A program made the position numbers and the translations under genes. A stretch of DNA of 64,000 bases, from contig NZ_AP021884.1 of assembly GCF_009938015.1 (NCBI RefSeq), positions 3,164,585 to 3,228,584 of the forward strand. Reading direction: 5' to 3'. This DNA is from Sulfuriferula plumbiphila. GTDB taxonomy: Bacteria; Pseudomonadota; Gammaproteobacteria; Burkholderiales; Sulfuriferulaceae. This document shows, piece by piece, positions 1-64,000 of this stretch. A model generated the notes under the pieces. It ran no database searches, had not been told where the DNA came from, and saw nothing but the letters and a program-made list of their open reading frames with translations. Position 1 is the stretch's first letter. Each line of letters starts with the position of its first letter.

Positions 1-2853
1 ATCACCCTGACCTTCGCTCCGGACACCGATATCTACCGGGACAGGCAGGTCGTGGCAGAGCAAATGGGCGGCACTGCCGGCACGCTTCCCCGGGGCGTGA
101 AGGCACCGGCTTTGCTGCCGCTGGCTTCCTCCACCAGCGTGGTGCTGAGCCTCGGTCTGACCTCGAAGTCGCGCTCCCTGATGGAACTGCGCACCCTCGC
201 CGACTGGAGCGTCAAACCACAGCTGCTTGCGGTGGGCGGGGTGGCAGGCATCTCCGTGTTCGGCGGCGAGGTGAAGCAGTTGCAGATCCAGATCGCTCCC
301 GCCAGACTGGTGCGTTACGGCCTGGCTATCCAGGACGTGGTCAACGCAGCAAAGCGGGCAACGGCAGTGCGCGGCGCCGGCCTTATCGAAAACAACAACC
401 AGCGCATCACGCTGGAAACCACCGGGCAGCCCCTCTCCGCCGCGGCGCTGGGTGCGGTGGTACTGCGCAATCAGGGCGGCGCCACGCTGCGCCTGGCGGA
501 CGTGGCGAATGTCACGGTGGCACCCGCCCCCGCAGTGGGCGCGGCCTCGATCGAGGGACAGCCGGGGGTGATGCTGGTGGTCGAGGAACAGTACGGCGCG
601 AATACCCTGGCCGTGACCCGGGCGCTGGAACAGCGCCTCGCGCAGCTTAAACCGGCCCTTGCTGCCGAAGGCGTGACCCTGCATCCCGACCTGTTCCGCC
701 CGGCCAACTTCATCGAAACCGCGATCAGCCACCTGCGCACGGCGCTGCTGATCGGCGCCGCGCTGGTGCTGGTCGTGCTGTTCCTGTTCCTGTTCAACGT
801 GCGCGCCGCGGTCATTTCGGCCAGCGCGATCCCGCTTTCGCTGCTGACTGCGGTGATCGTGCTCAATCACTTCGGCATCGGCCTCAATACCATGACGCTG
901 GGCGGACTCGCCATCGCCATCGGCGAGGTGGTGGACGACGCCATTGTCGATGTGGAGAACATTTTCCGGCGCCTGCGCGAAAACCGGCTGCTGGCCGCTC
1001 CGCTGGGTGCAGCGCAGGTGGTGTTGAATGCCTCGCTCGAGGTGCGCGGCGCGGTGATCTACGCCACCTTCATCGTGGCGCTGGTGTTCGTGCCGGTATT
1101 GACGCTGTCCGGCGTCGCCGGCAGCTTGTTCGGCCCGCTGGCGCTCGCCTATATCGCGGCCATCATGGCCTCGCTGGTGGTGGCGCTGACGCTTACCCCG
1201 GCGCTTGCCTGCGCGTTGCTGGCGCGGCGTGCAGCCGAGGCAGATGAACCGCCCCTGGGTAAATGGCTCAAGGCGCGCTACACCCGTCTGCTTGCCGATA
1301 TCGATCGGCGCGCGGGCGCAGCAATTCTGGTCGTGGTGTTGCTGTGCGGTACGGCATTGGCCGTGCTGCCATTCATGCAAGGCAGCTTTCTGCCGACGCT
1401 GCGCGAGGGGCATTTCATCGTCCACATGAAAATGGCGCCCGGCACTTCGCTGCCCCAGTCACTCGCGCTGGGGCAGCGCGTTAGCGGGGCGCTCAGCCGA
1501 ATTCCGGGGATACGTTCGGTGGCCCAGCGCGCGGGGCGGGCAACCCAGGTGTCGGATCCGGCGGGGGCATTTTCGAGCGAGTTCGAGGTGGACCTGGCCC
1601 CGCTCTCGGGCGCCGGACAACAGCGCGTGTTGAACGCTATCCGCAGCGCCGTTGTGCACTTCGTGGGAGCGAGCTTCTCGGTCAATACCTTCCTCACCGA
1701 GCGCATCCATGAAACAATTTCGGGTTATACCGCACCGCTGGTGGTGAATGTCTATGGCAACGACCTCGACGTCCTTGACCGCAAGGCCGAGGAAATCGCC
1801 GCTGCGATACGTGGCGTTGCAGGCGCCGGCGCAGTGCAGGTGCAGGCACCGACAGGCAGCCCGCAACTGGTCATCCACCTGCACGATGGTGCCCTGTCGC
1901 GGCTCGGCATCGCCCCGGTAGACGCCCTGAGCACGGTCGAAACTGCCTACGCCGGCAGGCTGGTAGGCGAGGTGTACGAGGGTAACCGCGTATTCGATGT
2001 GGCGGTGGTGCTGGCGCCACGCCTGCGGCAAAGCCCGGCACAGGTGGGAGAGCTGCCCTTGAAAACGCCGGACGGTCGCATGGTGCAACTCCGCGACGTG
2101 GCGGACATCACCCAGACCGACGGGCGCTATCTGATCCTGCACGACGACGCGCAACGCCTGCAGGTAGTGACTGCGGAGGTCAAGGGGCGCGCGCTGTCGA
2201 GTTTCGTCAACGCGGTGAAAAAACGCATCGCTGCCCAGGTCACCCTGCCGCGCGGCACTTACCTGGTGTTTGCCGGCGATGCGCCTGAGCAGGCCCGCGC
2301 GCAACAGGATCTGCTGCTGCATTCGGCACTGGCCGCGGCGGGCGTGGCACTGCTGTTGTACATGGCGCTGGGCGGGGTGCGCTCGGCCATCCTGGTGTTT
2401 GCCAACCTGCCCTTCGCGCTGGCCGGCGGTGTGGCGATGGTACTCGTCACCGGCGGGGTGCTGTCCATCGGCTCGCTGGTGGGCTTCGTCACGCTGTTCG
2501 GCATTACCCTGCGCAATGCCATCATGCTGATCTCCCACTACCGCCATCTGGTCGAGGTGGAAGGCGTGCCATGGGACAAGGCAGCGGCGATCCGCGGCGC
2601 TGCGGAGCGTCTGTCGCCGATCCTGATGACAGCGCTGGTCACCGCCCTGGGACTGCTGCCGCTGGCGCTGACCAGCGGCGCGCCCGGCAACGAGATCGAA
2701 GGCCCGATGGCCGCCGTCATCCTGGGCGGGCTGATCACCTCCACGCTGCTCAACCTGCTTGTCCTGCCGACCCTCGCGCTGCGCTATGGGCGCTTCGGGC
2801 GTCCCGCTCAGCGGGATGCGCCGGAAGCCGCTTCGGCCTCATCGTCGCCGTAA
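1..2853 (+). CDS. RND-family efflux permease, 5'-truncated by window edge
   Basis: The reading frame is open from base 1, so the start lies upstream; about 950 residues are visible of the roughly 1030-1050 usual for inner-membrane RND pumps. Visible parts are a porter region, a central membrane block, a second porter region and a C-terminal membrane block. The fourth-helix segment contains GEVVDDAIVDVENIFRRL, where acidic residues of the proton relay are expected, and the overall pattern is closest to the CusA/CzcA (heavy-metal) branch. It should export a substrate across both membranes with a periplasmic adaptor and an outer-membrane channel, presumably encoded upstream. Substrate cannot be told from sequence. 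Its last 46 bases overlap the convergent cydB gene. Family is sure; metal specificity is not. Confidence 0.9.
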   Translation: MTLTFAPDTDIYRDRQVVAEQMGGTAGTLPRGVKAPALLPLASSTSVVLSLGLTSKSRSLMELRTLADWSVKPQLLAVGGVAGISVFGGEVKQLQIQIAPARLVRYGLAIQDVVNAAKRATAVRGAGLIENNNQRITLETTGQPLSAAALGAVVLRNQGGATLRLADVANVTVAPAPAVGAASIEGQPGVMLVVEEQYGANTLAVTRALEQRLAQLKPALAAEGVTLHPDLFRPANFIETAISHLRTALLIGAALVLVVLFLFLFNVRAAVISASAIPLSLLTAVIVLNHFGIGLNTMTLGGLAIAIGEVVDDAIVDVENIFRRLRENRLLAAPLGAAQVVLNASLEVRGAVIYATFIVALVFVPVLTLSGVAGSLFGPLALAYIAAIMASLVVALTLTPALACALLARRAAEADEPPLGKWLKARYTRLLADIDRRAGAAILVVVLLCGTALAVLPFMQGSFLPTLREGHFIVHMKMAPGTSLPQSLALGQRVSGALSRIPGIRSVAQRAGRATQVSDPAGAFSSEFEVDLAPLSGAGQQRVLNAIRSAVVHFVGASFSVNTFLTERIHETISGYTAPLVVNVYGNDLDVLDRKAEEIAAAIRGVAGAGAVQVQAPTGSPQLVIHLHDGALSRLGIAPVDALSTVETAYAGRLVGEVYEGNRVFDVAVVLAPRLRQSPAQVGELPLKTPDGRMVQLRDVADITQTDGRYLILHDDAQRLQVVTAEVKGRALSSFVNAVKKRIAAQVTLPRGTYLVFAGDAPEQARAQQDLLLHSALAAAGVALLLYMALGGVRSAILVFANLPFALAGGVAMVLVTGGVLSIGSLVGFVTLFGITLRNAIMLISHYRHLVEVEGVPWDKAAAIRGAAERLSPILMTALVTALGLLPLALTSGAPGNEIEGPMAAVILGGLITSTLLNLLVLPTLALRYGRFGRPAQRDAPEAASASSSP

Positions 2854-3845
2854 GCCGCCCCATCCACCTTGCCGCTGAACACCAGATACTGATAGCCGTT
2901 GTAGAACAGCATGATCGGTATCAGCGGCAGGATGCCGACCAGCATGAACAGCTGCGTACCGGAGGAAGCGGCGCCGGCGCTCCAGGTCAATGCGGGGATG
3001 ATGGCGTAGGGATACAGGCTCGCGACCAGGCCGATGAACGACGCCACAAACAGCAGCAGCGTGCCAAAAAACGGCCAGTATTCATACCGCTTGAGATAGG
3101 CCCACATGGTCAGCAGCGCTGCGAAAATGGCTACCCCTCCTGCCAGCGCATAAGGCAGCGCCGCGCTTCCGGTCCAGCGGCTGGCAATATGGGCGTTGTG
3201 CAACGGCGTCAACGCCAGCACCAGCACACCCGTCGCCAGCGTTCCCAGCAACAGCAAAAAACCGCGCCGGTAGGCGCGATCCTGCATCTCGCCGGTGGAT
3301 TTGAGAATCAGCCAGCCGGTCCCCATCAGCGCATAACCCAGCACCACGCCCAACGCGGTCAGCAGACTGAATGGGGTAAACCAGTGCCAGCCGCTGCCCA
3401 CATAGTTACCCGCCAACGTCGGCCAGCCCTGAATCAGCGCTCCCAGTATCATCCCCTGGCTGCTTGCCGCACCCAGGCTGCCCAGGCCAAAGGTCAGGTT
3501 CCACAGCCACTTGCGCCCGCTGGCATGGCTAAATTCGAACGCCACGCCGCGCATGATCAGCGCAAACAGCATCACCGTGACCGGGATATACAGGCCCTGC
3601 ATCAATGCTGCGTATACCGGCGGAAACGCCCCGAACAGCACCCCGCCCAACAGCACCAGCCAGGTTTCATTGGCATCCCACACGCTGGAGAGACTCGCCA
3701 TCATCAGGCCGCGGCGGTCTTCATCGCATGCCACCAGCGACAGGATGCCCACCCCCAGATCAAATCCGTCCAGAACCACATACAGCAACAGCGACAGCCC
3801 GGCTACGCCAATCCAGAATGCCACCAGGAAACTTTGCACGTCCAT
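2808..3845 (-). CDS. cydB: Cytochrome bd-type quinol oxidase subunit II
   Basis: 345 residues with many hydrophobic helices and the family N-terminus (FWIGVAGLSLLLYVVLDGFD). CydB/CioB is the structural subunit of the bd quinol oxidase, which reduces O2 to water in the inner membrane without pumping protons. It lies 45 bases downstream of cydA on the same strand, in the usual A-then-B order. Its 3' end overlaps the 3' end of the RND gene by 46 bases. No CydX-type small subunit gene is evident between or after the two subunits, as is common in the cyanide-insensitive (Cio) branch. Confidence 0.93.
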   Translation of the reverse strand: MDVQSFLVAFWIGVAGLSLLLYVVLDGFDLGVGILSLVACDEDRRGLMMASLSSVWDANETWLVLLGGVLFGAFPPVYAALMQGLYIPVTVMLFALIMRGVAFEFSHASGRKWLWNLTFGLGSLGAASSQGMILGALIQGWPTLAGNYVGSGWHWFTPFSLLTALGVVLGYALMGTGWLILKSTGEMQDRAYRRGFLLLLGTLATGVLVLALTPLHNAHIASRWTGSAALPYALAGGVAIFAALLTMWAYLKRYEYWPFFGTLLLFVASFIGLVASLYPYAIIPALTWSAGAASSGTQLFMLVGILPLIPIMLFYNGYQYLVFSGKVDGAAYGDDEAEAASGASR

Positions 3846-3890
3846 ACAGCGTTCGTCCTTGAATGATTACACCGCAGGAAAACCCTTCGA

Positions 3891-5279
3891 TCAGATGCGC
3901 CGATCCCGCCAGGCGACCGCCCGCAGCGGCGGTTCCAGCGTCAGCTCCGGGCCCTTACGCAACCAGCGTCTGGCAAAGATAAAGAATGCAATCGCCAGCA
4001 CGATATAGATCAATGTGTATCCGGCCATGCTGAACACGACGCTGGATGCGGGTAGCTGCGACGCCCCCTCGCTGGTGCGCAGCACGCCGTAGATCAGCCA
4101 TGGCTGACGCCCGACCTCGCGCACGATCCAGCCCATTTCCACCGCAACATAGCCCAGCGGCACCGCCCACAGCCAGCCTTTGAGCAGCCACGGGCGTGAC
4201 TGCCAGGCCGCCTCCTGCCAGCCACCGCGCCATGCGTGCCACAGGCTCACCGCCATCAGCGCAAAGAAATACAGGCCGATCGCCACCATCAGGCGGAAGC
4301 TGTAAAACAACAGCGGCAGTGCGGGCGGCCGATCCTGCGGGGTAATGTCGAGCAGACCTTTCACCTGGCCGTCCCAGGTGCTGGTTGCCAACAGGCTCAA
4401 CACATTGGGGATTTCAATCGCCCAGTCATTGGCGCCTTTTTCTGCGTCGGGCCAGGCGGCAACCGCCCACGACGCGCCCCGGCCAACCGGATTGGTGTGC
4501 CAGTGGCCTTCAATCGCCGCGCCCTTGGCTGGCTGGTAATTAAATACGGACTTTCCGGAACCATCGCCCAGATAAATTTGCAAGGGGGCAATCAGCACTG
4601 CCGCCAGCAGCGCCATCTTGAAGCTTTTCATGAAAAACGCCGGATTGCGGTTTTTCAGGACATACCAGGCGGACACGCCACCCACCACGAAGCAGCTGGT
4701 TTCCAGCGCGGCCACCCACATGTGGCTCACGCCCCAAACCATATCCGGATTGAACATGGCAGCCCAGAAATCGGTAACCACAAAGCGTCCGTTCACCACC
4801 GATCCGCCCGCCGGGGTCTGCATCCAGGAATTCGCCATGACTATCCACAGCGCCGACAAGCTGGCGCCCACCGCCACCATCAGCGTGGCAAAGAAATGCA
4901 CGGCACGCGGCACGCGTTTCCAGCCCAGCAGCATGATGCCGAGGAAACCCGCCTCCAGCATGAATGCCATGGCACCTTCAAAACCCAGCGCCGCGCCGAA
5001 AAAATCTCCGGCAAAGCGTGAAAACCCCGCCCAGTTGGTGCCGAATTCAAATTCCAGCGGCAGGCCGGTTACTACCCCCACGCTGAAATTGAGAACAAAC
5101 AGTTTTGCCCAGAAACGCGCATGCCGATAGTAGTCAACATCGCCGGTTTTGAGCCAGAGCGCTTCTATCACCACCAGAAAAAACGACAGCCCGATGGTGA
5201 GAACCGGCCACAGAATATGAAACAGGGCGGTCAAAGCAAACTGGGCACGAGACAAGTCGGTAACGAGCGTGGCTGACAT
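3891..5279 (-). CDS. cydA: Cytochrome bd-type quinol oxidase subunit I (CioA-like)
   Basis: Catalytic heme subunit of the bd oxidase. The frame is open further upstream, but homology begins at MSATLVTDLSRAQFALTALF, so the start is placed at 5279 (462 residues). His21 sits where the axial heme ligand of the family lies, and the quinol-site block EVGRQPW is present in the C-terminal third. The protein is shorter than E. coli CydA (about 520), fitting a short Q-loop as in cyanide-insensitive oxidases. Upstream residues of the longer frame show no family similarity. It forms an operon with cydB. A role in microaerobic or stress respiration is inferred from family knowledge. Confidence 0.93.
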   Translation of the reverse strand: MSATLVTDLSRAQFALTALFHILWPVLTIGLSFFLVVIEALWLKTGDVDYYRHARFWAKLFVLNFSVGVVTGLPLEFEFGTNWAGFSRFAGDFFGAALGFEGAMAFMLEAGFLGIMLLGWKRVPRAVHFFATLMVAVGASLSALWIVMANSWMQTPAGGSVVNGRFVVTDFWAAMFNPDMVWGVSHMWVAALETSCFVVGGVSAWYVLKNRNPAFFMKSFKMALLAAVLIAPLQIYLGDGSGKSVFNYQPAKGAAIEGHWHTNPVGRGASWAVAAWPDAEKGANDWAIEIPNVLSLLATSTWDGQVKGLLDITPQDRPPALPLLFYSFRLMVAIGLYFFALMAVSLWHAWRGGWQEAAWQSRPWLLKGWLWAVPLGYVAVEMGWIVREVGRQPWLIYGVLRTSEGASQLPASSVVFSMAGYTLIYIVLAIAFFIFARRWLRKGPELTLEPPLRAVAWRDRRI

Positions 5280-5469
5280 GAGGGGATTGACTGGCAAATC
5301 AGAATGTTCTTTATAGTCAGCCACAGACCCAATTGCAAACCCTGATTTCCATCCACAAGCCGGCCACACATTGGCCCCCACCCCGCGGACCGCGCCCGGC
5401 CGTGGGGCATATTCCCCGCTGATCAGCTCATCCGTTCCAGAGTTGCTGCACACAGAAAGGAACGCAATC

Positions 5470-5925
5470 TTGGAAACCATGCAAGCAAACCAGTGCGCCG
5501 CCGTCGCCACTTTCGACACCCGTCAACAAGCGGAGCAAGGGGTGAAGGAGCTACAGAAATCCGGCTTCGGCATGAACAATCTGCCCATCGTCGGCATGCT
5601 TGCCGGCGGCCTGCAAGGTGCCGGTGGGCGCTGCCAGCCCCTGGCCGCCTTTAAGGCATACGCATCACGCGCAATCCTGTCGCTACTTATGGGCGGGGCG
5701 ATACGGACGCGGAATCAGCCATTTCATTGCGCATCAATCAATTACGATGGAATTATGAGCGCCGTATCATTAAAAAATGTCCGGACGCAGGCATCGGCCA
5801 TTAACCGTTTTGCATTAACGGCACCCCACGCCTTACGGACTGGTATCGGCAGGGTCGAAATGTGGTGTGGCAGCACGGGGTATCCGGGATTTTGTGCAAC
5901 GAATAGTTCATTTTTCTACTGTTGA
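5470..5925 (+). pseudogene. Truncated DUF1269/general stress protein remnant
   Basis: A purine-rich AGAAAGGA precedes a possible TTG start at 5470 (ATG alternative at 5479). The first 40 or so residues (for example CAAVATFDTRQQAEQGVKEL) match the start of a family of small membrane-associated stress proteins (DUF1269/YflT-like). After NNLPIVG the match stops: the hydrophobic glycine-rich remainder is missing apart from a short LAGGLQG stretch, and the rest of the frame is unrelated, lower-GC sequence. The most likely reading is an internal deletion or recombination scar. Whether a peptide is made is unknown. Confidence 0.55.
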
Positions 5926-6411
5926 GTTTTCATACTGATCCCATGGCACTTCAGAGACCTGGTACTCGCCTTGTGCCTTAGCCAGGGCATACGCATCTGA
6001 AAAATATGAATCATCATCCGCTAAATTATTTCCATCAGGTGTTGCAATTATTTCCGGGGAAGGTTTAATTGGAAACCGCCAGTAAATTTTTTCAATTACT
6101 ATGCCTGTGGTTTTGAAAATATGGGATATCAGGTTATTTTCTAAAATGATGGAGTAACGGAACCGCTTTAATGGCTCAGATTCTATTAGGGTAACGAAGT
6201 GATTGTTAGCGTCCAGCTTAAAACAAGTCACCCGTGTCTCTGCTCCGCTATTATTGAAGTACCCTGTTATGAAATCCGTTATCGCATCCATCGCCTTATT
6301 AAGCTGTCTTTTCCTGTGAAAGAGATACAGCACATATGAAAGCAGGATAAGGATATCAGCCGCAACAATGTATAAAGCCAGGGAGTCCAAACTAATCGTC
6401 AATGTAAACAT
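5908..6411 (-). CDS. Hypothetical protein with N-terminal membrane anchor
   Basis: 167 residues. Residues 1-30 form one hydrophobic segment (SLALYIVAADILILLSYVLY) followed by a basic stretch, HRKRQ, as in a single-pass protein with its soluble part in the cytoplasm. The remaining 130 residues match no family I recognise. The gene and flanks (about 5750-6540) are clearly more AT-rich than the surrounding chromosome, suggesting acquisition from another source. Its 3' end overlaps the tail of the stress-protein remnant. No operon partner. Confidence 0.6.
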   Translation of the reverse strand: MFTLTISLDSLALYIVAADILILLSYVLYLFHRKRQLNKAMDAITDFITGYFNNSGAETRVTCFKLDANNHFVTLIESEPLKRFRYSIILENNLISHIFKTTGIVIEKIYWRFPIKPSPEIIATPDGNNLADDDSYFSDAYALAKAQGEYQVSEVPWDQYENSTVEK

Positions 6412-6541
6412 GAAGCTTCCTCATGACTGTCAACTTAACTTTTTACAGTTTGTCGAAACAATGCAACGCTTACGTCCTAATTCATTCCCTTTCAAAGCAT
6501 ACTATCATCAAAGCCTGTCCAGCTCCCGGCGTGGCAGGCTG

Positions 6542-7636
6542 TCAGTTAACTGCCACATCCAGGCACCCCGGGCCAGGGACTGATCCCGCTTCGTTGACCA
6601 TCCGCCATGCCACCGATTCCCCTGCCCTGAGCGGCACCAGCATTGTCTCACCCATGGGTAGTGCATCAGGCACGGCCCAGGCTTCGCGCTTCAGAGTGAT
6701 GCGCTCGCTGTTGCGCGGCAAGCCGTAGAAATCCGCGCCAAAATGGCTGGCGAAGGCTTCCAGCTTGTCCAGCGCGCGCGCCGTTTCAAACGCTTCGGCG
6801 TAGAGTTCGATGGCGGCATGGGCGGTATAGATACCGGCGCAGCCGCAGGCGGTTTCTTTGGCGCCAACCGGGTGTGGTGCGCTGTCGGTGCCGAGAAAGA
6901 ATCTTGCGTTGCCGCTGGTGGCGGCGTCAATCAATGCCTGGCGATGCGCTTCGCGCTTCAGCACGGGCAGGCAGAAATAATGCGGGCGCATACCGCCCTG
7001 GAACAGGGCGTTGCGGTTGTACAGCAGATGATGCGCCGTGATGGTCGCGGCAATATTGGCTGGCGCGGCCTGCACAAAATCGACGCCCTGTTGGGTGGTG
7101 AGGTGTTCGAGCACGATCTTCAGCGCGGGGAATTTTTTGTGCAGCGGGATCAGATGGCGCTCGATGAACACGGCCTCGCGGTCGAACACGTCCACTGCCG
7201 GGTCGGTAACCTCGCCATGCAGCAATAGCGGCACACCGTGTTGCTCCATCTCGGCGAATACCGCGCCGCAGTTGGCCAGATCGGTCACGCCCAGATCCGA
7301 GTTGGTGGTCGCCCCCGCCGGATAGTATTTCACCGCGTGCACAAAGCCGCTGGCCTGGGCGCGGGCAATCTCGCCAGGATCGGTGTTGTCGGTGAGGTAG
7401 AGTGTCATCAGCGGCTGGAAATTCGAACCGGCAGGCAAGGCCGCCAGGATGCGCTCACGGTAGGCGCGCGCATCTTCCACGCTGCGCACCGGCGGCTTGA
7501 GGTTGGGCATGACAATGGCACGGGCAAAGCGCCGTGCGGTGTCGGGCAACACCGATTGCATGGCGGCACCATCGCGCAGGTGCAGGTGCCAGTCGTCAGG
7601 CCGGGCAAGTGTAATTGTGTCCATGGGTGTATTCAT
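6542..7636 (-). CDS. pyrC: Dihydroorotase (class II)
   Basis: Third step of pyrimidine synthesis: reversible cyclisation of carbamoyl aspartate to dihydroorotate, in the cytosol. The metal-binding HLH motif is in [12 protein letters not shown] and the lysine expected to be carbamylated is in [17 protein letters not shown]. The start at 7636 places 11 residues before RPDDW, exactly as in E. coli PyrC; a second ATG at 7624 is possible, and the longer upstream frame lacks similarity. 364 residues, normal for the family. It stands alone, followed on the same strand by a low-GC gene. Confidence 0.95.
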
Positions 7637-7712
7637 TCCTGTCGAAGGCGCATTAGCCGGGCACGGAGTACGCAGAGAAAAGCATCGCTCTGCGGCCTGG
7701 GTTTCAGGTTTT

Positions 7713-8573
7713 TCATTGGTGGCCTGCCGAGGCATCACGCATCTGCAAAGCCAGTTCGTAAGCTGCATTTTTCTTCAGGCCGGTGAGTTTGGCGGCGAGT
7801 TGCGCCGCCTGTTTCACCGGCAGTTCTTCCAGCAGCACGGCCAGCGCGTCGCGCAGGCGTACTGCGTCCTCATCCGCATCGGCGGCGGGCGCGCCTTCTA
7901 CAATCAGCACGAATTCGCCTTTTTGCCGGTTGGGGTCGGCTTCCAGCCAGTCCTGTGCCTCGCCCAGCGGCAGGCTGTGGATGGATTCGAACAGCTTGGT
8001 CAGCTCGCGCGCCAGGGTCACCCGCCGCGTGCCGCCCAGGGTTTCAGCCAGATCCGTCACACAGTCGAGGATGCGATGCGGGGCTTCGTAGAACACCAGC
8101 ACATAGGGCAGGCTGGCGAGCGCAGCCAGGGCATGGCGCCGCGCCGAGGATCTGGCGGGAAGAAATCCATAAAACAGCCAGTGCGGCGCATCCACCCCGG
8201 CCGCCGATAGCGCGCACACCACCGCGCTCGCGCCCGGCACCGGCACCACCGTAATCCCCGCTGCGTGCGCCGCCGCCACCAGCCAGGTGCCGGGGTCACT
8301 AATGGCCGGGGTGCCCGCATCCGTCACCAGCGCCACATTCTTCCCGGCCCGCATGTCCGCCACCAGGCGCGCGCCGACCTGCTGCTCGTTATGCTCGTGC
8401 AGCGCGACAAAACGCGCCTGGATGCCCAGCCGGGTGAGCAGCTGACCGCTGTGGCGGGTATCTTCCGCAGCGACCAGGTCAGTCGACCGCAACACCTCCA
8501 GCGCGCGCTGGGTGATGTCGCCCAGATTTCCGATGGGCGTTGCCACCACATATAATGTCCCGCATGTATGCAT
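7713..8573 (-). CDS. rsmI: 16S rRNA (cytidine-1402-2'-O)-methyltransferase
   Basis: 286 residues of the tetrapyrrole-methylase fold. It carries the RsmI signatures [15 protein letters not shown] at the N-terminus, AAEDTR, and a glycine-rich SAM-binding segment ([13 protein letters not shown]). It 2'-O-methylates C1402 in the decoding centre of 16S rRNA. It is divergent from yraN with almost no space between, the usual arrangement in proteobacteria, where rsmI borders yraN, the SIS isomerase and dolP. Confidence 0.95.
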
Positions 8574-8637
8574 GTTTACCGCCGCCGCGAACCAATCCCG
8601 CTATTGTCGCTGGCACGGCCAGCCGGAGCAAATCCTG

Positions 8638-8973
8638 ATGCGCGCCAGCGGCCCGCAGGCCGAACAGGCTGCCGCGCTGTATCTGGCCCGGCACGGGCTG
8701 CAACTGGTGGAAAAAAACTATCGCTGCCGTTTTGGCGAAATCGATTTGATCATGCGTGCCGGCGCCACGCTGGTATTCGTGGAAGTGCGCAGCCGCCGCT
8801 CGCGCGCGTTTGGCGGCGCGGCCGCCAGCATTGATATGCGCAAGCAGCACAAACTCATTGCTGCCGCGCAGCACTATCTGGGCCAGCTTGGAAAACCCCC
8901 GCCGTGCCGGTTTGACGCGCTGTTGTTTGACGGCGACGAGATCGAATGGATACCAAACGCCTTCGGTGCATAG
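8638..8973 (+). CDS. yraN: UPF0102/YraN-family protein
   Basis: About 111 residues with the YraN signature: EKNYRCRFGEIDLIM, then TLVFVEVRSRRS. These resemble the E..D..ExK core of Holliday-junction resolvase-like nucleases, but function is not established. The start is set at 8638 because GGAG lies nine bases upstream and this gives the usual length; an upstream ATG at 8572 would add 22 residues of no similarity and overlap rsmI. First gene of the yraN / SIS isomerase / dolP run. Confidence 0.88.
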   Translation: MRASGPQAEQAAALYLARHGLQLVEKNYRCRFGEIDLIMRAGATLVFVEVRSRRSRAFGGAAASIDMRKQHKLIAAAQHYLGQLGKPPPCRFDALLFDGDEIEWIPNAFGA

Positions 8974-8997
8974 CGCATGGCGTGTGTCATAATTTAG

Positions 8998-9590
<593 letters not shown>

Positions 9591-9591
<1 letters not shown>

Positions 9592-10160
9592 TGCGCACCA
9601 TATTGACTGTCGCCGCACTGGGTTTGGCACTATTGCAATTGCAGGGTTGCGTACCGCTGGTCGCAACCGGTATCGGCGCAGGCGCACTGATGGCGGCGGA
9701 CCGCCGCAGCTCGGGCACCTACATCGAAGATCAGGAAATCGAACTGCGCGCCGGCAGCCGCATCGGTGAAGCCTATCCGAAAGATACGCATGTCAATGTC
9801 ACCAGCTTTAATCGCGACGTGCTGCTCACCGGCGAAGTGCCGACGCCGGAAGCCAGACAAAAAATCGCCGACATCGCCCAGGGCGTGGGCAATGTGCGCA
9901 AGGTATACAATGAAACCGTGGTGGGGCCGGTGTCCCTGCTCTCCTCGCGCAGCAACGACGCTTACATCACCACCAAGGTCAAAGCGCGCTTTCTCGACGC
10001 CAAGCGCTTCCAGGTCAACTACGTCAAAGTGGTCACTGAAAACGGCGTGGTCTATCTGATGGGCCTGGTCACCTCACAAGAGGCTGAGGACGCCGCGCAG
10101 CTCGCCAGCACCACCAGCGGCGTGCGCAAAGTGGTCAAGATTTTCCAGATTGTTCAGTAA
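9591..10160 (+). CDS. dolP: BON-domain outer-membrane lipoprotein (DolP/YraP)
   Basis: 189 residues starting at the ATG in TAATG, with AGGAG seven bases upstream. A lipoprotein signal ends in a lipobox, LLQLQGC, with Cys19 or so as the lipidation site. Two BON domains follow (about residues 50-115 and 125-189), each with the glycine/valine pattern GVVYLMGLV. DolP sits in the inner leaflet of the outer membrane at division sites and supports envelope integrity. Translationally coupled to the SIS isomerase gene. A large palindromic element begins directly after its stop codon. Confidence 0.92.
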
Positions 10161-10426
10161 GGACTCGTTCATGAATAACCTGGACTTACGTTGCCGTGTA
10201 TTCGGGATGGATGCAAGGCGCGAAGCGCGGCGAATGGTTATTCCATTCGCAAGCTTTGCAACGCCGCAGACGCCCGAATACACGGCAACCCTTCAGGCTG
10301 GGGTCGCTTTGGGCGCATCCCGGCGTTGCGAGCCGCTTGTTGTGAATGACACAACCGCGCGTCTCGCGCCTTGGGCTGCGCCCAAAGCGACCCCAGCGTA
10401 AGTCCAGGTTATTCATGAACGAGCCC
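10161..10426. repeat. 266-bp nested inverted-repeat (cloverleaf-like) element
   Basis: The outer arms are 30 bp (10161-10190 and 10397-10426, one mismatch). Inside are two further long stems: 17 bp perfect (10190-10206 with 10273-10289) and 19 bp perfect (10299-10317 with 10377-10395). Each carries a small inner hairpin: 8 bp at 10230-10237/10243-10250 and 6 bp at 10339-10344/10350-10355. Together they would fold as a cloverleaf in RNA or a cruciform in DNA. Short open frames on both strands begin with the same ATGAATAACCTGGACTTACG, because the arms are mirror copies; these are not called as genes. TAA flanks both ends, a possible 3-bp target duplication that could be coincidence. Confidence 0.85.
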
Positions 10427-10432
10427 TAACCG

Positions 10433-10930
10433 TTGAAATCCGTTTACCCGCTGCCTGATTTCGAGGCCAGGATTGCCACACCGCAAACGCTGCCCGCCCT
10501 GCTCGCGCGTCTGCCGCGCCCGCTGGTGTTCACCAACGGCTGCTTCGATATCCTGCACCGCGGACATGTCACCTACCTGGCGCAAGCCCGCGCGCTCGGC
10601 GCGGCGCTGATCGTCGGGGTCAATTCGGATGATTCGGTGCGGCGCCAGAACAAGGGCGCGGATCGTCCCATCAATCCCCTTGCCGACCGCATGGCCGTGC
10701 TCGCCGCGCTGGCCAGCGTGAACGCCGTGGCAAGCTTTGACACCGACACGCCGCTCGACCTCATCCTCGCGATTCGCCCCGATGTGCTGGTCAAAGGCGG
10801 CGACTGGCCGGTGCAGGCCATCGTTGGCGGCCGCGCAGTGCTGGGCTGGGGCGGACAGGTGCATTCCATTCCGTTTTTGCATTCCACCTCGACCACGGCG
10901 ACACTCAGCCGCATCCGGGAGACCTCTTGA
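10433..10930 (+). CDS. rfaE2: D-glycero-beta-D-manno-heptose 1-phosphate adenylyltransferase
   Basis: 165 residues matching the C-terminal nucleotidyltransferase half of HldE. It joins heptose-1-phosphate to ATP to give ADP-heptose for the LPS inner core. The nucleotide-binding HxGH motif appears in [15 protein letters not shown], and a later conserved segment is DVLVKGGDW. The kinase half is absent, so a separate kinase (rfaE1/hldA) is needed elsewhere. Start is TTG at 10433, only seven bases after the palindromic element, with a weak ribosome site. Its stop overlaps the ubiD start (TTGA). Confidence 0.93.
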
Positions 10931-12399
10931 AATACCGCGACCTGCGCGACTTCATCGCACAACTGGAAAAAATCGGCGAATTGAAGCGCATCAGCGCCGC
11001 AGTGAGCCCCAGGCTCGAGATCACCGAAATCTGTGATCGGGTGTTGAAAGCGGGCGGCCCGGCGATCCTGTTCGAGAATCCACAGGGTCACAGCATGCCG
11101 GTGCTGGCCAACCTGTTCGGCACGCCGCGCCGGGTGGCGCTGGGCATGGGCGAGGACTCGGTCGAAGCGCTGCGCGAAGTGGGAAAACTGCTGGCCTTGC
11201 TGAAAGAACCCGAACCGCCCAAAGGCCTGAAAGACGCCTGGGACAAGCTGCCGGTATTCAAGCAGGTGCTCAACATGGCGCCCAGGGAAGTGGGCAGCGC
11301 ACCGTGCCAGGACATCGTCTGGGAGGGCCGCGACGTGGACCTGTCGCGCCTGCCCGTCCAGACCTGCTGGCCGGGCGACGCCGGGCCGCTCATCACCTGG
11401 GGACTGACCGTCACCCGCGGCCCGCACAAAAAACGCCAGAACCTGGGCATCTACCGCCAGCAGGTCATCGCGCCCAACAAGGTCATCATGCGCTGGCTGG
11501 CGCATCGCGGCGGCGCGCTGGATTTCCGCGAATTCCAGCTGGCGAATCCGGGCCAGCCGTTTCCTGTCGCCGTCGCGCTCGGCGCCGACCCGGCCACCAT
11601 CCTCGGCGCCGTCACGCCGGTGCCGGATTCGCTGTCCGAGTACCAGTTCGCCGGGCTGCTCAGGGGGGCGAAGACCGAAGTGGTGAAATGTCTCGGCAGC
11701 GATTTGCAGGTGCCTGCCAGCGCCGAGATCGTGCTGGAAGGCGTCATCCATCCCGGCGAAATGGCGCAGGAAGGCCCGTTCGGCGACCACACCGGCTACT
11801 ACAACGAGGTGGACAGCTTCCCGGTGTTCACCATCGAACGCATCACCCTGCGCAACAACCCGATCTACCACAGCACCTACACCGGCAAGCCGCCCGACGA
11901 ACCCGCCGTGCTGGGCGTGGCGCTCAACGAAGTGTTCGTGCCGCTGCTGCAAAAGCAGTTCACCGAAATCGTCGATTTCTACCTGCCGCCGGAAGGCTGC
12001 TCATACCGCCTGGCCGTGGTCAGCATCAGGAAAAGCTACCCCGGCCACGCCAAGCGCGTGATGTTCGGCGTGTGGAGTTTCCTGCGCCAGTTCATGTACA
12101 CCAAGTTCATCGTGGTAGTGGATGACGATATCAATATCCGCGACTGGAAAGAAGTGATCTGGGCGATCACCACGCGCATGGATCCGGTGCGCGATACGCT
12201 GCTGGTGGAAAACACCCCGATTGACTACCTCGATTTCGCCAGCCCGGTATCCGGCCTGGGCGGCAAGATGGGCATGGACGCCACCAACAAATGGCCGGGC
12301 GAAACCGCCCGCGAATGGGGCACGCCGATCATTATGGATGCCGACGTGAAACAGCGCGTGGATGCGATATGGGACGAACTCGGCCTGGGCAGGGCCTGA
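10927..12399 (+). CDS. ubiD: 4-hydroxy-3-polyprenylbenzoate decarboxylase
   Basis: 490 residues, full length for UbiD, which decarboxylates the prenylated benzoate intermediate of ubiquinone synthesis using prenylated FMN made by UbiX. The family start [20 protein letters not shown] and the prFMN/metal-site segment [11 protein letters not shown] are present. It starts at TTG 10927 with GGGAG five bases upstream, overlapping the end of rfaE2 by four bases, so translation is coupled. Ubiquinone fits the bd quinol oxidase and the quinone-linked glycolate and lactate oxidases in this window. Confidence 0.95.
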
Positions 12400-12497
12400 G
12401 CACGAGAGCATTTCACCATCAAGGCGCGAATATCGAACCGGCGCATATCTGACATAACACCTAAATATACGCAACAACTGCGCTATGCTTATCCTAT

Positions 12498-12517
12498 CCC
12501 GTCGTTAAGTTGACGGG
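12498..12517 (+). other. Small hairpin ahead of a secreted-protein gene
   Basis: CCCGTC and GACGGG (six-base perfect arms, eight-base loop) lie about 40 bases before the start of the next gene, inside its likely leader. There is no T-run, so a terminator is unlikely. It may be chance. Confidence 0.3.
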
Positions 12518-12558
12518 CTGCAACGCTGCATAACAATTCCTGATAAAGGAGTTCACAC

Positions 12559-13017
12559 ATGAAACGCTTCCTGCTTACAGCAATCCTGGCCATCGTGGCC
12601 AGCCCGGTGCTTGCTGCCGATGTCGGCGTCTCGGTCAGTATCGGTCAGCCGGGTTTTTATGGCCGTATCGACATTGGCAACAACTATCCCCAACCGCTGC
12701 TAATCTATCCGGAGCCCATCGTGATCCAGCGCCTTCCTGTCGGTGTCGCCCCGCGCCCGATTTATCTGCATGTGCCGCCCGGACACGCCAAACACTGGCG
12801 CAAACACTGCCATGAATACAATGCCTGCGGGCGGCCGGTCTATTTCGTGCAGGATGACTGGTACAACGAGGTGTATGTGCCGCACTATCGTGAGGATCAT
12901 GGTGACAGAGGCGGAGAACGTGATCATGAAAACCATGGTAAACGCGGCTATGCCGACGAGCCCGGCCACGGTCATGGGAGAGACCATGGCCATGGCAAAG
13001 GACACCAGGACGACTGA
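12559..13017 (+). CDS. Secreted protein with His/Asp/Gly-rich tail, function unknown
   Basis: 152 residues. A clear Sec signal peptide (MKRFLLTAILAIVASPVLAA) predicts export with cleavage after ALA. The middle contains a Pro/Tyr-rich stretch and three Cys (in HCHEYNACG). The last 40 residues are loaded with His, Asp, Glu and Gly, including HGHGRDHGHGKGHQDD. Such a tail could bind divalent metals, which is inference from composition only. GGAG lies eight bases before the ATG. It appears monocistronic. No family is recognised with certainty. Confidence 0.75.
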   Translation: MKRFLLTAILAIVASPVLAADVGVSVSIGQPGFYGRIDIGNNYPQPLLIYPEPIVIQRLPVGVAPRPIYLHVPPGHAKHWRKHCHEYNACGRPVYFVQDDWYNEVYVPHYREDHGDRGGERDHENHGKRGYADEPGHGHGRDHGHGKGHQDD

Positions 13018-13299
13018 ATTGCGTCTGCCCATTACTTAAGGGGTTTGCCGTTCCGGAATGCTGGTTTCCCGGGTGTGGGCTTGGGACGATGGCCTAAAAA
13101 TCTCCTGCCCACTCCAGCTCATGCGGCGCAATGCCCTTTGGTTATTGCGCCCTTGGGCCTTGAACCAGTGATGTGGATTTTTGCAGCAGTCGCTCACCCT
13201 CCCGTAAAGATCGGACAGTATCTACAAGCTGACTTACAGCCAGGACAGTGATTTGACTGCGCGCCTGCAGCCGCGCGCCAGCAACTTCAGGCGGCCTGA

Positions 13300-14736
13300 T
13301 TAGCGCCCGCCATATACCCATTCCAGCAGCGCATCCTGCGCCGCGCCGCCTGCCGCCGCATTCGTGTCGTTGATAAAAAATACCACCACAAAACGCCGTC
13401 CGGCCTTGTCGGACACATAACCGGCGATGGTTTTGACGCCTTCCAGCGTGCCGGTCTTGATGTGCGCATGACCGGCCAGCGGAGTGTCCTTGTCGCGCGA
13501 TTTCATGGTGCCATCCACGGCGGCGATGGGCAGCGCGGATTCAAGCTCGGAGAATATCGGGCTGCTGTATGCTGCCAGTAATAATTGCGCCATGCTGTGC
13601 GGGCTGATGCGCTCGATGCGCGACAGGCCGGATCCGTTTTCCAGTACCAGTTCGGGAAAATGCAGGCCCTTGCCTGCCAGCCAGTTGCGTACCGCATCAG
13701 CCGATTTCTGCGTGGTGCCGGGCGCGCCGCCGCGTACCGCGCCCAGGCTCAGAAACAAACTGCGCGCCATGACATTGTTGCTGAACTTGTTGAGGCCACG
13801 CACCACATCAGCCAGCGGCGGCGACTCAAACACCATCAGGCGCTGGGCGCTGGCAGGCACCTCGCCCACGCGCCAGCTGCCGGCAAGGCGCCCTCCCGAT
13901 TCCTGCCACAGCGTGCCAAATGCATCAGCCACCGCTGCGCTGGCGTCGCCCAGATTGAACGCAGTGCTTTTCTCGCCGCACGCCGCCGCGTAGCTGCCGT
14001 TCAATACCAGGCGGCTATTACCGTTGTCGGGCAGCCATTCGATATCGATACGGTCGCGCCATTCGCCGCACGGCGTGTTGTCGAGCTGCAGCTTGTTGAC
14101 CAGGCGCATGCCAGGCGGCAACGGATCGGCGTAGGCAGCCACGCCGCCAGACAGCGCTGTGAGGCGCAGCATGGTGCTGTTGAAATTCACCATCAGCGCG
14201 GCGGGTACAGCGTTGTAAGCACGGCGCGGCTCACCGTCGAAGCGCGCCGGGTCGGCGTCGGACAGGCTGAAATAACTCTGATCGAGTACCAGGTCGCCGC
14301 GAATCTCGCGCACGCCCCGGCTACGCAACTCGCGCAGCAGCAGCCAGAAGCGCTCCAGGGTCAGTTGCGGGTCGCCATAACCCTTGATGTAGAGGTTGCC
14401 GGTGAGCACCCCATCGACCAGGCTGCCGTCGGTATACAGCTCGGTTTTCCAGGTATAGGCGGGGCCCAGCAGTTCCAGCGCGGCATAGCTGGTAACCAGC
14501 TTCATGGTGGATGCGGGGTTGAATGACAGCGCGCCGCCATGCGTCAGCAGCGGCCCAGGCTTGCCCGTCTCCCATACCACCACGCCGACATGGCCGGCCG
14601 GAATATCGGCCTGGCGCAGTGCGGCCTGCACCGGTTGCGGCAAGGCGTCATTGCCCGCCCACGCAGTGCTCCACGCCAGCAATACAATCAACAGCTGGAG
14701 CCGCAACATAATCGCGCGCAGGGACAGATGCGGCAT
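13300..14736 (-). CDS. dacB: D-alanyl-D-alanine carboxypeptidase/endopeptidase (PBP4 type)
   Basis: About 478 residues. A signal peptide (LQLLIVLLAWSTAWA) sends it to the periplasm. Active-site motifs of the class C penicillin-binding family are in order: SxxK in FNPASTMKLV, SxN in KFSNNVMARS and KTG in HIKTGTLEG, with the large insert between the first two typical of PBP4. It trims or cleaves peptidoglycan cross-bridges. The start is uncertain: ATGs at 14736 and 14709 both precede the signal peptide; 14736 has AGGA at moderate distance. Upstream on the same strand is an EamA transporter. Confidence 0.9.
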   Translation of the reverse strand: MPHLSLRAIMLRLQLLIVLLAWSTAWAGNDALPQPVQAALRQADIPAGHVGVVVWETGKPGPLLTHGGALSFNPASTMKLVTSYAALELLGPAYTWKTELYTDGSLVDGVLTGNLYIKGYGDPQLTLERFWLLLRELRSRGVREIRGDLVLDQSYFSLSDADPARFDGEPRRAYNAVPAALMVNFNSTMLRLTALSGGVAAYADPLPPGMRLVNKLQLDNTPCGEWRDRIDIEWLPDNGNSRLVLNGSYAAACGEKSTAFNLGDASAAVADAFGTLWQESGGRLAGSWRVGEVPASAQRLMVFESPPLADVVRGLNKFSNNVMARSLFLSLGAVRGGAPGTTQKSADAVRNWLAGKGLHFPELVLENGSGLSRIERISPHSMAQLLLAAYSSPIFSELESALPIAAVDGTMKSRDKDTPLAGHAHIKTGTLEGVKTIAGYVSDKAGRRFVVVFFINDTNAAAGGAAQDALLEWVYGGR

Positions 14737-14773
14737 GGCGTTCGGCATCCTGCCGACCGGCGCGATAGCGCGG

Positions 14774-15730
14774 TTATTCACCTGCACCGCAACGACACAG
14801 GCTGGATTTTGGCGCACGCGCCACAGGCCGCCGGCCGAGATTGCCCAGCACCAGCGCACCCATGACAATCAGCGCGCCGGTCAGTTCTGCGGCACTCAGG
14901 CGATGTCCCTGCAACCAGCCGATGATCAGTGCGGTGACCGGCACAAAATTGATAAACAGCACGCCGCCCGCGCCGAGTGTGTTGATACCCATGTTCCACG
15001 CCAGTACCGCAACCACGCCGGCGAGCATGATCAGGTAGATGAGCTCGTTGGCGAGTCCGGCCAGCGTTCCCACTGCCGGCACTTGCGCTATGCCCGCCAG
15101 CGTGGCCAGCAGGGTAATGACAGCAATGCTGGGCACAGCCATCAGGCAACTCAGTGCGGTGTAGCGCAGCGGTGACCAGCCCGGGAAATCCTGCGCGCCC
15201 AGCGTGTAGATTACCCAGCACAATGCACCGGCCAGGATCAATAAATCCGCCACCGCTTCACCACCGTGCAGCAGCGCGCCCAGGTGCCCCTTGGTGATCA
15301 CCAGCACGACGCCACCCAGAGCGAGCGCAATTGCCGCCATATTCAATGGCGTGGGTCGCACCCCGCGCCATAGCGCATTGACCAGCACGCCCAATAGCGG
15401 CATCAGCGCCATGATGATGGCGCCGTGCTCAGGCTGCGAGCGCGCAAGCCCGAGAAACGCCAGAATGCTGAACCCGGCAAACCCCGCCGACCCATAGCGC
15501 CATAATGCCAGTGTGCGCGACTCCAGGCGCAGCGCGGCGCGTCCCTCGATTGCCGCCAGCAAAGCCACAAACAACAGCGCGCCGCTGCCATAGCGAATCA
15601 GCGTGAGCCAGAATGCATCCAGCGTCACCAGCGCCGACTTGGCCACCGGAAACATCCCGCCCCACAGCACGGCAGCCAGCAACAAGGCCAGCATGCCCGC
15701 GTTACGCCCGGGGTTGCGTGCTTGAGTCAT
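14774..15730 (-). CDS. EamA/DMT-family transporter
   Basis: 318 residues with about ten hydrophobic helices arranged as two EamA repeats; the first repeat starts with LLLAAVLWGGMFPVAKSAL, typical of drug/metabolite exporters. It probably exports an amino acid or other small metabolite, but substrate cannot be read from sequence. AAGGAG lies five bases before the ATG. Its stop is 37 bases upstream of the dacB start chosen here, so the two may be cotranscribed. Confidence 0.88.
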   Translation of the reverse strand: MTQARNPGRNAGMLALLLAAVLWGGMFPVAKSALVTLDAFWLTLIRYGSGALLFVALLAAIEGRAALRLESRTLALWRYGSAGFAGFSILAFLGLARSQPEHGAIIMALMPLLGVLVNALWRGVRPTPLNMAAIALALGGVVLVITKGHLGALLHGGEAVADLLILAGALCWVIYTLGAQDFPGWSPLRYTALSCLMAVPSIAVITLLATLAGIAQVPAVGTLAGLANELIYLIMLAGVVAVLAWNMGINTLGAGGVLFINFVPVTALIIGWLQGHRLSAAELTGALIVMGALVLGNLGRRPVARAPKSSLCRCGAGE

Positions 15731-15782
15731 GGGCTCTCCTTGTTCGATCTGAATTGACAGTCGGACAGGCTGACAGACGCCA

Positions 15783-16085
15783 TTATTGATCCCACATCAC
15801 ATCGGATTTGGCCGCCACCGCCGCCTCCAGTAACTGGATCAGCGGCAAGGCGCGGTGCGCCAGGCTCACCGGCTGCTCGTCGGCGTCGTTGCCCGCCGCG
15901 TCACCAGATTCCGGCACTGCCGCGGCAACGCCCGCACGCAGCCGCTCCAGCGCAGCGGGCACATCGGCAGCCAATATAGCCCCTGGTACCGTGGCGCTGT
16001 GCCCCATCAGTTTGAGCAGGTTGAGTGCGACATCGCCGAACATGGTGATATCGGCATACGCGTCGGTGTGAAAGGTGATGAGCAT
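15783..16085 (-). CDS. DUF1840 domain-containing protein
   Basis: 100 residues. The N-terminus MLITFHTDAYADITMFGDVA followed by a KLMGHS block and TVPGAI is the DUF1840 signature, known mostly from betaproteobacteria; function unknown. The start at 16085 is supported by AAGGA seven bases upstream; the longer frame adds 19 unrelated residues. The region after residue 50 is acidic and Ala-rich, then a helical C-terminus. Confidence 0.88.
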   Translation of the reverse strand: MLITFHTDAYADITMFGDVALNLLKLMGHSATVPGAILAADVPAALERLRAGVAAAVPESGDAAGNDADEQPVSLAHRALPLIQLLEAAVAAKSDVMWDQ

Positions 16086-16156
16086 GATGGCGTCCTTGAA
16101 GGTTTTTTTGACTTGAGATTGACTCATTATATCCTGCGGCACACAGGCAAACCTGA

Positions 16157-16675
16157 TTACAAACCCTGCGCTTTAAGTTTTACGATTTCCCATGCCTTGA
16201 GTTTCTGCGCATAGGACAAAGAGGCATGGGCAGGGCTGGTAGAAGGCAGACGCTGATATTGCAGCGCGCCGGACTGGTTGCTGAGGCCCGCAAGCACATA
16301 CTTGCGGTAGCAAGCTTCAGCCTTGGCACCATTGAAGAATATATGGGCAATATCTGGATGCGCCAGGTGGAACGATGCGAAGTCATTGGCAATGATTGAA
16401 GCATCGTCAATACCGGAATCCAGGCTGCCCTCCCGCGCGCATGACTGAAGCACGTCCCATAGCGCTATGCCGCTGGATTTCAGCATCTGCAACCGGGTCG
16501 CGTACGGCAACTCGGCACGCGCACCAACCAGCTCACCCAATAGGCGCCAGAACGCGTTGCGCGGATGGGCATAGTATTGCTGCGCCTGTAATGAAATTTT
16601 CCCGGGCATGCTGCCCAGGATAAGCACGCGCGCCTGCGCATCCGCAATCGGGGGGAAGCTGTGGACGTAGGGCAT
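16157..16675 (-). CDS. DNA-deoxyinosine glycosylase, uracil-DNA glycosylase superfamily
   Basis: 172 residues. The fold signatures are VLILGSMPGKISL near the N-terminus, YYAHPRNAFWRLLGEL and, near the C-terminus, LPSTSPAHASLS. This combination is that of the hypoxanthine-DNA glycosylase branch (family 6), which removes deaminated adenine from DNA and starts base-excision repair. The start at 16675 puts SFPPIAD close to the N-terminus as in relatives; an upstream ATG would add 14 unconserved residues. Confidence 0.85.
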   Translation of the reverse strand: MPYVHSFPPIADAQARVLILGSMPGKISLQAQQYYAHPRNAFWRLLGELVGARAELPYATRLQMLKSSGIALWDVLQSCAREGSLDSGIDDASIIANDFASFHLAHPDIAHIFFNGAKAEACYRKYVLAGLSNQSGALQYQRLPSTSPAHASLSYAQKLKAWEIVKLKAQGL

Positions 16676-16959
16676 GGCAGCGCGGCTTGACAATTGCATA
16701 TAGAGTGCATCGTTCACGATGCGTTCGCAGGTTTTTCAAAATAGCCCGGATTCATATCGTTCGCAATGACAACGGCCATGCCACCCGCCGTGGGGCATGC
16801 GCAGCGCGCGGGTTCTGTCGCCCACCGGTTCCACCGGGTCATTGCCAGATCGCGCGCGGCCTGCCCGCTACCGCTTTGCACAGTCCCATGCGGTAGCCAG
16901 GCCGGATGCAATTTCTGCCAGCCAGGCGAACAGCGCCTCGGGAGAGGTCAATTGATGGG

Positions 16960-17268
16960 TTAATCTGCCGCCGAAATGTTATTCAGCCCGACCCGGACAA
17001 CCGCAATGGCATTGTTCATTTTGCGGAATCTCCAGAAGCCGAATATGCCTGTCAGGACCCCGCTCGGGAGGCAGAAAAATCCCACCGCGGTAAACCATCC
17101 CTGGTGTGAGAAATGGATAATCGATACGCCGGCAATGAGCAATGCGACGCCCGAGCGCAGGTATGACAGGAAGGTTCGTTCATTCGCTAACAGCGTACGA
17201 TCAATCGCCAATTGATCCCGCAGAATCAGCTCTGCTGTTTCAAACCGTGAATAATGGCTTTGTTCCAT
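16960..17268 (-). CDS. DUF202 small membrane protein
   Basis: 102 residues. The family motif DQLAIDRTLLANERTFLSYL precedes two to three hydrophobic helices (VALLIAGVSIIHF and a second block ending FGFWRFRKM). DUF202/YidH-type inner-membrane proteins have no settled function. AGGAG lies ten bases before the ATG. Confidence 0.87.
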   Translation of the reverse strand: MEQSHYSRFETAELILRDQLAIDRTLLANERTFLSYLRSGVALLIAGVSIIHFSHQGWFTAVGFFCLPSGVLTGIFGFWRFRKMNNAIAVVRVGLNNISAAD

Positions 17269-17571
17269 CTTGCCTGGGTCTCCTTGAAGAACGTTTGAAA
17301 TGAAGCGCTCTCCGCCAGGCGGTACGAAACACTGCTGGTCGGGGAACGAGGTTGAATGTGCTGTCAGGCGCCATGGGCAGCCATTATAAACGCGCTGACC
17401 AGTGCGTGGGGCTTAGCGGGGATTGAACGTGCCTGAGGCAGGAACAGGATTGACCCCGAAATTACCGCCAGTAACATTCATGGCGTATTGCGGAATCGTT
17501 GTTGAAAACGGCCACATGTGCCAAAACGGGGAATCCGGTGTTCATGTGCCGATCATCCCCCCGAATCATGC
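17269..17571. other. Intergenic stretch without a recognised gene
   Basis: 303 bases between DUF202 and the PDC protein, probably holding the DUF202 promoter. Short open frames exist but have no ribosome site or recognisable product. No terminator or repeat was identified. Confidence 0.6.
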
Positions 17572-18522
17572 TCAAAACCAGAATGACGTATCCTTCAGCA
17601 GAAATTCAACATAGGGCATGTAGTGCGATCCATCGCAGGAGAAGGTCAGGCTGACCATGCCGTTGAAAATGTTGATCGAGGCCGTGCGCAGATAAATGGT
17701 TGGATCGGCGAAACGCAGGGATTGCATGATGCCCAGAATCCGAGCGATATTGTGCTGCGGGATGGTCGCATCGTTCGGGTAGGGACGGGACGGGAACACC
17801 AGACAGATGTCCGGATCGCTCAGTGCTTCGTGATCCAGAATGCGATAACGGAACGGGTCGTCCACGGTCCAGATGGTGACCTGGCTGCTGGAAAAGTGTA
17901 TCTGGCATTGAAACACGCCACGCAGCGTCAGCAGTTCCTCGAGGATGGATAATGCCTGCTCCAGATTGCTGTCCAGGGGGCTTTCCACTCGGCATTGTTG
18001 AAACACCGTGCCGCGAATTGCCGGATCACCCTTCACCTGTCGCCAATAGCCAGGCTCTTCGTAGAGTTCTGACGTCACCGGCAGATCGCGCAGGTCAAAG
18101 TCGGCACCGAGATAGCCCAGCGTGCTGGAATCCGCGCGCACAATCTGCAGGGCGGTGAGCGACGGCCGGTGCCCCACCAGGCTGATGTAAGCATCGGAGA
18201 GCAGAAATCCCCACGCCGGCACGGCTTCCTTCATGTACGGGCGCTGGGAGCGGTCGCGTCCAAAATGTTCCGGCGCGAGTCCCGCCTGACCAACGTTGTC
18301 ACAAATCTGGATACCGTCGGTGCTCAGGCAGTACAGGAATGCACAATAGGGAATGCTGGCAAAGCCTTGCGCGAGAATCGCATCCAGTTGCTCGCGCTCA
18401 CCCCATGCCGGGATGCATTGTTCGGCCAGGTGCGCCAGCGGTTCGTGCAGCTTGCGCGCCAGTTCTTCCCGTTGCAGATAGATATTCTCTTTCCATGAAT
18501 TTTTCATGCGCTTGCAAATCAT
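17572..18522 (-). CDS. Stand-alone PDC/Cache sensor-domain protein
   Basis: 316 residues. After a helical N-terminus, residues 45-150 resemble a PDC/Cache ligand-binding domain: LYCLSTDGIQICDNVG, then GRDRSQRPYMKEA, FLLSDAYISLVG and TLGYLGADFDLRDL, in the order seen in chemoreceptor Cache folds. There is no signal peptide or membrane helix and no recognisable output domain (no kinase, GGDEF or methyl-accepting region); the C-terminal half is uncharacterised. It may act as a cytosolic sensor through a partner. An internal start at 18507 is possible. Confidence 0.75.
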   Translation of the reverse strand: MICKRMKNSWKENIYLQREELARKLHEPLAHLAEQCIPAWGEREQLDAILAQGFASIPYCAFLYCLSTDGIQICDNVGQAGLAPEHFGRDRSQRPYMKEAVPAWGFLLSDAYISLVGHRPSLTALQIVRADSSTLGYLGADFDLRDLPVTSELYEEPGYWRQVKGDPAIRGTVFQQCRVESPLDSNLEQALSILEELLTLRGVFQCQIHFSSSQVTIWTVDDPFRYRILDHEALSDPDICLVFPSRPYPNDATIPQHNIARILGIMQSLRFADPTIYLRTASINIFNGMVSLTFSCDGSHYMPYVEFLLKDTSFWF

Positions 18523-18852
18523 ATCCCGCGTGATTAAAAAGTTTTCGCAACGGCCACGTATCCAGGATACTCATGGGCCGGGCGGCCATTTAGATACTGT
18601 GAGTTGGCAAAGGGTTTCCAAATGCATCCCTTTGGCCTGCGGCAGCCATTAGCTTCAATTGCAGTTGCAGGCACATTGTCATGCATGCAGCATGACGCAA
18701 AGCGGTGACAAACCGATGACCGTACCGCTCCTTATGGTGTTTTGTCTTCTATTGCCCTGACACAAGTCTAATGCGGCTCACCGTAGCGTAATGCAGACCT
18801 GCGGCTGATCTCTGCGAGCGTATAGCCTATTCAAGATAGGCGCGCCATCGCC
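18523..18852. other. Intergenic stretch without a recognised gene
   Basis: 330 bases between the PDC gene and the DUF488 remnant. No credible open frame, RNA gene or terminator was seen. It probably carries the promoter of the PDC gene. Confidence 0.55.
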
Positions 18853-19259
18853 TCATTGCGTGCAGGTTGCGAGTCCGCCGGCCATTAGCGCGGCCAAGCG
18901 CCGGCCGGTGCAGCATGCGCTGTCGGGAGGGTATTGTTCCATATATCGCTTCAAAACAATCACGCTGTTGTGCTGCTCATCCTGCGCCGCGAAAACCAGC
19001 GTTATTGTGCCTCTCGGGGTCATCTGTTTTAACTGGGCAAGCAGCGCGGATTTTTCGGCCTATTCAGTTTTGTAACGGGTCTGGAATTCGGCCCACCTGG
19101 CGGGTCGTGAGCCAACCAATTGCGCAGTTCCGTGCCCGGGGCGATTTCTTTTAGCCACTCGTCCACCTTCGCATGCTGTTTATCCAGACCTCGCGGCCAC
19201 AAGCTTTCAATAAGAACGCGCATGCCGTGCTGTGCGCCCGGCGCTTCGTAGACGAAGCT
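18853..19259 (-). pseudogene. Decayed DUF488-family gene
   Basis: The first intact piece begins at 19223 and reads RVLIESLWPRGLDKQHAKVD then WLKEIAPGTELRNWLAHDP, the DUF488 signature. After HDP the frame is lost by one missing base; in the next frame the family continues as RWAEFQTRYKTE, hits an in-frame TAG, then runs on as LLAQLKQMTPRGTITLVFAA and ends at 18853. A further frame break near 19240 separates the first residues (VYEAPGAQHG) from the start, which abuts the upstream gene's stop. At least three lesions make it non-functional. The upstream RHH-like gene is its only likely operon partner. Confidence 0.8.
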
Positions 19260-19610
19260 TCAGGGTGATTCTGTGCTCTCTCCAAAGTCTTGTTCCAGCG
19301 CCACCCGGTATTTCCTGCTCAAGGCAATAAATCGGGGGGTAGGCCCAACGTCTTCGTAAATCGGATCGCCCTGATCGTCCCGGGCAATCACCTTGCTGCC
19401 TTGAATATAAGGCATGGCACGCTCAAGCTCGTTCAGTGCAGCCGTTAACAACTCGGTAATGATGGCCGTTTCATTGCGGCGCGGGTACATCTCGACCAGC
19501 GCTGCGATCTTCGCCGCATCGTGAAGCGGGAGCCGGATGCGATATTCCTTTGCTGTCAGATGGCCACTTGCCGAGTTTTCCCATTCCTTCATCAAGTCCG
19601 TAATATTCAT
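19260..19610 (-). CDS. Small RHH-like conserved protein
   Basis: 116 residues. Residues 18-60 (KEYRIRLPLHDAAKIAALVE, then RRNETAIITELLTAALNELE) look like a strand followed by two helices, as in ribbon-helix-helix DNA binders. A conserved tail contains DDQGDPIYEDVGPTPRFIAL. Related proteins in gamma- and betaproteobacteria are, from memory, sometimes labelled pilus tip component; nothing here supports a pilus role. It lies directly before the decayed DUF488 gene. DNA binding is inference. Confidence 0.65.
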   Translation of the reverse strand: MNITDLMKEWENSASGHLTAKEYRIRLPLHDAAKIAALVEMYPRRNETAIITELLTAALNELERAMPYIQGSKVIARDDQGDPIYEDVGPTPRFIALSRKYRVALEQDFGESTESP

Positions 19611-19786
19611 GACCTCTTTCCGCTATGCATTCGTTTCCATTGCGCTCAATATAGCATCCAGCTTTAAAAGCCATATTCAGCGACGGGAGTATCCCCCCGG
19701 GGTTTCATGCATCATCGCGCACTTGGGACTGCCGGGCGCTCAGGGAAAAAACCGGTGAAATGCCGACCGCCACACCACCTTGTTAC

Positions 19787-20431
19787 CTATGTCCCCGACC
19801 GCTTACCCGCTCCTGCTGCTGCCGGCAAACCGACATACCCGGGCAAGCTGCGCATTCGGTCCAACCAGATTCCAACGGCAGCAAAGGGTGCCAGGCTTAT
19901 CCCCCCTTCCGGTGCCAACGCCGCGTAGGGATAACAGGCGATATCGGCAATGGTGGGACCCCCTGCCTCTGCAACAAGCCATGCACTTTCGGCCAACTGT
20001 TTTTCCAAAACAGCGAGGGCGATCTTACCCAGTGCCTGGCTGTCCTCCAAGTTACCTGTTCGTGCAAAGACAGTCGGATTATTGAGCTTAATAGCCCGTG
20101 AGCGGGCAAGCCCGTAGCGCCCCTCGTTCTGTTCCAAGGCTAACCATTGCATGACCTTCGCCATGGGAAGGGGGCTAACAGGCAACCATGTTTCTCCGCC
20201 ATATTGGCGGGCCAGGTAAACAAGAATGGCGGTGGAATCCCAGATAGGCAACCCGTTGTCGACAAGCACAGGGACTTGCCCGCGCGGATTTAATGCCAAA
20301 AATTCAGGGCGCTGATTTTCGCCAGCGCTGGTATTCAGGGGAATCTTTTGATACGTGATTCCGAGAATAGAGAGAAACAAGCGAATCTTGTAGCAATTAC
20401 CCGATCGCTCCAAGTCATGCAGGATCAACAT
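19787..20431 (-). CDS. Glutathione S-transferase family protein
   Basis: 214 residues with a thioredoxin-like N-terminal domain: LILHDLERSGNCYKIRLFLS at the expected glutathione site, then NPRGQVPVLVDNGLPIWDST, which holds the cis-Pro loop and the Asp/Ser glutathione contact. The C-terminal domain is helical and shows TIADIACYPY. Substrate is unknown. Two ATGs in tandem follow AGGAGG; the second (20431) has the better spacing. Confidence 0.9.
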   Translation of the reverse strand: MLILHDLERSGNCYKIRLFLSILGITYQKIPLNTSAGENQRPEFLALNPRGQVPVLVDNGLPIWDSTAILVYLARQYGGETWLPVSPLPMAKVMQWLALEQNEGRYGLARSRAIKLNNPTVFARTGNLEDSQALGKIALAVLEKQLAESAWLVAEAGGPTIADIACYPYAALAPEGGISLAPFAAVGIWLDRMRSLPGYVGLPAAAGAGKRSGT

Positions 20432-20486
20432 CATACCCTCCTATTTCAGGCCTGACGGAGGATGCTTGGGGTCAGGCTACCCATGT

Positions 20487-20837
20487 TCACATATTTTCAC
20501 CTTGCCTGTCTAACCGGCCTGTCACATCAGTTGCAGCCGACATGCGTGCTGCAACTGCGGTCTCAGTTTGATTGCGTGATTGGCTCAATGCTTTAACCAC
20601 ACGCTGCCGGTCTTCAAGCGGGCGATTCTGGTTCAGTTTGCACTTACCCTGGATGTCGGTGATTTCGATTTCGAAGCCCACAATCATGTTGAGCAGTGTT
20701 GTGCGCCGTTCACCCGCAAGGTCAGGCTTCCATGGACTGGTCATGTGCGATTCATGGATCTGGGTGAGCTGCTCAACCGGTTCTGCAAGCACGGACTCGC
20801 CTTCAATGCGCCGGGGGATGCCGCGCAAGTGATCCAC
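20487..20837 (-). pseudogene. C-terminal remnant of a PaiB-type FMN-binding protein
   Basis: The frame carries only the last third of a PaiB-like protein: VEQLTQIHESHMTSPWKPDL, then MIVGFEIEITDIQGKCKLNQ and NRPLEDRQRV, which is the conserved C-terminal block. The roughly 100-residue flavin-binding N-terminal part is absent upstream, where the sequence runs into the end of the LapA-like gene. The piece is therefore a truncated leftover. PaiB proteins are flavin-binding and were named as transcription regulators. Confidence 0.7.
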
Positions 20838-20870
20838 CGCCGGGCAAGCGCTTACTGCTTACTCGTTAAT

Positions 20871-21368
20871 TCATAGCGGGCGCGGAGCCAGGCCATGCGC
20901 CCCTCGGTCGAGACGATCTTCCAGCTGACCGATGTATGCGCTGACCGTATTTCCCGATTGTTCCACCGCAGCGCGCAAATCATGATCGAGTTGATCCAGT
21001 CGTGCCAGTACCGCCGCCCTCGATTCCGCATCCAACGCGGCCTGCCGCTTCAGTTCGCTCTCCATAAATGCGCGCAATTCGGTCAAGCGCGAGGCTTCAG
21101 CCTTGTCCGCAAGCTCCCGGCTGGCCTGGAGTTCGCGTGCATGGCGGCGTGTATCGAAAAGAACCGATGTCTGCAGGTAGACCACAAAAATCAGGAAAAA
21201 CGCCGTGAGAAGGATCAACAGACCCAGCATGATTAATCCGAGCGGTGCCTGAACCGAGGCAAATCCCAAGGAGAGGGTGGCCGGCGCCATGAAAGCGTTC
21301 CAGTTGAGCGCCGCGAAAACGGCCGTTGCGCCCAGCACAATCAGCAAAAACAATGTACGAACTTTCAT
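20871..21368 (-). CDS. LapA-like two-helix membrane protein with coiled coil
   Basis: 165 residues. Two hydrophobic helices (TLFLLIVLGATAVFAALNW and LGLIMLGLLILLTAFFLIFV) are joined by a short loop, as in the LapA/YciS domain. About 90 residues rich in Ala, Glu, Arg and Leu follow, read as a coiled coil reaching into the cytoplasm. LapA/LapB-type proteins regulate LPS supply, but this protein lacks a LapB neighbour. The start is put at 21368 because GGAGG lies nine bases ahead; the ATG at 21377 directly abuts it. Confidence 0.75.
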   Translation of the reverse strand: MKVRTLFLLIVLGATAVFAALNWNAFMAPATLSLGFASVQAPLGLIMLGLLILLTAFFLIFVVYLQTSVLFDTRRHARELQASRELADKAEASRLTELRAFMESELKRQAALDAESRAAVLARLDQLDHDLRAAVEQSGNTVSAYIGQLEDRLDRGAHGLAPRPL

Positions 21369-21465
21369 ATGAATCATCCTCCCTTATCGATTCCGGACTA
21401 ACGCTGCATGCAGCCGCGGTATATCCGCGATTGCCCTGATCCCATCTCGTCTCTCTACCAGCGCC

Positions 21466-22500
<1,035 letters not shown>

Positions 22501-22501
22501 G

Positions 22502-23782
22502 CTACAAGCGCCACAGCACGTAACCGGCGGCTTGCACGGCGGCTGGGTCGTAGGCGGATTTGACGTCGATGAACACGCCGCCGGATTTGAGTTTGGCGGT
22601 GAGACCGGCCAACGGCTGGCTGAGATATTCCTGGTGCGCGACGGCGGCGACAATCGCGTCCACCTCGGGGATATCGGCCCACGGGGTCAGGTCCACACCG
22701 TATTCGTGCTTGGCCTCGGCGGGCTCGCCCAGCGGTTCGTGCACGATCACGTTGGCGCCGTAACTTTGCAGCTCGCTGATGATATCGATCACCCTGGAGT
22801 TGCGCAGGTCGGGGCAGTTTTCCTTGAAGGTGAGGCCGAGCACGAGGATGTTGCGGCCTTTCACCGGGCTGCCGGTATTGATCATGTGCTTGACGGTCTG
22901 CTCGGCGATGAACTTGCCCATGCCGTCGTTGATGCGCCGGCCGGCCAGGATCACCTCGGGATGGTAGCCGAGCATTTCCGCCTTGTGGGTGAGGTAATAC
23001 GGGTCAACGCCGATGCAGTGACCGCCCACCAGGCCGGGGCGGAACGGCAGGAAGTTCCACTTGGTGCCGGCGGCGCGCAGCACTTCCAGGGTGTCGATGC
23101 CGATGCGGTCGAAGATGATGGCAAGTTCATTCATCAGCGCGATATTGAGGTCGCGCTGGGTGTTCTCGATCACCTTGGCGGCTTCGGCCACCTTGATCGA
23201 GCTGGCGCGGTGCACGCCGGCCTTGATCACCAGCTCGTACAGCTGTGCGACTTTTTCCAGGGTGTCCGCGTCGTCGCCGGACACCACTTTCAAAATGGTC
23301 GTAAGGGTATGTTCCTTGTCGCCGGGGTTGATGCGCTCGGGCGAGTAACCGATGTGGAAGCCCTGCTTCCATTTCAGGCCGGATTCGCGCTCCAGGATGG
23401 GCACGCATACTTCTTCGGTGGCACCGGGGTAAACCGTGGATTCGTACACCACAATTGCGCCTTTTTTCAGGTGGCGGCCGACCGAGGTGCTGGAACCGAT
23501 CAGCGGCGAGAAATCCGGCTGGTGCGCATCGCCCACCGGGGTGGGCACTGCGACGATGATATAGTCGGCGCGGGCAAGCTGGGCGGGATCGGTGGTCACC
23601 GTCAGTTTATCGGCGGCTTTCAGCTCATCCGTCGAAACCTCGCCAGTGGGGTCGCAGTGGGTCTTGTAACTTTCCACCTTGGCAGCGGAAAGATCAAAGC
23701 CGATGGTCTCCATTTTTTTGCCGAATTCCACCGCCAGCGGCAGTCCCACGTAACCCAGACCCACAACTGCAACAACACTCAT
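22502..23782 (-). CDS. Nucleotide-sugar 6-dehydrogenase (TviB/WbpA-like)
   Basis: 426 residues. N-terminal Rossmann motif [17 protein letters not shown]; the catalytic-cysteine region of the UDP-glucose/UDP-HexNAc dehydrogenase family is present as [20 protein letters not shown]; the C-terminal UDP-binding domain follows. It oxidises C6 of a UDP-sugar to the uronic acid using two NAD+. Length and the [12 protein letters not shown] form favour the UDP-HexNAc (Vi antigen/B-band type) branch over UDP-glucose. GGAGAAGG precedes the start. Upstream gene of the pair with the epimerase. Confidence 0.92.
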
Positions 23783-23854
23783 GCCCTTCTCCCTGAATTG
23801 TAATGCGCGACCCGAAGCCATTTCTGTGCCAAGGCATTCTACTGAAACTTGAGC

Positions 23855-23874
23855 AGCCCCGAAAGCGCGGGGCT
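23855..23874. other. GC-rich hairpin between divergent genes
   Basis: AGCCCCG and CGGGGCT (seven-base perfect arms, six-base loop) followed by TTT. It lies in the divergent promoter region of the UDP-sugar dehydrogenase and protease genes. It could be an mRNA leader hairpin or a weak terminator. Confidence 0.4.
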
Positions 23875-23931
23875 TTGCAAATCATTGGCTTGTAGGCATC
23901 ATGCCTGTTCTGGCCTGAAGAGGGGAGCACA

Positions 23932-24729
23932 ATGAAACGGATCATCCTGCACGGACTGCACGTGATACTGGTCAGCATCGTAGCCGTGGCGACGTCGCCC
24001 CTGCTCAGCGCACAGGCAGACACGCTGCCGCAAACCATCCAGAAGGTGAAGCGCGCCGTGGTTGCAGTGGGCACCTATGAACCCGCCCGTTCCCCGCGCG
24101 GAGAGTTTCGCGCCACCGGCTATGCGGTAGGCGACGGCTTGCATGTGGTCACCAATTATCACGTGGTCAAGCAGCTGCTTGACCTCAACCATAAAGAAGT
24201 GCTCGGCATATTTATCGGTGAGGGCGAGGCCACCCAGTTTCGCCAGGCGCAGGTGGAAGTGAGCGATCCGGCACACGATGTGGTGTTGCTGAAATTTTCC
24301 GGCACGCCGCTGCCGGTGCTGAAAATAGGCGACTCGGATGCCGTGCAGGAAGGCTGGGAGATGTATTTCACCGGCTTCCCGATTGGCAGTGTGCTGGGGC
24401 TGTATCCTGCCTCCATCCGTGCCGGCATATCCGCGATTACCCCTATCGTGCGTCCCGCACCGAATGCGCGTTATCTGGACGCCAAAACCCTGCGCCGGGA
24501 AGCGGATCCGTTCAGCATATTTCAGCTGGATGGCATCTCCTACCCCGGCAACAGCGGGAGCCCGCTATACGATCCGCAGACCGGGCTGGTGTATGGCACC
24601 GTCAATAGCACCTTCATCAAAAGCACCAAGGAAAACGTGCTGAAAGATCCCAGCGCCATTTCCTACGCCATTCCCAGCCGCTATGTGCGGGCACTGATGC
24701 AGCAGGCGGGGCTGCAGGCAGCTAATTGA
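23932..24729 (+). CDS. Secreted trypsin-like serine protease
   Basis: 265 residues with a long signal peptide ending near LLSAQA. The catalytic triad of the S1/DegP-like fold is visible: His in VVTNYHVVK, Asp in DPAHDVVLLKF and Ser in YPGNSGSPLYD. There is no PDZ domain, unlike DegP/HtrA, so it is a single-domain periplasmic or secreted protease. It is divergent from the UDP-sugar operon, has GGGGAG before its ATG and stands alone. Confidence 0.9.
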   Translation: MKRIILHGLHVILVSIVAVATSPLLSAQADTLPQTIQKVKRAVVAVGTYEPARSPRGEFRATGYAVGDGLHVVTNYHVVKQLLDLNHKEVLGIFIGEGEATQFRQAQVEVSDPAHDVVLLKFSGTPLPVLKIGDSDAVQEGWEMYFTGFPIGSVLGLYPASIRAGISAITPIVRPAPNARYLDAKTLRREADPFSIFQLDGISYPGNSGSPLYDPQTGLVYGTVNSTFIKSTKENVLKDPSAISYAIPSRYVRALMQQAGLQAAN

Positions 24730-24748
24730 CGGAGAACAACCAAAACGG

Positions 24749-24777
24749 CGTCATTCCGTATCGAGTACGGAGTGACG
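24749..24777. terminator. Hairpin between convergent genes
   Basis: Twelve-base arms (CGTCATTCCGTA and TACGGAGTGACG, one G-T type mismatch) around a five-base loop, placed between the ends of the protease and persulfide dioxygenase genes. No T-tract, so it may be a rho-assisted terminator or a small mobile palindrome. Confidence 0.45.
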
Positions 24778-24807
24778 CAACCGCCCATTTCAGCCTCGAA
24801 GCCATCA

Positions 24808-25557
24808 TCAACCCTGCCGGCTGACACGTACCTGCTCGCAATATTGCTGCAGATCCTCCGGCACACCGGACGGGCATTGCCCGCATTCGCGGTTGCCGGG
24901 CACCGCATAGTCAATGAATTTGGGATAGGCCAGCTTCAGATTGGCCATGATCTCGACGAATTCAGCGAGCGGCTTATTGCCGCCCAGGCGCGGATTGCGG
25001 GTTTTTTCCTGGCCGATGCTGGACACGCGTCGTCCCTGATAGTCATGCGCAGGGTACACCAGGGTATCTTCCGCCAGCGTGAACAGCTTGTCATGCACGC
25101 TGCGGTACAAGGTCGGCGCATCGCCATTCTGAAAATCGGTGCGGCCGCAGCCGTCAATCAGCAAAGCGTCTCCGGTCAGCACGCGCCCCTCCACGGCATA
25201 GGCAAAATGGTGATCGGTGTGGCCTGGAGTATGCAGGGGAGCGAGCGTGATGCCTCCTACCGTGAACGGCTTGCCGTCCTCCAGCAATTCATCGGCGCAC
25301 GACAACTGATCCAGCGCCGGATGGGCAATGCGGCTGCCTGCCTCCTGCTTGAGCTTGCGCGCCGCACTGATATGGTCGGCGTGGATATGTGTATCAATGG
25401 TGTAAGCCAGCTTGAGCCCGAGTGCGTTGATCTCGGCCAGATCGCGTTGCCAGGTTGGCAATACCGGATCAATCAGCAGCGCCTGGCCAGTCTCCTCACA
25501 GCCCAGCAGATAAGTATAAGTGCTGGAAACCGGTTCAAACAACTGTCGGAAAATCAT
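24808..25557 (-). CDS. Persulfide dioxygenase-like metallo-beta-lactamase-fold enzyme
   Basis: 249 residues. N-terminus FRQLFEPVSSTYTYLLG; metal site THIHADHISA, with further ligands in HTPGHTDHHF, LTGDALLIDG and YPAHDYQG; substrate-loop GRTDFQ. These are features of ETHE1-type enzymes, which use one iron to oxidise glutathione persulfide to sulfite. GGAGG precedes the ATG at 25557 at ideal spacing; the longer frame is not conserved. A sulfur-detoxifying role would suit a lineage with sulfur metabolism, but no other sulfur gene is nearby. Confidence 0.88.
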   Translation of the reverse strand: MIFRQLFEPVSSTYTYLLGCEETGQALLIDPVLPTWQRDLAEINALGLKLAYTIDTHIHADHISAARKLKQEAGSRIAHPALDQLSCADELLEDGKPFTVGGITLAPLHTPGHTDHHFAYAVEGRVLTGDALLIDGCGRTDFQNGDAPTLYRSVHDKLFTLAEDTLVYPAHDYQGRRVSSIGQEKTRNPRLGGNKPLAEFVEIMANLKLAYPKFIDYAVPGNRECGQCPSGVPEDLQQYCEQVRVSRQG

Positions 25558-25613
25558 ATCGCCTCCGTGCAATGAAAAGGTCTGTGTTATGCCCACATCA
25601 GCGCAACCATTGG

Positions 25614-26927
25614 CTAAATGCCGGGCGCCGCTTGTAATATGCATATGGTGTTCGTTACCAGCATTTCCAGTTCCTCCTCGCTAATCACGTAAGGCGGCAT
25701 AAAATATACGGTGTTGCCGATGGGACGCAGCAAGAGCCCGCGTGCCAGCGCGGCGTGATAAAAATGCCGGGCAAAACCGGCGCGCGCCTGATCCACTTCA
25801 AACGCCATGATCATGCCGGTACGCCGCAAGTTCCGGATACGCGGATGTTCACGCAATGGCCCCGCAATGCGATCCCAATATATCGCTTTGGCCTGATTGG
25901 TCGCCAGCACATCGTCCTGTTCGAAGATGTCCAGCGTCGCCAGTGCTGCACGGCAGGCCAGCGGATTGCCGGTGTAGGAATGGGAATGCAAAAAGCCGCG
26001 CGCGGTGGCATCGTCGTAGAACGCAGCATAAACCTGATCCGTGGTCAGCACCGCCGACAATGGCAAATAGCCGCCGGTAATACCCTTGGACAAACAGATA
26101 AAATCCGCCCGGATGCCCGCCTGTTCGCACGCAAACATGGTACCGGTGCGTCCAAACCCGACGGCGATCTCGTCCGCAATCAGGTGCACGCCGTAGCGGT
26201 CGCAGATCGCGCGCGCGCGCCTGAGATAGGCTGGATGGTACATGCCCATGCCCGCGGCGCCCTGCACCAGCGGCTCGACAATCAGTGCGGCAGTGGCCGC
26301 ATGGTGTTTGGCGAGATGGTTTTCCAGTGATTCGGCCGCGCGCAGGGCATATTGCTCTGGTGATTCTCCCGGCTCGGCCAGCCGCCAGTCCGGGCTGGGA
26401 ACCTGTACGCTGTGGCGCAACAACGGCGCGTAGGTGTCCTTGAACAGGGCGACGTCGGTGACCGACAGCGCACCCAGTGTTTCGCCGTGATAACTGTTTT
26501 GCAGACTGACAAATTCAGTCTTGCCCGGCTGGCCGCTGTTGCGCCAGTAATGGAAGCTCATCTTGAGCGCGATTTCCACCGCCGACGCACCATCCGAGCC
26601 GTAAAACGCGTGGCCCAGTCCGGTCAGGCGCGCCAGTCGCTCCGATAGCTCAATCACCGGTGCGTGCGTAAAACCAGCCAGCATGACGTGTTCGATTTGT
26701 TCCAACTGCTCGCGCAGCGCGGCATTGATGCGCGGGTTGCAGTGACCGAACAGATTCACCCACCAGCTCGACACCGCATCCAGATAACGCTGCCCCTCGA
26801 AGTCGTACAGCCACACGCCTGCACCGCGCGTAATCGGCACCGGCGGGAAGCCTTCCAGTTGTTTCATCTGCGTGCAGGGGTGCCAGACGGCGGTGCGGCT
26901 GCGCGCAAGCCAATCGTGATTGTTCAT
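25614..26927 (-). CDS. bioA: Adenosylmethionine-8-amino-7-oxononanoate aminotransferase
   Basis: 437 residues, full length. Biotin synthesis: transfers an amino group from S-adenosylmethionine to KAPA to give DAPA, using PLP. Family segments are WHPCTQMKQLEGFPP at the N-terminus, the substrate-side SSWWVNLFGH, and the PLP lysine in CLSKGITGGYLPL. No other bio genes lie nearby. Its ATG overlaps the stop of the upstream Fic gene by one base (TAATG), so it may have depended on that transcript. Confidence 0.95.
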   Translation of the reverse strand: MNNHDWLARSRTAVWHPCTQMKQLEGFPPVPITRGAGVWLYDFEGQRYLDAVSSWWVNLFGHCNPRINAALREQLEQIEHVMLAGFTHAPVIELSERLARLTGLGHAFYGSDGASAVEIALKMSFHYWRNSGQPGKTEFVSLQNSYHGETLGALSVTDVALFKDTYAPLLRHSVQVPSPDWRLAEPGESPEQYALRAAESLENHLAKHHAATAALIVEPLVQGAAGMGMYHPAYLRRARAICDRYGVHLIADEIAVGFGRTGTMFACEQAGIRADFICLSKGITGGYLPLSAVLTTDQVYAAFYDDATARGFLHSHSYTGNPLACRAALATLDIFEQDDVLATNQAKAIYWDRIAGPLREHPRIRNLRRTGMIMAFEVDQARAGFARHFYHAALARGLLLRPIGNTVYFMPPYVISEEELEMLVTNTICILQAAPGI

Positions 26928-28174
26928 TATTTCTCTGCTCCCAGACGCGTCATGCGCTCAGGCAAATCCGCCGGCGCCAAAAACTCCCATGCACGCCCGC
27001 GTTTGCGCTGTTCCAGCAGGCCCAGGCTGGCCAAAGCCAGCAAATCTGCTCGCGCTGTAGCGTATGCTACGTTATGCGAGCGCCGATGGCTTTCCACCGT
27101 ATAGCGATTGGAACGCTGTTTGAGCGCACCTGCGAGCAAGGCAAGCTGGCGCAAGTTCAAATCCACAGTCGAGCCGAGACTATGCAGCGTTTGTTCCAAC
27201 TGCCGGGTTTCCTGTCCACGTTGTTGCACGTAGGTTTTCAGCGCGTCGAGCGCCTGCTCGATGACATTCAGTTGCTGCAGGATAAAGTAGGTCGTATCGC
27301 CAGCGTCGGTTTCGGTGTGAAGGTATGCGCGCGCATATTGCGCTGGCGCTTTGCGCAACACGCTGGAGATGGACACCAACTCCATCAACCAATAGCCCTG
27401 CCGCACCATGGACCAGTAGAACAATGCCCTGGCAGCACGCCCGTTGCCTTCCGCAAAAGGGCGATCGTAAGCCAACATGAAATGCAGCAGCAGGGCCCGG
27501 ATGAGCGGATGAAAATTCGGCTCGTCGGCTTCCATGCCGTTGGCGAACGCGCATAAACGGATAAGCCGCTCCGGCAACTCTGCAGCGGCGGGCGGCGTGT
27601 GCAGTATTGCACCATCGATTCCACCCCCTTGACTGCGTCATCCTGCCTGAGCCGGCCTTCGTCAGCAGGGTTTTGCAGTGTCCGGCTGGTTAACATGGCG
27701 TGTAAATTCAACAGCATTTGCGGCGATAAGGGCTCGTTCGCGATTTGGCGGACATGCTGCATGGTGGCGAAATTATTGAAGATCATTTGTTCCGCAGTGT
27801 CTCTGGGCCTGCGCGCAGTACGCAGCATTTCCTCTGCCACGCGACGACTGGTGGAGGCGTCTTCCAGCTGACTGGACGTGATGGCCTCTTCAATCAAGGC
27901 GCTGACCAGATAGCGGTCACGCTGCGTCGCATTCACCACCGGGCCGTCTACCCACACCGCCCCACCCGCATTCCTATCCACGAAGCGCAGACTTTTCAAC
28001 ACCGGCTCGGCCAGTACATAAGCTGAACGGCTGGCCGACCTGGTCCAGGAATGGTAGCGTGCGCGCCAAATTGATACACCCAAATTTGATCGCCAGCCAC
28101 CACTCGCTGACAGATATGCCTTGTGGTGGTGTGCGATAGCGCAACTCGTCCCAGTGCAGGTAAGCGCTCTGCAT
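26927..28174 (-). pseudogene. Fic-family protein gene with two frameshifts
   Basis: Three frames rejoin into one Fic protein of about 415 residues: N-terminus MQSAYLHWDELRYRTPPQG to VGQPFS; an extra T near 28019 shifts to YVLAEPV through the inhibitory-helix-like EEAITSSQLEDA to DDAVKG; then a C-run at 27624-27628 that is one short shifts to ILHTPPAAAELPERL and the active-site helix. That helix reads AYDRPFAEGNGR, where relatives have HPFxDGNGR, so the catalytic His is Arg and the following Asp is Glu. A winged-helix-like C-terminus follows. Fic enzymes transfer AMP to proteins; this copy should be inactive unless the shifts are sequence errors. Confidence 0.82.
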
Positions 28175-28274
28175 CGTGTTGACGGACTTTGCTGTCAGCA
28201 AATGCAGCACGGTTGCGGCCTCACACCCGGCATGAGATCGGCCATGGAGGGAGGCGTGCTGGGGATTTTCATGA

Positions 28275-28312
28275 ACTATCAATTCATTGGTAATGAATAA
28301 CAAAATGATAGT
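28275..28312. promoter_or_regulatory. Nested palindromes upstream of the Fic gene
   Basis: ATTCATT-GGT-AATGAAT (28282-28298) lies inside a second pair, ACTATCA (28275-28281) and TGATAGT (28306-28312). The region is AT-rich, about 100 bases upstream of the Fic start, and resembles a dimeric-repressor operator. Target regulator unknown. Confidence 0.5.
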
Positions 28313-28361
28313 CGAATAGAGGCAATCAATATATCAGTTCGATGGCATTTGATAGTTTATT

Positions 28362-28384
28362 AAAACTTTGTAACGCAAAGTTTT
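28362..28384. other. AT-rich hairpin before the groES promoter
   Basis: AAAACTTTG-TAACG-CAAAGTTTT: nine-base perfect arms and A/T ends on both sides, ten bases upstream of the heat-shock promoter. It could insulate groES from upstream transcription or act for the divergent Fic transcript. Confidence 0.45.
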
Positions 28385-28393
28385 CAGTTACGC

Positions 28394-28421
28394 CTTGAAA
28401 TTGCCACCTTATGCCCCTATT
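28394..28421 (+). promoter_or_regulatory. Sigma-32 (RpoH) heat-shock promoter of groESL
   Basis: CTTGAAA, a 13-base spacer, then CCCCTATT, close to the RpoH consensus (CTTGAAA / CCCCATnT). It sits immediately before the CIRCE operator and about 115 bases from the groES start. Confidence 0.85.
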
Positions 28422-28422
28422 A

Positions 28423-28449
28423 TTAGCACTCCTCAGCCAAGAGTGCTAA
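28423..28449. promoter_or_regulatory. CIRCE operator (HrcA binding site)
   Basis: TTAGCACTC, nine bases, GAGTGCTAA: an exact match to the CIRCE consensus on both arms. HrcA bound here would repress groESL and be released when GroEL is titrated. It overlaps the likely transcription start. Confidence 0.96.
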
Positions 28450-28535
28450 CAGCAATCTCGGCTGAATCCGTTTTTGGGTTGTATCAGCCACTGACGCAAC
28501 CCTTGATTCAGCGATTTTTTCCAGGAGATAGAGCA

Positions 28536-28823
28536 ATGAAAATTCGTCCGCTGCACGACCGCGTGATTGTCAAACGCATGGAGGAAGAACGCAAGACCGC
28601 TTCCGGCATCGTGATTCCCGATAGCGCCACCGAAAAACCCGACCAGGGCGAAGTGCTTGCCGTGGGCAAGGGCAAAGTCAGTGACGACGGCAAAGTGCGC
28701 GCGCTGGATGTGAAAGTCGGCGACCGCGTGCTGTTCGGCAAATATGCCGGCCAGTCCGTCAAGCTGGACGGCGAAGAAGTGCTGGTGATGCGCGAGGAAG
28801 ACATCATGGGCATCGTCGAATAA
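28536..28823 (+). CDS. groES: Co-chaperonin GroES
   Basis: 95 residues, the normal length. N-terminal [18 protein letters not shown], the mobile loop [15 protein letters not shown] that docks on GroEL, and the C-terminal [12 protein letters not shown]. It caps the GroEL folding chamber as a heptamer. The start at 28536 follows CCAGGAG; a longer frame runs upstream into the operator and is not coding. First gene of groESL. Confidence 0.98.
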
Positions 28824-28870
28824 TCCGGCCTGCCAAAGCATACCAATTGATTCAAAGTTTTAGGAGCTAA

Positions 28871-30526
<1,656 letters not shown>

Positions 30527-30550
30527 CCCTGCCTCTTGGCAACCCCGAAA

Positions 30551-30574
30551 AACCCCGCTACGGCGGGGTTTTTT
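30551..30574 (+). terminator. Rho-independent terminator of groESL
   Basis: AACCCCGC-TACG-GCGGGGTT followed by TTTT: eight-base perfect stem, four-base loop and T-run, 25 bases after the groEL stop. Confidence 0.95.
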
Positions 30575-30711
30575 ATTGGGTTTGCAGGAACTGGCTTTGC
30601 AGTAGTAGCATCACGTTGCGCCCGACACCTCAGCACCGGGCGTTCTACCAATAATCAATAATAACGGCACCTGCTCAACGGCAGCCATGCCCAACCGCCA
30701 CAGGAGGCAAC

Positions 30712-31032
30712 ATGACCACCACCAAAATGAACTGGCGGGCGATTGATGCTGATCCCCGCTTCCAGGCATTACACCGCAAAAAAAGCCGGTTTCTGTGGGG
30801 CTTGATGATTTTTTCGATGATCTATTACTTTCTGCTGCCGATCGGCACAGCGTATTTCCAGGAAATATTCAAAATCAAGGTATGGGGGCCAGTCAATATC
30901 GGCCTCCTGTTCGCATTGTCCGAGTTTGTGGTGGCGTGGCTGGTTGCCTATATCTATTCGCGCAAGGCCAACACCGAATTCGACGCCATGGCACAAGACA
31001 TCGTCAACGACGCGCACAACCTGGGAGCCTGA
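30712..31032 (+). CDS. DUF485-type small membrane subunit
   Basis: 106 residues with two helices (FLWGLMIFSMIYYFLLPIG and VNIGLLFALSEFVVAWLVAY) and the DUF485/YjcH pattern. Such genes almost always sit just ahead of a sodium:solute symporter of the ActP type, as here, four bases upstream. It is likely an accessory subunit. AGGAGG lies a few bases before the ATG. Confidence 0.88.
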   Translation: MTTTKMNWRAIDADPRFQALHRKKSRFLWGLMIFSMIYYFLLPIGTAYFQEIFKIKVWGPVNIGLLFALSEFVVAWLVAYIYSRKANTEFDAMAQDIVNDAHNLGA

Positions 31033-31036
31033 CGCC

Positions 31037-33061
31037 ATGCGAATTCTGAACAATATGCCCCAATGGCTGGGACTCATCCTGCTCAGCATTTTTAGCAATG
31101 CCGCCCGCGCCGGTGAAGGGGCGGTCAGCGCGGAATACAAATGGATCACCTTCGCGGTGTTCGGCAGCATCATCGCGCTGACCATGGCCATTACCTACTG
31201 GGCAGCCAAACGCACCCATACCGCGGTTGAGTTTTATGCTGCCAACCGCTCTATTTCGGGTTTACAGAACGGCTGGGCGATTGCCGGTGACTACCTGTCC
31301 GCCGCCTCCTTCCTGGGCATCGCCGGCCTGATCTCCCTCTATGGTTACGATGGCTTCATGTACTCGGTGGGCTTTCTGATGGCCTACATCACCGTGCTGC
31401 TGGTGATTGCCGAGCCGTGTCGCAATATCGGCAAATACACCCTGGGCGACATCCTGGCGTTCCGCAATGACCCGAAGAAGGCCAAGACCATCGCTGCCAT
31501 TACCACCATCACCGTGTCCATCTTCTATCTGACCGCCCAGATGGTGGGTGGCGGAATACTGGTCAAAACCCTGATCGGCATCGATTACGAGGTGTCGGTC
31601 ATCGCAGTGGGCTTGCTGATGCTGGCCTATGTGGTGTTTGGCGGCATGGTCGCCACCACCTGGGTACAGATCGTCAAAGCCGTACTGCTGGTGGCTGCCT
31701 CCGTCGTCCTGGTGGTACTGGTGTGGGCGCCGTACGGCTTCAGCCTGCCCGGCTTTCTGAACGGCGTGGTTCATTATGAGGGGGTGCAGCAACAGGTCGC
31801 CAAGCTGCTGGGTTCTGCGGCAACCAATATGACCCCCGAGGAGCTGGGGCAGCGTTTCCTGGAGCCCGGTCTGTTCCTGAAGAGCCCGATCGACCAGATA
31901 TCCCTGGGCCTGGCGCTGGTGCTGGGCACCGCCGGCCTGCCCCATATCCTGATGCGTTTCTTCACCGTGCCGAACGCCAAGGAAGCGCGCAAGTCCGTGA
32001 TGTGGGCCATGGTCATCATCGGCGGCTTCTACCTGCTGACCTTGTTCCTCGGTCTGGGTGCAGCCATCAACGTGGGCCCCGCCAACATCGCAGCACTGGA
32101 CAAGGGCGGCAACATGGCAGCACCCATTCTGGCCCAGTACCTGGGCGGAGGTGCGCATTCCATGCTCGGCAATTTCTTCCTCGCCTTTGTGGCGGCCGTC
32201 GCTTTCGCCACCATCGTCGCCGTGGTGGCCGGCCTGGTGCTCGCCTCCGCTTCCGCGATGGCCCACGATATTTATGTGGGTGTCATCCGCGGCGACCATG
32301 CGACACCGGATGAGCAGGTAAAAGCGGCGCGGATATCCACATTGATCGTGGGCATCATCGCCATTGTCATCGGCATCGCTGCCAAAGGCCAGAACGTGGC
32401 TCACCTGGTTGGCATGGCCTTCGCCGTGGCCGCCTCGAGCAATCTGCCAGCAGTGCTCCTCACCCTGCACTGGAAACGCTGCAACACTGGCGGCGTGGTC
32501 CTGGGTATGCTGGTGGGTGCGATTACCGCCATTGCCCTGGTCATGGTTTCGCCCAACATGACCTACCCCAAGGACGTGGTGAAAGCCGCCAACAAGGTGC
32601 TGCAGGGCGAGCCCGCTGTAGAAGCCAAACCTGCCGTGGCAGCACAGCCTGGCGAAGGTTTTGTGTGCGAACTGTTTGCCGCGTGCAAAAAATCCGAGCC
32701 GGCCAAACCTGCGACCCTGGCCAGGCCCGCCACGCCTGGTGCAGTGGAGAAGCTGGCTACGCTCAGCACCCAACTGGCCAGCATCACCGACGCTGCGGAA
32801 ATTGCCAAAACCAGAAACGAAATCGACAAGCTGGAGAAGGCCATTAAAAAAGCCCGGGATGACCTGAAACAGTACGAAGGAAAGACCAGCATCGTCGGTC
32901 TGGAAAAGCCCTTCTTTCTGCTCAAGAACCCTGGGCTGATTTCCATCCCGCTGGGTTTTCTGATGGTGGTTATGGGTTCGCTGCTATATCGCGACCCACA
33001 TGCGGCGGAAATGTGGGACGAGATTTATGTGCGCCAGAACACCGGCATCCACGCCCACTGA
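31037..33061 (+). CDS. actP: ActP-like sodium:solute symporter with an inserted coiled coil
   Basis: 674 residues. A signal-like N-terminus (LGLILLSIFSNAARAG) is followed by about 13 helices of the SSS family. Early segments SISGLQNGWAIAGDYLSAAS and later ASSNLPAVLLTL match acetate/pyruvate symporters. Relatives such as E. coli ActP have about 550 residues; the excess is a stretch from about 519 to 628 before the last helix, with Ala/Pro-rich linkers, two Cys (CELFAACKK) and a charged coiled coil (KLEKAIKKARDDLKQYEG). Import of acetate or a related short carboxylate is inferred. A longer upstream frame overlaps the DUF485 gene and is not used. Confidence 0.88.
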   Translation: MRILNNMPQWLGLILLSIFSNAARAGEGAVSAEYKWITFAVFGSIIALTMAITYWAAKRTHTAVEFYAANRSISGLQNGWAIAGDYLSAASFLGIAGLISLYGYDGFMYSVGFLMAYITVLLVIAEPCRNIGKYTLGDILAFRNDPKKAKTIAAITTITVSIFYLTAQMVGGGILVKTLIGIDYEVSVIAVGLLMLAYVVFGGMVATTWVQIVKAVLLVAASVVLVVLVWAPYGFSLPGFLNGVVHYEGVQQQVAKLLGSAATNMTPEELGQRFLEPGLFLKSPIDQISLGLALVLGTAGLPHILMRFFTVPNAKEARKSVMWAMVIIGGFYLLTLFLGLGAAINVGPANIAALDKGGNMAAPILAQYLGGGAHSMLGNFFLAFVAAVAFATIVAVVAGLVLASASAMAHDIYVGVIRGDHATPDEQVKAARISTLIVGIIAIVIGIAAKGQNVAHLVGMAFAVAASSNLPAVLLTLHWKRCNTGGVVLGMLVGAITAIALVMVSPNMTYPKDVVKAANKVLQGEPAVEAKPAVAAQPGEGFVCELFAACKKSEPAKPATLARPATPGAVEKLATLSTQLASITDAAEIAKTRNEIDKLEKAIKKARDDLKQYEGKTSIVGLEKPFFLLKNPGLISIPLGFLMVVMGSLLYRDPHAAEMWDEIYVRQNTGIHAH

Positions 33062-33084
33062 GCGCAGGGCTAAACACGCCACGC

Positions 33085-33119
33085 AAGCCTCTGACGTACA
33101 CCAGTCAGAGGCTTTTTTT
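33085..33119 (+). terminator. Rho-independent terminator after the symporter gene
   Basis: AAGCCTCTGAC, an eight-base loop, GTCAGAGGCTT and a seven-T run, 24 bases after the symporter stop. Confidence 0.95.
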
Positions 33120-33183
33120 ACGCCAGCAATCCCGAAAAAAACTTGACGAAATGACCCTCACAGGGTCTAATGGCGGGCTTCAC

Positions 33184-33259
<76 letters not shown>

Positions 33260-33268
33260 ACCAACACC

Positions 33269-33311
33269 ATAAAAAAGAATGACGGCCGCAAGCGCCGTAT
33301 AACTTTTTTAT
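33269..33311. terminator. Bidirectional terminator after tRNA-Phe
   Basis: ACGGC-CGCAAGC-GCCGT is flanked by ATAAAAAAG upstream and CTTTTTTAT downstream, which also pair with each other. The A-run and T-run on opposite sides would allow termination on either strand. Confidence 0.75.
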
Positions 33312-33728
33312 CTTTTTTCCGGAATACCCTCCGGCAAAATCTCGACAGGCATCCCTCCTGCAAGCAGCCGAAACACCGTTTAATAGCATCCCAAATTGTT
33401 CATTGGCAGAAATTGGTAACAACTATCAAAACCGGGCACTGCAAATTTCACTTTTTTCACAAAATATGCGGCGGCTGCGGATGCCGAACCAGAATTCGAT
33501 CTTACTGATCCAGCTTACTGAAGTGGGCATCGGCGCTTCAGTGGATACACGATTAAGACCGAAGCTGAACCGGCGGGAATACCTGACCGGCACCAGATAT
33601 ATGGCAGGATTCAAAGTCGGGACATTCAGGCAATTCTTCGAGGCGAGCACGGGCATCTGTGGCAGCCCCGCCTCCACCGTGACGTGCGTGAGGCGGATAC
33701 GCTTTCCAGGTGTTGGCACGCGGACCGA
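33312..33728. other. Intergenic stretch without a recognised gene
   Basis: 417 bases between the tRNA terminator and the 3' end of the response-regulator gene. Open frames on both strands lack ribosome sites and recognisable products. No repeat or direct copy of the tRNA 3' end was seen, so there is no sign of an integrated element. Confidence 0.6.
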
Positions 33729-35921
33729 CTATCCACCACCAAACATCGCCGGCAGAGTGATGTTTTCTGCCAGCAGAGTGGTAGCGGCCTGCGCTGTTAG
33801 CGGTTCGCTTAACAGGAAACCTTGTATTTCGTCACACCCCATCTTGCGCAGGAAGGCAAGCTGGTTTTCTGTCTCTACCCCTTCGGCTATCAGGTTCAGG
33901 TGCAGGCCTTTGGCCATGGCAATGATCGCTGTGACGATCGAGGTATCGCCGTCGCGCTCAATATCCGCGATAAAGGATTGATCAATTTTAATGGTGTGGA
34001 TGGGGAATTTCTTCAGATAATTGAGTGAGGAGTAACCGGTACCGAAATCATCAATTGCAATCTTGATTCCGCTTGCACTCAGCTGTTTGAGCTTTTCAAC
34101 GGTGCGCTCAACGTCTTTCATGATCAGGTTTTCGGTAATCTCCACTTCCAGCACGCCCTGATCCAGGTCATGCTGGTGTATCGTATCCAGAATATGGTCG
34201 ACAAATGTGGGCTGCTCCATCTGGCGCGGGGAAATGTTAATGGCCAGCCGCACCGGTGGCAGCCCCTGTGTTTTCCAGGTTTTGAGCTGATGGCATGCGG
34301 TATTCAGCATCCATTCGCCAATAGCGGCGATCATGCCGGTTTCTTCTGCAAGCGGGATGAATTCAGCAGGTGAAACCAGCCCACGCACCGGATGTTGCCA
34401 GCGTATCAAACATTCGAACCCAACTATGTGTCCGCGTTTAAGATCGACCTGGGGCTGGTAGTATGCCACCAGCTGATTACGCTCCAGGGCATGGCGCAGG
34501 TCGTTCTCCAGTGACAGACGGTTGGATAACGGCACATTCATGCCCATGTGAAACAGCTGACAATTGTCACGCCCGCAGGTTTTGGCGTGATAGAGCGCAA
34601 TGTCGGCGTGCTTGATGAGGCTGTCGCCCGTTTCGCCGTCGTTGGGGTAGAGCGATACGCCTATGCTCACCGTGGCAAACAATTCGCGATGGTCGATGTG
34701 AAATGGCTTGCCCAATGCGCCACTCACCTTGTCGGCAATGCTCGCCACCACTTCGATACCGCCGATTTGTGGCAACAACAGACTGAACTCATCCCCACCC
34801 ATGCGCGCCAACGTATCGCCTTCACGCAAGCATCCGTGCAGGCGTGCGGCGACGGCAAGCAGCAATTGGTCACCGAAAACATGGCCAAGCGTATCGTTGA
34901 CCACCTTGAAGTGATCCATGTCCAGACACATTACGGCGAACATCTCGCCATTGTGGCGCGACTGGGCAATGGCGAGATTGAGGCGGTCCTTGAACAGCAC
35001 GCGATTGGGCAGGCCGGTGAGCAGGTCGTGGTAAGCCTGATAATAGATGGTTTCTTGGGCTTTTTTGCGCTCGCTGATGTCCTTCGCCACGCCGTAGGTA
35101 CCCAGATAGCGCGACGCAAACTTGTTGTCAGACTGCTCGTACATCCCGATCGCGTTGAGCTCGACCACCAGAACCCGGCTGTCGGGTGCGTTGGGGCGTG
35201 TGCAGTCCTTGCATTTCAGACGCAACTCAACGTAGCGCGAAGCGCGTTTTCCGGTACGCCGCTCATTGAACACATACTGGGCATGGGCAAAATCATCGTC
35301 GTGAACCACGACGGTGTAATGCTGGCCGAGCAACTCTTCGTGCCTGTAGCCCAGTAGTGATTCGACGCGGTCATTGACGAAAGTGAAACGACCTTCGCAA
35401 TCCAGGGTATAGATAAAATCAGGCGAGCTATTGACCAGAAACCGGTGCCATTTTTCAGACTGCTCCATCTGCTGCAGCATGGAGCGGTTTTCCAGCTCCA
35501 GGCGGCGGCGCTGAATGACGTTTCCCACACGCTTGAGCATTTCATCGGGCTGGTATGGCTTGCGCAAAAAATCCTGGGCCCCCCCACGCAGCGCGTCGAT
35601 CACCGAATCCACCGAGTCATCGCCACTGACCACAATCACCGGCGTATCCAGTCCGCGCCGGGCAATGAAATCCAGTACCTCGGTGCCATGAATATCAGGC
35701 ATGAACAGGTCCAGCAGGATGGCGTCAAAGTGCTGGCGCGCAATCTGCACCAGTGCGTCGCGACCATTGCGCGCCACGCTGGCTTCGTAACCGTTTTGCA
35801 GCAAAATATCGCGCAGGCTGTCGCGCAGCAGCGGCTCGTCATCGACTACCAGGATGCGCGGTACACTGAATACCTGGTGTACCTGCCCTTCGATGATGCG
35901 CTGTTTTAATTCTGCCAGCAT
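33729..35921 (-). CDS. Response regulator with PAS, GGDEF and EAL domains
   Basis: 730 residues. Receiver domain 21-135 with phospho-acceptor Asp71 (AILLDLFMPD); PAS about 155-290; GGDEF about 300-455 with intact ARMGGDEFSLLL; EAL about 470-715 with EITE, DDFGTGYSSL and AEGVE, but the signature reads GFECLIRW, i.e. ECL in place of EAL (the metal-binding Glu is kept). It should both make and break cyclic di-GMP, or only one of these, under control of phosphorylation. AAGGA lies seven bases ahead of the ATG. It follows the HDOD-kinase gene by 18 bases, its probable partner. Confidence 0.93.
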   Translation of the reverse strand: MLAELKQRIIEGQVHQVFSVPRILVVDDEPLLRDSLRDILLQNGYEASVARNGRDALVQIARQHFDAILLDLFMPDIHGTEVLDFIARRGLDTPVIVVSGDDSVDSVIDALRGGAQDFLRKPYQPDEMLKRVGNVIQRRRLELENRSMLQQMEQSEKWHRFLVNSSPDFIYTLDCEGRFTFVNDRVESLLGYRHEELLGQHYTVVVHDDDFAHAQYVFNERRTGKRASRYVELRLKCKDCTRPNAPDSRVLVVELNAIGMYEQSDNKFASRYLGTYGVAKDISERKKAQETIYYQAYHDLLTGLPNRVLFKDRLNLAIAQSRHNGEMFAVMCLDMDHFKVVNDTLGHVFGDQLLLAVAARLHGCLREGDTLARMGGDEFSLLLPQIGGIEVVASIADKVSGALGKPFHIDHRELFATVSIGVSLYPNDGETGDSLIKHADIALYHAKTCGRDNCQLFHMGMNVPLSNRLSLENDLRHALERNQLVAYYQPQVDLKRGHIVGFECLIRWQHPVRGLVSPAEFIPLAEETGMIAAIGEWMLNTACHQLKTWKTQGLPPVRLAINISPRQMEQPTFVDHILDTIHQHDLDQGVLEVEITENLIMKDVERTVEKLKQLSASGIKIAIDDFGTGYSSLNYLKKFPIHTIKIDQSFIADIERDGDTSIVTAIIAMAKGLHLNLIAEGVETENQLAFLRKMGCDEIQGFLLSEPLTAQAATTLLAENITLPAMFGGG

Positions 35922-35939
35922 GGGTATCCTTGCTAAAGA

Positions 35940-38090
35940 CTAATGGCGCTTGCTATTGGCGGGAAGACGCACAATAAATGCGGTTCCGGCAGGCCGTGCT
36001 TCACATTCAATCGCACCACCCAGGCCTCGCACCAGACCGTACACGATGGATAATCCAAGACCGGCGTGGTCTCCATCCTTGGTGGTAATGACTGGCTGGA
36101 ATAATTTGGCACGGACTGCATCGGGGATGCCGGATCCGCCGTCCTCAACACACAGCTCTACCCAACTGTCCGCGCCGCGCTGCAATCGACTTGAGGCGAT
36201 GTGCAACTTGCCGCCTTCCGGCATTGCCTCTGCAGCATTTTTAATCAAATTGTGCAGCACCTGCTTGATCTGACCCACATCACTGATCAGCTCCGGAAGA
36301 TCCGCCGCGAGCAGGGTTTCCACCTGTATCCGCCCAGGCGTGAGCATGGTTGGCTTGAGCAACCCCACCACTTCCAGCACGACCCGGTTAATATCTACAG
36401 GCGCAGCCACTCTGGGGCCATTACCCGGCCTCCCGAGCAGCCCCTTGAGTAGACTGCTGACGCGCTCAATTTCGTCGGTAATGATTTTCAGATCACCGTG
36501 TGCCGGATCTTCCCGGGGCAGCTTGGCACCCAGGATGCGCAGATAATTTTTGACGATATTGAGCGGATTATTGACCTCATGCATTATTTTTCCTGCCTGC
36601 TCGATACGTGGCGCCGGCACCGCCGGGGCAGCCTGTTTTTGTCGTAGCGCCCGCGCCGCCTGTCGGATAAAACGCGTCAGCAATGACAAACGCTCGTCCA
36701 GCAATGCAACTTCTTCCGGATCCACCCCGCATACCACCAATCCCAACGGCACACCCGCATCCAGAAGCGGCAAGCACAACATGCCACTTTTGCCGGTCAG
36801 ACCAATCACCTGCTCATCCAGTACGGTCAACGGCTGGGTATCCGGCTGCAGGCTATGCGCGGGCTGCCCCTGACGCAGAGTAAGTGCCAGCATGCTGTAT
36901 GGATCATCCGGCGGAATGAGTATTTGCCCTGCCAAACCGTCAGCACCATCACCCACTCCTCGCAACATGCCGTCCCGCCCGTGCGGCAGAAACAAGATCG
37001 CATCCTTCAACCCAAATGCTGCATGCAGACTGTAGCTGAGCGCCCCGCGCCAGGCCGCATTGTCGACTGCCGCAAACATGCCATTTTTCAATGTATCGAA
37101 CAGCACCATATCGCGGACACGTTCTGCCAGCTGCTCGCGCACACCCTGGTCGGCCAGTTCCTGGGCAGACGGATTCACTCGGCCGGGGTCTGCCCGATGG
37201 CGCCGCCGCTCACCTTCTTCTTCGCGCGCGGACGTATCTTCCGGTTCCGTTGCCGCTGCGGTATTCAGCTCAAAGGTATGCTCTGCCTCACGCAAGCGCG
37301 CATGGGCAAGCTGTGCAACTGCCTGCGCATCGGCGGGTGTGAGATTCAACAAACTCAACATTTGCGCATCATGGGGCGTAGCCTCGTCCAGCTCGGTGAG
37401 ATGCTGAGCCACGCTCACAATCCGCAGCAGCGGATGAGCGTTGGTGAGCCGGGCTGCCGACTCATGGTGATAACGTATCGCATCCGCAAGGAACGAGCGC
37501 ATGCCCCAGCTGCGGACTATTGCGCCACCCGCCTCGGCATGGTTAACCCCCAGCATGCGTGACTCGCGTGCCATTAGTACGCCCTCATCGTGCGTGCCGT
37601 CCTGTACGTTGACATATTCAGCGGGAAAGCCCGTCCATAATGCATTGCGCCCAATATCGTGCAACAAGCCCGCCAGATAGGCTTCTTCACTATCCGCATA
37701 AGCCGCTTTGACCGCCAGTGCCTGGGCCAGATGCGCAGTGATCACGGCATGCCGCCACAGCTGGCGGATTGCATACCAATCAACTGCCGATTTAACGGTG
37801 GCGCCAATCAGCGCCGAATTCAATGCAATCGCGCGCACCTTTTCCACACCCAGTGTCTGCAGTGCAGACAGCAGCAAACCCTGTCGTGTCATTGCAACTG
37901 GGGCACGTGCGCTGGCGCAGGCAATCACCTTCGCGCTCAATACGGAATCCTGCCGTAACAGCGCAGCCACATCCCCAATAGTTACATCCTCCTGATCGCA
38001 AACAGCCAGTAGCTTGAGCAATAGATGCGGGAGCGATGGGAGCATAGTTATGTCTATTTTTTCGAGCATTTTATGTAGATCAGCTCCCAT
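35940..38090 (-). CDS. HDOD-domain histidine kinase
   Basis: 716 residues with an unusual order. Residues 10-225 are an HDOD domain (LPSLPHLLLKLLAVCDQEDV at the start, a partial HD-type core in AYLAGLLHDIGRNALW). A region resembling a GAF domain lies around 330-490. HisKA follows with the phospho-acceptor His504 in IMHEVNNPLNIVKNYL, then an ATPase domain with N-box NLIKNAAEAMPEGG and G-boxes DGGSGIP and GLGLSIVYGLVRGLGG. No membrane helices, so it is a cytosolic kinase. It most likely phosphorylates the GGDEF/EAL regulator encoded 18 bases downstream. HDOD presumably regulates the kinase; signal unknown. Confidence 0.9.
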   Translation of the reverse strand: MGADLHKMLEKIDITMLPSLPHLLLKLLAVCDQEDVTIGDVAALLRQDSVLSAKVIACASARAPVAMTRQGLLLSALQTLGVEKVRAIALNSALIGATVKSAVDWYAIRQLWRHAVITAHLAQALAVKAAYADSEEAYLAGLLHDIGRNALWTGFPAEYVNVQDGTHDEGVLMARESRMLGVNHAEAGGAIVRSWGMRSFLADAIRYHHESAARLTNAHPLLRIVSVAQHLTELDEATPHDAQMLSLLNLTPADAQAVAQLAHARLREAEHTFELNTAAATEPEDTSAREEEGERRRHRADPGRVNPSAQELADQGVREQLAERVRDMVLFDTLKNGMFAAVDNAAWRGALSYSLHAAFGLKDAILFLPHGRDGMLRGVGDGADGLAGQILIPPDDPYSMLALTLRQGQPAHSLQPDTQPLTVLDEQVIGLTGKSGMLCLPLLDAGVPLGLVVCGVDPEEVALLDERLSLLTRFIRQAARALRQKQAAPAVPAPRIEQAGKIMHEVNNPLNIVKNYLRILGAKLPREDPAHGDLKIITDEIERVSSLLKGLLGRPGNGPRVAAPVDINRVVLEVVGLLKPTMLTPGRIQVETLLAADLPELISDVGQIKQVLHNLIKNAAEAMPEGGKLHIASSRLQRGADSWVELCVEDGGSGIPDAVRAKLFQPVITTKDGDHAGLGLSIVYGLVRGLGGAIECEARPAGTAFIVRLPANSKRH

Positions 38091-38100
38091 GTCGTTCTTT

Positions 38101-38115
38101 ATAATTTGAAATTAT
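38101..38115. promoter_or_regulatory. AT-rich palindrome between the kinase and pbpG
   Basis: ATAATTT-G-AAATTAT, perfect seven-base arms, 11 bases upstream of the HDOD-kinase start in a divergent region. It could be an operator or the minus-10 area; chance is possible given local AT content. Confidence 0.35.
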
Positions 38116-38244
38116 TCTGCGTGTCAATGGAAATCCGGACTTTCTGAATGCCTGGTTCGATAGTTAAAATAAATCTAAAGTTATTGCGCCAAGTGCCGCT
38201 TTTTTTGATACATTCCATCCAACACGGCCCACGCCCTATACGCC

Positions 38245-39237
38245 ATGAATGCCAAGCTATTCGCGCTCCTGATCGCTTCACTCTCTGCAATGTCGGCCTT
38301 GCATGCCCATGCTGCGGTTCGTCACACCCACCATCACTCCGTTGCGGAGAATGCTACAACTGCAATATCCAGCACTCCGCTGAATGAACCACAACTCAAT
38401 GCACTGTCCGTTTTGGTGCTCAATCAGAACAATGGACAGACGCTGTATCAGAAAAATATTGACGTCCAGACCCCGATTGCTTCCATTACCAAGCTGATGA
38501 CCGCCATGGTAATGCTGGACGCACATTTGCCCATGGATGAAGCCATCACCATCGGCCCGCTCGATGTGGACAATTTGCGCCACAGCAGCTCACGCCTGGC
38601 TGTCGGCACCACACTCAGTCGCGGGGAGCTCCTCCATCTTGCGCTGATTGCTTCGGAGAATCGTGCTGCCCATGCCCTAGCGCGAAACTATCCAGGCGGA
38701 CTTCAGCGTTTCATCAATGCCATGAACAACAAGGCACGCGCACTCAATATGCGACACACTACATTTGAAGACCCTACCGGGTTATCCAGCAATAACCGTT
38801 CCACGGCCGAGGATCTGGCCAAAATGGTGGAAGCTGCCGCGCGCTACCCGCAAATACGCGACATCACTACCACCGGCAGCTATGAAATCACTCGGTCAGC
38901 GCTGGTGCGCGTCGGCCACAGGCGCAAAAAAGAGTGGCGACATATCGTGCGACGTGTCGAATTTCATAACACCAACCGATTAGTAAGGAATGAAAACTGG
39001 AATATCGGCCTGTCCAAGACCGGATTTATCAATGAAGCCGGGCATTGCCTGGTGATGCAAGCGAAAATCGCGCAAAAAGAGGTGATTATTGTTTTGCTGG
39101 ATGCCGGGAAATATGCGCGTGTTACCGACGCTGAACGTATCAAAACCTGGCTGGAGCATCGCGCAGCCAGTACTGTCGCACTCAGGCTCGATGCCACGTC
39201 CTCGCTGCGCTCATCTAGCACTTACGCGAAAAACTGA
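38245..39237 (+). CDS. pbpG: D-alanyl-D-alanine endopeptidase (PBP7/8 type)
   Basis: 330 residues with a signal peptide (LIASLSAMSALHAHA). The S11 peptidase motifs are in order: SxxK in PIASITKLMTAMV, SxN in IASENRAAHALA and KTG in GLSKTGFINEAG. It cuts peptidoglycan cross-links in the periplasm. A short His-rich segment (RHTHHHS) follows the signal peptide. Its 3' end overlaps the opposing hypothetical gene by 23 bases. Confidence 0.92.
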   Translation: MNAKLFALLIASLSAMSALHAHAAVRHTHHHSVAENATTAISSTPLNEPQLNALSVLVLNQNNGQTLYQKNIDVQTPIASITKLMTAMVMLDAHLPMDEAITIGPLDVDNLRHSSSRLAVGTTLSRGELLHLALIASENRAAHALARNYPGGLQRFINAMNNKARALNMRHTTFEDPTGLSSNNRSTAEDLAKMVEAAARYPQIRDITTTGSYEITRSALVRVGHRRKKEWRHIVRRVEFHNTNRLVRNENWNIGLSKTGFINEAGHCLVMQAKIAQKEVIIVLLDAGKYARVTDAERIKTWLEHRAASTVALRLDATSSLRSSSTYAKN

Positions 39238-39673
39238 GAATTTTGGCGGGCGGTGCATCGGCAATCCGGCGTTCGGATAACAGCATCAGCGCCTTGTAAA
39301 ATTCCGCAACCAGGCGCTGCATGGTGTGCGCTGCGCGCTTATCGTAATACACCAGGTCGAACGGCACCGGGTCCTCCAGCGCGATCCGGCTACCCGGATG
39401 AAATGATTGCCAGGCCAGTTCGATCAGGCCGGGCCGTTCCCGGTCCACAAAAATGAATTCCGCCTTATCCAGCACTGCCATATATTGCATGGTGCGGATA
39501 GGCACGAATACACAGCCGGTCTGACTCTGCGCCAGTAGCGTATGGGCAAGATTGTATATGGCTGCGGGCAGGGTACGCGTGGTGCGCAGCAATTCGCTGT
39601 CGGGCCGGTAAAAAGATTCCTGCAAAGCTTGCCCCTTAATGGACCTGGTGGGTTTGTTACCATCCGCCATCAC
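39215..39673 (-). CDS. Conserved-looking hypothetical protein
   Basis: 152 residues, soluble, no signal peptide. Composition and codon use match the neighbouring genes, arguing for a real gene. Recognisable stretches such as VFVPIRTMQYMAVLDKAEFI and DKRAAHTMQRLVAEFYKAL suggest an alpha/beta fold, but no family is recalled. Overlaps the pbpG tail on the opposite strand; lies 78 bases from the IclR gene's stop. Confidence 0.65.
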   Translation of the reverse strand: MMADGNKPTRSIKGQALQESFYRPDSELLRTTRTLPAAIYNLAHTLLAQSQTGCVFVPIRTMQYMAVLDKAEFIFVDRERPGLIELAWQSFHPGSRIALEDPVPFDLVYYDKRAAHTMQRLVAEFYKALMLLSERRIADAPPAKILSFSRKC

Positions 39674-39751
39674 CAGTCTATCCGATTTTTCCCGTCCTTA
39701 TGTCCGCTGCCTGTTTTTCCAATTTTCCATGGAAAAACGTTGCGATCCACT

Positions 39752-40516
39752 TTATCCGGGATAGCCCATGGCCCTGGAGATTTCGTCGGCGACTTCCTTC
39801 ACCCTGCCTGACCTCCTGAAATTTATTCGATCCGCTGGAGCCGAAATGGACAGCCCGGCCACCAGCTTCCCTGAAGAATCGCAAACTCCGGCACCAATAC
39901 AGCAAACCCCTTTTTCCGCCTCCTCGTTATCGATAGCGAATCCGACGCGGCTAGCCTTTTCAACCTCTTCGCGCAACCTCTCGAGGGTGGTAATCGTGTT
40001 TTTGGTAAATGCCGGCATGCCGGTGCGCAGCGCGTATTCCTCGCAACTTTGCTGGCCATCCTGGGCAAGAAAGATTTTGCCGACAGCCGTAATATGAAGC
40101 GGCGCCCGCGTCCCGACCACTTGTACGACGCGCATCATCGACTTGCCCGCCGTCACGCGCTCGATATAGACGATTTCGTCCCCCTGGCGCAGGGTCAGGT
40201 TGACGGTTTCGTCCAGTTCGTCGCGCAGTTTTTGCATGAAAGGTAACGCCACCTGGCGTACGTTGATGCGCGCCTTGACCAGGTTTCCAAGCTCCAGCAG
40301 CTTGATACCGAGCTGATAGTTGCCCGGTTCGACGCGTTCCACAATCCCTTTTTCTACCATGACACCCAGGATGCGATGCGCACTGGATGGGTGCAGGCTG
40401 GTCTGGGCTGCCAATTGTTTCAGGCCGAGGGGTTCGGCGTGGTCGGCCAATACGTTCAGCAGCTTCATCATGCGGTCGATGACCTGAATCGACGATCTGG
40501 ATTCAACTTCGCTCAA
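39752..40516 (-). CDS. IclR-family transcriptional regulator
   Basis: 254 residues. N-terminal winged helix-turn-helix (QVIDRMMKLLNVLADHAEPL, then LKQLAAQTSLHPSSAHRILG) and the C-terminal IclR effector domain with GKIFLA, TGMPAFTKNTIT and GVCCIGAGVCDSSGKLVAGL. IclR proteins sense small organic acids or aromatics. It is divergent from lutABC, the head of a 22-kb plus-strand carboxylate region, so it is the best candidate regulator of that region. A possible operator lies at 40555-40571. Confidence 0.93.
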   Translation of the reverse strand: MSEVESRSSIQVIDRMMKLLNVLADHAEPLGLKQLAAQTSLHPSSAHRILGVMVEKGIVERVEPGNYQLGIKLLELGNLVKARINVRQVALPFMQKLRDELDETVNLTLRQGDEIVYIERVTAGKSMMRVVQVVGTRAPLHITAVGKIFLAQDGQQSCEEYALRTGMPAFTKNTITTLERLREEVEKASRVGFAIDNEEAEKGVCCIGAGVCDSSGKLVAGLSISAPADRINFRRSGRVKEVADEISRAMGYPG

Positions 40517-40554
40517 TTGTCATTCCCTCTTAAACCGAATACTGTCGCATCGCT

Positions 40555-40571
40555 GTTGCAGCATATGAAAT
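40555..40571. promoter_or_regulatory. Candidate IclR operator, lutA / iclR divergent promoter
   Basis: GTTGCA-GCATA-TGAAAT: one half matches TGAAAT exactly, and the other deviates from ATTTCA at two of six positions. The same layout recurs at 43583-43599 and 55085-55101. Placed between iclR and lutA, so it could serve both autoregulation and lut control. Confidence 0.4.
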
Positions 40572-40683
40572 ATGGGATCATTATGCAAAAAATTTTCCCG
40601 GTGGCAAAGTAGTGTCAACCTGCTTACGCCGTCATGCGTGGCCGGGCAAGTATTGAACTGCTATATATCCTGGAGACGAGGTA

Positions 40684-41418
40684 ATGCGCGTGGGTTTATT
40701 TGTCACCTGCCTGGTTGATGCGATGCGCCCCCGCATCGGCTTCGCCGCAATCAGCTTGCTGGAAGCAGCCGGCTGCGAAGTCGTTGTACCAGAAGATCAG
40801 ACCTGCTGCGGCCAACCCGCCTACAACTCCGGCGACCGGGAGACCGCCCAAACACTGGCACTGAAATTGCTCGGCGAATTTGAAGCGTGCGACTATGTTG
40901 TGGTGCCTTCCGGCTCCTGCGCCGGCATGATCCGGGTACATTACCCCGACTTGTTCAGCGATGACCCCGCTGTTCTGAGCAGAATTGCTCTCCTTGGCCA
41001 GCGCACTTACGAACTGACGGATTTCCTGGTCAACGTGGCCAGGCTCGGGGAAGCTCCCGGACACTTCCGCGGCACGCTAACCTACCATGATTCCTGCTCC
41101 GGCCTGCGCGAGCTGGGCATACAAGACCAACCCCGCGTCCTGCTGGCGAAAATGGCCGGCGTGACTTTGCAGGAAATGGTCGAATCCACTACCTGCTGCG
41201 GTTTTGGCGGGGCGTTCGCGGTAAAGTTTGGGGAATTATCCACACGCATGGCGGACAACAAGTGCAGCCACATTGAGGCAGCTGGCGTCGATGCCATCGT
41301 CGCTGGCGATCTCGGCTGCCTGCTCAACATTGAGGGGCGCCTGCGCCGCCGTGGCAATCACACCACCCAGGTTCTGCATATCGCGGAAGTACTGGCCGGC
41401 AACGGGGGGGGCGCGTGA
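40684..41418 (+). CDS. lutA: L-lactate oxidation iron-sulfur protein LutA/LldE
   Basis: 244 residues with two CCG domains: DQTCCGQPAYNSGD in the first, STTCCGFGGAFAVKFGELS in the second, binding a non-cubane iron-sulfur cluster. Part of the LutABC complex that oxidises L-lactate to pyruvate and passes electrons to the respiratory chain. The stop overlaps the lutB start (TGATG), so the genes are coupled. The divergent IclR suggests substrate-inducible expression. Confidence 0.93.
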   Translation: MRVGLFVTCLVDAMRPRIGFAAISLLEAAGCEVVVPEDQTCCGQPAYNSGDRETAQTLALKLLGEFEACDYVVVPSGSCAGMIRVHYPDLFSDDPAVLSRIALLGQRTYELTDFLVNVARLGEAPGHFRGTLTYHDSCSGLRELGIQDQPRVLLAKMAGVTLQEMVESTTCCGFGGAFAVKFGELSTRMADNKCSHIEAAGVDAIVAGDLGCLLNIEGRLRRRGNHTTQVLHIAEVLAGNGGGA

Positions 41419-42810
41419 TGCAAGTCTCCGCTATCCATTTCAAACGCTCTGTCACGGAAAAACTCAGCGACGAGAATCTCCAGAACGCCCTGTCGCGCCT
41501 GCAAACCCGCTTTGTAGGCGGGCGCGCTGCGGTCATCGGTGAAATCGCCGATTTCGAGGCAAGCCGTACAGCGGCGGCGGCGATCCGCGACCGCGTGCTG
41601 AACAACCTGGACCAGTGGCTGCTGCGTTTCGAACAGCAGGCGAGCGCCCGCGGCGCGACAGTGCACTGGGCGGAAAGCGGCGCCGACGTCAATCGCATTG
41701 TTGCCGAAATCGCCGCCCGGCATGGCGTGCGCAAGGCGGCCAAATCCAAGTCCATGGTGAGCGAGGAATGCGGCCTCAACGAAGCGCTGGAACGCCAGGG
41801 CGTCGAGGTAGTCGAGACCGACCTGGGTGAATATATTCTGCAGCTCGCCCACGAAGCACCCTCCCATATCGTGGCACCGGTGGTGCACAAGAACAAGGAG
41901 GAAATTGCCGACCTGTTCGCGGACAAGCACCGGCGTCCGCGCAAGACCGACATTACCGAGTTATGCCGCGAAGCGCGGGAAATCCTGCGGCCGGCGTTTC
42001 TTTCCGCCGACATGGGCATCTCCGGCGCGAACTTCCTGGTGGCGGAAACCGGTTCGGCGCTGATCGTCACCAACGAAGGCAATGGCCGCCTGGTGACGAC
42101 ACTGCCGCGGGTACATGTCGCCATTACCGGCATCGAGAAGGTGGTGCCGACACTGGAAGATGTGACCACCCTGCTGCGGCTTCTGCCGCGCTCCGCCACC
42201 GGCCAATCCATTACCAATTATGTGTCGGTGCTGACCGGCGTCAAAGACGCTGGCGATCATGACGGGCCCGAGCATTTTCACATCATTCTTGTCGACAATG
42301 GCCGCAGCAGCCTGCTCGGCGGCGAAATGCAGAGCATGCTGCGCTGCATCCGCTGCGGCGCCTGCATGAATCATTGCCCGGTGTATCAGAACATTGGTGG
42401 CCACGCCTATGGCTGGGTTTACCCAGGACCGATGGGCTCGATTTTGACACCGACTTTCGTTGGTCTGGAGAATGCGCCGGACTTGCCCAATGCCTCCACC
42501 CTGTGCGGCGCTTGCGGCGTGGTATGCCCGGTGAAGATCCCTCTGCCGGATCTGCTGCGCCGGCTGCGCGAGGAACAGATGGCGCGAGGACTGAAACCTC
42601 GTCCTCAAACTCTGGTCGTGGATGGCGCGCCACCCGGCCGTCTATGCCATGGCAACAAAAATCACAGTCCGGGTTTTGAAATACGCGGGGGGCACAGAAG
42701 GCTTGTTGCATCGCCTGCCCGGCGCGTCAGGCTGGACCGGTGGCCGGGATCTACCGGCACCGGCGGGCAAGACCTTTCGCGAACTTTACCGCCAGGGGAA
42801 ACGGTCATGA
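41418..42810 (+). pseudogene. lutB: lutB with a frameshift near its 3' end
   Basis: Iron-sulfur subunit of the LutABC lactate dehydrogenase. About 390 residues read normally, including the LUD-type N-terminal part and two ferredoxin motifs, CIRCGACMNHCPVY and CGACGVVCPVKIPLPD. After MARGLK (A-run at 42594-42596) the family sequence continues one frame over as NLVLKLWSWMARHPAVYAMA through AGKTFRELYRQGKRS to a TGA at 42808-42810. In the original frame no stop occurs, so translation adds about 70 unrelated residues and then runs in frame into lutC, giving a 673-residue LutB-LutC product. A single extra A explains it; a sequencing error is possible. Confidence 0.85.
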
Positions 42811-43439
42811 GCGCCCGGGATCGAATTCTGGCACGCATCGGCAAGGCGCTGAGCAGCAGCACCGCGGCTGAGATCGACGCCTACCTTGCCGCGCATCCGC
42901 GCGGACCGGCACCACCTTTACCGGATAATCTGGTAACGCATTTCAGGGAGCGTGCCTTACAGTTATCCAGCGATGTGATCGAAGTCGCCGATAGCACCGA
43001 GATTCCGGCACGGCTGGCGCACTACCTTGCCGAGCGGGGTCTGCCGCCCCGTGGCGTATGCTGGCCCGTTCTCGCCAGCCTGCCGTGGGACGAGGCTAAT
43101 CTGGAGATTGCAGTACGGCCAGCCGACAGCGAGGATCTGGTTGGCATCACCGGCACATTTTGCGCGATTGCCGAAACCGGCACGCTGATGACGCTGTCCG
43201 GCCCGGAGACGCCACCCGGCAATAGTCTGCTGCCGGAAACCCATGTTGCCATTCTGGACACCCGGCGTATCGTCGCCTCAATGGAAGACGCCTGGGATCT
43301 CCTGCGCAGGGAATACAAGGTCCCGCCGCGCGCGGTCAATTTCATTTCCGGTCCTTCACGTACTGCAGATATCGAACAGACCGTCACGCTGGGCGCACAC
43401 GGCCCCTATCGCGTACTGATCATTTTGGTATGCGGTTGA
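42807..43439 (+). CDS. lutC: LUD-domain protein LutC/LldG
   Basis: 210 residues starting MSARDRILARIGKAL, with the LUD motif region ITGTFCAIAETGTLMTLSGP and the C-terminal VNFISGPSRTADIEQTVTLG. Third part of the lactate-oxidising LutABC set. Its ATG overlaps the ancestral lutB stop (ATGA), and the shifted lutB frame reads straight into it without a stop. Independent initiation at its own ATG should still yield normal LutC. Confidence 0.92.
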   Translation: MSARDRILARIGKALSSSTAAEIDAYLAAHPRGPAPPLPDNLVTHFRERALQLSSDVIEVADSTEIPARLAHYLAERGLPPRGVCWPVLASLPWDEANLEIAVRPADSEDLVGITGTFCAIAETGTLMTLSGPETPPGNSLLPETHVAILDTRRIVASMEDAWDLLRREYKVPPRAVNFISGPSRTADIEQTVTLGAHGPYRVLIILVCG

Positions 43440-43485
43440 CAGGATGGCAGCAAAATACCGCTGTTCTTAATAAGAATTAGAATTA

Positions 43486-43517
43486 AATAATATTATCAAT
43501 AACTTGATAATATTATT
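43486..43517. other. Perfect AT-rich hairpin after lutC
   Basis: AATAATATTATCAA-TAAC-TTGATAATATTATT: 14-base perfect arms and a four-base loop, 46 bases after the lutC stop. No T-run follows. It could end or stabilise lut mRNA, or be a DNA-binding site upstream of the transporter operon. Confidence 0.6.
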
Positions 43518-43582
43518 GTATTCGCACAAATTCTTGAAACTGGAAAATTTATCAGCTAGAGTATCCCATAGTGCAGCAATGA

Positions 43583-43599
43583 GTTTTACAATATGAAAT
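43583..43599. promoter_or_regulatory. Candidate IclR operator, transporter promoter
   Basis: GTTTTA-CAATA-TGAAAT, about 87 bases ahead of the substrate-binding protein start. Spacer CAATA and half-site TGAAAT are identical to the site at 55085-55101; the left half differs at two of six positions. Confidence 0.45.
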
Positions 43600-43685
43600 T
43601 CCGTCGTCGCGCGCTGCGCAGTATGGAACGCACCGTCAATCCGTCCTGCGGTTTGACATTACAACCACGATCCAAGGAGCAATTT

Positions 43686-44903
43686 ATGAATATCAGCCTT
43701 AAGGCATTGGTAGCAGCGCTTGCGCTGTGCGCCTCCACCGCGGCGATTGCGGCAGAACCCATCAAGATCGGCGTTTCCGGCCCCTTCACCGGCGGGTCCG
43801 CGCCGATGGGTGTCAGCATGCGTGACGGCGTGAAATTGGCGGCGGCAGAAATCAACAGCAGAGGCGGCATCCTTGGCCGCCAGATTCAGCTGATCGAGCG
43901 TGATGACCAGGCGGATAACAGCCGCGGTATCCAGGTTAGCCAGGAACTGATTAACCGGGAACATGTGGTCGCGACACTGGGCTTCATCAACACCGGGGTG
44001 TCGCTGGCAGCCCAGCGCTTCTATGAGGAAGCGAAAATTCCGGTAATCAACAACGTCGCCACCGGTTCCATCGTCACCAAGCAGTTCCTGCCGCCGCAAT
44101 ATCCTGACAACTACGTGTTCCGCACTTCCGCCAACGACACCATCCAGTCCGCGCTGATTGTCAATGACGCGATCGACAAGCGCAAGTTCACCAAGGTGGC
44201 AATTCTGGCCGACTCCACCAACTACGGCCAGCTCGGCCGCGAAGACCTGGAAAAAGCGCTGGCAGCGAAAGGCATCAAGCCGGTCGCGGAAGAAAAATTC
44301 AATATCAAGGATGTGGACATGACCGCCCAGTTGCTCAAGGCCAAACAAGCCGGCGCCCAGGCGATCCTGACTTACGGCATCGGGCCTGAACTGGCGCAAA
44401 TCGCCAACGGGATGGAAAAACTCGGCTGGAAAGTACCGATGATCGGCAGCTGGACCCTGTCGATGGGCAACTTCATCGACAATGCCGGCAAAAACGGCGA
44501 AGGTGCACGCATGCCACAGACCTTCATCCAGGAACCCAACACGCCGAAGCGCAAGGCATTTATTACCGCCTATCAGCATGCATATAAAGTCGATCGCATT
44601 CCTTCCCCGGTTTCAGCTGCCCAGGGTTACGATTCGATGTACCTTCTGGCGGCCGCCATCAAGCAGGCTGGCAGCACCGACGGACCAAAAATCCGTGAAG
44701 CGCTGGAAAACCTGCATACCAAGGTGGATGGTGTGATCACGACTTACAACCACCCCTACACCCACGACAATCATGAAGCCATCACCATGAACATGACCGT
44801 GATGGGCGAAGTCAAGAACGGGCGCGTGGCTTATGCCTACGATGCCGACCTCGGCACACCGGCGCAAGAAAAGAAACAGGTCAAGACTCATCCCAAAAAG
44901 TAA
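43686..44903 (+). CDS. ABC transporter substrate-binding protein, Liv type
   Basis: 405 residues with a signal peptide (LVAALALCASTAAIAAE) and the two-lobed type I periplasmic binding fold of LivJ/LivK. IKIGVSGPFTGGSAPMGVSM opens the mature protein; ILTYGIGPELAQIANGMEKL lies in the second lobe. Members of this family bind branched amino acids, amides, aromatics or short acids. Context among hydroxy-acid enzymes suggests an organic acid rather than leucine, as inference. AAGGAG precedes the ATG at 43686; an upstream in-frame ATG is not used. First gene of the transport operon. Confidence 0.9.
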   Translation: MNISLKALVAALALCASTAAIAAEPIKIGVSGPFTGGSAPMGVSMRDGVKLAAAEINSRGGILGRQIQLIERDDQADNSRGIQVSQELINREHVVATLGFINTGVSLAAQRFYEEAKIPVINNVATGSIVTKQFLPPQYPDNYVFRTSANDTIQSALIVNDAIDKRKFTKVAILADSTNYGQLGREDLEKALAAKGIKPVAEEKFNIKDVDMTAQLLKAKQAGAQAILTYGIGPELAQIANGMEKLGWKVPMIGSWTLSMGNFIDNAGKNGEGARMPQTFIQEPNTPKRKAFITAYQHAYKVDRIPSPVSAAQGYDSMYLLAAAIKQAGSTDGPKIREALENLHTKVDGVITTYNHPYTHDNHEAITMNMTVMGEVKNGRVAYAYDADLGTPAQEKKQVKTHPKK

Positions 44904-44933
44904 TTCGCAACCGGGCGAACCTATCGCAACTCC

Positions 44934-44965
44934 ATGAGCCGGGACAAGGTCAGTTCCCGGCTCAT
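44934..44965 (+). other. Intra-operon hairpin between binding protein and permease genes
   Basis: ATGAGCCGGGA and TCCCGGCTCAT: eleven-base perfect arms, ten-base loop, 31 bases after the binding-protein stop. Hairpins here commonly protect the upstream mRNA or weaken downstream transcription, keeping binding protein in excess; only TT follows, so full termination is unlikely. Confidence 0.65.
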
Positions 44966-44984
44966 TTCAGATGGAAAGCTCTCC

Positions 44985-45857
44985 ATGCAAATCCTCGCGC
45001 AACTGATTGTAAGCGGCATATCGCTCGGCATGATTTACGCCGTGATTGCCTTTGGTTATCAACTGACGTTTGCCACCTCGCGCACCCTTAACTTCGGTCA
45101 AGGCGAAGCGCTGATGCTGGGTGCGCTGGTCGGCCTTACCCTGGTTGGTCACATGAGCTACTGGCTGATGATCCCATTGGTGCTGGTTTTCGGCGCGTTG
45201 CAGGGCGCCGTAGTGGAACGCGTCGCCGTGCGCCCCGCGCTCAAGACAAAATCCGAATTCGGCTGGATCATGGGCACAATTGCCCTGGCCATCATTTTCA
45301 AAAACGTGGCGGAAAACATCTGGGGCCGCGACGATCTCAAGTTTCCTTCGCCGCTGCCGGAAACGCCGCTCACATTCCACGGTATTCACGTGCTGCCGAT
45401 GGAAATAGTAGTTGTCGTAGGCGCCCTCGGCATGATGCTGGCAGTGGAACTGTTCAACCGCAAATCCATCTACGGCAAGGCGGTGGTGGCAACTTCCAAC
45501 GACCGTGACGCCGCCGGACTGATGGGCATCAACACCCGCATGGTGATCACCTTTTCCTATGCCTTGAGCTCCATGACTGCCGCCTTCGCCGGGGTGCTGA
45601 TCGCTCCCCTGACCCTCACTGGCGCCACCATGGGTGTAGTGCTGGGACTGAAAGCGTTTGCTGTTGCCATTATCGGCGGCCTCAACAGCGGCATGGGGGT
45701 GATCGTCGGCGGGCTGCTGCTGGGTATCGCAGAAACCACCACCGGTTTCTACCTCTCCACCGGCTACAAAGACGTTCCTGGTCTGGTACTGCTGTTGCTG
45801 GTGCTGTCGGTCAAGCCAGCCGGTCTGTTCGGCAAAACCGTGATCAACAAGGTATAA
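44985..45857 (+). CDS. livH: Branched-chain-type ABC permease LivH
   Basis: 290 residues, about eight helices, LivH family: start MQILAQLIVSGISLGMIYAV, conserved RTLNFGQGEALMLGAL and the cytoplasmic-loop RDAAGLMGIN contacting the ATPases. The start at 44985 fits homologs; an earlier ATG at 44934 lies within the intra-operon hairpin. Ends one base before the LivM-LivG start. Confidence 0.93.
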   Translation: MQILAQLIVSGISLGMIYAVIAFGYQLTFATSRTLNFGQGEALMLGALVGLTLVGHMSYWLMIPLVLVFGALQGAVVERVAVRPALKTKSEFGWIMGTIALAIIFKNVAENIWGRDDLKFPSPLPETPLTFHGIHVLPMEIVVVVGALGMMLAVELFNRKSIYGKAVVATSNDRDAAGLMGINTRMVITFSYALSSMTAAFAGVLIAPLTLTGATMGVVLGLKAFAVAIIGGLNSGMGVIVGGLLLGIAETTTGFYLSTGYKDVPGLVLLLLVLSVKPAGLFGKTVINKV

Positions 45858-45858
45858 C

Positions 45859-47802
45859 ATGGGCACCCTCAAGAAAACCTCCCTGATTCTGGCCCTGGCC
45901 GCGCTGGCAGCGCTACCCCTGGTCTGGTCGAACCCCTACTACATCCACCTGATGGTGATCATCGGCATCTACTCGATCCTGCTGCTCGGCCTCGACATCG
46001 TGGTGGGTTATGTCGGCGAAGTCTCGCTCGGCCATGCGGCGCTATTCGGGATCGGCTCCTACACCGCCGGCGTGCTCAACTTTCAGCTCGGCATGCCATT
46101 CCTGCTCGCGGTGCCGGCGAGCATCGTCATCACCGCCGTGTTCGGCGCCATCCTGGCCCTGCCTGCGTTGCGTGTAACCGGCCCCTACCTGGCCATGGTG
46201 ACCCTGGCGTTCGGCACCATCATTCAGATCCTGATCAACGAGATGGACTTTCTCACCAACGGCCCGCTCGGCATTTCGCTGCGCAAACCGATATTTTTCG
46301 GTCATCAAGTCACCGGCACCGACTACTACTACATCGTACTGGTGGCGCTGCTACTGACCATCGTGGTGGTGCATCGCGTGGTCAAATCCTACCTCGGGCG
46401 CGCCTTCGAAGCCCTGCGTGACAGCCCGGTGGCATCCGACTGCATGGGGGTGAGCGTGTATGCCTACAAGGTCTACGCCTTTATCTTCAGCGCCGCCCTG
46501 GCAGGCCTGGCGGGCAGCCTGTTCACCTATTCCGAAGAATATATTTCACCCAACACCTACAACTTCGAGCTGACCATCCTGTTCCTGTTGGCGCTGATCA
46601 TGGGCGGGCGCAAGACCCGCTCAGGCCCGATCCTGGGAGCCATCATCATCGTCATGCTGCCCAACGTACTGTCGGATATCGACCTGTTCCGCAAGATCGC
46701 GCTCGGCATTGCCGTACTGGGAGTGCTCTATTCGTTTTACGCGGTATTCGCCAAAAAGCGCACCCCGCGCCAGGTTGCCATTCCGCTCCTGTTTACCGTG
46801 GGGCTCGCCGTCTTCGGTTACTGGATTCACAACATCACCGATTACCGGCTGACGATATTCGGCGCGATGATACTGTTTGTGATTTATTACCTGCCGGACG
46901 GCATCATGGGTTTCTTGCGCGGCATTGTGCAGAAATACCGGCCGCAGTGGATACATCGCCATGAAATCATCACCGCCCAGGGTGACTCCCAGCATGTCTG
47001 GTCGGTGCCGGATCGTGCCGTCACCGCCAATGGCAATCTGCTGGAAGCGCGCGATGTCGTGATGCAATTCGGCGGCCTGAAAGCGCTCAACAAGGTGCAA
47101 CTGGATATCGCCAAAGGTACCGTGCACGGCCTGATCGGCCCCAACGGCTCGGGCAAGAGCACCTTGATGAACGTGCTCACCGGCATCTACAAGCCAACCG
47201 AAGGCGAGATCGAATTCAACGGCAAGATCATTTCCGGCTCCGCACCCTCATCCATCGCTGGCGAGGGGATCGCGCGCACTTTTCAGAATGTGCAACTGTT
47301 CGGAGAAATGACCGCGATTGAAAACGTGCTGGTAGGGCTGCACCATACCTACCGCAGCAATACGCTTGACGTCATTTTCCACACCCGGCGCTGCCTCAAG
47401 GAGAAACGCGAGGCACGCATACGTGCTGCCAGCCTGCTGCAGTTCGTCGGCCTGGCCGACCTGGCCAACGAGGAAGCGCGCAACCTGCCCTATGGCAAGC
47501 AGCGCCTGCTGGAGATCGCCCGTGCCCTGGGGCTGAATCCGAGCCTGCTATTGCTTGATGAGCCGGCAGCCGGCCTGACCGCCCCGGACATCAAGGAGCT
47601 GGTCGGCATGATCCAGAAGATCCGCGACCATGGCATCACCGTCATTCTCATCGAACACCACATGGACGTGGTGATGAGTATTTCAGACACCGTGTCGGTG
47701 CTGGATTTCGGCCAGAAGATCGCAGAAGGCAAACCCGCCGAAGTACAGTCCGACACCAAGGTGATTGAAGCCTACCTTGGCGGCAACGCCGATGCAGCCT
47801 AA
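45859..47802 (+). CDS. livM: LivM permease fused to LivG ATPase
   Basis: 647 residues in one chain. Residues 1-355 are a LivM permease (LGLDIVVGYVGEVSLGHAAL, RAFEALRDSPVASDCMGVSV). After a linker of about 40 residues comes a LivG ATPase: Walker A GPNGSGKST, a signature region NLPYGKQRLLEIARAL (motif variant of LSGGQ, usual for LivG), Walker B LLLLDEPAAGL and the switch His in ILIEHHMDVVM. Such fusions are common in Burkholderiales and relatives. With LivF it completes the ATPase pair. Confidence 0.93.
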   Translation: MGTLKKTSLILALAALAALPLVWSNPYYIHLMVIIGIYSILLLGLDIVVGYVGEVSLGHAALFGIGSYTAGVLNFQLGMPFLLAVPASIVITAVFGAILALPALRVTGPYLAMVTLAFGTIIQILINEMDFLTNGPLGISLRKPIFFGHQVTGTDYYYIVLVALLLTIVVVHRVVKSYLGRAFEALRDSPVASDCMGVSVYAYKVYAFIFSAALAGLAGSLFTYSEEYISPNTYNFELTILFLLALIMGGRKTRSGPILGAIIIVMLPNVLSDIDLFRKIALGIAVLGVLYSFYAVFAKKRTPRQVAIPLLFTVGLAVFGYWIHNITDYRLTIFGAMILFVIYYLPDGIMGFLRGIVQKYRPQWIHRHEIITAQGDSQHVWSVPDRAVTANGNLLEARDVVMQFGGLKALNKVQLDIAKGTVHGLIGPNGSGKSTLMNVLTGIYKPTEGEIEFNGKIISGSAPSSIAGEGIARTFQNVQLFGEMTAIENVLVGLHHTYRSNTLDVIFHTRRCLKEKREARIRAASLLQFVGLADLANEEARNLPYGKQRLLEIARALGLNPSLLLLDEPAAGLTAPDIKELVGMIQKIRDHGITVILIEHHMDVVMSISDTVSVLDFGQKIAEGKPAEVQSDTKVIEAYLGGNADAA

Positions 47803-47814
47803 GAGGTCCAAAAT

Positions 47815-48537
47815 ATGTTACAGATAAAAAATTTGCATGCCGCGTATGGCAAGGTTGAAGTGCTGCACGGCATTTCCATCGACGTGCCGCAGGGCAAAGT
47901 CGTCACCCTGATCGGCTCCAACGGCGCCGGCAAAACCACCACCATGCGTGCAGTATCCGGCATGATCAAGCCGGCTGGTGGGGAGATTCGCCTTAACGGC
48001 AAGAACATCACCGGCATGGCTTCGCACAAAATCGCCCGTACCGGCCTGGCTCACTCGCCGGAAGGCCGGCGCGTGTTCTCTACCCTGTCGGTGACCGACA
48101 ACCTGTTCCTGGGCGCTTTCCCACGGCTTACCTTCGGGCGCGAACGCGGCAATGTGCAAGGCGACCTCGACCGGGTATTCGACCTGTTTCCACGCCTCCA
48201 GGAACGGCGCGAGCAGCTGGCCGGTACGCTTTCCGGCGGCGAGCAGCAAATGCTGGCCATGGGACGGGCGCTGATGCTCAACCCCGAGGTGCTGCTGCTG
48301 GACGAACCCTCAATGGGCCTGGCTCCCTTGCTGGTGAAAGAAGTGTTCCGCATCATCCGCGAGTTGAAGTCGCGCGGCATCACCATGCTGCTGGTCGAAC
48401 AGTTCGCCGCGGCCGCGCTGAATGTCGCCGACTACGGCTATGTCATGGAAAACGGGCGGATTTCCTGTCACGGGCCGGCCGAGCAACTGAAGAATGACCC
48501 TGCAGTAAAGGCAGCCTACCTGGGTGCGGCGCATTAA
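47815..48537 (+). CDS. livF: Branched-chain-type ABC ATPase LivF
   Basis: 240 residues. Walker A GSNGAGKTTTM, signature TLSGGEQQMLAMGRAL, Walker B LLLDEPSMGLAP and MLLVEQ with the switch residue, all as in LivF. Starts 12 bases after livMG with GAGG at good spacing. Completes a five-domain importer of four polypeptides. Confidence 0.95.
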   Translation: MLQIKNLHAAYGKVEVLHGISIDVPQGKVVTLIGSNGAGKTTTMRAVSGMIKPAGGEIRLNGKNITGMASHKIARTGLAHSPEGRRVFSTLSVTDNLFLGAFPRLTFGRERGNVQGDLDRVFDLFPRLQERREQLAGTLSGGEQQMLAMGRALMLNPEVLLLDEPSMGLAPLLVKEVFRIIRELKSRGITMLLVEQFAAAALNVADYGYVMENGRISCHGPAEQLKNDPAVKAAYLGAAH

Positions 48538-48560
48538 TTCATTCACCACACGTATCTGAT

Positions 48561-49115
48561 ATGGCCGATCTGAATACCTTGCCAGAAGGCCTGCCCGTGC
48601 CCATAGACGACGGGGCGGGTGGCCGCCTTTTGGGAAAGCGCGTTCCGGCGCTAAAGCTGCAGGCCACATCGGGACAGTCCGTGGATGTGTCGGCGCTCCC
48701 CCGCACAACCGTCATCTACTGCTATCCGCTGACCGGACGGCCCGACCTGAGTTTGCCCCACGGCTGGGATGAAATCCCGGGGGCGCGCGGTTGCACCCCC
48801 CAATCCTGCGCCTTCCGCGACCATTATCAGGAACTGCGTGACTTGGGCGTAGACGTCTATGGCCTCAGTACACAAACCATGGAATATCAACGTGAAGTGG
48901 TTGAGAGGCTGCGTCTTCCCTACGCGCTGCTGAGCGATGCCGGCATGATATTGGTGCGTGCCCTGGAATTGCCCACTTTCGAAGTCGGCGCCATGACCCT
49001 GCTTAAAAGATTGACGTGGATTATTGCAGGCGGAGTAATCGTCAAGGTGTTCTACCCTGTTTTCCCGCCGGACAAAAATGCAGGTGAAGTCATTGCATGG
49101 CTAAGACATCCATAG
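48561..49115 (+). CDS. Peroxiredoxin (BCP/PrxQ-like)
   Basis: 184 residues with a thioredoxin-like fold. The probable peroxidatic Cys78 and resolving Cys83 lie in ARGCTPQSCAFRDHYQEL, which is the BCP/PrxQ spacing. A 70-residue N-terminal part is longer than in typical BCP. It would reduce H2O2 or organic peroxides with thioredoxin. It follows livF by 23 bases, so it is probably in the same transcript. Peroxide by-products of flavin oxidases could explain the link, but this is inference. Confidence 0.87.
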   Translation: MADLNTLPEGLPVPIDDGAGGRLLGKRVPALKLQATSGQSVDVSALPRTTVIYCYPLTGRPDLSLPHGWDEIPGARGCTPQSCAFRDHYQELRDLGVDVYGLSTQTMEYQREVVERLRLPYALLSDAGMILVRALELPTFEVGAMTLLKRLTWIIAGGVIVKVFYPVFPPDKNAGEVIAWLRHP

Positions 49116-49170
49116 AACAGCGGCCTGATCCCTGGATCGACTTGCGCAAGCCACTTTATCTGGCGCTGCC

Positions 49171-50478
49171 ATGACCAGGCATGTCCACACCCGCATGCGC
49201 CGTCTGCGCTGGACCAGTTATACCCTGGTGGTGATCGGCTATATATTGGCGTTCTTTCATCGCCTGGCACCAGCTGCCATCGCAAATAACTTGCAGCAAT
49301 CCTTCCACACCAGCGGCGCGGCGCTGGGCAGTTTGGCCGCTGCGTATTTTTATGCGCATACCGTGATGCAAATTCCGGTCGGCGTCATGGCCGATACCAT
49401 GGGCGTACGGAAAGTCGTCGCTTTTGGTGCATTGATATCCGGGCTGGGGTCCCTGCTTTTTGGCGTATCCGATACGCTGGCCCTCGCAACCCTGGGACGC
49501 TTGCTGGTGGGTTGCGGTGTCGCTGCCATGTTCATCTCGCTAATGAAGCTGAATGCAGTATGGTTTCATGACCGCCATTTCGGCACCATTGGCGGCATGT
49601 CGCTGCTGCTTGGCAACCTTGGCTCGATGTTGGCTGCCACGCCGCTGGTCTGGATCGTCTCGCAGACCTCGTGGCGCAATGTATTTGTCGCCGTCGGCGC
49701 ATTCTCTCTGGTACTGGCAGTACTGGTGTGGTTTATGGTGCGCAGCCATCCCGGCGAAGCGGGCCTGCCGACCATGCGCGAACTGGAGGGCAAGGAGGCG
49801 CATCCGCACCATCATGGGCACTGGTACGACGGCCTGCTCAAAGTCATGAAGAATCGTGCCACGTGGCCCGGTTTCTGGCCCAATCTCGGCATCGGTGGCA
49901 GCCTGTTCGCCTTTGCCGGGCTGTGGGCCATACCTTACCTGCATGATGTCTATGGGATGGAACGCACGACCGCCTCCAATCACACCATGTTGCTGTTGCT
50001 GTGTTTCGCTGTGGGCGCGATGCTGTTAGGCACGCTGTCCGATCGGATCGGAAAACGCCTGCCGGTGATCGTCAGCGGTCTGACGGTATATGTGCTGTGC
50101 TGGCTACCCATCGTATTCGGCTGGCACCTGTCGTCCGGCCAGAATTATCTGCTGTTTGCCGTCATGGGACTCAGCGCTGCCGGTTTCACACTTAGCTGGG
50201 CCTGTGTCAAGGAAGTCAATCCACCCGCCCTGTCCGGGATGGCAACCAGCGTCATTAACACCGGCGCCTTCCTGGGTGCTGCAGTACTGCAGCCGCTGGT
50301 AGGCTGGGTCATGGATCAGGGCTGGAACGGGCGGATGCAGGCCGGCGCCCGGGTCTATTCGGAACATAATTACCAGACCGGGCTGGGCATCATGCTGGCG
50401 TTTGCCGTGGTCGGCCTGGTCGGCGCACTGACTATCCGCGAAACCCACTGCCAATATATCGTCATTGCCCAATCGTGA
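49171..50478 (+). CDS. MFS transporter
   Basis: 435 residues with about twelve helices in two halves; the loop 2-3 motif appears as GVMADTMGVRKVVAFGALIS. A His-rich cytoplasmic loop (AHPHHHGHWYDG) separates the halves. Related carriers move organic anions such as hexuronates or nitrate. Placed between catabolic genes, it probably brings in an organic acid of the pathway; a specific substrate cannot be assigned. Confidence 0.87.
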   Translation: MTRHVHTRMRRLRWTSYTLVVIGYILAFFHRLAPAAIANNLQQSFHTSGAALGSLAAAYFYAHTVMQIPVGVMADTMGVRKVVAFGALISGLGSLLFGVSDTLALATLGRLLVGCGVAAMFISLMKLNAVWFHDRHFGTIGGMSLLLGNLGSMLAATPLVWIVSQTSWRNVFVAVGAFSLVLAVLVWFMVRSHPGEAGLPTMRELEGKEAHPHHHGHWYDGLLKVMKNRATWPGFWPNLGIGGSLFAFAGLWAIPYLHDVYGMERTTASNHTMLLLLCFAVGAMLLGTLSDRIGKRLPVIVSGLTVYVLCWLPIVFGWHLSSGQNYLLFAVMGLSAAGFTLSWACVKEVNPPALSGMATSVINTGAFLGAAVLQPLVGWVMDQGWNGRMQAGARVYSEHNYQTGLGIMLAFAVVGLVGALTIRETHCQYIVIAQS

Positions 50479-50527
50479 CGAACCGGGTTCATTTCCCTGC
50501 AGTATCAATGCAACCAGGAGTCAAATC

Positions 50528-52030
<1,503 letters not shown>

Positions 52031-52170
52031 ACGCAAGCGCTCATTCTCCACCACATTGAAACCATGACCTCCGCGCCTGACGGGGTTAACAGGCCAGGTA
52101 CGGCTGATGACCGCGTTGCGCCGATGCCCGCTCACGTGCATGCCTATTCATACCCGGGTTTTACGAAAAC

Positions 52171-53130
52171 ATGGATCTGAATCATCTGGCCAAATTGATG
52201 ATCGAGGTGATGCTGCCGATCGCCATCCTGGTGGGCGCGGGCGCAATATGGCCAAGCTACTTTCAGGAAATCCCCAGCAAAACCCTGCGTATCCAGCTCA
52301 ACCGGCTGGTGCTCAATCTGTTTTTTCCTGCCATCCTGCTTTCCATTGCAGCCACCACACCGATTACACCGGGGCTGCTGCTGGTACCGCTGCTGGGCGG
52401 GATCGGCTCTTTGCTGGCCGCTGTGGTGCTGTATCTCTTACTTTATCACTCGCCGGTAGGACGCAATTTGCACAACGGCACCCGCGCAGCGCTGGTGGTG
52501 GGGGGCATGTTCGGCAATACTTTCTTCATCGGCATGCCGGTGCTGAGCTTCCTTTACGGCCCGCAGGCAGCCCGCTATCCGGCGTTCCATGACATGCTGA
52601 TGACCATGCCGCTGGTGTGGAGCCTGGGGGTGTGGATTTGTACCCGGCTCGGGCCGCCAGAAGCCGCCCTCGGGCGCCAACCCATCTGGCGCGTGATGCT
52701 GGGAATGCCGCCCATCTGGGCATTCATCATCGGCGCCACGCTGCATATCGCCGGTCTGGCCTTCGAACCACTGGTTCATGCTGCGCGGATGATCGGCGAG
52801 GCGACCATACCGATCATGATGTTCGTGCTCGGCCTGTCCATCCCCTGGCGCAAACTGAGGCCGAACGGCGTTATCCTGGCGACGGCTGCAGTGAAGCTGC
52901 TGTTGATGCCCTTGCTGGCATGGATCACCGCGAAGCTGCTGTTTGCGCCGGCGAACGAACCGCAATATGCCGCGATAATCGAGACCAGCATGCCCACCAT
53001 GCTGACCATATTGATCCTCACCGACCGCTTCCACCTGGACACCGAAGCGGGAGCGCTGCTGGTGGGATGGAGTACGCTGCTGTTCTGGTTCACGCTGCCA
53101 TTTAGTCTATGGCTGGTTGATCAATTCTAA
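52171..53130 (+). CDS. AEC-family (auxin efflux carrier-type) transporter
   Basis: 319 residues with about ten helices in two inverted repeats; typical segments are LNRLVLNLFFPAILLSIAA and FGNTFFIGMPVLSFLYG. Bacterial AEC carriers move malonate, malate or other carboxylates. The surrounding genes suggest a hydroxy acid or dicarboxylate as cargo. Confidence 0.88.
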   Translation: MDLNHLAKLMIEVMLPIAILVGAGAIWPSYFQEIPSKTLRIQLNRLVLNLFFPAILLSIAATTPITPGLLLVPLLGGIGSLLAAVVLYLLLYHSPVGRNLHNGTRAALVVGGMFGNTFFIGMPVLSFLYGPQAARYPAFHDMLMTMPLVWSLGVWICTRLGPPEAALGRQPIWRVMLGMPPIWAFIIGATLHIAGLAFEPLVHAARMIGEATIPIMMFVLGLSIPWRKLRPNGVILATAAVKLLLMPLLAWITAKLLFAPANEPQYAAIIETSMPTMLTILILTDRFHLDTEAGALLVGWSTLLFWFTLPFSLWLVDQF

Positions 53131-53169
53131 AAAAATATTTTTATTTGAAAATCTGATCGAGGAGACAGC

Positions 53170-54057
53170 ATGTCTATCACTGTCGGTTTCATAGGCCCAG
53201 GCATCATGGGCTGTCCGATGGCAATTAACCTGATCAAAGGCGGCCATCCACTGCGCGCGTTTGCGCGCCGCGCGCAAGCCCTGCAAAGGTTGACCGCGGC
53301 AGGGGCTACGGGCTGTGCTTCACCAGCTGAAGTCGCGGCCCAAGCCGACATCATCTTCACGATAGTGTCCGACACGCCCGACGTGGAAGCCGTGCTGTTC
53401 GGCGCACAGGGCGTGGTGCATGGCGCCCGTCCGGGCACCGTGGTGGTGGACATGAGCACCATCTCGCCTACTGCCACCAGGACGTTCGCAGCACGGCTGG
53501 CGGCGCAAGGCATCGAGATGCTGGACGCCCCGGTTTCCGGCGGTGAAACCGGGGCGATCAATGCCACCCTGTCGATCATGGTGGGCGGCAAGCCGGAGGT
53601 ATTCGAACGCGTCAGGCCGCTGTTCGAATGCATGGGCAAGAACATCGTCCACGTCGGTGACAGCGGCGCCGGCCAGGTGGCCAAGGCCTGCAACCAGATC
53701 GTGGTGGCGGTGACCATCGAAGCAGTGGCCGAAGCCCTGACCTTTGCCCGCCGCAACGGCGCCGACCCGGCCAAGGTACGCGAAGCGCTGATGGGCGGCT
53801 TTGCCGGCAGCAAGATTATGGAAGTGCACGGCAAGCGCATCCTGGACAACGATTTCAAGCCCGGCTTCAAGGTCGGCCTGCACCAGAAGGATATGCGCAT
53901 TGTCATGGAGACTGCGCATCAGTTGGGCGTGGCCCTCCCCGCTGCCGCCCTGGTCACCCAGCACCTCAACGCCCTGATGGGCAGCGGCGCTGCCGACCTG
54001 GATTCCGCTGCGCTGGTCAAGGTGCTGGAACGCATGTCCGGCATGGGTGGCGACTAG
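53170..54057 (+). CDS. Beta-hydroxyacid dehydrogenase (tartronate semialdehyde reductase type)
   Basis: 295 residues. Rossmann motif VGFIGPGIMGCPMA, substrate motif DAPVSGGETGA and catalytic Lys172 in GAGQVAKACNQIV. This is the GarR/GlxR/3-hydroxyisobutyrate dehydrogenase family. Sequence around the substrate motif fits 2-hydroxy-3-oxopropionate reductase, making D-glycerate from tartronate semialdehyde; 3-hydroxyisobutyrate as substrate is the alternative given mmsA nearby. GAGGAG precedes the ATG. Twelve bases before the next gene. Confidence 0.88.
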   Translation: MSITVGFIGPGIMGCPMAINLIKGGHPLRAFARRAQALQRLTAAGATGCASPAEVAAQADIIFTIVSDTPDVEAVLFGAQGVVHGARPGTVVVDMSTISPTATRTFAARLAAQGIEMLDAPVSGGETGAINATLSIMVGGKPEVFERVRPLFECMGKNIVHVGDSGAGQVAKACNQIVVAVTIEAVAEALTFARRNGADPAKVREALMGGFAGSKIMEVHGKRILDNDFKPGFKVGLHQKDMRIVMETAHQLGVALPAAALVTQHLNALMGSGAADLDSAALVKVLERMSGMGGD

Positions 54058-54068
54058 GACGATCCCCA

Positions 54069-55016
54069 ATGGAAAAAATCGTTTTTCTCGATTCTGACAG
54101 CATCGTCGCCGCCATCCGCCGCCCGGCTTTTCCCCACCGCTGGGAGGACTATCCGGCAACCGCACCGGATCAGGTTCTGCCGCGGCTTATCGATGCCTCC
54201 ATCGCGATCACCAACAAGGTCGCGCTGCACCGCGAAACGCTGGAGCAATTACCTGGGCTGAAGATGGTCGCAGTTGCCGCCACCGGGACCGACAACGTGG
54301 ACATCGCCTGTTGCCGCGCGCGCAACATCGTGGTGTCCAACATCCGCAACTACTCAGTGCACACTGTTCCGGAACATGTATTCATGCTGATGCTGGCATT
54401 GCGCCGCAATTTGCTGGCGTTCCGCGATGACCTGCGTAATGGCGCATGGCAGCGCGCCGACCAATTCTGCCTGTTCACCCACCCGGTGCGCGACCTGCAT
54501 GGCAGCACTCTGGGATTAATCGGCCATGGTGCGATCGGCCAGGCGGTGGAACGGCTCGCCCTGGCGTTCGGCATGAAAGTCCTGATCGCCGAGCACAAGG
54601 GGGCGGCGACGGTACGTCCCGGCTATACCGCCTTCGATAGCACACTTCGGGGAAGCGACGTCATCTCGCTGCACGTGCCGCTCAACCCGCAAACCCGCCA
54701 CTTGATCAGCACCACAGAATTCGGACTGATGAAACCCAATGCACTACTCATTAACACCGCGCGCGGCGGCCTGGTGGATGAATCAGCGCTGCTCGACGCA
54801 CTGCGCACAGGGCGAATCGGCGGCGCGGGCTTCGACGTGCTGGGCAAAGAGCCGCCGCAGGAAGGCAACCCGTTGCTGGACCTGGATTCACCCAACTTCA
54901 TCCTGACTCCGCACATCGCCTGGTCGGGCCGCGCGGCAATGCAAACGCTGGCCGACCAGCTCATCGACAACATCGAAGCTTACCTGCGCGGCGCACCGCA
55001 GAACCGCGTCGCCTGA
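54069..55016 (+). CDS. D-2-hydroxyacid dehydrogenase (hydroxypyruvate/glycerate type)
   Basis: 315 residues. NAD-binding GLIGHGAIGQAV and the catalytic set Arg232 (NTARGGLVDE), Glu261 (DVLGKEPP) and His282 (LTPHIAW). Closest in pattern to glycerate dehydrogenase/hydroxypyruvate reductase. With the preceding reductase it would connect hydroxypyruvate, glycerate and tartronate semialdehyde. Twelve-base gap to the gene before, so one transcript is likely. Confidence 0.9.
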   Translation: MEKIVFLDSDSIVAAIRRPAFPHRWEDYPATAPDQVLPRLIDASIAITNKVALHRETLEQLPGLKMVAVAATGTDNVDIACCRARNIVVSNIRNYSVHTVPEHVFMLMLALRRNLLAFRDDLRNGAWQRADQFCLFTHPVRDLHGSTLGLIGHGAIGQAVERLALAFGMKVLIAEHKGAATVRPGYTAFDSTLRGSDVISLHVPLNPQTRHLISTTEFGLMKPNALLINTARGGLVDESALLDALRTGRIGGAGFDVLGKEPPQEGNPLLDLDSPNFILTPHIAWSGRAAMQTLADQLIDNIEAYLRGAPQNRVA

Positions 55017-55084
55017 CCAAACCCGCTGCAACGCATTGCAATTATGCAGGGGCTTTGTTAGTATTTTCCATAAAGCGAATTGTA

Positions 55085-55101
55085 ATTTCACAATATGAAA
55101 T
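55085..55101. promoter_or_regulatory. Candidate IclR operator, ThDP-enzyme promoter
   Basis: ATTTCA-CAATA-TGAAAT, perfect six-base arms (seven with the flanking A/T pair at 55084 and 55102). It is 59 bases before the next start. The best-matching copy of the three related sites. Confidence 0.5.
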
Positions 55102-55159
55102 TTAGGACGATGGACAGGTTCTGTCGTTGTAGCAGTTTCCGAATTTCCTGGAGAAGAAA

Positions 55160-57382
55160 ATGAACGCGGAAAAAAAACTGATCGAGCCTCAAACAACCCC
55201 GGCGTTTTGCCAGGGAATTCAATATTTCGCGGAATCCATGCCGGATTTCGAACAGATGGGCGATGCGCCGTGTCTGTCTGACAAAGTTCATGGCGTGACT
55301 GATGGCGGCGATGCCAGGGCGGCCTATCAGACGCTGCTGGTGGCGGATGCCCTGCGTTATCTCACATTACAGGTGACCGGCGCCAAATCCTCGGGCCATC
55401 CCGGCGGCTTCGCCAGCAGCGCGGAAGCCTATGCTTCCATGGTGATGCTGGGACACACCAATATCGTTACCGAAGTGGGCCACCACGCGCCGGGTTTCTA
55501 TAGCGCCATGTTCCTCGACACCTCGCTCGAGGAGATGGGCATCGCCACGGTGCAGCAAATGCGCGACCGCTTCCGCGAAAGCCACGGCCTGTTGGGCCAC
55601 CTCTCCGGTGCCATTCCCGGCCTGCTGGCACCCGCCGGCCCACTGGGCCAGGGCCAGCACTTCGCCATGGCCGGCGCCCTGCTCCACCCCGGCAAATTGT
55701 TCCCGGTCACCATCGGCGACGGTGGTCTGGGTGAACCCTACATCATGAGCGCCATGGTGCATTTCAACACCGCCTACCCCAAAGTCACCAACTTCCTGCC
55801 GATCCTGGTGTGGAACGGCTACTCCCAGGAGCATCACAGCATGGTCTCGACCTGGGACAATGCCCGCATGACGGCCTACTGGAAGGCGCACGGCTTCAAG
55901 CATGTGTATCTGGTGGACGCCAGGGAATTCGACGATCAGAACCAGGATGGCGCCTATGTCGACAGCTCCCTGTTCTCGTGGCAGCAGCGCGTGACATTTA
56001 CCGGAGCGGTGCTGAAGGCCAGCCACGCCGCCGCCCAGAACGCGCTCAACGGCGAGCTGTCGGTGCTGATCCTCAAGCAGCTGAAAGGCACCGGAGTGCA
56101 TGCCACCGGTTCCAAGTCGCACAACCTCTATGCCCATCACACCCTGGAGAGCGAGGATGTCAAGGCCGGCCTGCAGCGCCGCGCGCTGTCGACCGCAGCC
56201 TGGCAGCTGGTGCGTGAGAATTTCCGCCATGCCGGCGGCGGCCCGGCGGTGAAAACCGTGGTGACGGAATTCGAGCTGGAGCTGCCCGACCTCGGCGAGC
56301 TGCCGCTGACCGAATTCGAACCGGGCAAGGAAAACAAGGTGCCCACCACTGCGTTTGGTGAGGTGGTCGCCGCGGTGGGCAAGCGCGATCCGCGCTTCAT
56401 CGTCACCAATGCCGACGGCAACGAAGCCTCGGCCATGGCCAACATCAACAAGGCGCTGACCATCCGCCACCCCACAGTGGACGAGCTGTACTTTCAGGGC
56501 CCTCACGGCCAGGTTTACGAACCGCTCAGCGAGGACGCCTGCGCCGGCTTGGCGGCTGCGGTGTCGCTGTTCGGCGGCAGGTCGCTGTGGTGCTCGTATG
56601 AATCCTTCGTCATCAATGGTCTGCCGATCTGGCAGACGGTGATCCAGGCGATGGCCGAACTGCGTCGCAAAACACCCAGCACGGTAACGCTGTTCACCGC
56701 CGGTGCGCTGGAGCAGGGACGTAACGGCTGGACCCACCAGCGCCCTGAGGTCGAGGCCTATTTCGCCGCCATGATGCGCAACGGCAATGTGTTCCCGCTG
56801 TTCCCGACCGACGCCAACTCGATTCAGGCGGCTTACGACTGGGCGCTGAAAACCCACAACAAGGGTATCGTGATCACTGCCTCGAAGACGCCGCTGCCGG
56901 TACGCACCACGCTGGCGCAAAGCCGCACCGCGATCGAGGAAGGTGCGCTTACCCTGCTGGACAAGGATGGCAAGGGCAAGGTGGTGTTCGCGGTGACCGG
57001 CGACATGGTGCTGCTGCCGGTGTTCGAGGCGGCTGAAGCGCTGACCAGGCAAGGTGTCGGCGTGCGCATCGTCTCCGTGGTCAATCCGCGTCGCCTGTAC
57101 CGCCCAACGGACGTTTCCTGGAACACGGTGGCGCAGCCCGACGGCAAATTCATGAGCGACGCGCATTTCGATGCCCTGTTCCACGGCGACGCGTTGATTG
57201 CGGTCACCGGCGGGCCATCTGCAATGCTGGAGCCGGTACTGCTTAGAACACGTGCAGCACGTCGTGAAACCTTCTGCTGGCAGCGCGGCGAAACCACCGC
57301 CAGCGCGGGACAGCTGTTCGACCTCAACGGCATGAACGCCAGGACGCTGGAACAGCGCGCACTGGCTTTGCTTGAAGTTTAA
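55160..57382 (+). CDS. Phosphoketolase-like ThDP enzyme, substrate unknown
   Basis: 740 residues of the transketolase superfamily. ThDP/Mg motif GDG at 186-188 with Asn219 (IGDGGLGEP, then VWNGYS), SGHPGGFAS near residue 80, and in the pyrimidine domain a block YEPLSEDACAGLAAAVSLFG, which like WTHQRPEVEAYFAAM and FPTDANSIQAAYDWAL resembles phosphoketolase more than transketolase. The C-terminal domain is complete. True phosphoketolases have about 790 residues and differ in the N-terminal motif, so the reaction may differ; relatives are, from memory, labelled xylulose-5-phosphate epimerase or transketolase. A ketose or hydroxypyruvate donor would fit the neighbours. GGAGAAG precedes the ATG. 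Confidence 0.82.
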   Translation: MNAEKKLIEPQTTPAFCQGIQYFAESMPDFEQMGDAPCLSDKVHGVTDGGDARAAYQTLLVADALRYLTLQVTGAKSSGHPGGFASSAEAYASMVMLGHTNIVTEVGHHAPGFYSAMFLDTSLEEMGIATVQQMRDRFRESHGLLGHLSGAIPGLLAPAGPLGQGQHFAMAGALLHPGKLFPVTIGDGGLGEPYIMSAMVHFNTAYPKVTNFLPILVWNGYSQEHHSMVSTWDNARMTAYWKAHGFKHVYLVDAREFDDQNQDGAYVDSSLFSWQQRVTFTGAVLKASHAAAQNALNGELSVLILKQLKGTGVHATGSKSHNLYAHHTLESEDVKAGLQRRALSTAAWQLVRENFRHAGGGPAVKTVVTEFELELPDLGELPLTEFEPGKENKVPTTAFGEVVAAVGKRDPRFIVTNADGNEASAMANINKALTIRHPTVDELYFQGPHGQVYEPLSEDACAGLAAAVSLFGGRSLWCSYESFVINGLPIWQTVIQAMAELRRKTPSTVTLFTAGALEQGRNGWTHQRPEVEAYFAAMMRNGNVFPLFPTDANSIQAAYDWALKTHNKGIVITASKTPLPVRTTLAQSRTAIEEGALTLLDKDGKGKVVFAVTGDMVLLPVFEAAEALTRQGVGVRIVSVVNPRRLYRPTDVSWNTVAQPDGKFMSDAHFDALFHGDALIAVTGGPSAMLEPVLLRTRAARRETFCWQRGETTASAGQLFDLNGMNARTLEQRALALLEV

Positions 57383-57407
57383 CAAGCTTGCACCACAGGA
57401 CCAGCGA

Positions 57408-57553
57408 TTAACCACGCAGCGCACTGGGAACACGGAGCAATTCCATCGGTTATGCAAATACGCGCTTTCACTGAACGGGCAAAGATATTGAGAAGATATT
57501 GAAAGGAAATAAGCTTGGTTTTCTCCGTGAACTCCGTGTTCTCCGTGGTTTAG
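57408..57553. repeat. ACGGAG-type palindromic repeat, copy 1
   Basis: Starts TTAACCACGCAGCGCACT then GGGAACACGGAG (57408-57437) and ends with CTCCGTGAACTCCGTG, TTCTCCGTGGTTTAG (57523-57553), near-complementary arms of about 30 bases enclosing an AT-rich middle. Occupies most of the gap before the kinase gene. Confidence 0.7.
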
Positions 57554-57577
57554 CTGCTGCTTTCAGGTTTAAATAAA

Positions 57578-58906
57578 ATGCCGCCAAAAATCATAGTTCT
57601 GGACGACGACCCCACCGGCTCGCAGACGGTGCACGGCTGCCTGCTGCTCACCCGCTGGGATGTCGGGACGCTAAAGCAGGGGCTGGCGGACGCCTCGCCG
57701 CTAATGTTCGTGCTCACCAACACCCGCGGCATGGGCGCCGTTGAGGCTGCGCAGGTGACACGCGCGGCGTGCCATAACCTGAAACTGGCGATGGCCGGAT
57801 TTGATCGGCCGGCGCTGTTCGTCAGCCGCTCCGACTCGACCCTGCGCGGCCATTACCCGGTGGAAACCGACGTGATGGCAGAACAGCTGGGCCCGTTCGA
57901 CGCCCATTTTCTGATACCGGCCTTTTTCGAAGGCGGGCGCTTCACCGTGGACAGCGTGCATTACCTCAAGGTGGGCGGCAAGGCCGTGCCGGTGCACGAA
58001 ACCGAATTCGCGCGCGATTCCGTGTTCGGCTACCGCCACAGTTTTCTACCCGATTATGTCGAAGAAAAAACCCAGGGCAGGATCAAGGCTAATACGGTGG
58101 TGCGCTTCACCCTCAGCGCTATCCGCGCCGGTACGCTGGACCGATTGATGGCGCTGCAAGGGAATGCCTGCTGCGTGGTGGACGCGGAAAACCAGACCGA
58201 CCTCAACCGCTTCGCCGACGATCTCGAACAGGCCGCCAGCCAGGGCAAGCGCTTCCTGTTCCGCAGCGCCGCCAGTCTGCTCACCGCGCTGGCCAGACTG
58301 CCGCCGCAACCGGTGCCGGCCGAGGACATGCAGCGCTATGTCAAGGACGGCCGTCCCGGCGTGGTCGTGGTCGGTTCGCATGTCAAGAAGACCACCGAAC
58401 AGCTTGCAATCCTGCTGCAGCAGGAAGGCATCGTGGCCGTGGAAGTGGACGTCAGCCGGATGCCGGAGCAGAGCCCGGCACTGCTGCGGGAGGTGCTGGC
58501 GCAGGTTGCCCAGGCCCATCAGCATGGTTTGACGCCAGTGGTGTTCACCAGCCGGGTGGAGCGCCAGTTTCCCGACCAGGCAACACGCCTGGCATTCGGC
58601 GAACACGTTTCCGGCTTTCTGATGGACGTGGTGCGCGGCCTGCCCGCCACCATCGGCTTCATCATCAGCAAGGGCGGCATCACCTCCAACGACATGCTGA
58701 GCAAGGGGCTGGCGCTGCCCACCGCGCGGCTGGTGGGCCAGATTCTGCCCGGCTGCAGCGTGGTGCTGACCCCCGCCGACCATCCTTTCCCCGGGATTCC
58801 GGTAGTGATCTTCCCTGGCAATGTGGGCGACGAACACGCATTGACCCAGGCCTGGCTGCGCCTGACTGCGCAAAAGCGCATGGCAACGGAGGGTCAAGGG
58901 CAGTAG
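57578..58906 (+). CDS. Four-carbon acid sugar kinase family protein (DUF1537)
   Basis: 442 residues. N-terminal domain begins IIVLDDDPTGSQTVHGC, with the conserved RSDSTLRGHYPVE; C-terminal nucleotide-binding domain ends with IISKGGITSNDMLSKGLAL and LPGCSVVLTPADHPFPG. Characterised relatives (OtnK, DtnK, LtnK types) phosphorylate C4 acid sugars such as 3-oxo-tetronate or threonate. The substrate here is unknown; none of the usual OtnC, OtnI or PdxA2 partners is nearby, so a different acid is likely. Bracketed on both sides by a palindromic repeat. Confidence 0.88.
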   Translation: MPPKIIVLDDDPTGSQTVHGCLLLTRWDVGTLKQGLADASPLMFVLTNTRGMGAVEAAQVTRAACHNLKLAMAGFDRPALFVSRSDSTLRGHYPVETDVMAEQLGPFDAHFLIPAFFEGGRFTVDSVHYLKVGGKAVPVHETEFARDSVFGYRHSFLPDYVEEKTQGRIKANTVVRFTLSAIRAGTLDRLMALQGNACCVVDAENQTDLNRFADDLEQAASQGKRFLFRSAASLLTALARLPPQPVPAEDMQRYVKDGRPGVVVVGSHVKKTTEQLAILLQQEGIVAVEVDVSRMPEQSPALLREVLAQVAQAHQHGLTPVVFTSRVERQFPDQATRLAFGEHVSGFLMDVVRGLPATIGFIISKGGITSNDMLSKGLALPTARLVGQILPGCSVVLTPADHPFPGIPVVIFPGNVGDEHALTQAWLRLTAQKRMATEGQGQ

Positions 58907-58934
58907 AATTCCCCATTCAACTTGGAAAAAGCGG

Positions 58935-59059
58935 TTAACCACGGAGTTCACGGAGGACACGGCGTAAAAACAACGGATTGCTGATCGTCTGGCTTTCACC
59001 CGTTGGGTGAGACCCTAAAATCCTCAAGATTGCCTTCCTCCGTGCCCTCCGTGGTTTAG
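58935..59059. repeat. ACGGAG-type palindromic repeat, copy 2
   Basis: Left arm TTAACCACGGAGTTCACG then GAGGACACGG (58935-58962); right arm CCTCCGTGCCCTCCGTGGTT plus TAG (59037-59059). A further small hairpin TCACCC-GTT-GGGTGA (58996-59010) lies inside. It shares its termini with the copy at 57408-57553. Confidence 0.75.
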
Positions 59060-59096
59060 AACCAAGTTTTTTAGGTTTAATCCACACAGGACAACC

Positions 59097-60551
59097 ATGA
59101 TCGCCGCTTCTGTTATCCGCGACTTGCAAGCCTTGCTTCCCGCCTCCGCCGTGCTGACCGTACGCGAGGATGTGGCGCCCTATGCATCCGATGGCCTGTC
59201 TGCGTATCGATGCCAGCCTGGCGTCGTGGTGTTGCCCGACACCGAAGCCCAGGTCATCGCCATTTTGCGGCTGTGCCATGCTGCCCGGGTACCCGTCATC
59301 GCGCGCGGCGCAGGAACCGGCCTGTCCGGCGGCGCACTGCCGCGTGAAGACGCCGTGCTGCTGGGGCTGGCCAAATTCAACAGAATCCTGCGTCTGGACC
59401 CGCTGGCGCGCACAGCGCGCGTGCAGCCCGGCGTGCGCAATCTCGCCATCTCCGAAGCCGCAGCGCCGTACGGCCTCTACTACGCGCCTGACCCGTCCTC
59501 GCAGATTGCCTGCTCCATCGGCGGCAACGTGGCGGAAAACTCCGGCGGCGTGCATTGCCTGAAATACGGCCTCACTGTGAACAACGTCATGCGTGTACGA
59601 GCGGTGACCATGGACGGCGAGGCGCTGGAGATCGGCAGCGAGGCGCTGGACAGCCCCGGCTACGACCTGCTGGCGCTGATGCACGGCTCGGAAGGCATGC
59701 TCGCCGTCATCACCGAAGTCACCGTCAAGCTGCTGGCCAAACCGGAACGCGCGCAAGTAGTGCTGGCGGCTTTTGACCAGGTCGAGACGGCGGGTGCAGC
59801 GGTGAGCGCCATCATCGCCGGGGGAATCCTGCCGGCCGGTCTGGAGATGATGGACAAACCCGCGATCGCGGCGGCGGAAGCTTTCGTCCATGCCGGCTAT
59901 CCGCTTGACGCCGCAGCCATTCTGCTGGTGGAAGTGGACGGCACCAACGAGGAAGTATCTGACGCTGTGCTGCGCGTGCACGACATCCTCGCCGCCAGCG
60001 GCGCGACCGAAATCCGCACCGCCAATAACGAGGCCGAGCGCCTCAAATTCTGGGCCGGGCGCAAAAACGCCTTCCCTGCCGTGGGGCGCATGTCGCCGGA
60101 CTACTACTGCATGGACGGCACCATCCCGCGCCGCGCCTTGCCTGCCGTGCTGGGCGGCATTGCCGATCTGTCCGCGCAATACGGACTGCGTGTCGCCAAC
60201 GTGTTTCACGCCGGCGACGGCAACCTGCACCCGCTCATCCTCTACGATGCCAGCACCCCCGGCGAGCTGGAAAAAACCGAAGCCTTCGGCGCAAAAATCC
60301 TCGAGCTGTGCGTCGCCCATGGCGGCACCATTACCGGCGAACACGGTGTCGGCGTGGAAAAAATCGACCAGATGTGCGTACAGTTCCGCCCGCTCGAATT
60401 GCAGGCTTTCCACGCGGTCAAGGCCGCGTTCGACCCGCAGGGATTATTGAACCCGGGCAAGGCCGTGCCCAGCCTGCACCGCTGCGCCGAACTGGGCGCG
60501 ATGCACGTGCACGGCGGGCAACTGCCGCATCCTGAATTGCCGCGATTTTGA
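59097..60551 (+). CDS. glcD: Glycolate oxidase FAD subunit
   Basis: 484 residues. FAD-binding type 4 (PCMH) domain with RGAGTGLSGGALPRED and IACSIGGNVAENSGGVHCLK; C-terminal substrate domain with FHAGDGNLHPLILYD and GEHGVGVEKI. With GlcE and GlcF it oxidises glycolate to glyoxylate and passes electrons to the membrane quinone pool; D-lactate may also serve. First of glcDEF; the palindromic repeat upstream likely precedes its promoter. Confidence 0.95.
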   Translation: MIAASVIRDLQALLPASAVLTVREDVAPYASDGLSAYRCQPGVVVLPDTEAQVIAILRLCHAARVPVIARGAGTGLSGGALPREDAVLLGLAKFNRILRLDPLARTARVQPGVRNLAISEAAAPYGLYYAPDPSSQIACSIGGNVAENSGGVHCLKYGLTVNNVMRVRAVTMDGEALEIGSEALDSPGYDLLALMHGSEGMLAVITEVTVKLLAKPERAQVVLAAFDQVETAGAAVSAIIAGGILPAGLEMMDKPAIAAAEAFVHAGYPLDAAAILLVEVDGTNEEVSDAVLRVHDILAASGATEIRTANNEAERLKFWAGRKNAFPAVGRMSPDYYCMDGTIPRRALPAVLGGIADLSAQYGLRVANVFHAGDGNLHPLILYDASTPGELEKTEAFGAKILELCVAHGGTITGEHGVGVEKIDQMCVQFRPLELQAFHAVKAAFDPQGLLNPGKAVPSLHRCAELGAMHVHGGQLPHPELPRF

Positions 60552-60561
60552 CAGGTGCCTG

Positions 60562-61608
60562 ATGCAAGCAATCATTGACAAGGTGCACACCGCCATCGCC
60601 GCACAGGCGCCACTGCAAATTCGCGCCGGCGGCAGCAAGGACTGGTACGGCAACGCGCCGCTGGGCGAGCTGCTCGATATTTCAATGCACCGCGGTGTCG
60701 TCGAATACGAACCGGTCGAACTGGTGTTGACTGCAAAGGCAGGCACACCGCTGGCCGAAATCGAAGCCCTGCTCGCCGCCAACGGGCAGATGCTGTCATT
60801 CGAGCCGCCGCATTACGGCGCACATGCCACGCTCGGCGGCACCCTGGCGTGTGGCTTCTCCGGGCCGCGCCGCGCCCACGCCGGCAGCGCGCGCGACGCG
60901 CTGCTCGGCGTGCAGCTGCTGGATGGCCGCGGCGACGTGCTCAACTTCGGCGGCAAAGTCATCAAGAACGTCGCCGGTTATGACGTGTCGCGCCTGATGG
61001 CGGGCGCGCTGGGTACGCTGGGAGTAATCCTGCAAGCCTCGCTCAAAGTGCTGCCACGCCCGGCCAATGAGATCACGCTGCAATTCGAACTGGATCAGGG
61101 CAGCGCCATCGCCCGCATGAACCAGCTCGCTGGCCAGGCGCTGCCGATCTCCGCCGCCGCCTGGGTAGGCGGCGTGATGATGCTGCGGCTGGAAGGGAGC
61201 GCCGCGGGAATCCATGCTGCACAAGTAAAACTGGGCGGTGAAGTGAACCCGCACGGTGCTGCCTTCTGGCTGGCGGCGCGCGAACAGACTGCCGCGCTGT
61301 TTGCGGGCGATATGCCGCTGTGGCGGCTGTCAGTGCCCGCCACCACCCCACCCATTGCACTGCCCGGCAAACAGGCCGTCACCTGGGGCGGGGCACAGCG
61401 CTGGCTCAAGTCCGACGCCCCGCCCGGGCAGATCCGTAGCGGCGCAGCCCGGGCGGGCGGCCATGCCACGCTGTTTCGTGCGGCAGACAAATCTGCCGGC
61501 GTATTTCAGCCACTGCCCAAGGCAATGCTGGCGCTGCACCAGCGTCTGAAACAACACTTCGACCCGCACGGAATTTTCAACCGCGGGCGGCTCTACGCGG
61601 AGTTCTGA
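60562..61608 (+). CDS. glcE: Glycolate oxidase FAD-binding subunit
   Basis: 348 residues, a second PCMH-type FAD domain protein: FEPPHYGAHATLGGTLACGF, then FGGKVIKNVAGYDVSRLMAG, with a C-terminal AMLALHQRLKQHFDPHGIFN. Shorter than GlcD and lacking its C-terminal catalytic histidines, as usual for GlcE. Starts ten bases after glcD and ends two bases before glcF. Confidence 0.95.
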   Translation: MQAIIDKVHTAIAAQAPLQIRAGGSKDWYGNAPLGELLDISMHRGVVEYEPVELVLTAKAGTPLAEIEALLAANGQMLSFEPPHYGAHATLGGTLACGFSGPRRAHAGSARDALLGVQLLDGRGDVLNFGGKVIKNVAGYDVSRLMAGALGTLGVILQASLKVLPRPANEITLQFELDQGSAIARMNQLAGQALPISAAAWVGGVMMLRLEGSAAGIHAAQVKLGGEVNPHGAAFWLAAREQTAALFAGDMPLWRLSVPATTPPIALPGKQAVTWGGAQRWLKSDAPPGQIRSGAARAGGHATLFRAADKSAGVFQPLPKAMLALHQRLKQHFDPHGIFNRGRLYAEF

Positions 61609-61610
61609 CC

Positions 61611-62834
61611 ATGCAAACCCGGCTCGCCGATTTCATCCGCACTACGCCCGAGGGCATTGAGGCGGAACGCATCCTGCGCAGCTGCGTGCATTGCGGCTTT
61701 TGCCTCGCCACCTGTCCCACTTATCAACTCCTCGGCGACGAGCTGGATTCGCCGCGCGGGCGTATTTACCTGATGAAGCAGTATCTGGAAAGCGGCGAGG
61801 TGTCAGAAAAAACCCAGCTGCACCTGGATCGCTGCCTTACCTGCCGCAACTGCGAAACCACCTGCCCGTCCGGGGTGGAATACTCGAAACTGCTGGATAT
61901 TGGCCGTGACCTGATCGAAAAACAGGTTCCGCGCAACCCGCTGGCAGCCATGCAACGCTATGCCCTGCGCCAGGTTCTGCCGCATCCGGCGCTGTTTTCC
62001 AGCCTGCTTGCGCTGGCACGCGCTGCCCGGCCATTGCTGCCCGCCAGTCTCAAAACCAAGCTACCCGGCAAGCAGGCCGCCACCCCCCGCCCGCGCGCAC
62101 GCCATGCGCGCCGCATGCTGGTTCTGGAAGGCTGCGTGCAAGCGGCGCTGGCGCCCAACATCAACGCAGCGGCGGCACGGCTGCTGGACAAGATCGGCAT
62201 CACCCTGCTTGCAGCGGATAAAGCCGGATGCTGCGGTGCGGTCAGTTACCACCTCAACGCCCAAGGCGAAGGACTGGATTACATGCGCCGCAATATCGAC
62301 GCCTGGTGGCCGCATATCGAGGCGGGGGCAGAAGCCATCGTGATGACCGCCTCCGGCTGCGGTGTCACAGTCAAAGAATATGGGCATTATCTGCAGCACG
62401 ACCCAGCCTATGCCGCCAAAGCAGCGCGGGTGTCGGCCTTGACGCGCGATCTCAGCGAAATCGTGCTGGCCGAGGCGGAGGTGCTCAAAAGCCAGTTTGC
62501 GCCGCTTCCCAAGCCACGCGCGCGCGTCGCCTTCCATGCCCCGTGCACGCTGCAGCACGGCCAAAAAATCACCGGCGTGGTGGAAGCCCTGCTCAGCGTG
62601 GCCGGGTTTGAGGTGGTACCGGTCAGCGAGTCCAACCTGTGCTGCGGTTCGGCCGGCACCTATTCGATCTTGCAACCAGAAATTTCCAATCAGCTGCGCG
62701 AGCGTAAACTTGGCCATTTGCAGGCGCGCCAGCCCGAAGTGATTGCAACTGCCAATATCGGCTGCCTGACGCATTTGCAATCCGGTACCGCCACGCCGGT
62801 TCGGCACTGGATTGAACTGCTGGACGAAGTTTAG
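61611..62834 (+). CDS. glcF: Glycolate oxidase iron-sulfur subunit
   Basis: 407 residues. Two 4Fe-4S ferredoxin motifs (SCVHCGFCLATCPTY and CLTCRNCETTCPSG) followed by two CCG domains (DKAGCCGAVSYHL, SNLCCGSAGTYSIL). It carries electrons from the FAD subunits to quinone. Last gene of the carboxylate region; the following gene is gltB. Confidence 0.96.
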   Translation: MQTRLADFIRTTPEGIEAERILRSCVHCGFCLATCPTYQLLGDELDSPRGRIYLMKQYLESGEVSEKTQLHLDRCLTCRNCETTCPSGVEYSKLLDIGRDLIEKQVPRNPLAAMQRYALRQVLPHPALFSSLLALARAARPLLPASLKTKLPGKQAATPRPRARHARRMLVLEGCVQAALAPNINAAAARLLDKIGITLLAADKAGCCGAVSYHLNAQGEGLDYMRRNIDAWWPHIEAGAEAIVMTASGCGVTVKEYGHYLQHDPAYAAKAARVSALTRDLSEIVLAEAEVLKSQFAPLPKPRARVAFHAPCTLQHGQKITGVVEALLSVAGFEVVPVSESNLCCGSAGTYSILQPEISNQLRERKLGHLQARQPEVIATANIGCLTHLQSGTATPVRHWIELLDEV

Positions 62835-63019
62835 GCCTACTTCAATGGCAAATAAATGTGCTCTGTTGCGGCGCCATTCCGACGCATTTCAGTCAGGCCT
62901 GTCTTGGGCCAGCCAGTGAATGCCAAATCCCCCTGAACACGCGTGAATATTAGCGTTGCCTGATACCTGACGGGCGAGTAGAATTGGACTATTTCGCTCT
63001 AGATTTCGAGTTATCGCCA

Positions 63020-64000
63020 ATGGACAGACAAAGCTGGCTGGAGGGTACCCTCTACCGCCCCGATTTTGAACAGGACAGTTGCGGCTTCGGCCTGATGGCT
63101 CAGCTGGATGACCAGCCCAGCCACTGGCTGGTGCAGACGGCAATTTCATCGCTGGCCTGCCTGACCCATCGCGGCGCGGTGGCAGCGGATGGCAAATCCG
63201 GTGACGGCTGCGGTCTGCTGTTCAAGAAACCGGATGCATTTTTGCGCGCAGTTGCGACCGAATGCGGCTTCGATCTGGCGAAGCACTACGCTGCCGGCCT
63301 GGTGTTCCTGAATCAGGATGCAGCCCTTGCCGCCGCCGCGCGCGACACCCTCACCCGCGAGATGCAAGGCCAGGGATTGAGCGTGGCGGGCTACCGCCAG
63401 CTGCCCGTGGACGTTTCCGTGTGCGGTGAATACGCGCTCGCGACGCTGCCGCATTTCGAGCAGGTGTTCGTCAACTGCCCGGATTCGCTGGATGCAGAAA
63501 CCTTTGAGCGCAAACTCTACATCGCACGCCGCCGCACCGAAAAAGCACTGGCCGGCGACAAGACATTCTATATCCCCACCTTGTCCGGCAAAGTGATTCT
63601 GTACAAGGGCCTGGTGATGCCCGCCGCGCTGCCGGTGTTCTACCAGGATCTCAGCGACGAGCGCTTTACTTCTTCGCTGGCGGTGTACCACCAGCGCTTC
63701 TCCACCAACACCTGGCCGGAATGGCGTCTGGCGCAGCCGTTCCGCTACCTCGCTCACAATGGCGAGATCAACACCGTGCAGGGTAACCGCAACTGGTCGC
63801 TGGCGCGCGAGCGCAAGTTCGCCACAGCGCTGATCCCGAATATGGATGACGTGCGCCCCATCGTCGCCAGTAACGGCTCCGATTCGTACAGCATGGACAA
63901 CATGCTGGAAGGTCTGGTGATGGGCGGCGCGGGACTGTTCCGCTCGCTGCGCATGCTGATTCCGCCGGCATGGCAGAACGTGCCTTCGATGGACGCCGAC
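63020..64000 (+). CDS. gltB: Glutamate synthase large subunit, 3'-truncated by window edge
   Basis: The frame is open from the ATG at 63020 to the window end (327 residues of about 1500). The N-terminal amidotransferase domain is clear: the catalytic cysteine is in FEQDSCGFGLMAQL after a short propeptide, THRGAVAADGKSGDGCGLL follows, and later RFSTNTWPEWRLAQPFRYLA and HNGEINTVQGN. GltB takes the amide of glutamine and gives glutamate with GltD. Its promoter is in the 185 bases after glcF. Confidence 0.95.
   Translation, partial: MDRQSWLEGTLYRPDFEQDSCGFGLMAQLDDQPSHWLVQTAISSLACLTHRGAVAADGKSGDGCGLLFKKPDAFLRAVATECGFDLAKHYAAGLVFLNQDAALAAAARDTLTREMQGQGLSVAGYRQLPVDVSVCGEYALATLPHFEQVFVNCPDSLDAETFERKLYIARRRTEKALAGDKTFYIPTLSGKVILYKGLVMPAALPVFYQDLSDERFTSSLAVYHQRFSTNTWPEWRLAQPFRYLAHNGEINTVQGNRNWSLARERKFATALIPNMDDVRPIVASNGSDSYSMDNMLEGLVMGGAGLFRSLRMLIPPAWQNVPSMDAD

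Follow-up and report, generated by a model that had tools for sequence, protein, structure and literature searches.

Prokaryotic MITEs are typically shorter than 500 bp, carry terminal inverted repeats (TIRs) and direct repeats and depend on related insertion sequences (ISs) for their movement in trans, according to PMC10969869. MITEs are usually seen as shrunken IS copies, and those treated there are mainly IS-derived and share their ends, or more, with one IS, whereas the superfamily described here combines one core with several kinds of ends. The same text names the Correia elements as the first prokaryotic MITE to be found. Correia elements (CREE or NEMIS), which PMC5039591 describes as unique to Neisseria, resemble the element reported here in being small, TIR-bounded, gene-free, of several sizes and hairpin-forming, but differ from it in their ends (TATAGTGG...), in having one hairpin instead of two and in their length of 69–157 bp. 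MITEPsy1 of Pseudomonas syringae, which was trapped while transposing, is likewise small and has a CTAG or YTAA target; it is 100 bp long with other ends (PMC3189936, compared by size, ends and target). The stem-loop repeat families of 40 bacterial genomes are intergenic, share a common fold and include double hairpins such as Pae-1 (PMC2267715; PMC1590033, both in extract); our superfamily was compared with those of PMC2267715 by description. Finally, ISs of the IS1182 family have ends like GAGCCTGTCGGACTT with CTAG outside them, as does one class of the superfamily, but the element studied here differs from them in its ends and in its TAA target.

The element lies in a 64,000-nucleotide stretch of Sulfuriferula plumbiphila DNA (the window), between a dolP-type gene and rfaE2. 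In our view it is very probably, taken as a whole, a MITE of a large superfamily in which a double-hairpin core stands behind differing transposon ends and is moved in trans. Literature searches by word and by sequence brought up no account of this family.

Architecture and insertion site

The features of the locus, in window coordinates, are as follows.

9591–10160, plus strand: upstream dolP-type lipoprotein gene (NF008247, E = 1.5e-45; BON domain PF04972, E = 2.9e-32)
10158–10160, unstranded: left TAA of the 3-bp target-site duplication (sequence; TWA flanks elsewhere; empty site L131)
10161–10426, unstranded: whole non-autonomous element, 266 bp (copies in its own genome and in relatives)
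10161–10189, plus strand: left TIR (28/29 paired with 10398–10426; pattern searches)
10190–10289, plus strand: hairpin A (alignment A1 and pair counts; model R2, 108.4 bits, E = 1.2e-23, this hairpin having belonged to the training set of R2)
10290–10296, unstranded: 7-nt joint between A and B, CCTTCAG (base-by-base check of the arms)
10297–10397, minus strand: hairpin B, inverted relative of A (model R1, 57.3 bits, E = 2e-12; alignment A2)
10398–10426, minus strand: right TIR (base-by-base check of the arms)
10427–10429, unstranded: right TAA of the target-site duplication (sequence)
10433–10930, plus strand: rfaE2 with a TTG start (TIGR02199, E = 1.4e-55, above cut-off)

The TIRs are 29 nt long and pair at all positions except 10163. 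The ends begin GGACTCGTTCATG...; the left repeat begins GGACTCGTTCATGAATAA..., and the common form of this end class is GGGCTCGTTAATGAATAA. Inside them, the outer stem of hairpin A (10190–10206 with 10273–10289) is fully paired over 17 positions here and variable between copies, while its apex (10207–10272) is conserved. Stem B (10297–10321 with 10373–10397) pairs at 24 of 25 positions, and both A and B contain an inner hairpin. The element is thus an inverted pair of related hairpins, since R1, a covariance model trained only on A hairpins, recognises B on the other strand (the minus-strand match being in the window's own copy, L353). Joints resembling CCCGAAGGG were seen by eye between A and B in distant members of the superfamily.

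Because only 7 nt separate A from B, the strand is predicted to form a three-way junction bearing two leaves, and so not a true cloverleaf. The predicted RNA fold of 10150–10440 has an energy of -195, compared with -100.6 ± 4.5 for dinucleotide shuffles (z = -21.0), and the DNA fold of 10161–10426 an energy of -114.5 compared with -49.4 ± 3.4 (z = -19.3); in neither case was any of 200 shuffles as stable. A consensus scan of 10100–10500 found no terminator-like or sigma-70-like site, and Rfam gave nothing at its gathering score across 10000–10600, the five weaker matches being to four microRNAs and one VA family. Stop-free frames cross the element on both strands, the longest listed frame lying mostly inside it reaching 83 aa.

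These results largely agree with the first-pass annotation, which had described symmetry far beyond chance, an inner hairpin in each stem, no resemblance to a terminator and no protein of its own; on the last point, the set of open frames varies between copies. Some of its measurements needed adjustment. The long outer stem is real, but is 29 nt with one mismatch instead of 30 bp; the perfect 17-bp stem stands as hairpin A, whereas the perfect 19-bp stem becomes the slightly imperfect 25-bp stem of B; and the 'cloverleaf-like' shape holds for the nested stem-loops but not for the number of leaves.

The upstream product is a BON-domain lipoprotein of the DolP type, its match to NF008247 falling below the curated cut-off of that model. 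The left TAA is the dolP stop codon, and the element had been correctly placed between this stop and the rfaE2 start, with TAA on both flanks; profile matches support both neighbours. Sixteen other members of the genus provide junctions without the element: in a search with R2 over 17 RfaE2 loci, only the window's own locus carried it, and the sole other match (L132; partial, 13.4 bits, E = 0.87) lay off the junction. The empty site L131 reads GTTCAG-TAA-TCGCGTTGAAATCC, compared with GTTCAG-TAA-[element]-TAA-CCGTTGAAATCC in the window. In the congener with the most similar RfaE2 (G007, 86% identical) the empty junction reads ...GTTCAG TAA TCGCG TTG.... The dolP stop and the rfaE2 start are 272 nt apart in the window and 5 nt apart in the nearest relative with an empty junction. 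With the starts in relatives placed by alignment to the window's protein, the upstream frame ends at most 9 nt before rfaE2, or overlaps it, in 11 of the 16 (the start in L144 being uncertain) and 53–61 nt before it in two; in the remaining three no long upstream frame was called.

The insertion would have struck the dolP stop codon itself, the duplication restoring the stop and the element parting dolP from rfaE2; the upstream gene is left whole because the TAA was duplicated. RfaE2 has a single match in the window's genome, so that expression of rfaE2, if the gene is used, would be expected to survive the insertion. Copies elsewhere had no apparent tie to lipopolysaccharide genes in an unsystematic look.

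Copies, targets and the driving transposase

The element is mobile and non-autonomous, as had been suggested. The two other early suggestions, a target for replication forks or cruciform extrusion and a structured RNA affecting rfaE2, were covered by fold prediction, which yielded nothing that contradicts them. A second full copy, 90% identical, lies at G000:C1:250836–251100 of the same genome, and a truncated copy of 65 bp at G000:C1:546089–546153 (L015:2590–2654). By eye, the genes on either side of the latter look like thiS and thiG. At an E-value of 0.001 the element is matched in 29 of 100 genomes, its own included. Identical TAA/TAA or TTA/TTA flanks bound 22 of 29 full-length copies, a set obtained from 31 rows by removing two reverse self-matches and in which two or more pairs of rows seem to show a single site shared by two species. 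A larger collection of 70 elements has identical 3-bp flanks in 39 cases (TAA or TTA in 37); the flanks of the other 31 differ, a point against our preferred account. The window element is thus shorter than 500 bp, has TIRs and a target-site duplication, is multicopy with empty sites and lacks a transposase of its own, all features of a MITE.

We collected 75 distinct elements with the window's end class from the loci examined. Their lengths are 260–269 bp in 51, 150–169 bp in eight, 40–59 bp in seven and other values in nine, and the seven shortest contain little beyond the ends. Tiny palindromes of about 43–50 bp, again little more than two ends, were noted at L184, L185, L186, L162, L153, L154 and G587:C1:3617006–3617054, with or without a duplication. 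The 18-base end motif (one mismatch allowed) was present, among the matches listed, in 23 of 399 genomes and eight of 158 genera of the order. At an E-value of 1e-5 there was no match in phages and one in plasmids (Azotobacter chroococcum pAcX50f), where the copy has CTAG on both sides.

The target coincides with the stop codon of a frame of at least 60 codons in 26 of the 70 elements, compared with a background of 17–18% among the TWA sites of these loci; not all such frames are genes, and the elements themselves were kept in the background. This is suggestive of a preference for insertion at stop codons. A script flagged nine of the 70 as interrupting a long frame.

In the explanation that we prefer, a DDE transposase would recognise the ends in trans and would cut and paste the element into TWA, or into CTAG for other end classes. 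Our search for an element of 0.7–2.5 kb with the window's end class, which might encode such an enzyme, found none around PF01609 (12 genomes, 30 loci scanned), PF13340 (21 genomes, 12 loci) or PF13751 (33 genomes, 29 loci scanned). Nor was there an autonomous partner among the matches listed when the end-motif pattern was run over 21 and 399 genomes and paired by eye, beside the 11 unpaired ends that were read, or in viral contigs, which gave two matches to the window's ends. For other end classes, GGGCCTGTTGACGTTT and GAGCCTATTTCAGTAG in nine and 20 genomes showed spacings by eye of about 260–320, 200, 100 and 50 bp and none near 1 kb; the ends GAGCCTATTTCAGTAG and GGGCGTGTTAACACTA matched viral contigs 13 and 26 times, always singly and unpaired, and these matches were taken as chance. 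Members of the IS5 family (IS1031-like) generate a TNA duplication. An origin from this family would agree with the TWA duplication seen; no matching ends were present in the 30 PF01609 and 12 PF13340 loci. Derivation of the window element from IS1182 was rejected on its ends and its TAA target, and only another end class fits that family. The missing driver would fit either a passenger that has outlived it or a search that missed it.

Resident ISs were seen close to two elements: the second full copy (L014, near 2830–3100) abuts the end of an IS with a DDE_Tnp_1 transposase (G000:C1:250118–250636), and a copy in G007 (L052:420–685) neighbours a PF13340 match. The element's edge seems to be a place where insertion sequences land.

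A hairpin core behind several kinds of ends

When the core was searched for without its ends, it matched elements bearing other ends, among them CTAG|GAGCCTGTCGGACTT, TNA|GAGCCTATTTCAGTAG and GGGCGTGTTAACACTAATTT. At E-values up to 1e-4 per genome, R1 matched 94 of the 398 genomes sampled from the phylum, the window's own among them, and 53 of 213 genera, so that this intergenic repeat class is matched in about one quarter of these genomes. An inverted second hairpin stood beside the first in 18 of the 30 loci by which the R1 matches were sampled, L364 and L381 being out of register at contig ends. Scanning named genomes with a motif gave at least 120 stretches. Among the 80 listed are many Proteobacteria bins, Gallionellaceae, Sulfuricellaceae, Thiobacillus, Hydrogenophilaceae and Rhodocyclales, two Pseudomonas, two contigs of one Mariprofundaceae bin, and single Granulosicoccaceae, Rhizobium and Desulfobulbus bins, for which mis-binning is possible.

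Compensatory changes, the absence of which would argue against a selected fold, are abundant in both hairpins. In the alignment of hairpin A (38 sequences) 92.3% of cells are paired and 29 of 33 pairs show two-sided changes; the corresponding values for hairpin B (30 sequences) are 89.0% and 25 of 30, the structures having been predicted from the same alignments, which favours the pairing figures. Two-sided cells number 248 in A and 168 in B, compared with 80 and 48 after shuffling (none of 500 shuffles as high), and sliding the partner out of register lowers pairing to 34–44% and 35–49%, respectively. Fitting 106 hairpins to the model gave pairing in 93.1% of cells, with two-sided changes in 33 of 33 pairs (29.3 shuffled). 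The apices keep their letters, whereas the outer stems are rewritten yet remain paired: the share of the majority letter in A is 0.85 for paired and 0.83 for unpaired apex positions and 0.57 in the outer stem, and in B it is 0.81, 0.81 and 0.66.

Across 53 full elements with the window's end class, pairing holds in 95.0% of 5,825 cells. Where two copies are less than 3% apart, they differ by 4.14 one-sided and 0.29 two-sided changes per comparison (seven comparisons), whereas those more than 15% apart have about as many two-sided (13.53) as one-sided (13.75) changes, with 3.8 two-sided changes expected if the sides were independent; these pairwise comparisons are not independent of one another. 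Single changes in the stems come first and the partner follows, through selection or correction of one arm by the other.

The core would be a conserved module standing behind the ends of two or more types of transposon, one of them IS1182-like. Ends and cores were compared in 54 complete elements that show a duplication. A strict rule, under which 13 of 18 letters must agree in register with the first member, divides them into 13 end classes, although L057 plainly belongs to the window's class; shift-tolerant single linkage gives eight classes at 70%, seven at 65% and three at 60%. Between representatives of the eight classes (28 pairs) the ends are 40% alike in register and 48% at the best shift, whereas the core apices are 81% alike (lowest 71%; shuffled cores average 46%), an identity inflated by the gathering of these elements through a core motif. 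One class has a CTAG|CTAG duplication in all eight members (L069–L072, L075, L076, L299 and L311). Its ends (GAGCCTGTCGGACTT) agree in 13 and 14 of 15 letters with the two ends of L202, which also has CTAG outside both; the 320-aa product of L202 matches the IS1182 model NF033551 (E = 5.8e-73), as does the 339-aa product of L204 (E = 2e-66), which adjoins one exact end of this class, both below the curated cut-off. Since this CTAG class with IS1182-like ends stands against a TWA class, the core appears to be served by at least two target habits and probably by two kinds of transposase.

Whether ends were ever exchanged is evenly balanced against descent in one lineage, in which the ends only diverged along with their transposases. 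The likeness between end classes at the best shift lies somewhat above the mean of 38% for random 18-mers (99th centile 56%), and with their merger into three at 60% this makes divergence instead of exchange possible. Many ends also start G-R-G-C and have TA-containing targets, and the end of L039, 13/18 like the window's class, is an intermediate. The opposing evidence is the gap between ends and motif-chosen cores, the unequal duplications (4 bp for CTAG, 3 bp for TWA) and the IS1182-family-like ends of one class. An insert shared by L058 and L039 was for a time considered as proof of exchanged ends and was dropped in view of the same L039 end. If the core is conserved behind differing ends, it is the inside that persists and not the ends, which raises the question of what the core does.

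Correia elements and the role of the core

Seven TIR-bounded CREE-like elements were taken from IMG/VR contigs, their ends agreeing with those given in PMC5039591. R1 matched three of the seven (25.3–25.9 bits, E = 2–3e-4) and nothing else in 72,760 bases. R2 matched four (33.0, 33.0, 32.3 and 18.3 bits; E = 2e-5, 2e-5, 3e-5 and 0.072), missed the other three and found nothing further in the same bases; its two best matches are one and the same 107-bp sequence. As controls, 313,626 bases of other viral contigs gave R2 no score above 12.6 bits (E = 7.3), and four ERIC-bearing stretches and four other loci gave it no match. A relation to ERIC was rejected on this result, in the R2-to-ERIC direction. 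By letters alone the Correia match is weak (nhmmer E = 0.59), and one of 150 letter shuffles scored as high for the 107-bp form and 24 of 150 for the 157-bp form. The model thus appears to pick out some Correia elements mainly through structure; in its alignment they also share the letters CAAGGCG, CGCAG, CAAG and CAACGCCG with the superfamily. Kinship between the two is likely, and Correia elements may gain relatives outside Neisseria. The window element itself is not a Correia element as defined by the 26-bp repeat TATAGTGGATTAAA..., which its ends rule out.

In the preferred explanation the core would be kept for its own sake. The conserved apices probably function in single-stranded DNA or RNA, as a site that folds or is bound, and would help transposition or spare the host.

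There is a lesser chance that the core is primarily a selected RNA structure, an mRNA stabiliser or RNase III substrate comparable to Neisseria NEMIS, with mobility secondary. The strong covariation in both stems and the stability of the predicted RNA fold would suit such a role, and a paper title among the references cited in PMC5039591 describes NEMIS RNA as a substrate of ribonuclease III. A DNA hairpin would, however, show the same covariation, and correction of one arm by template switching would also yield two-sided changes.

More speculatively, and rather against the odds, the core may be a selfish, independent hyperparasite cassette that captures new transposon ends again and again (IS1182-like, IS5-like, Correia) and rides as a passenger of many transposases across Proteobacteria, a reading made less likely by end classes that resemble one another slightly beyond random expectation. 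The Correia elements would then be its Neisseria branch, and the apex its working part, recognised by something common to the hosts.

That strand-switch repair alone maintains the palindrome, with no selection on the fold, seems to us improbable. It would account for outer stems that are freely rewritten and still paired and for the excess of two-sided changes between copies more than 15% apart, but not for apices that hold specific letters at unpaired and paired positions alike. A protein-coding mini-element is most improbable and a coding role was set aside. Of 50 long elements, 96% do contain a stop-free frame of at least 75 codons, and often several, compared with 52% of shuffles (single-letter ones, which ignore dinucleotides); copies differ, however, as to the frames that are open, and the copies' own length shifts by single bases (263–268).

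Three further observations concern individual copies. In L163 (2040 onward) and on the reverse strand of L155, a long open reading frame has ATGAAT or ATGAATAAC supplied in frame by a solitary end; the frame in L163 looks glycosyltransferase-like by eye. An element end may here have been turned into the start of a gene. In L065 (2138–2237) hairpin A is flipped relative to the rest of the element, with 97% identity in the flipped sense, as if the stem had recombined. Lastly, a structured insert of about 103 bp (GAGGCCTGCGAC...) occupies the same point inside hairpin B in L058 (3309–3411) and L039 (1387–1489), the two inserts being 90% identical and the ends of these two elements related (13 of 18 letters), and part of it recurs at a contig end in L319 (1–49); it may have been inherited, or may be a mobile element of second order with this hairpin as its target.
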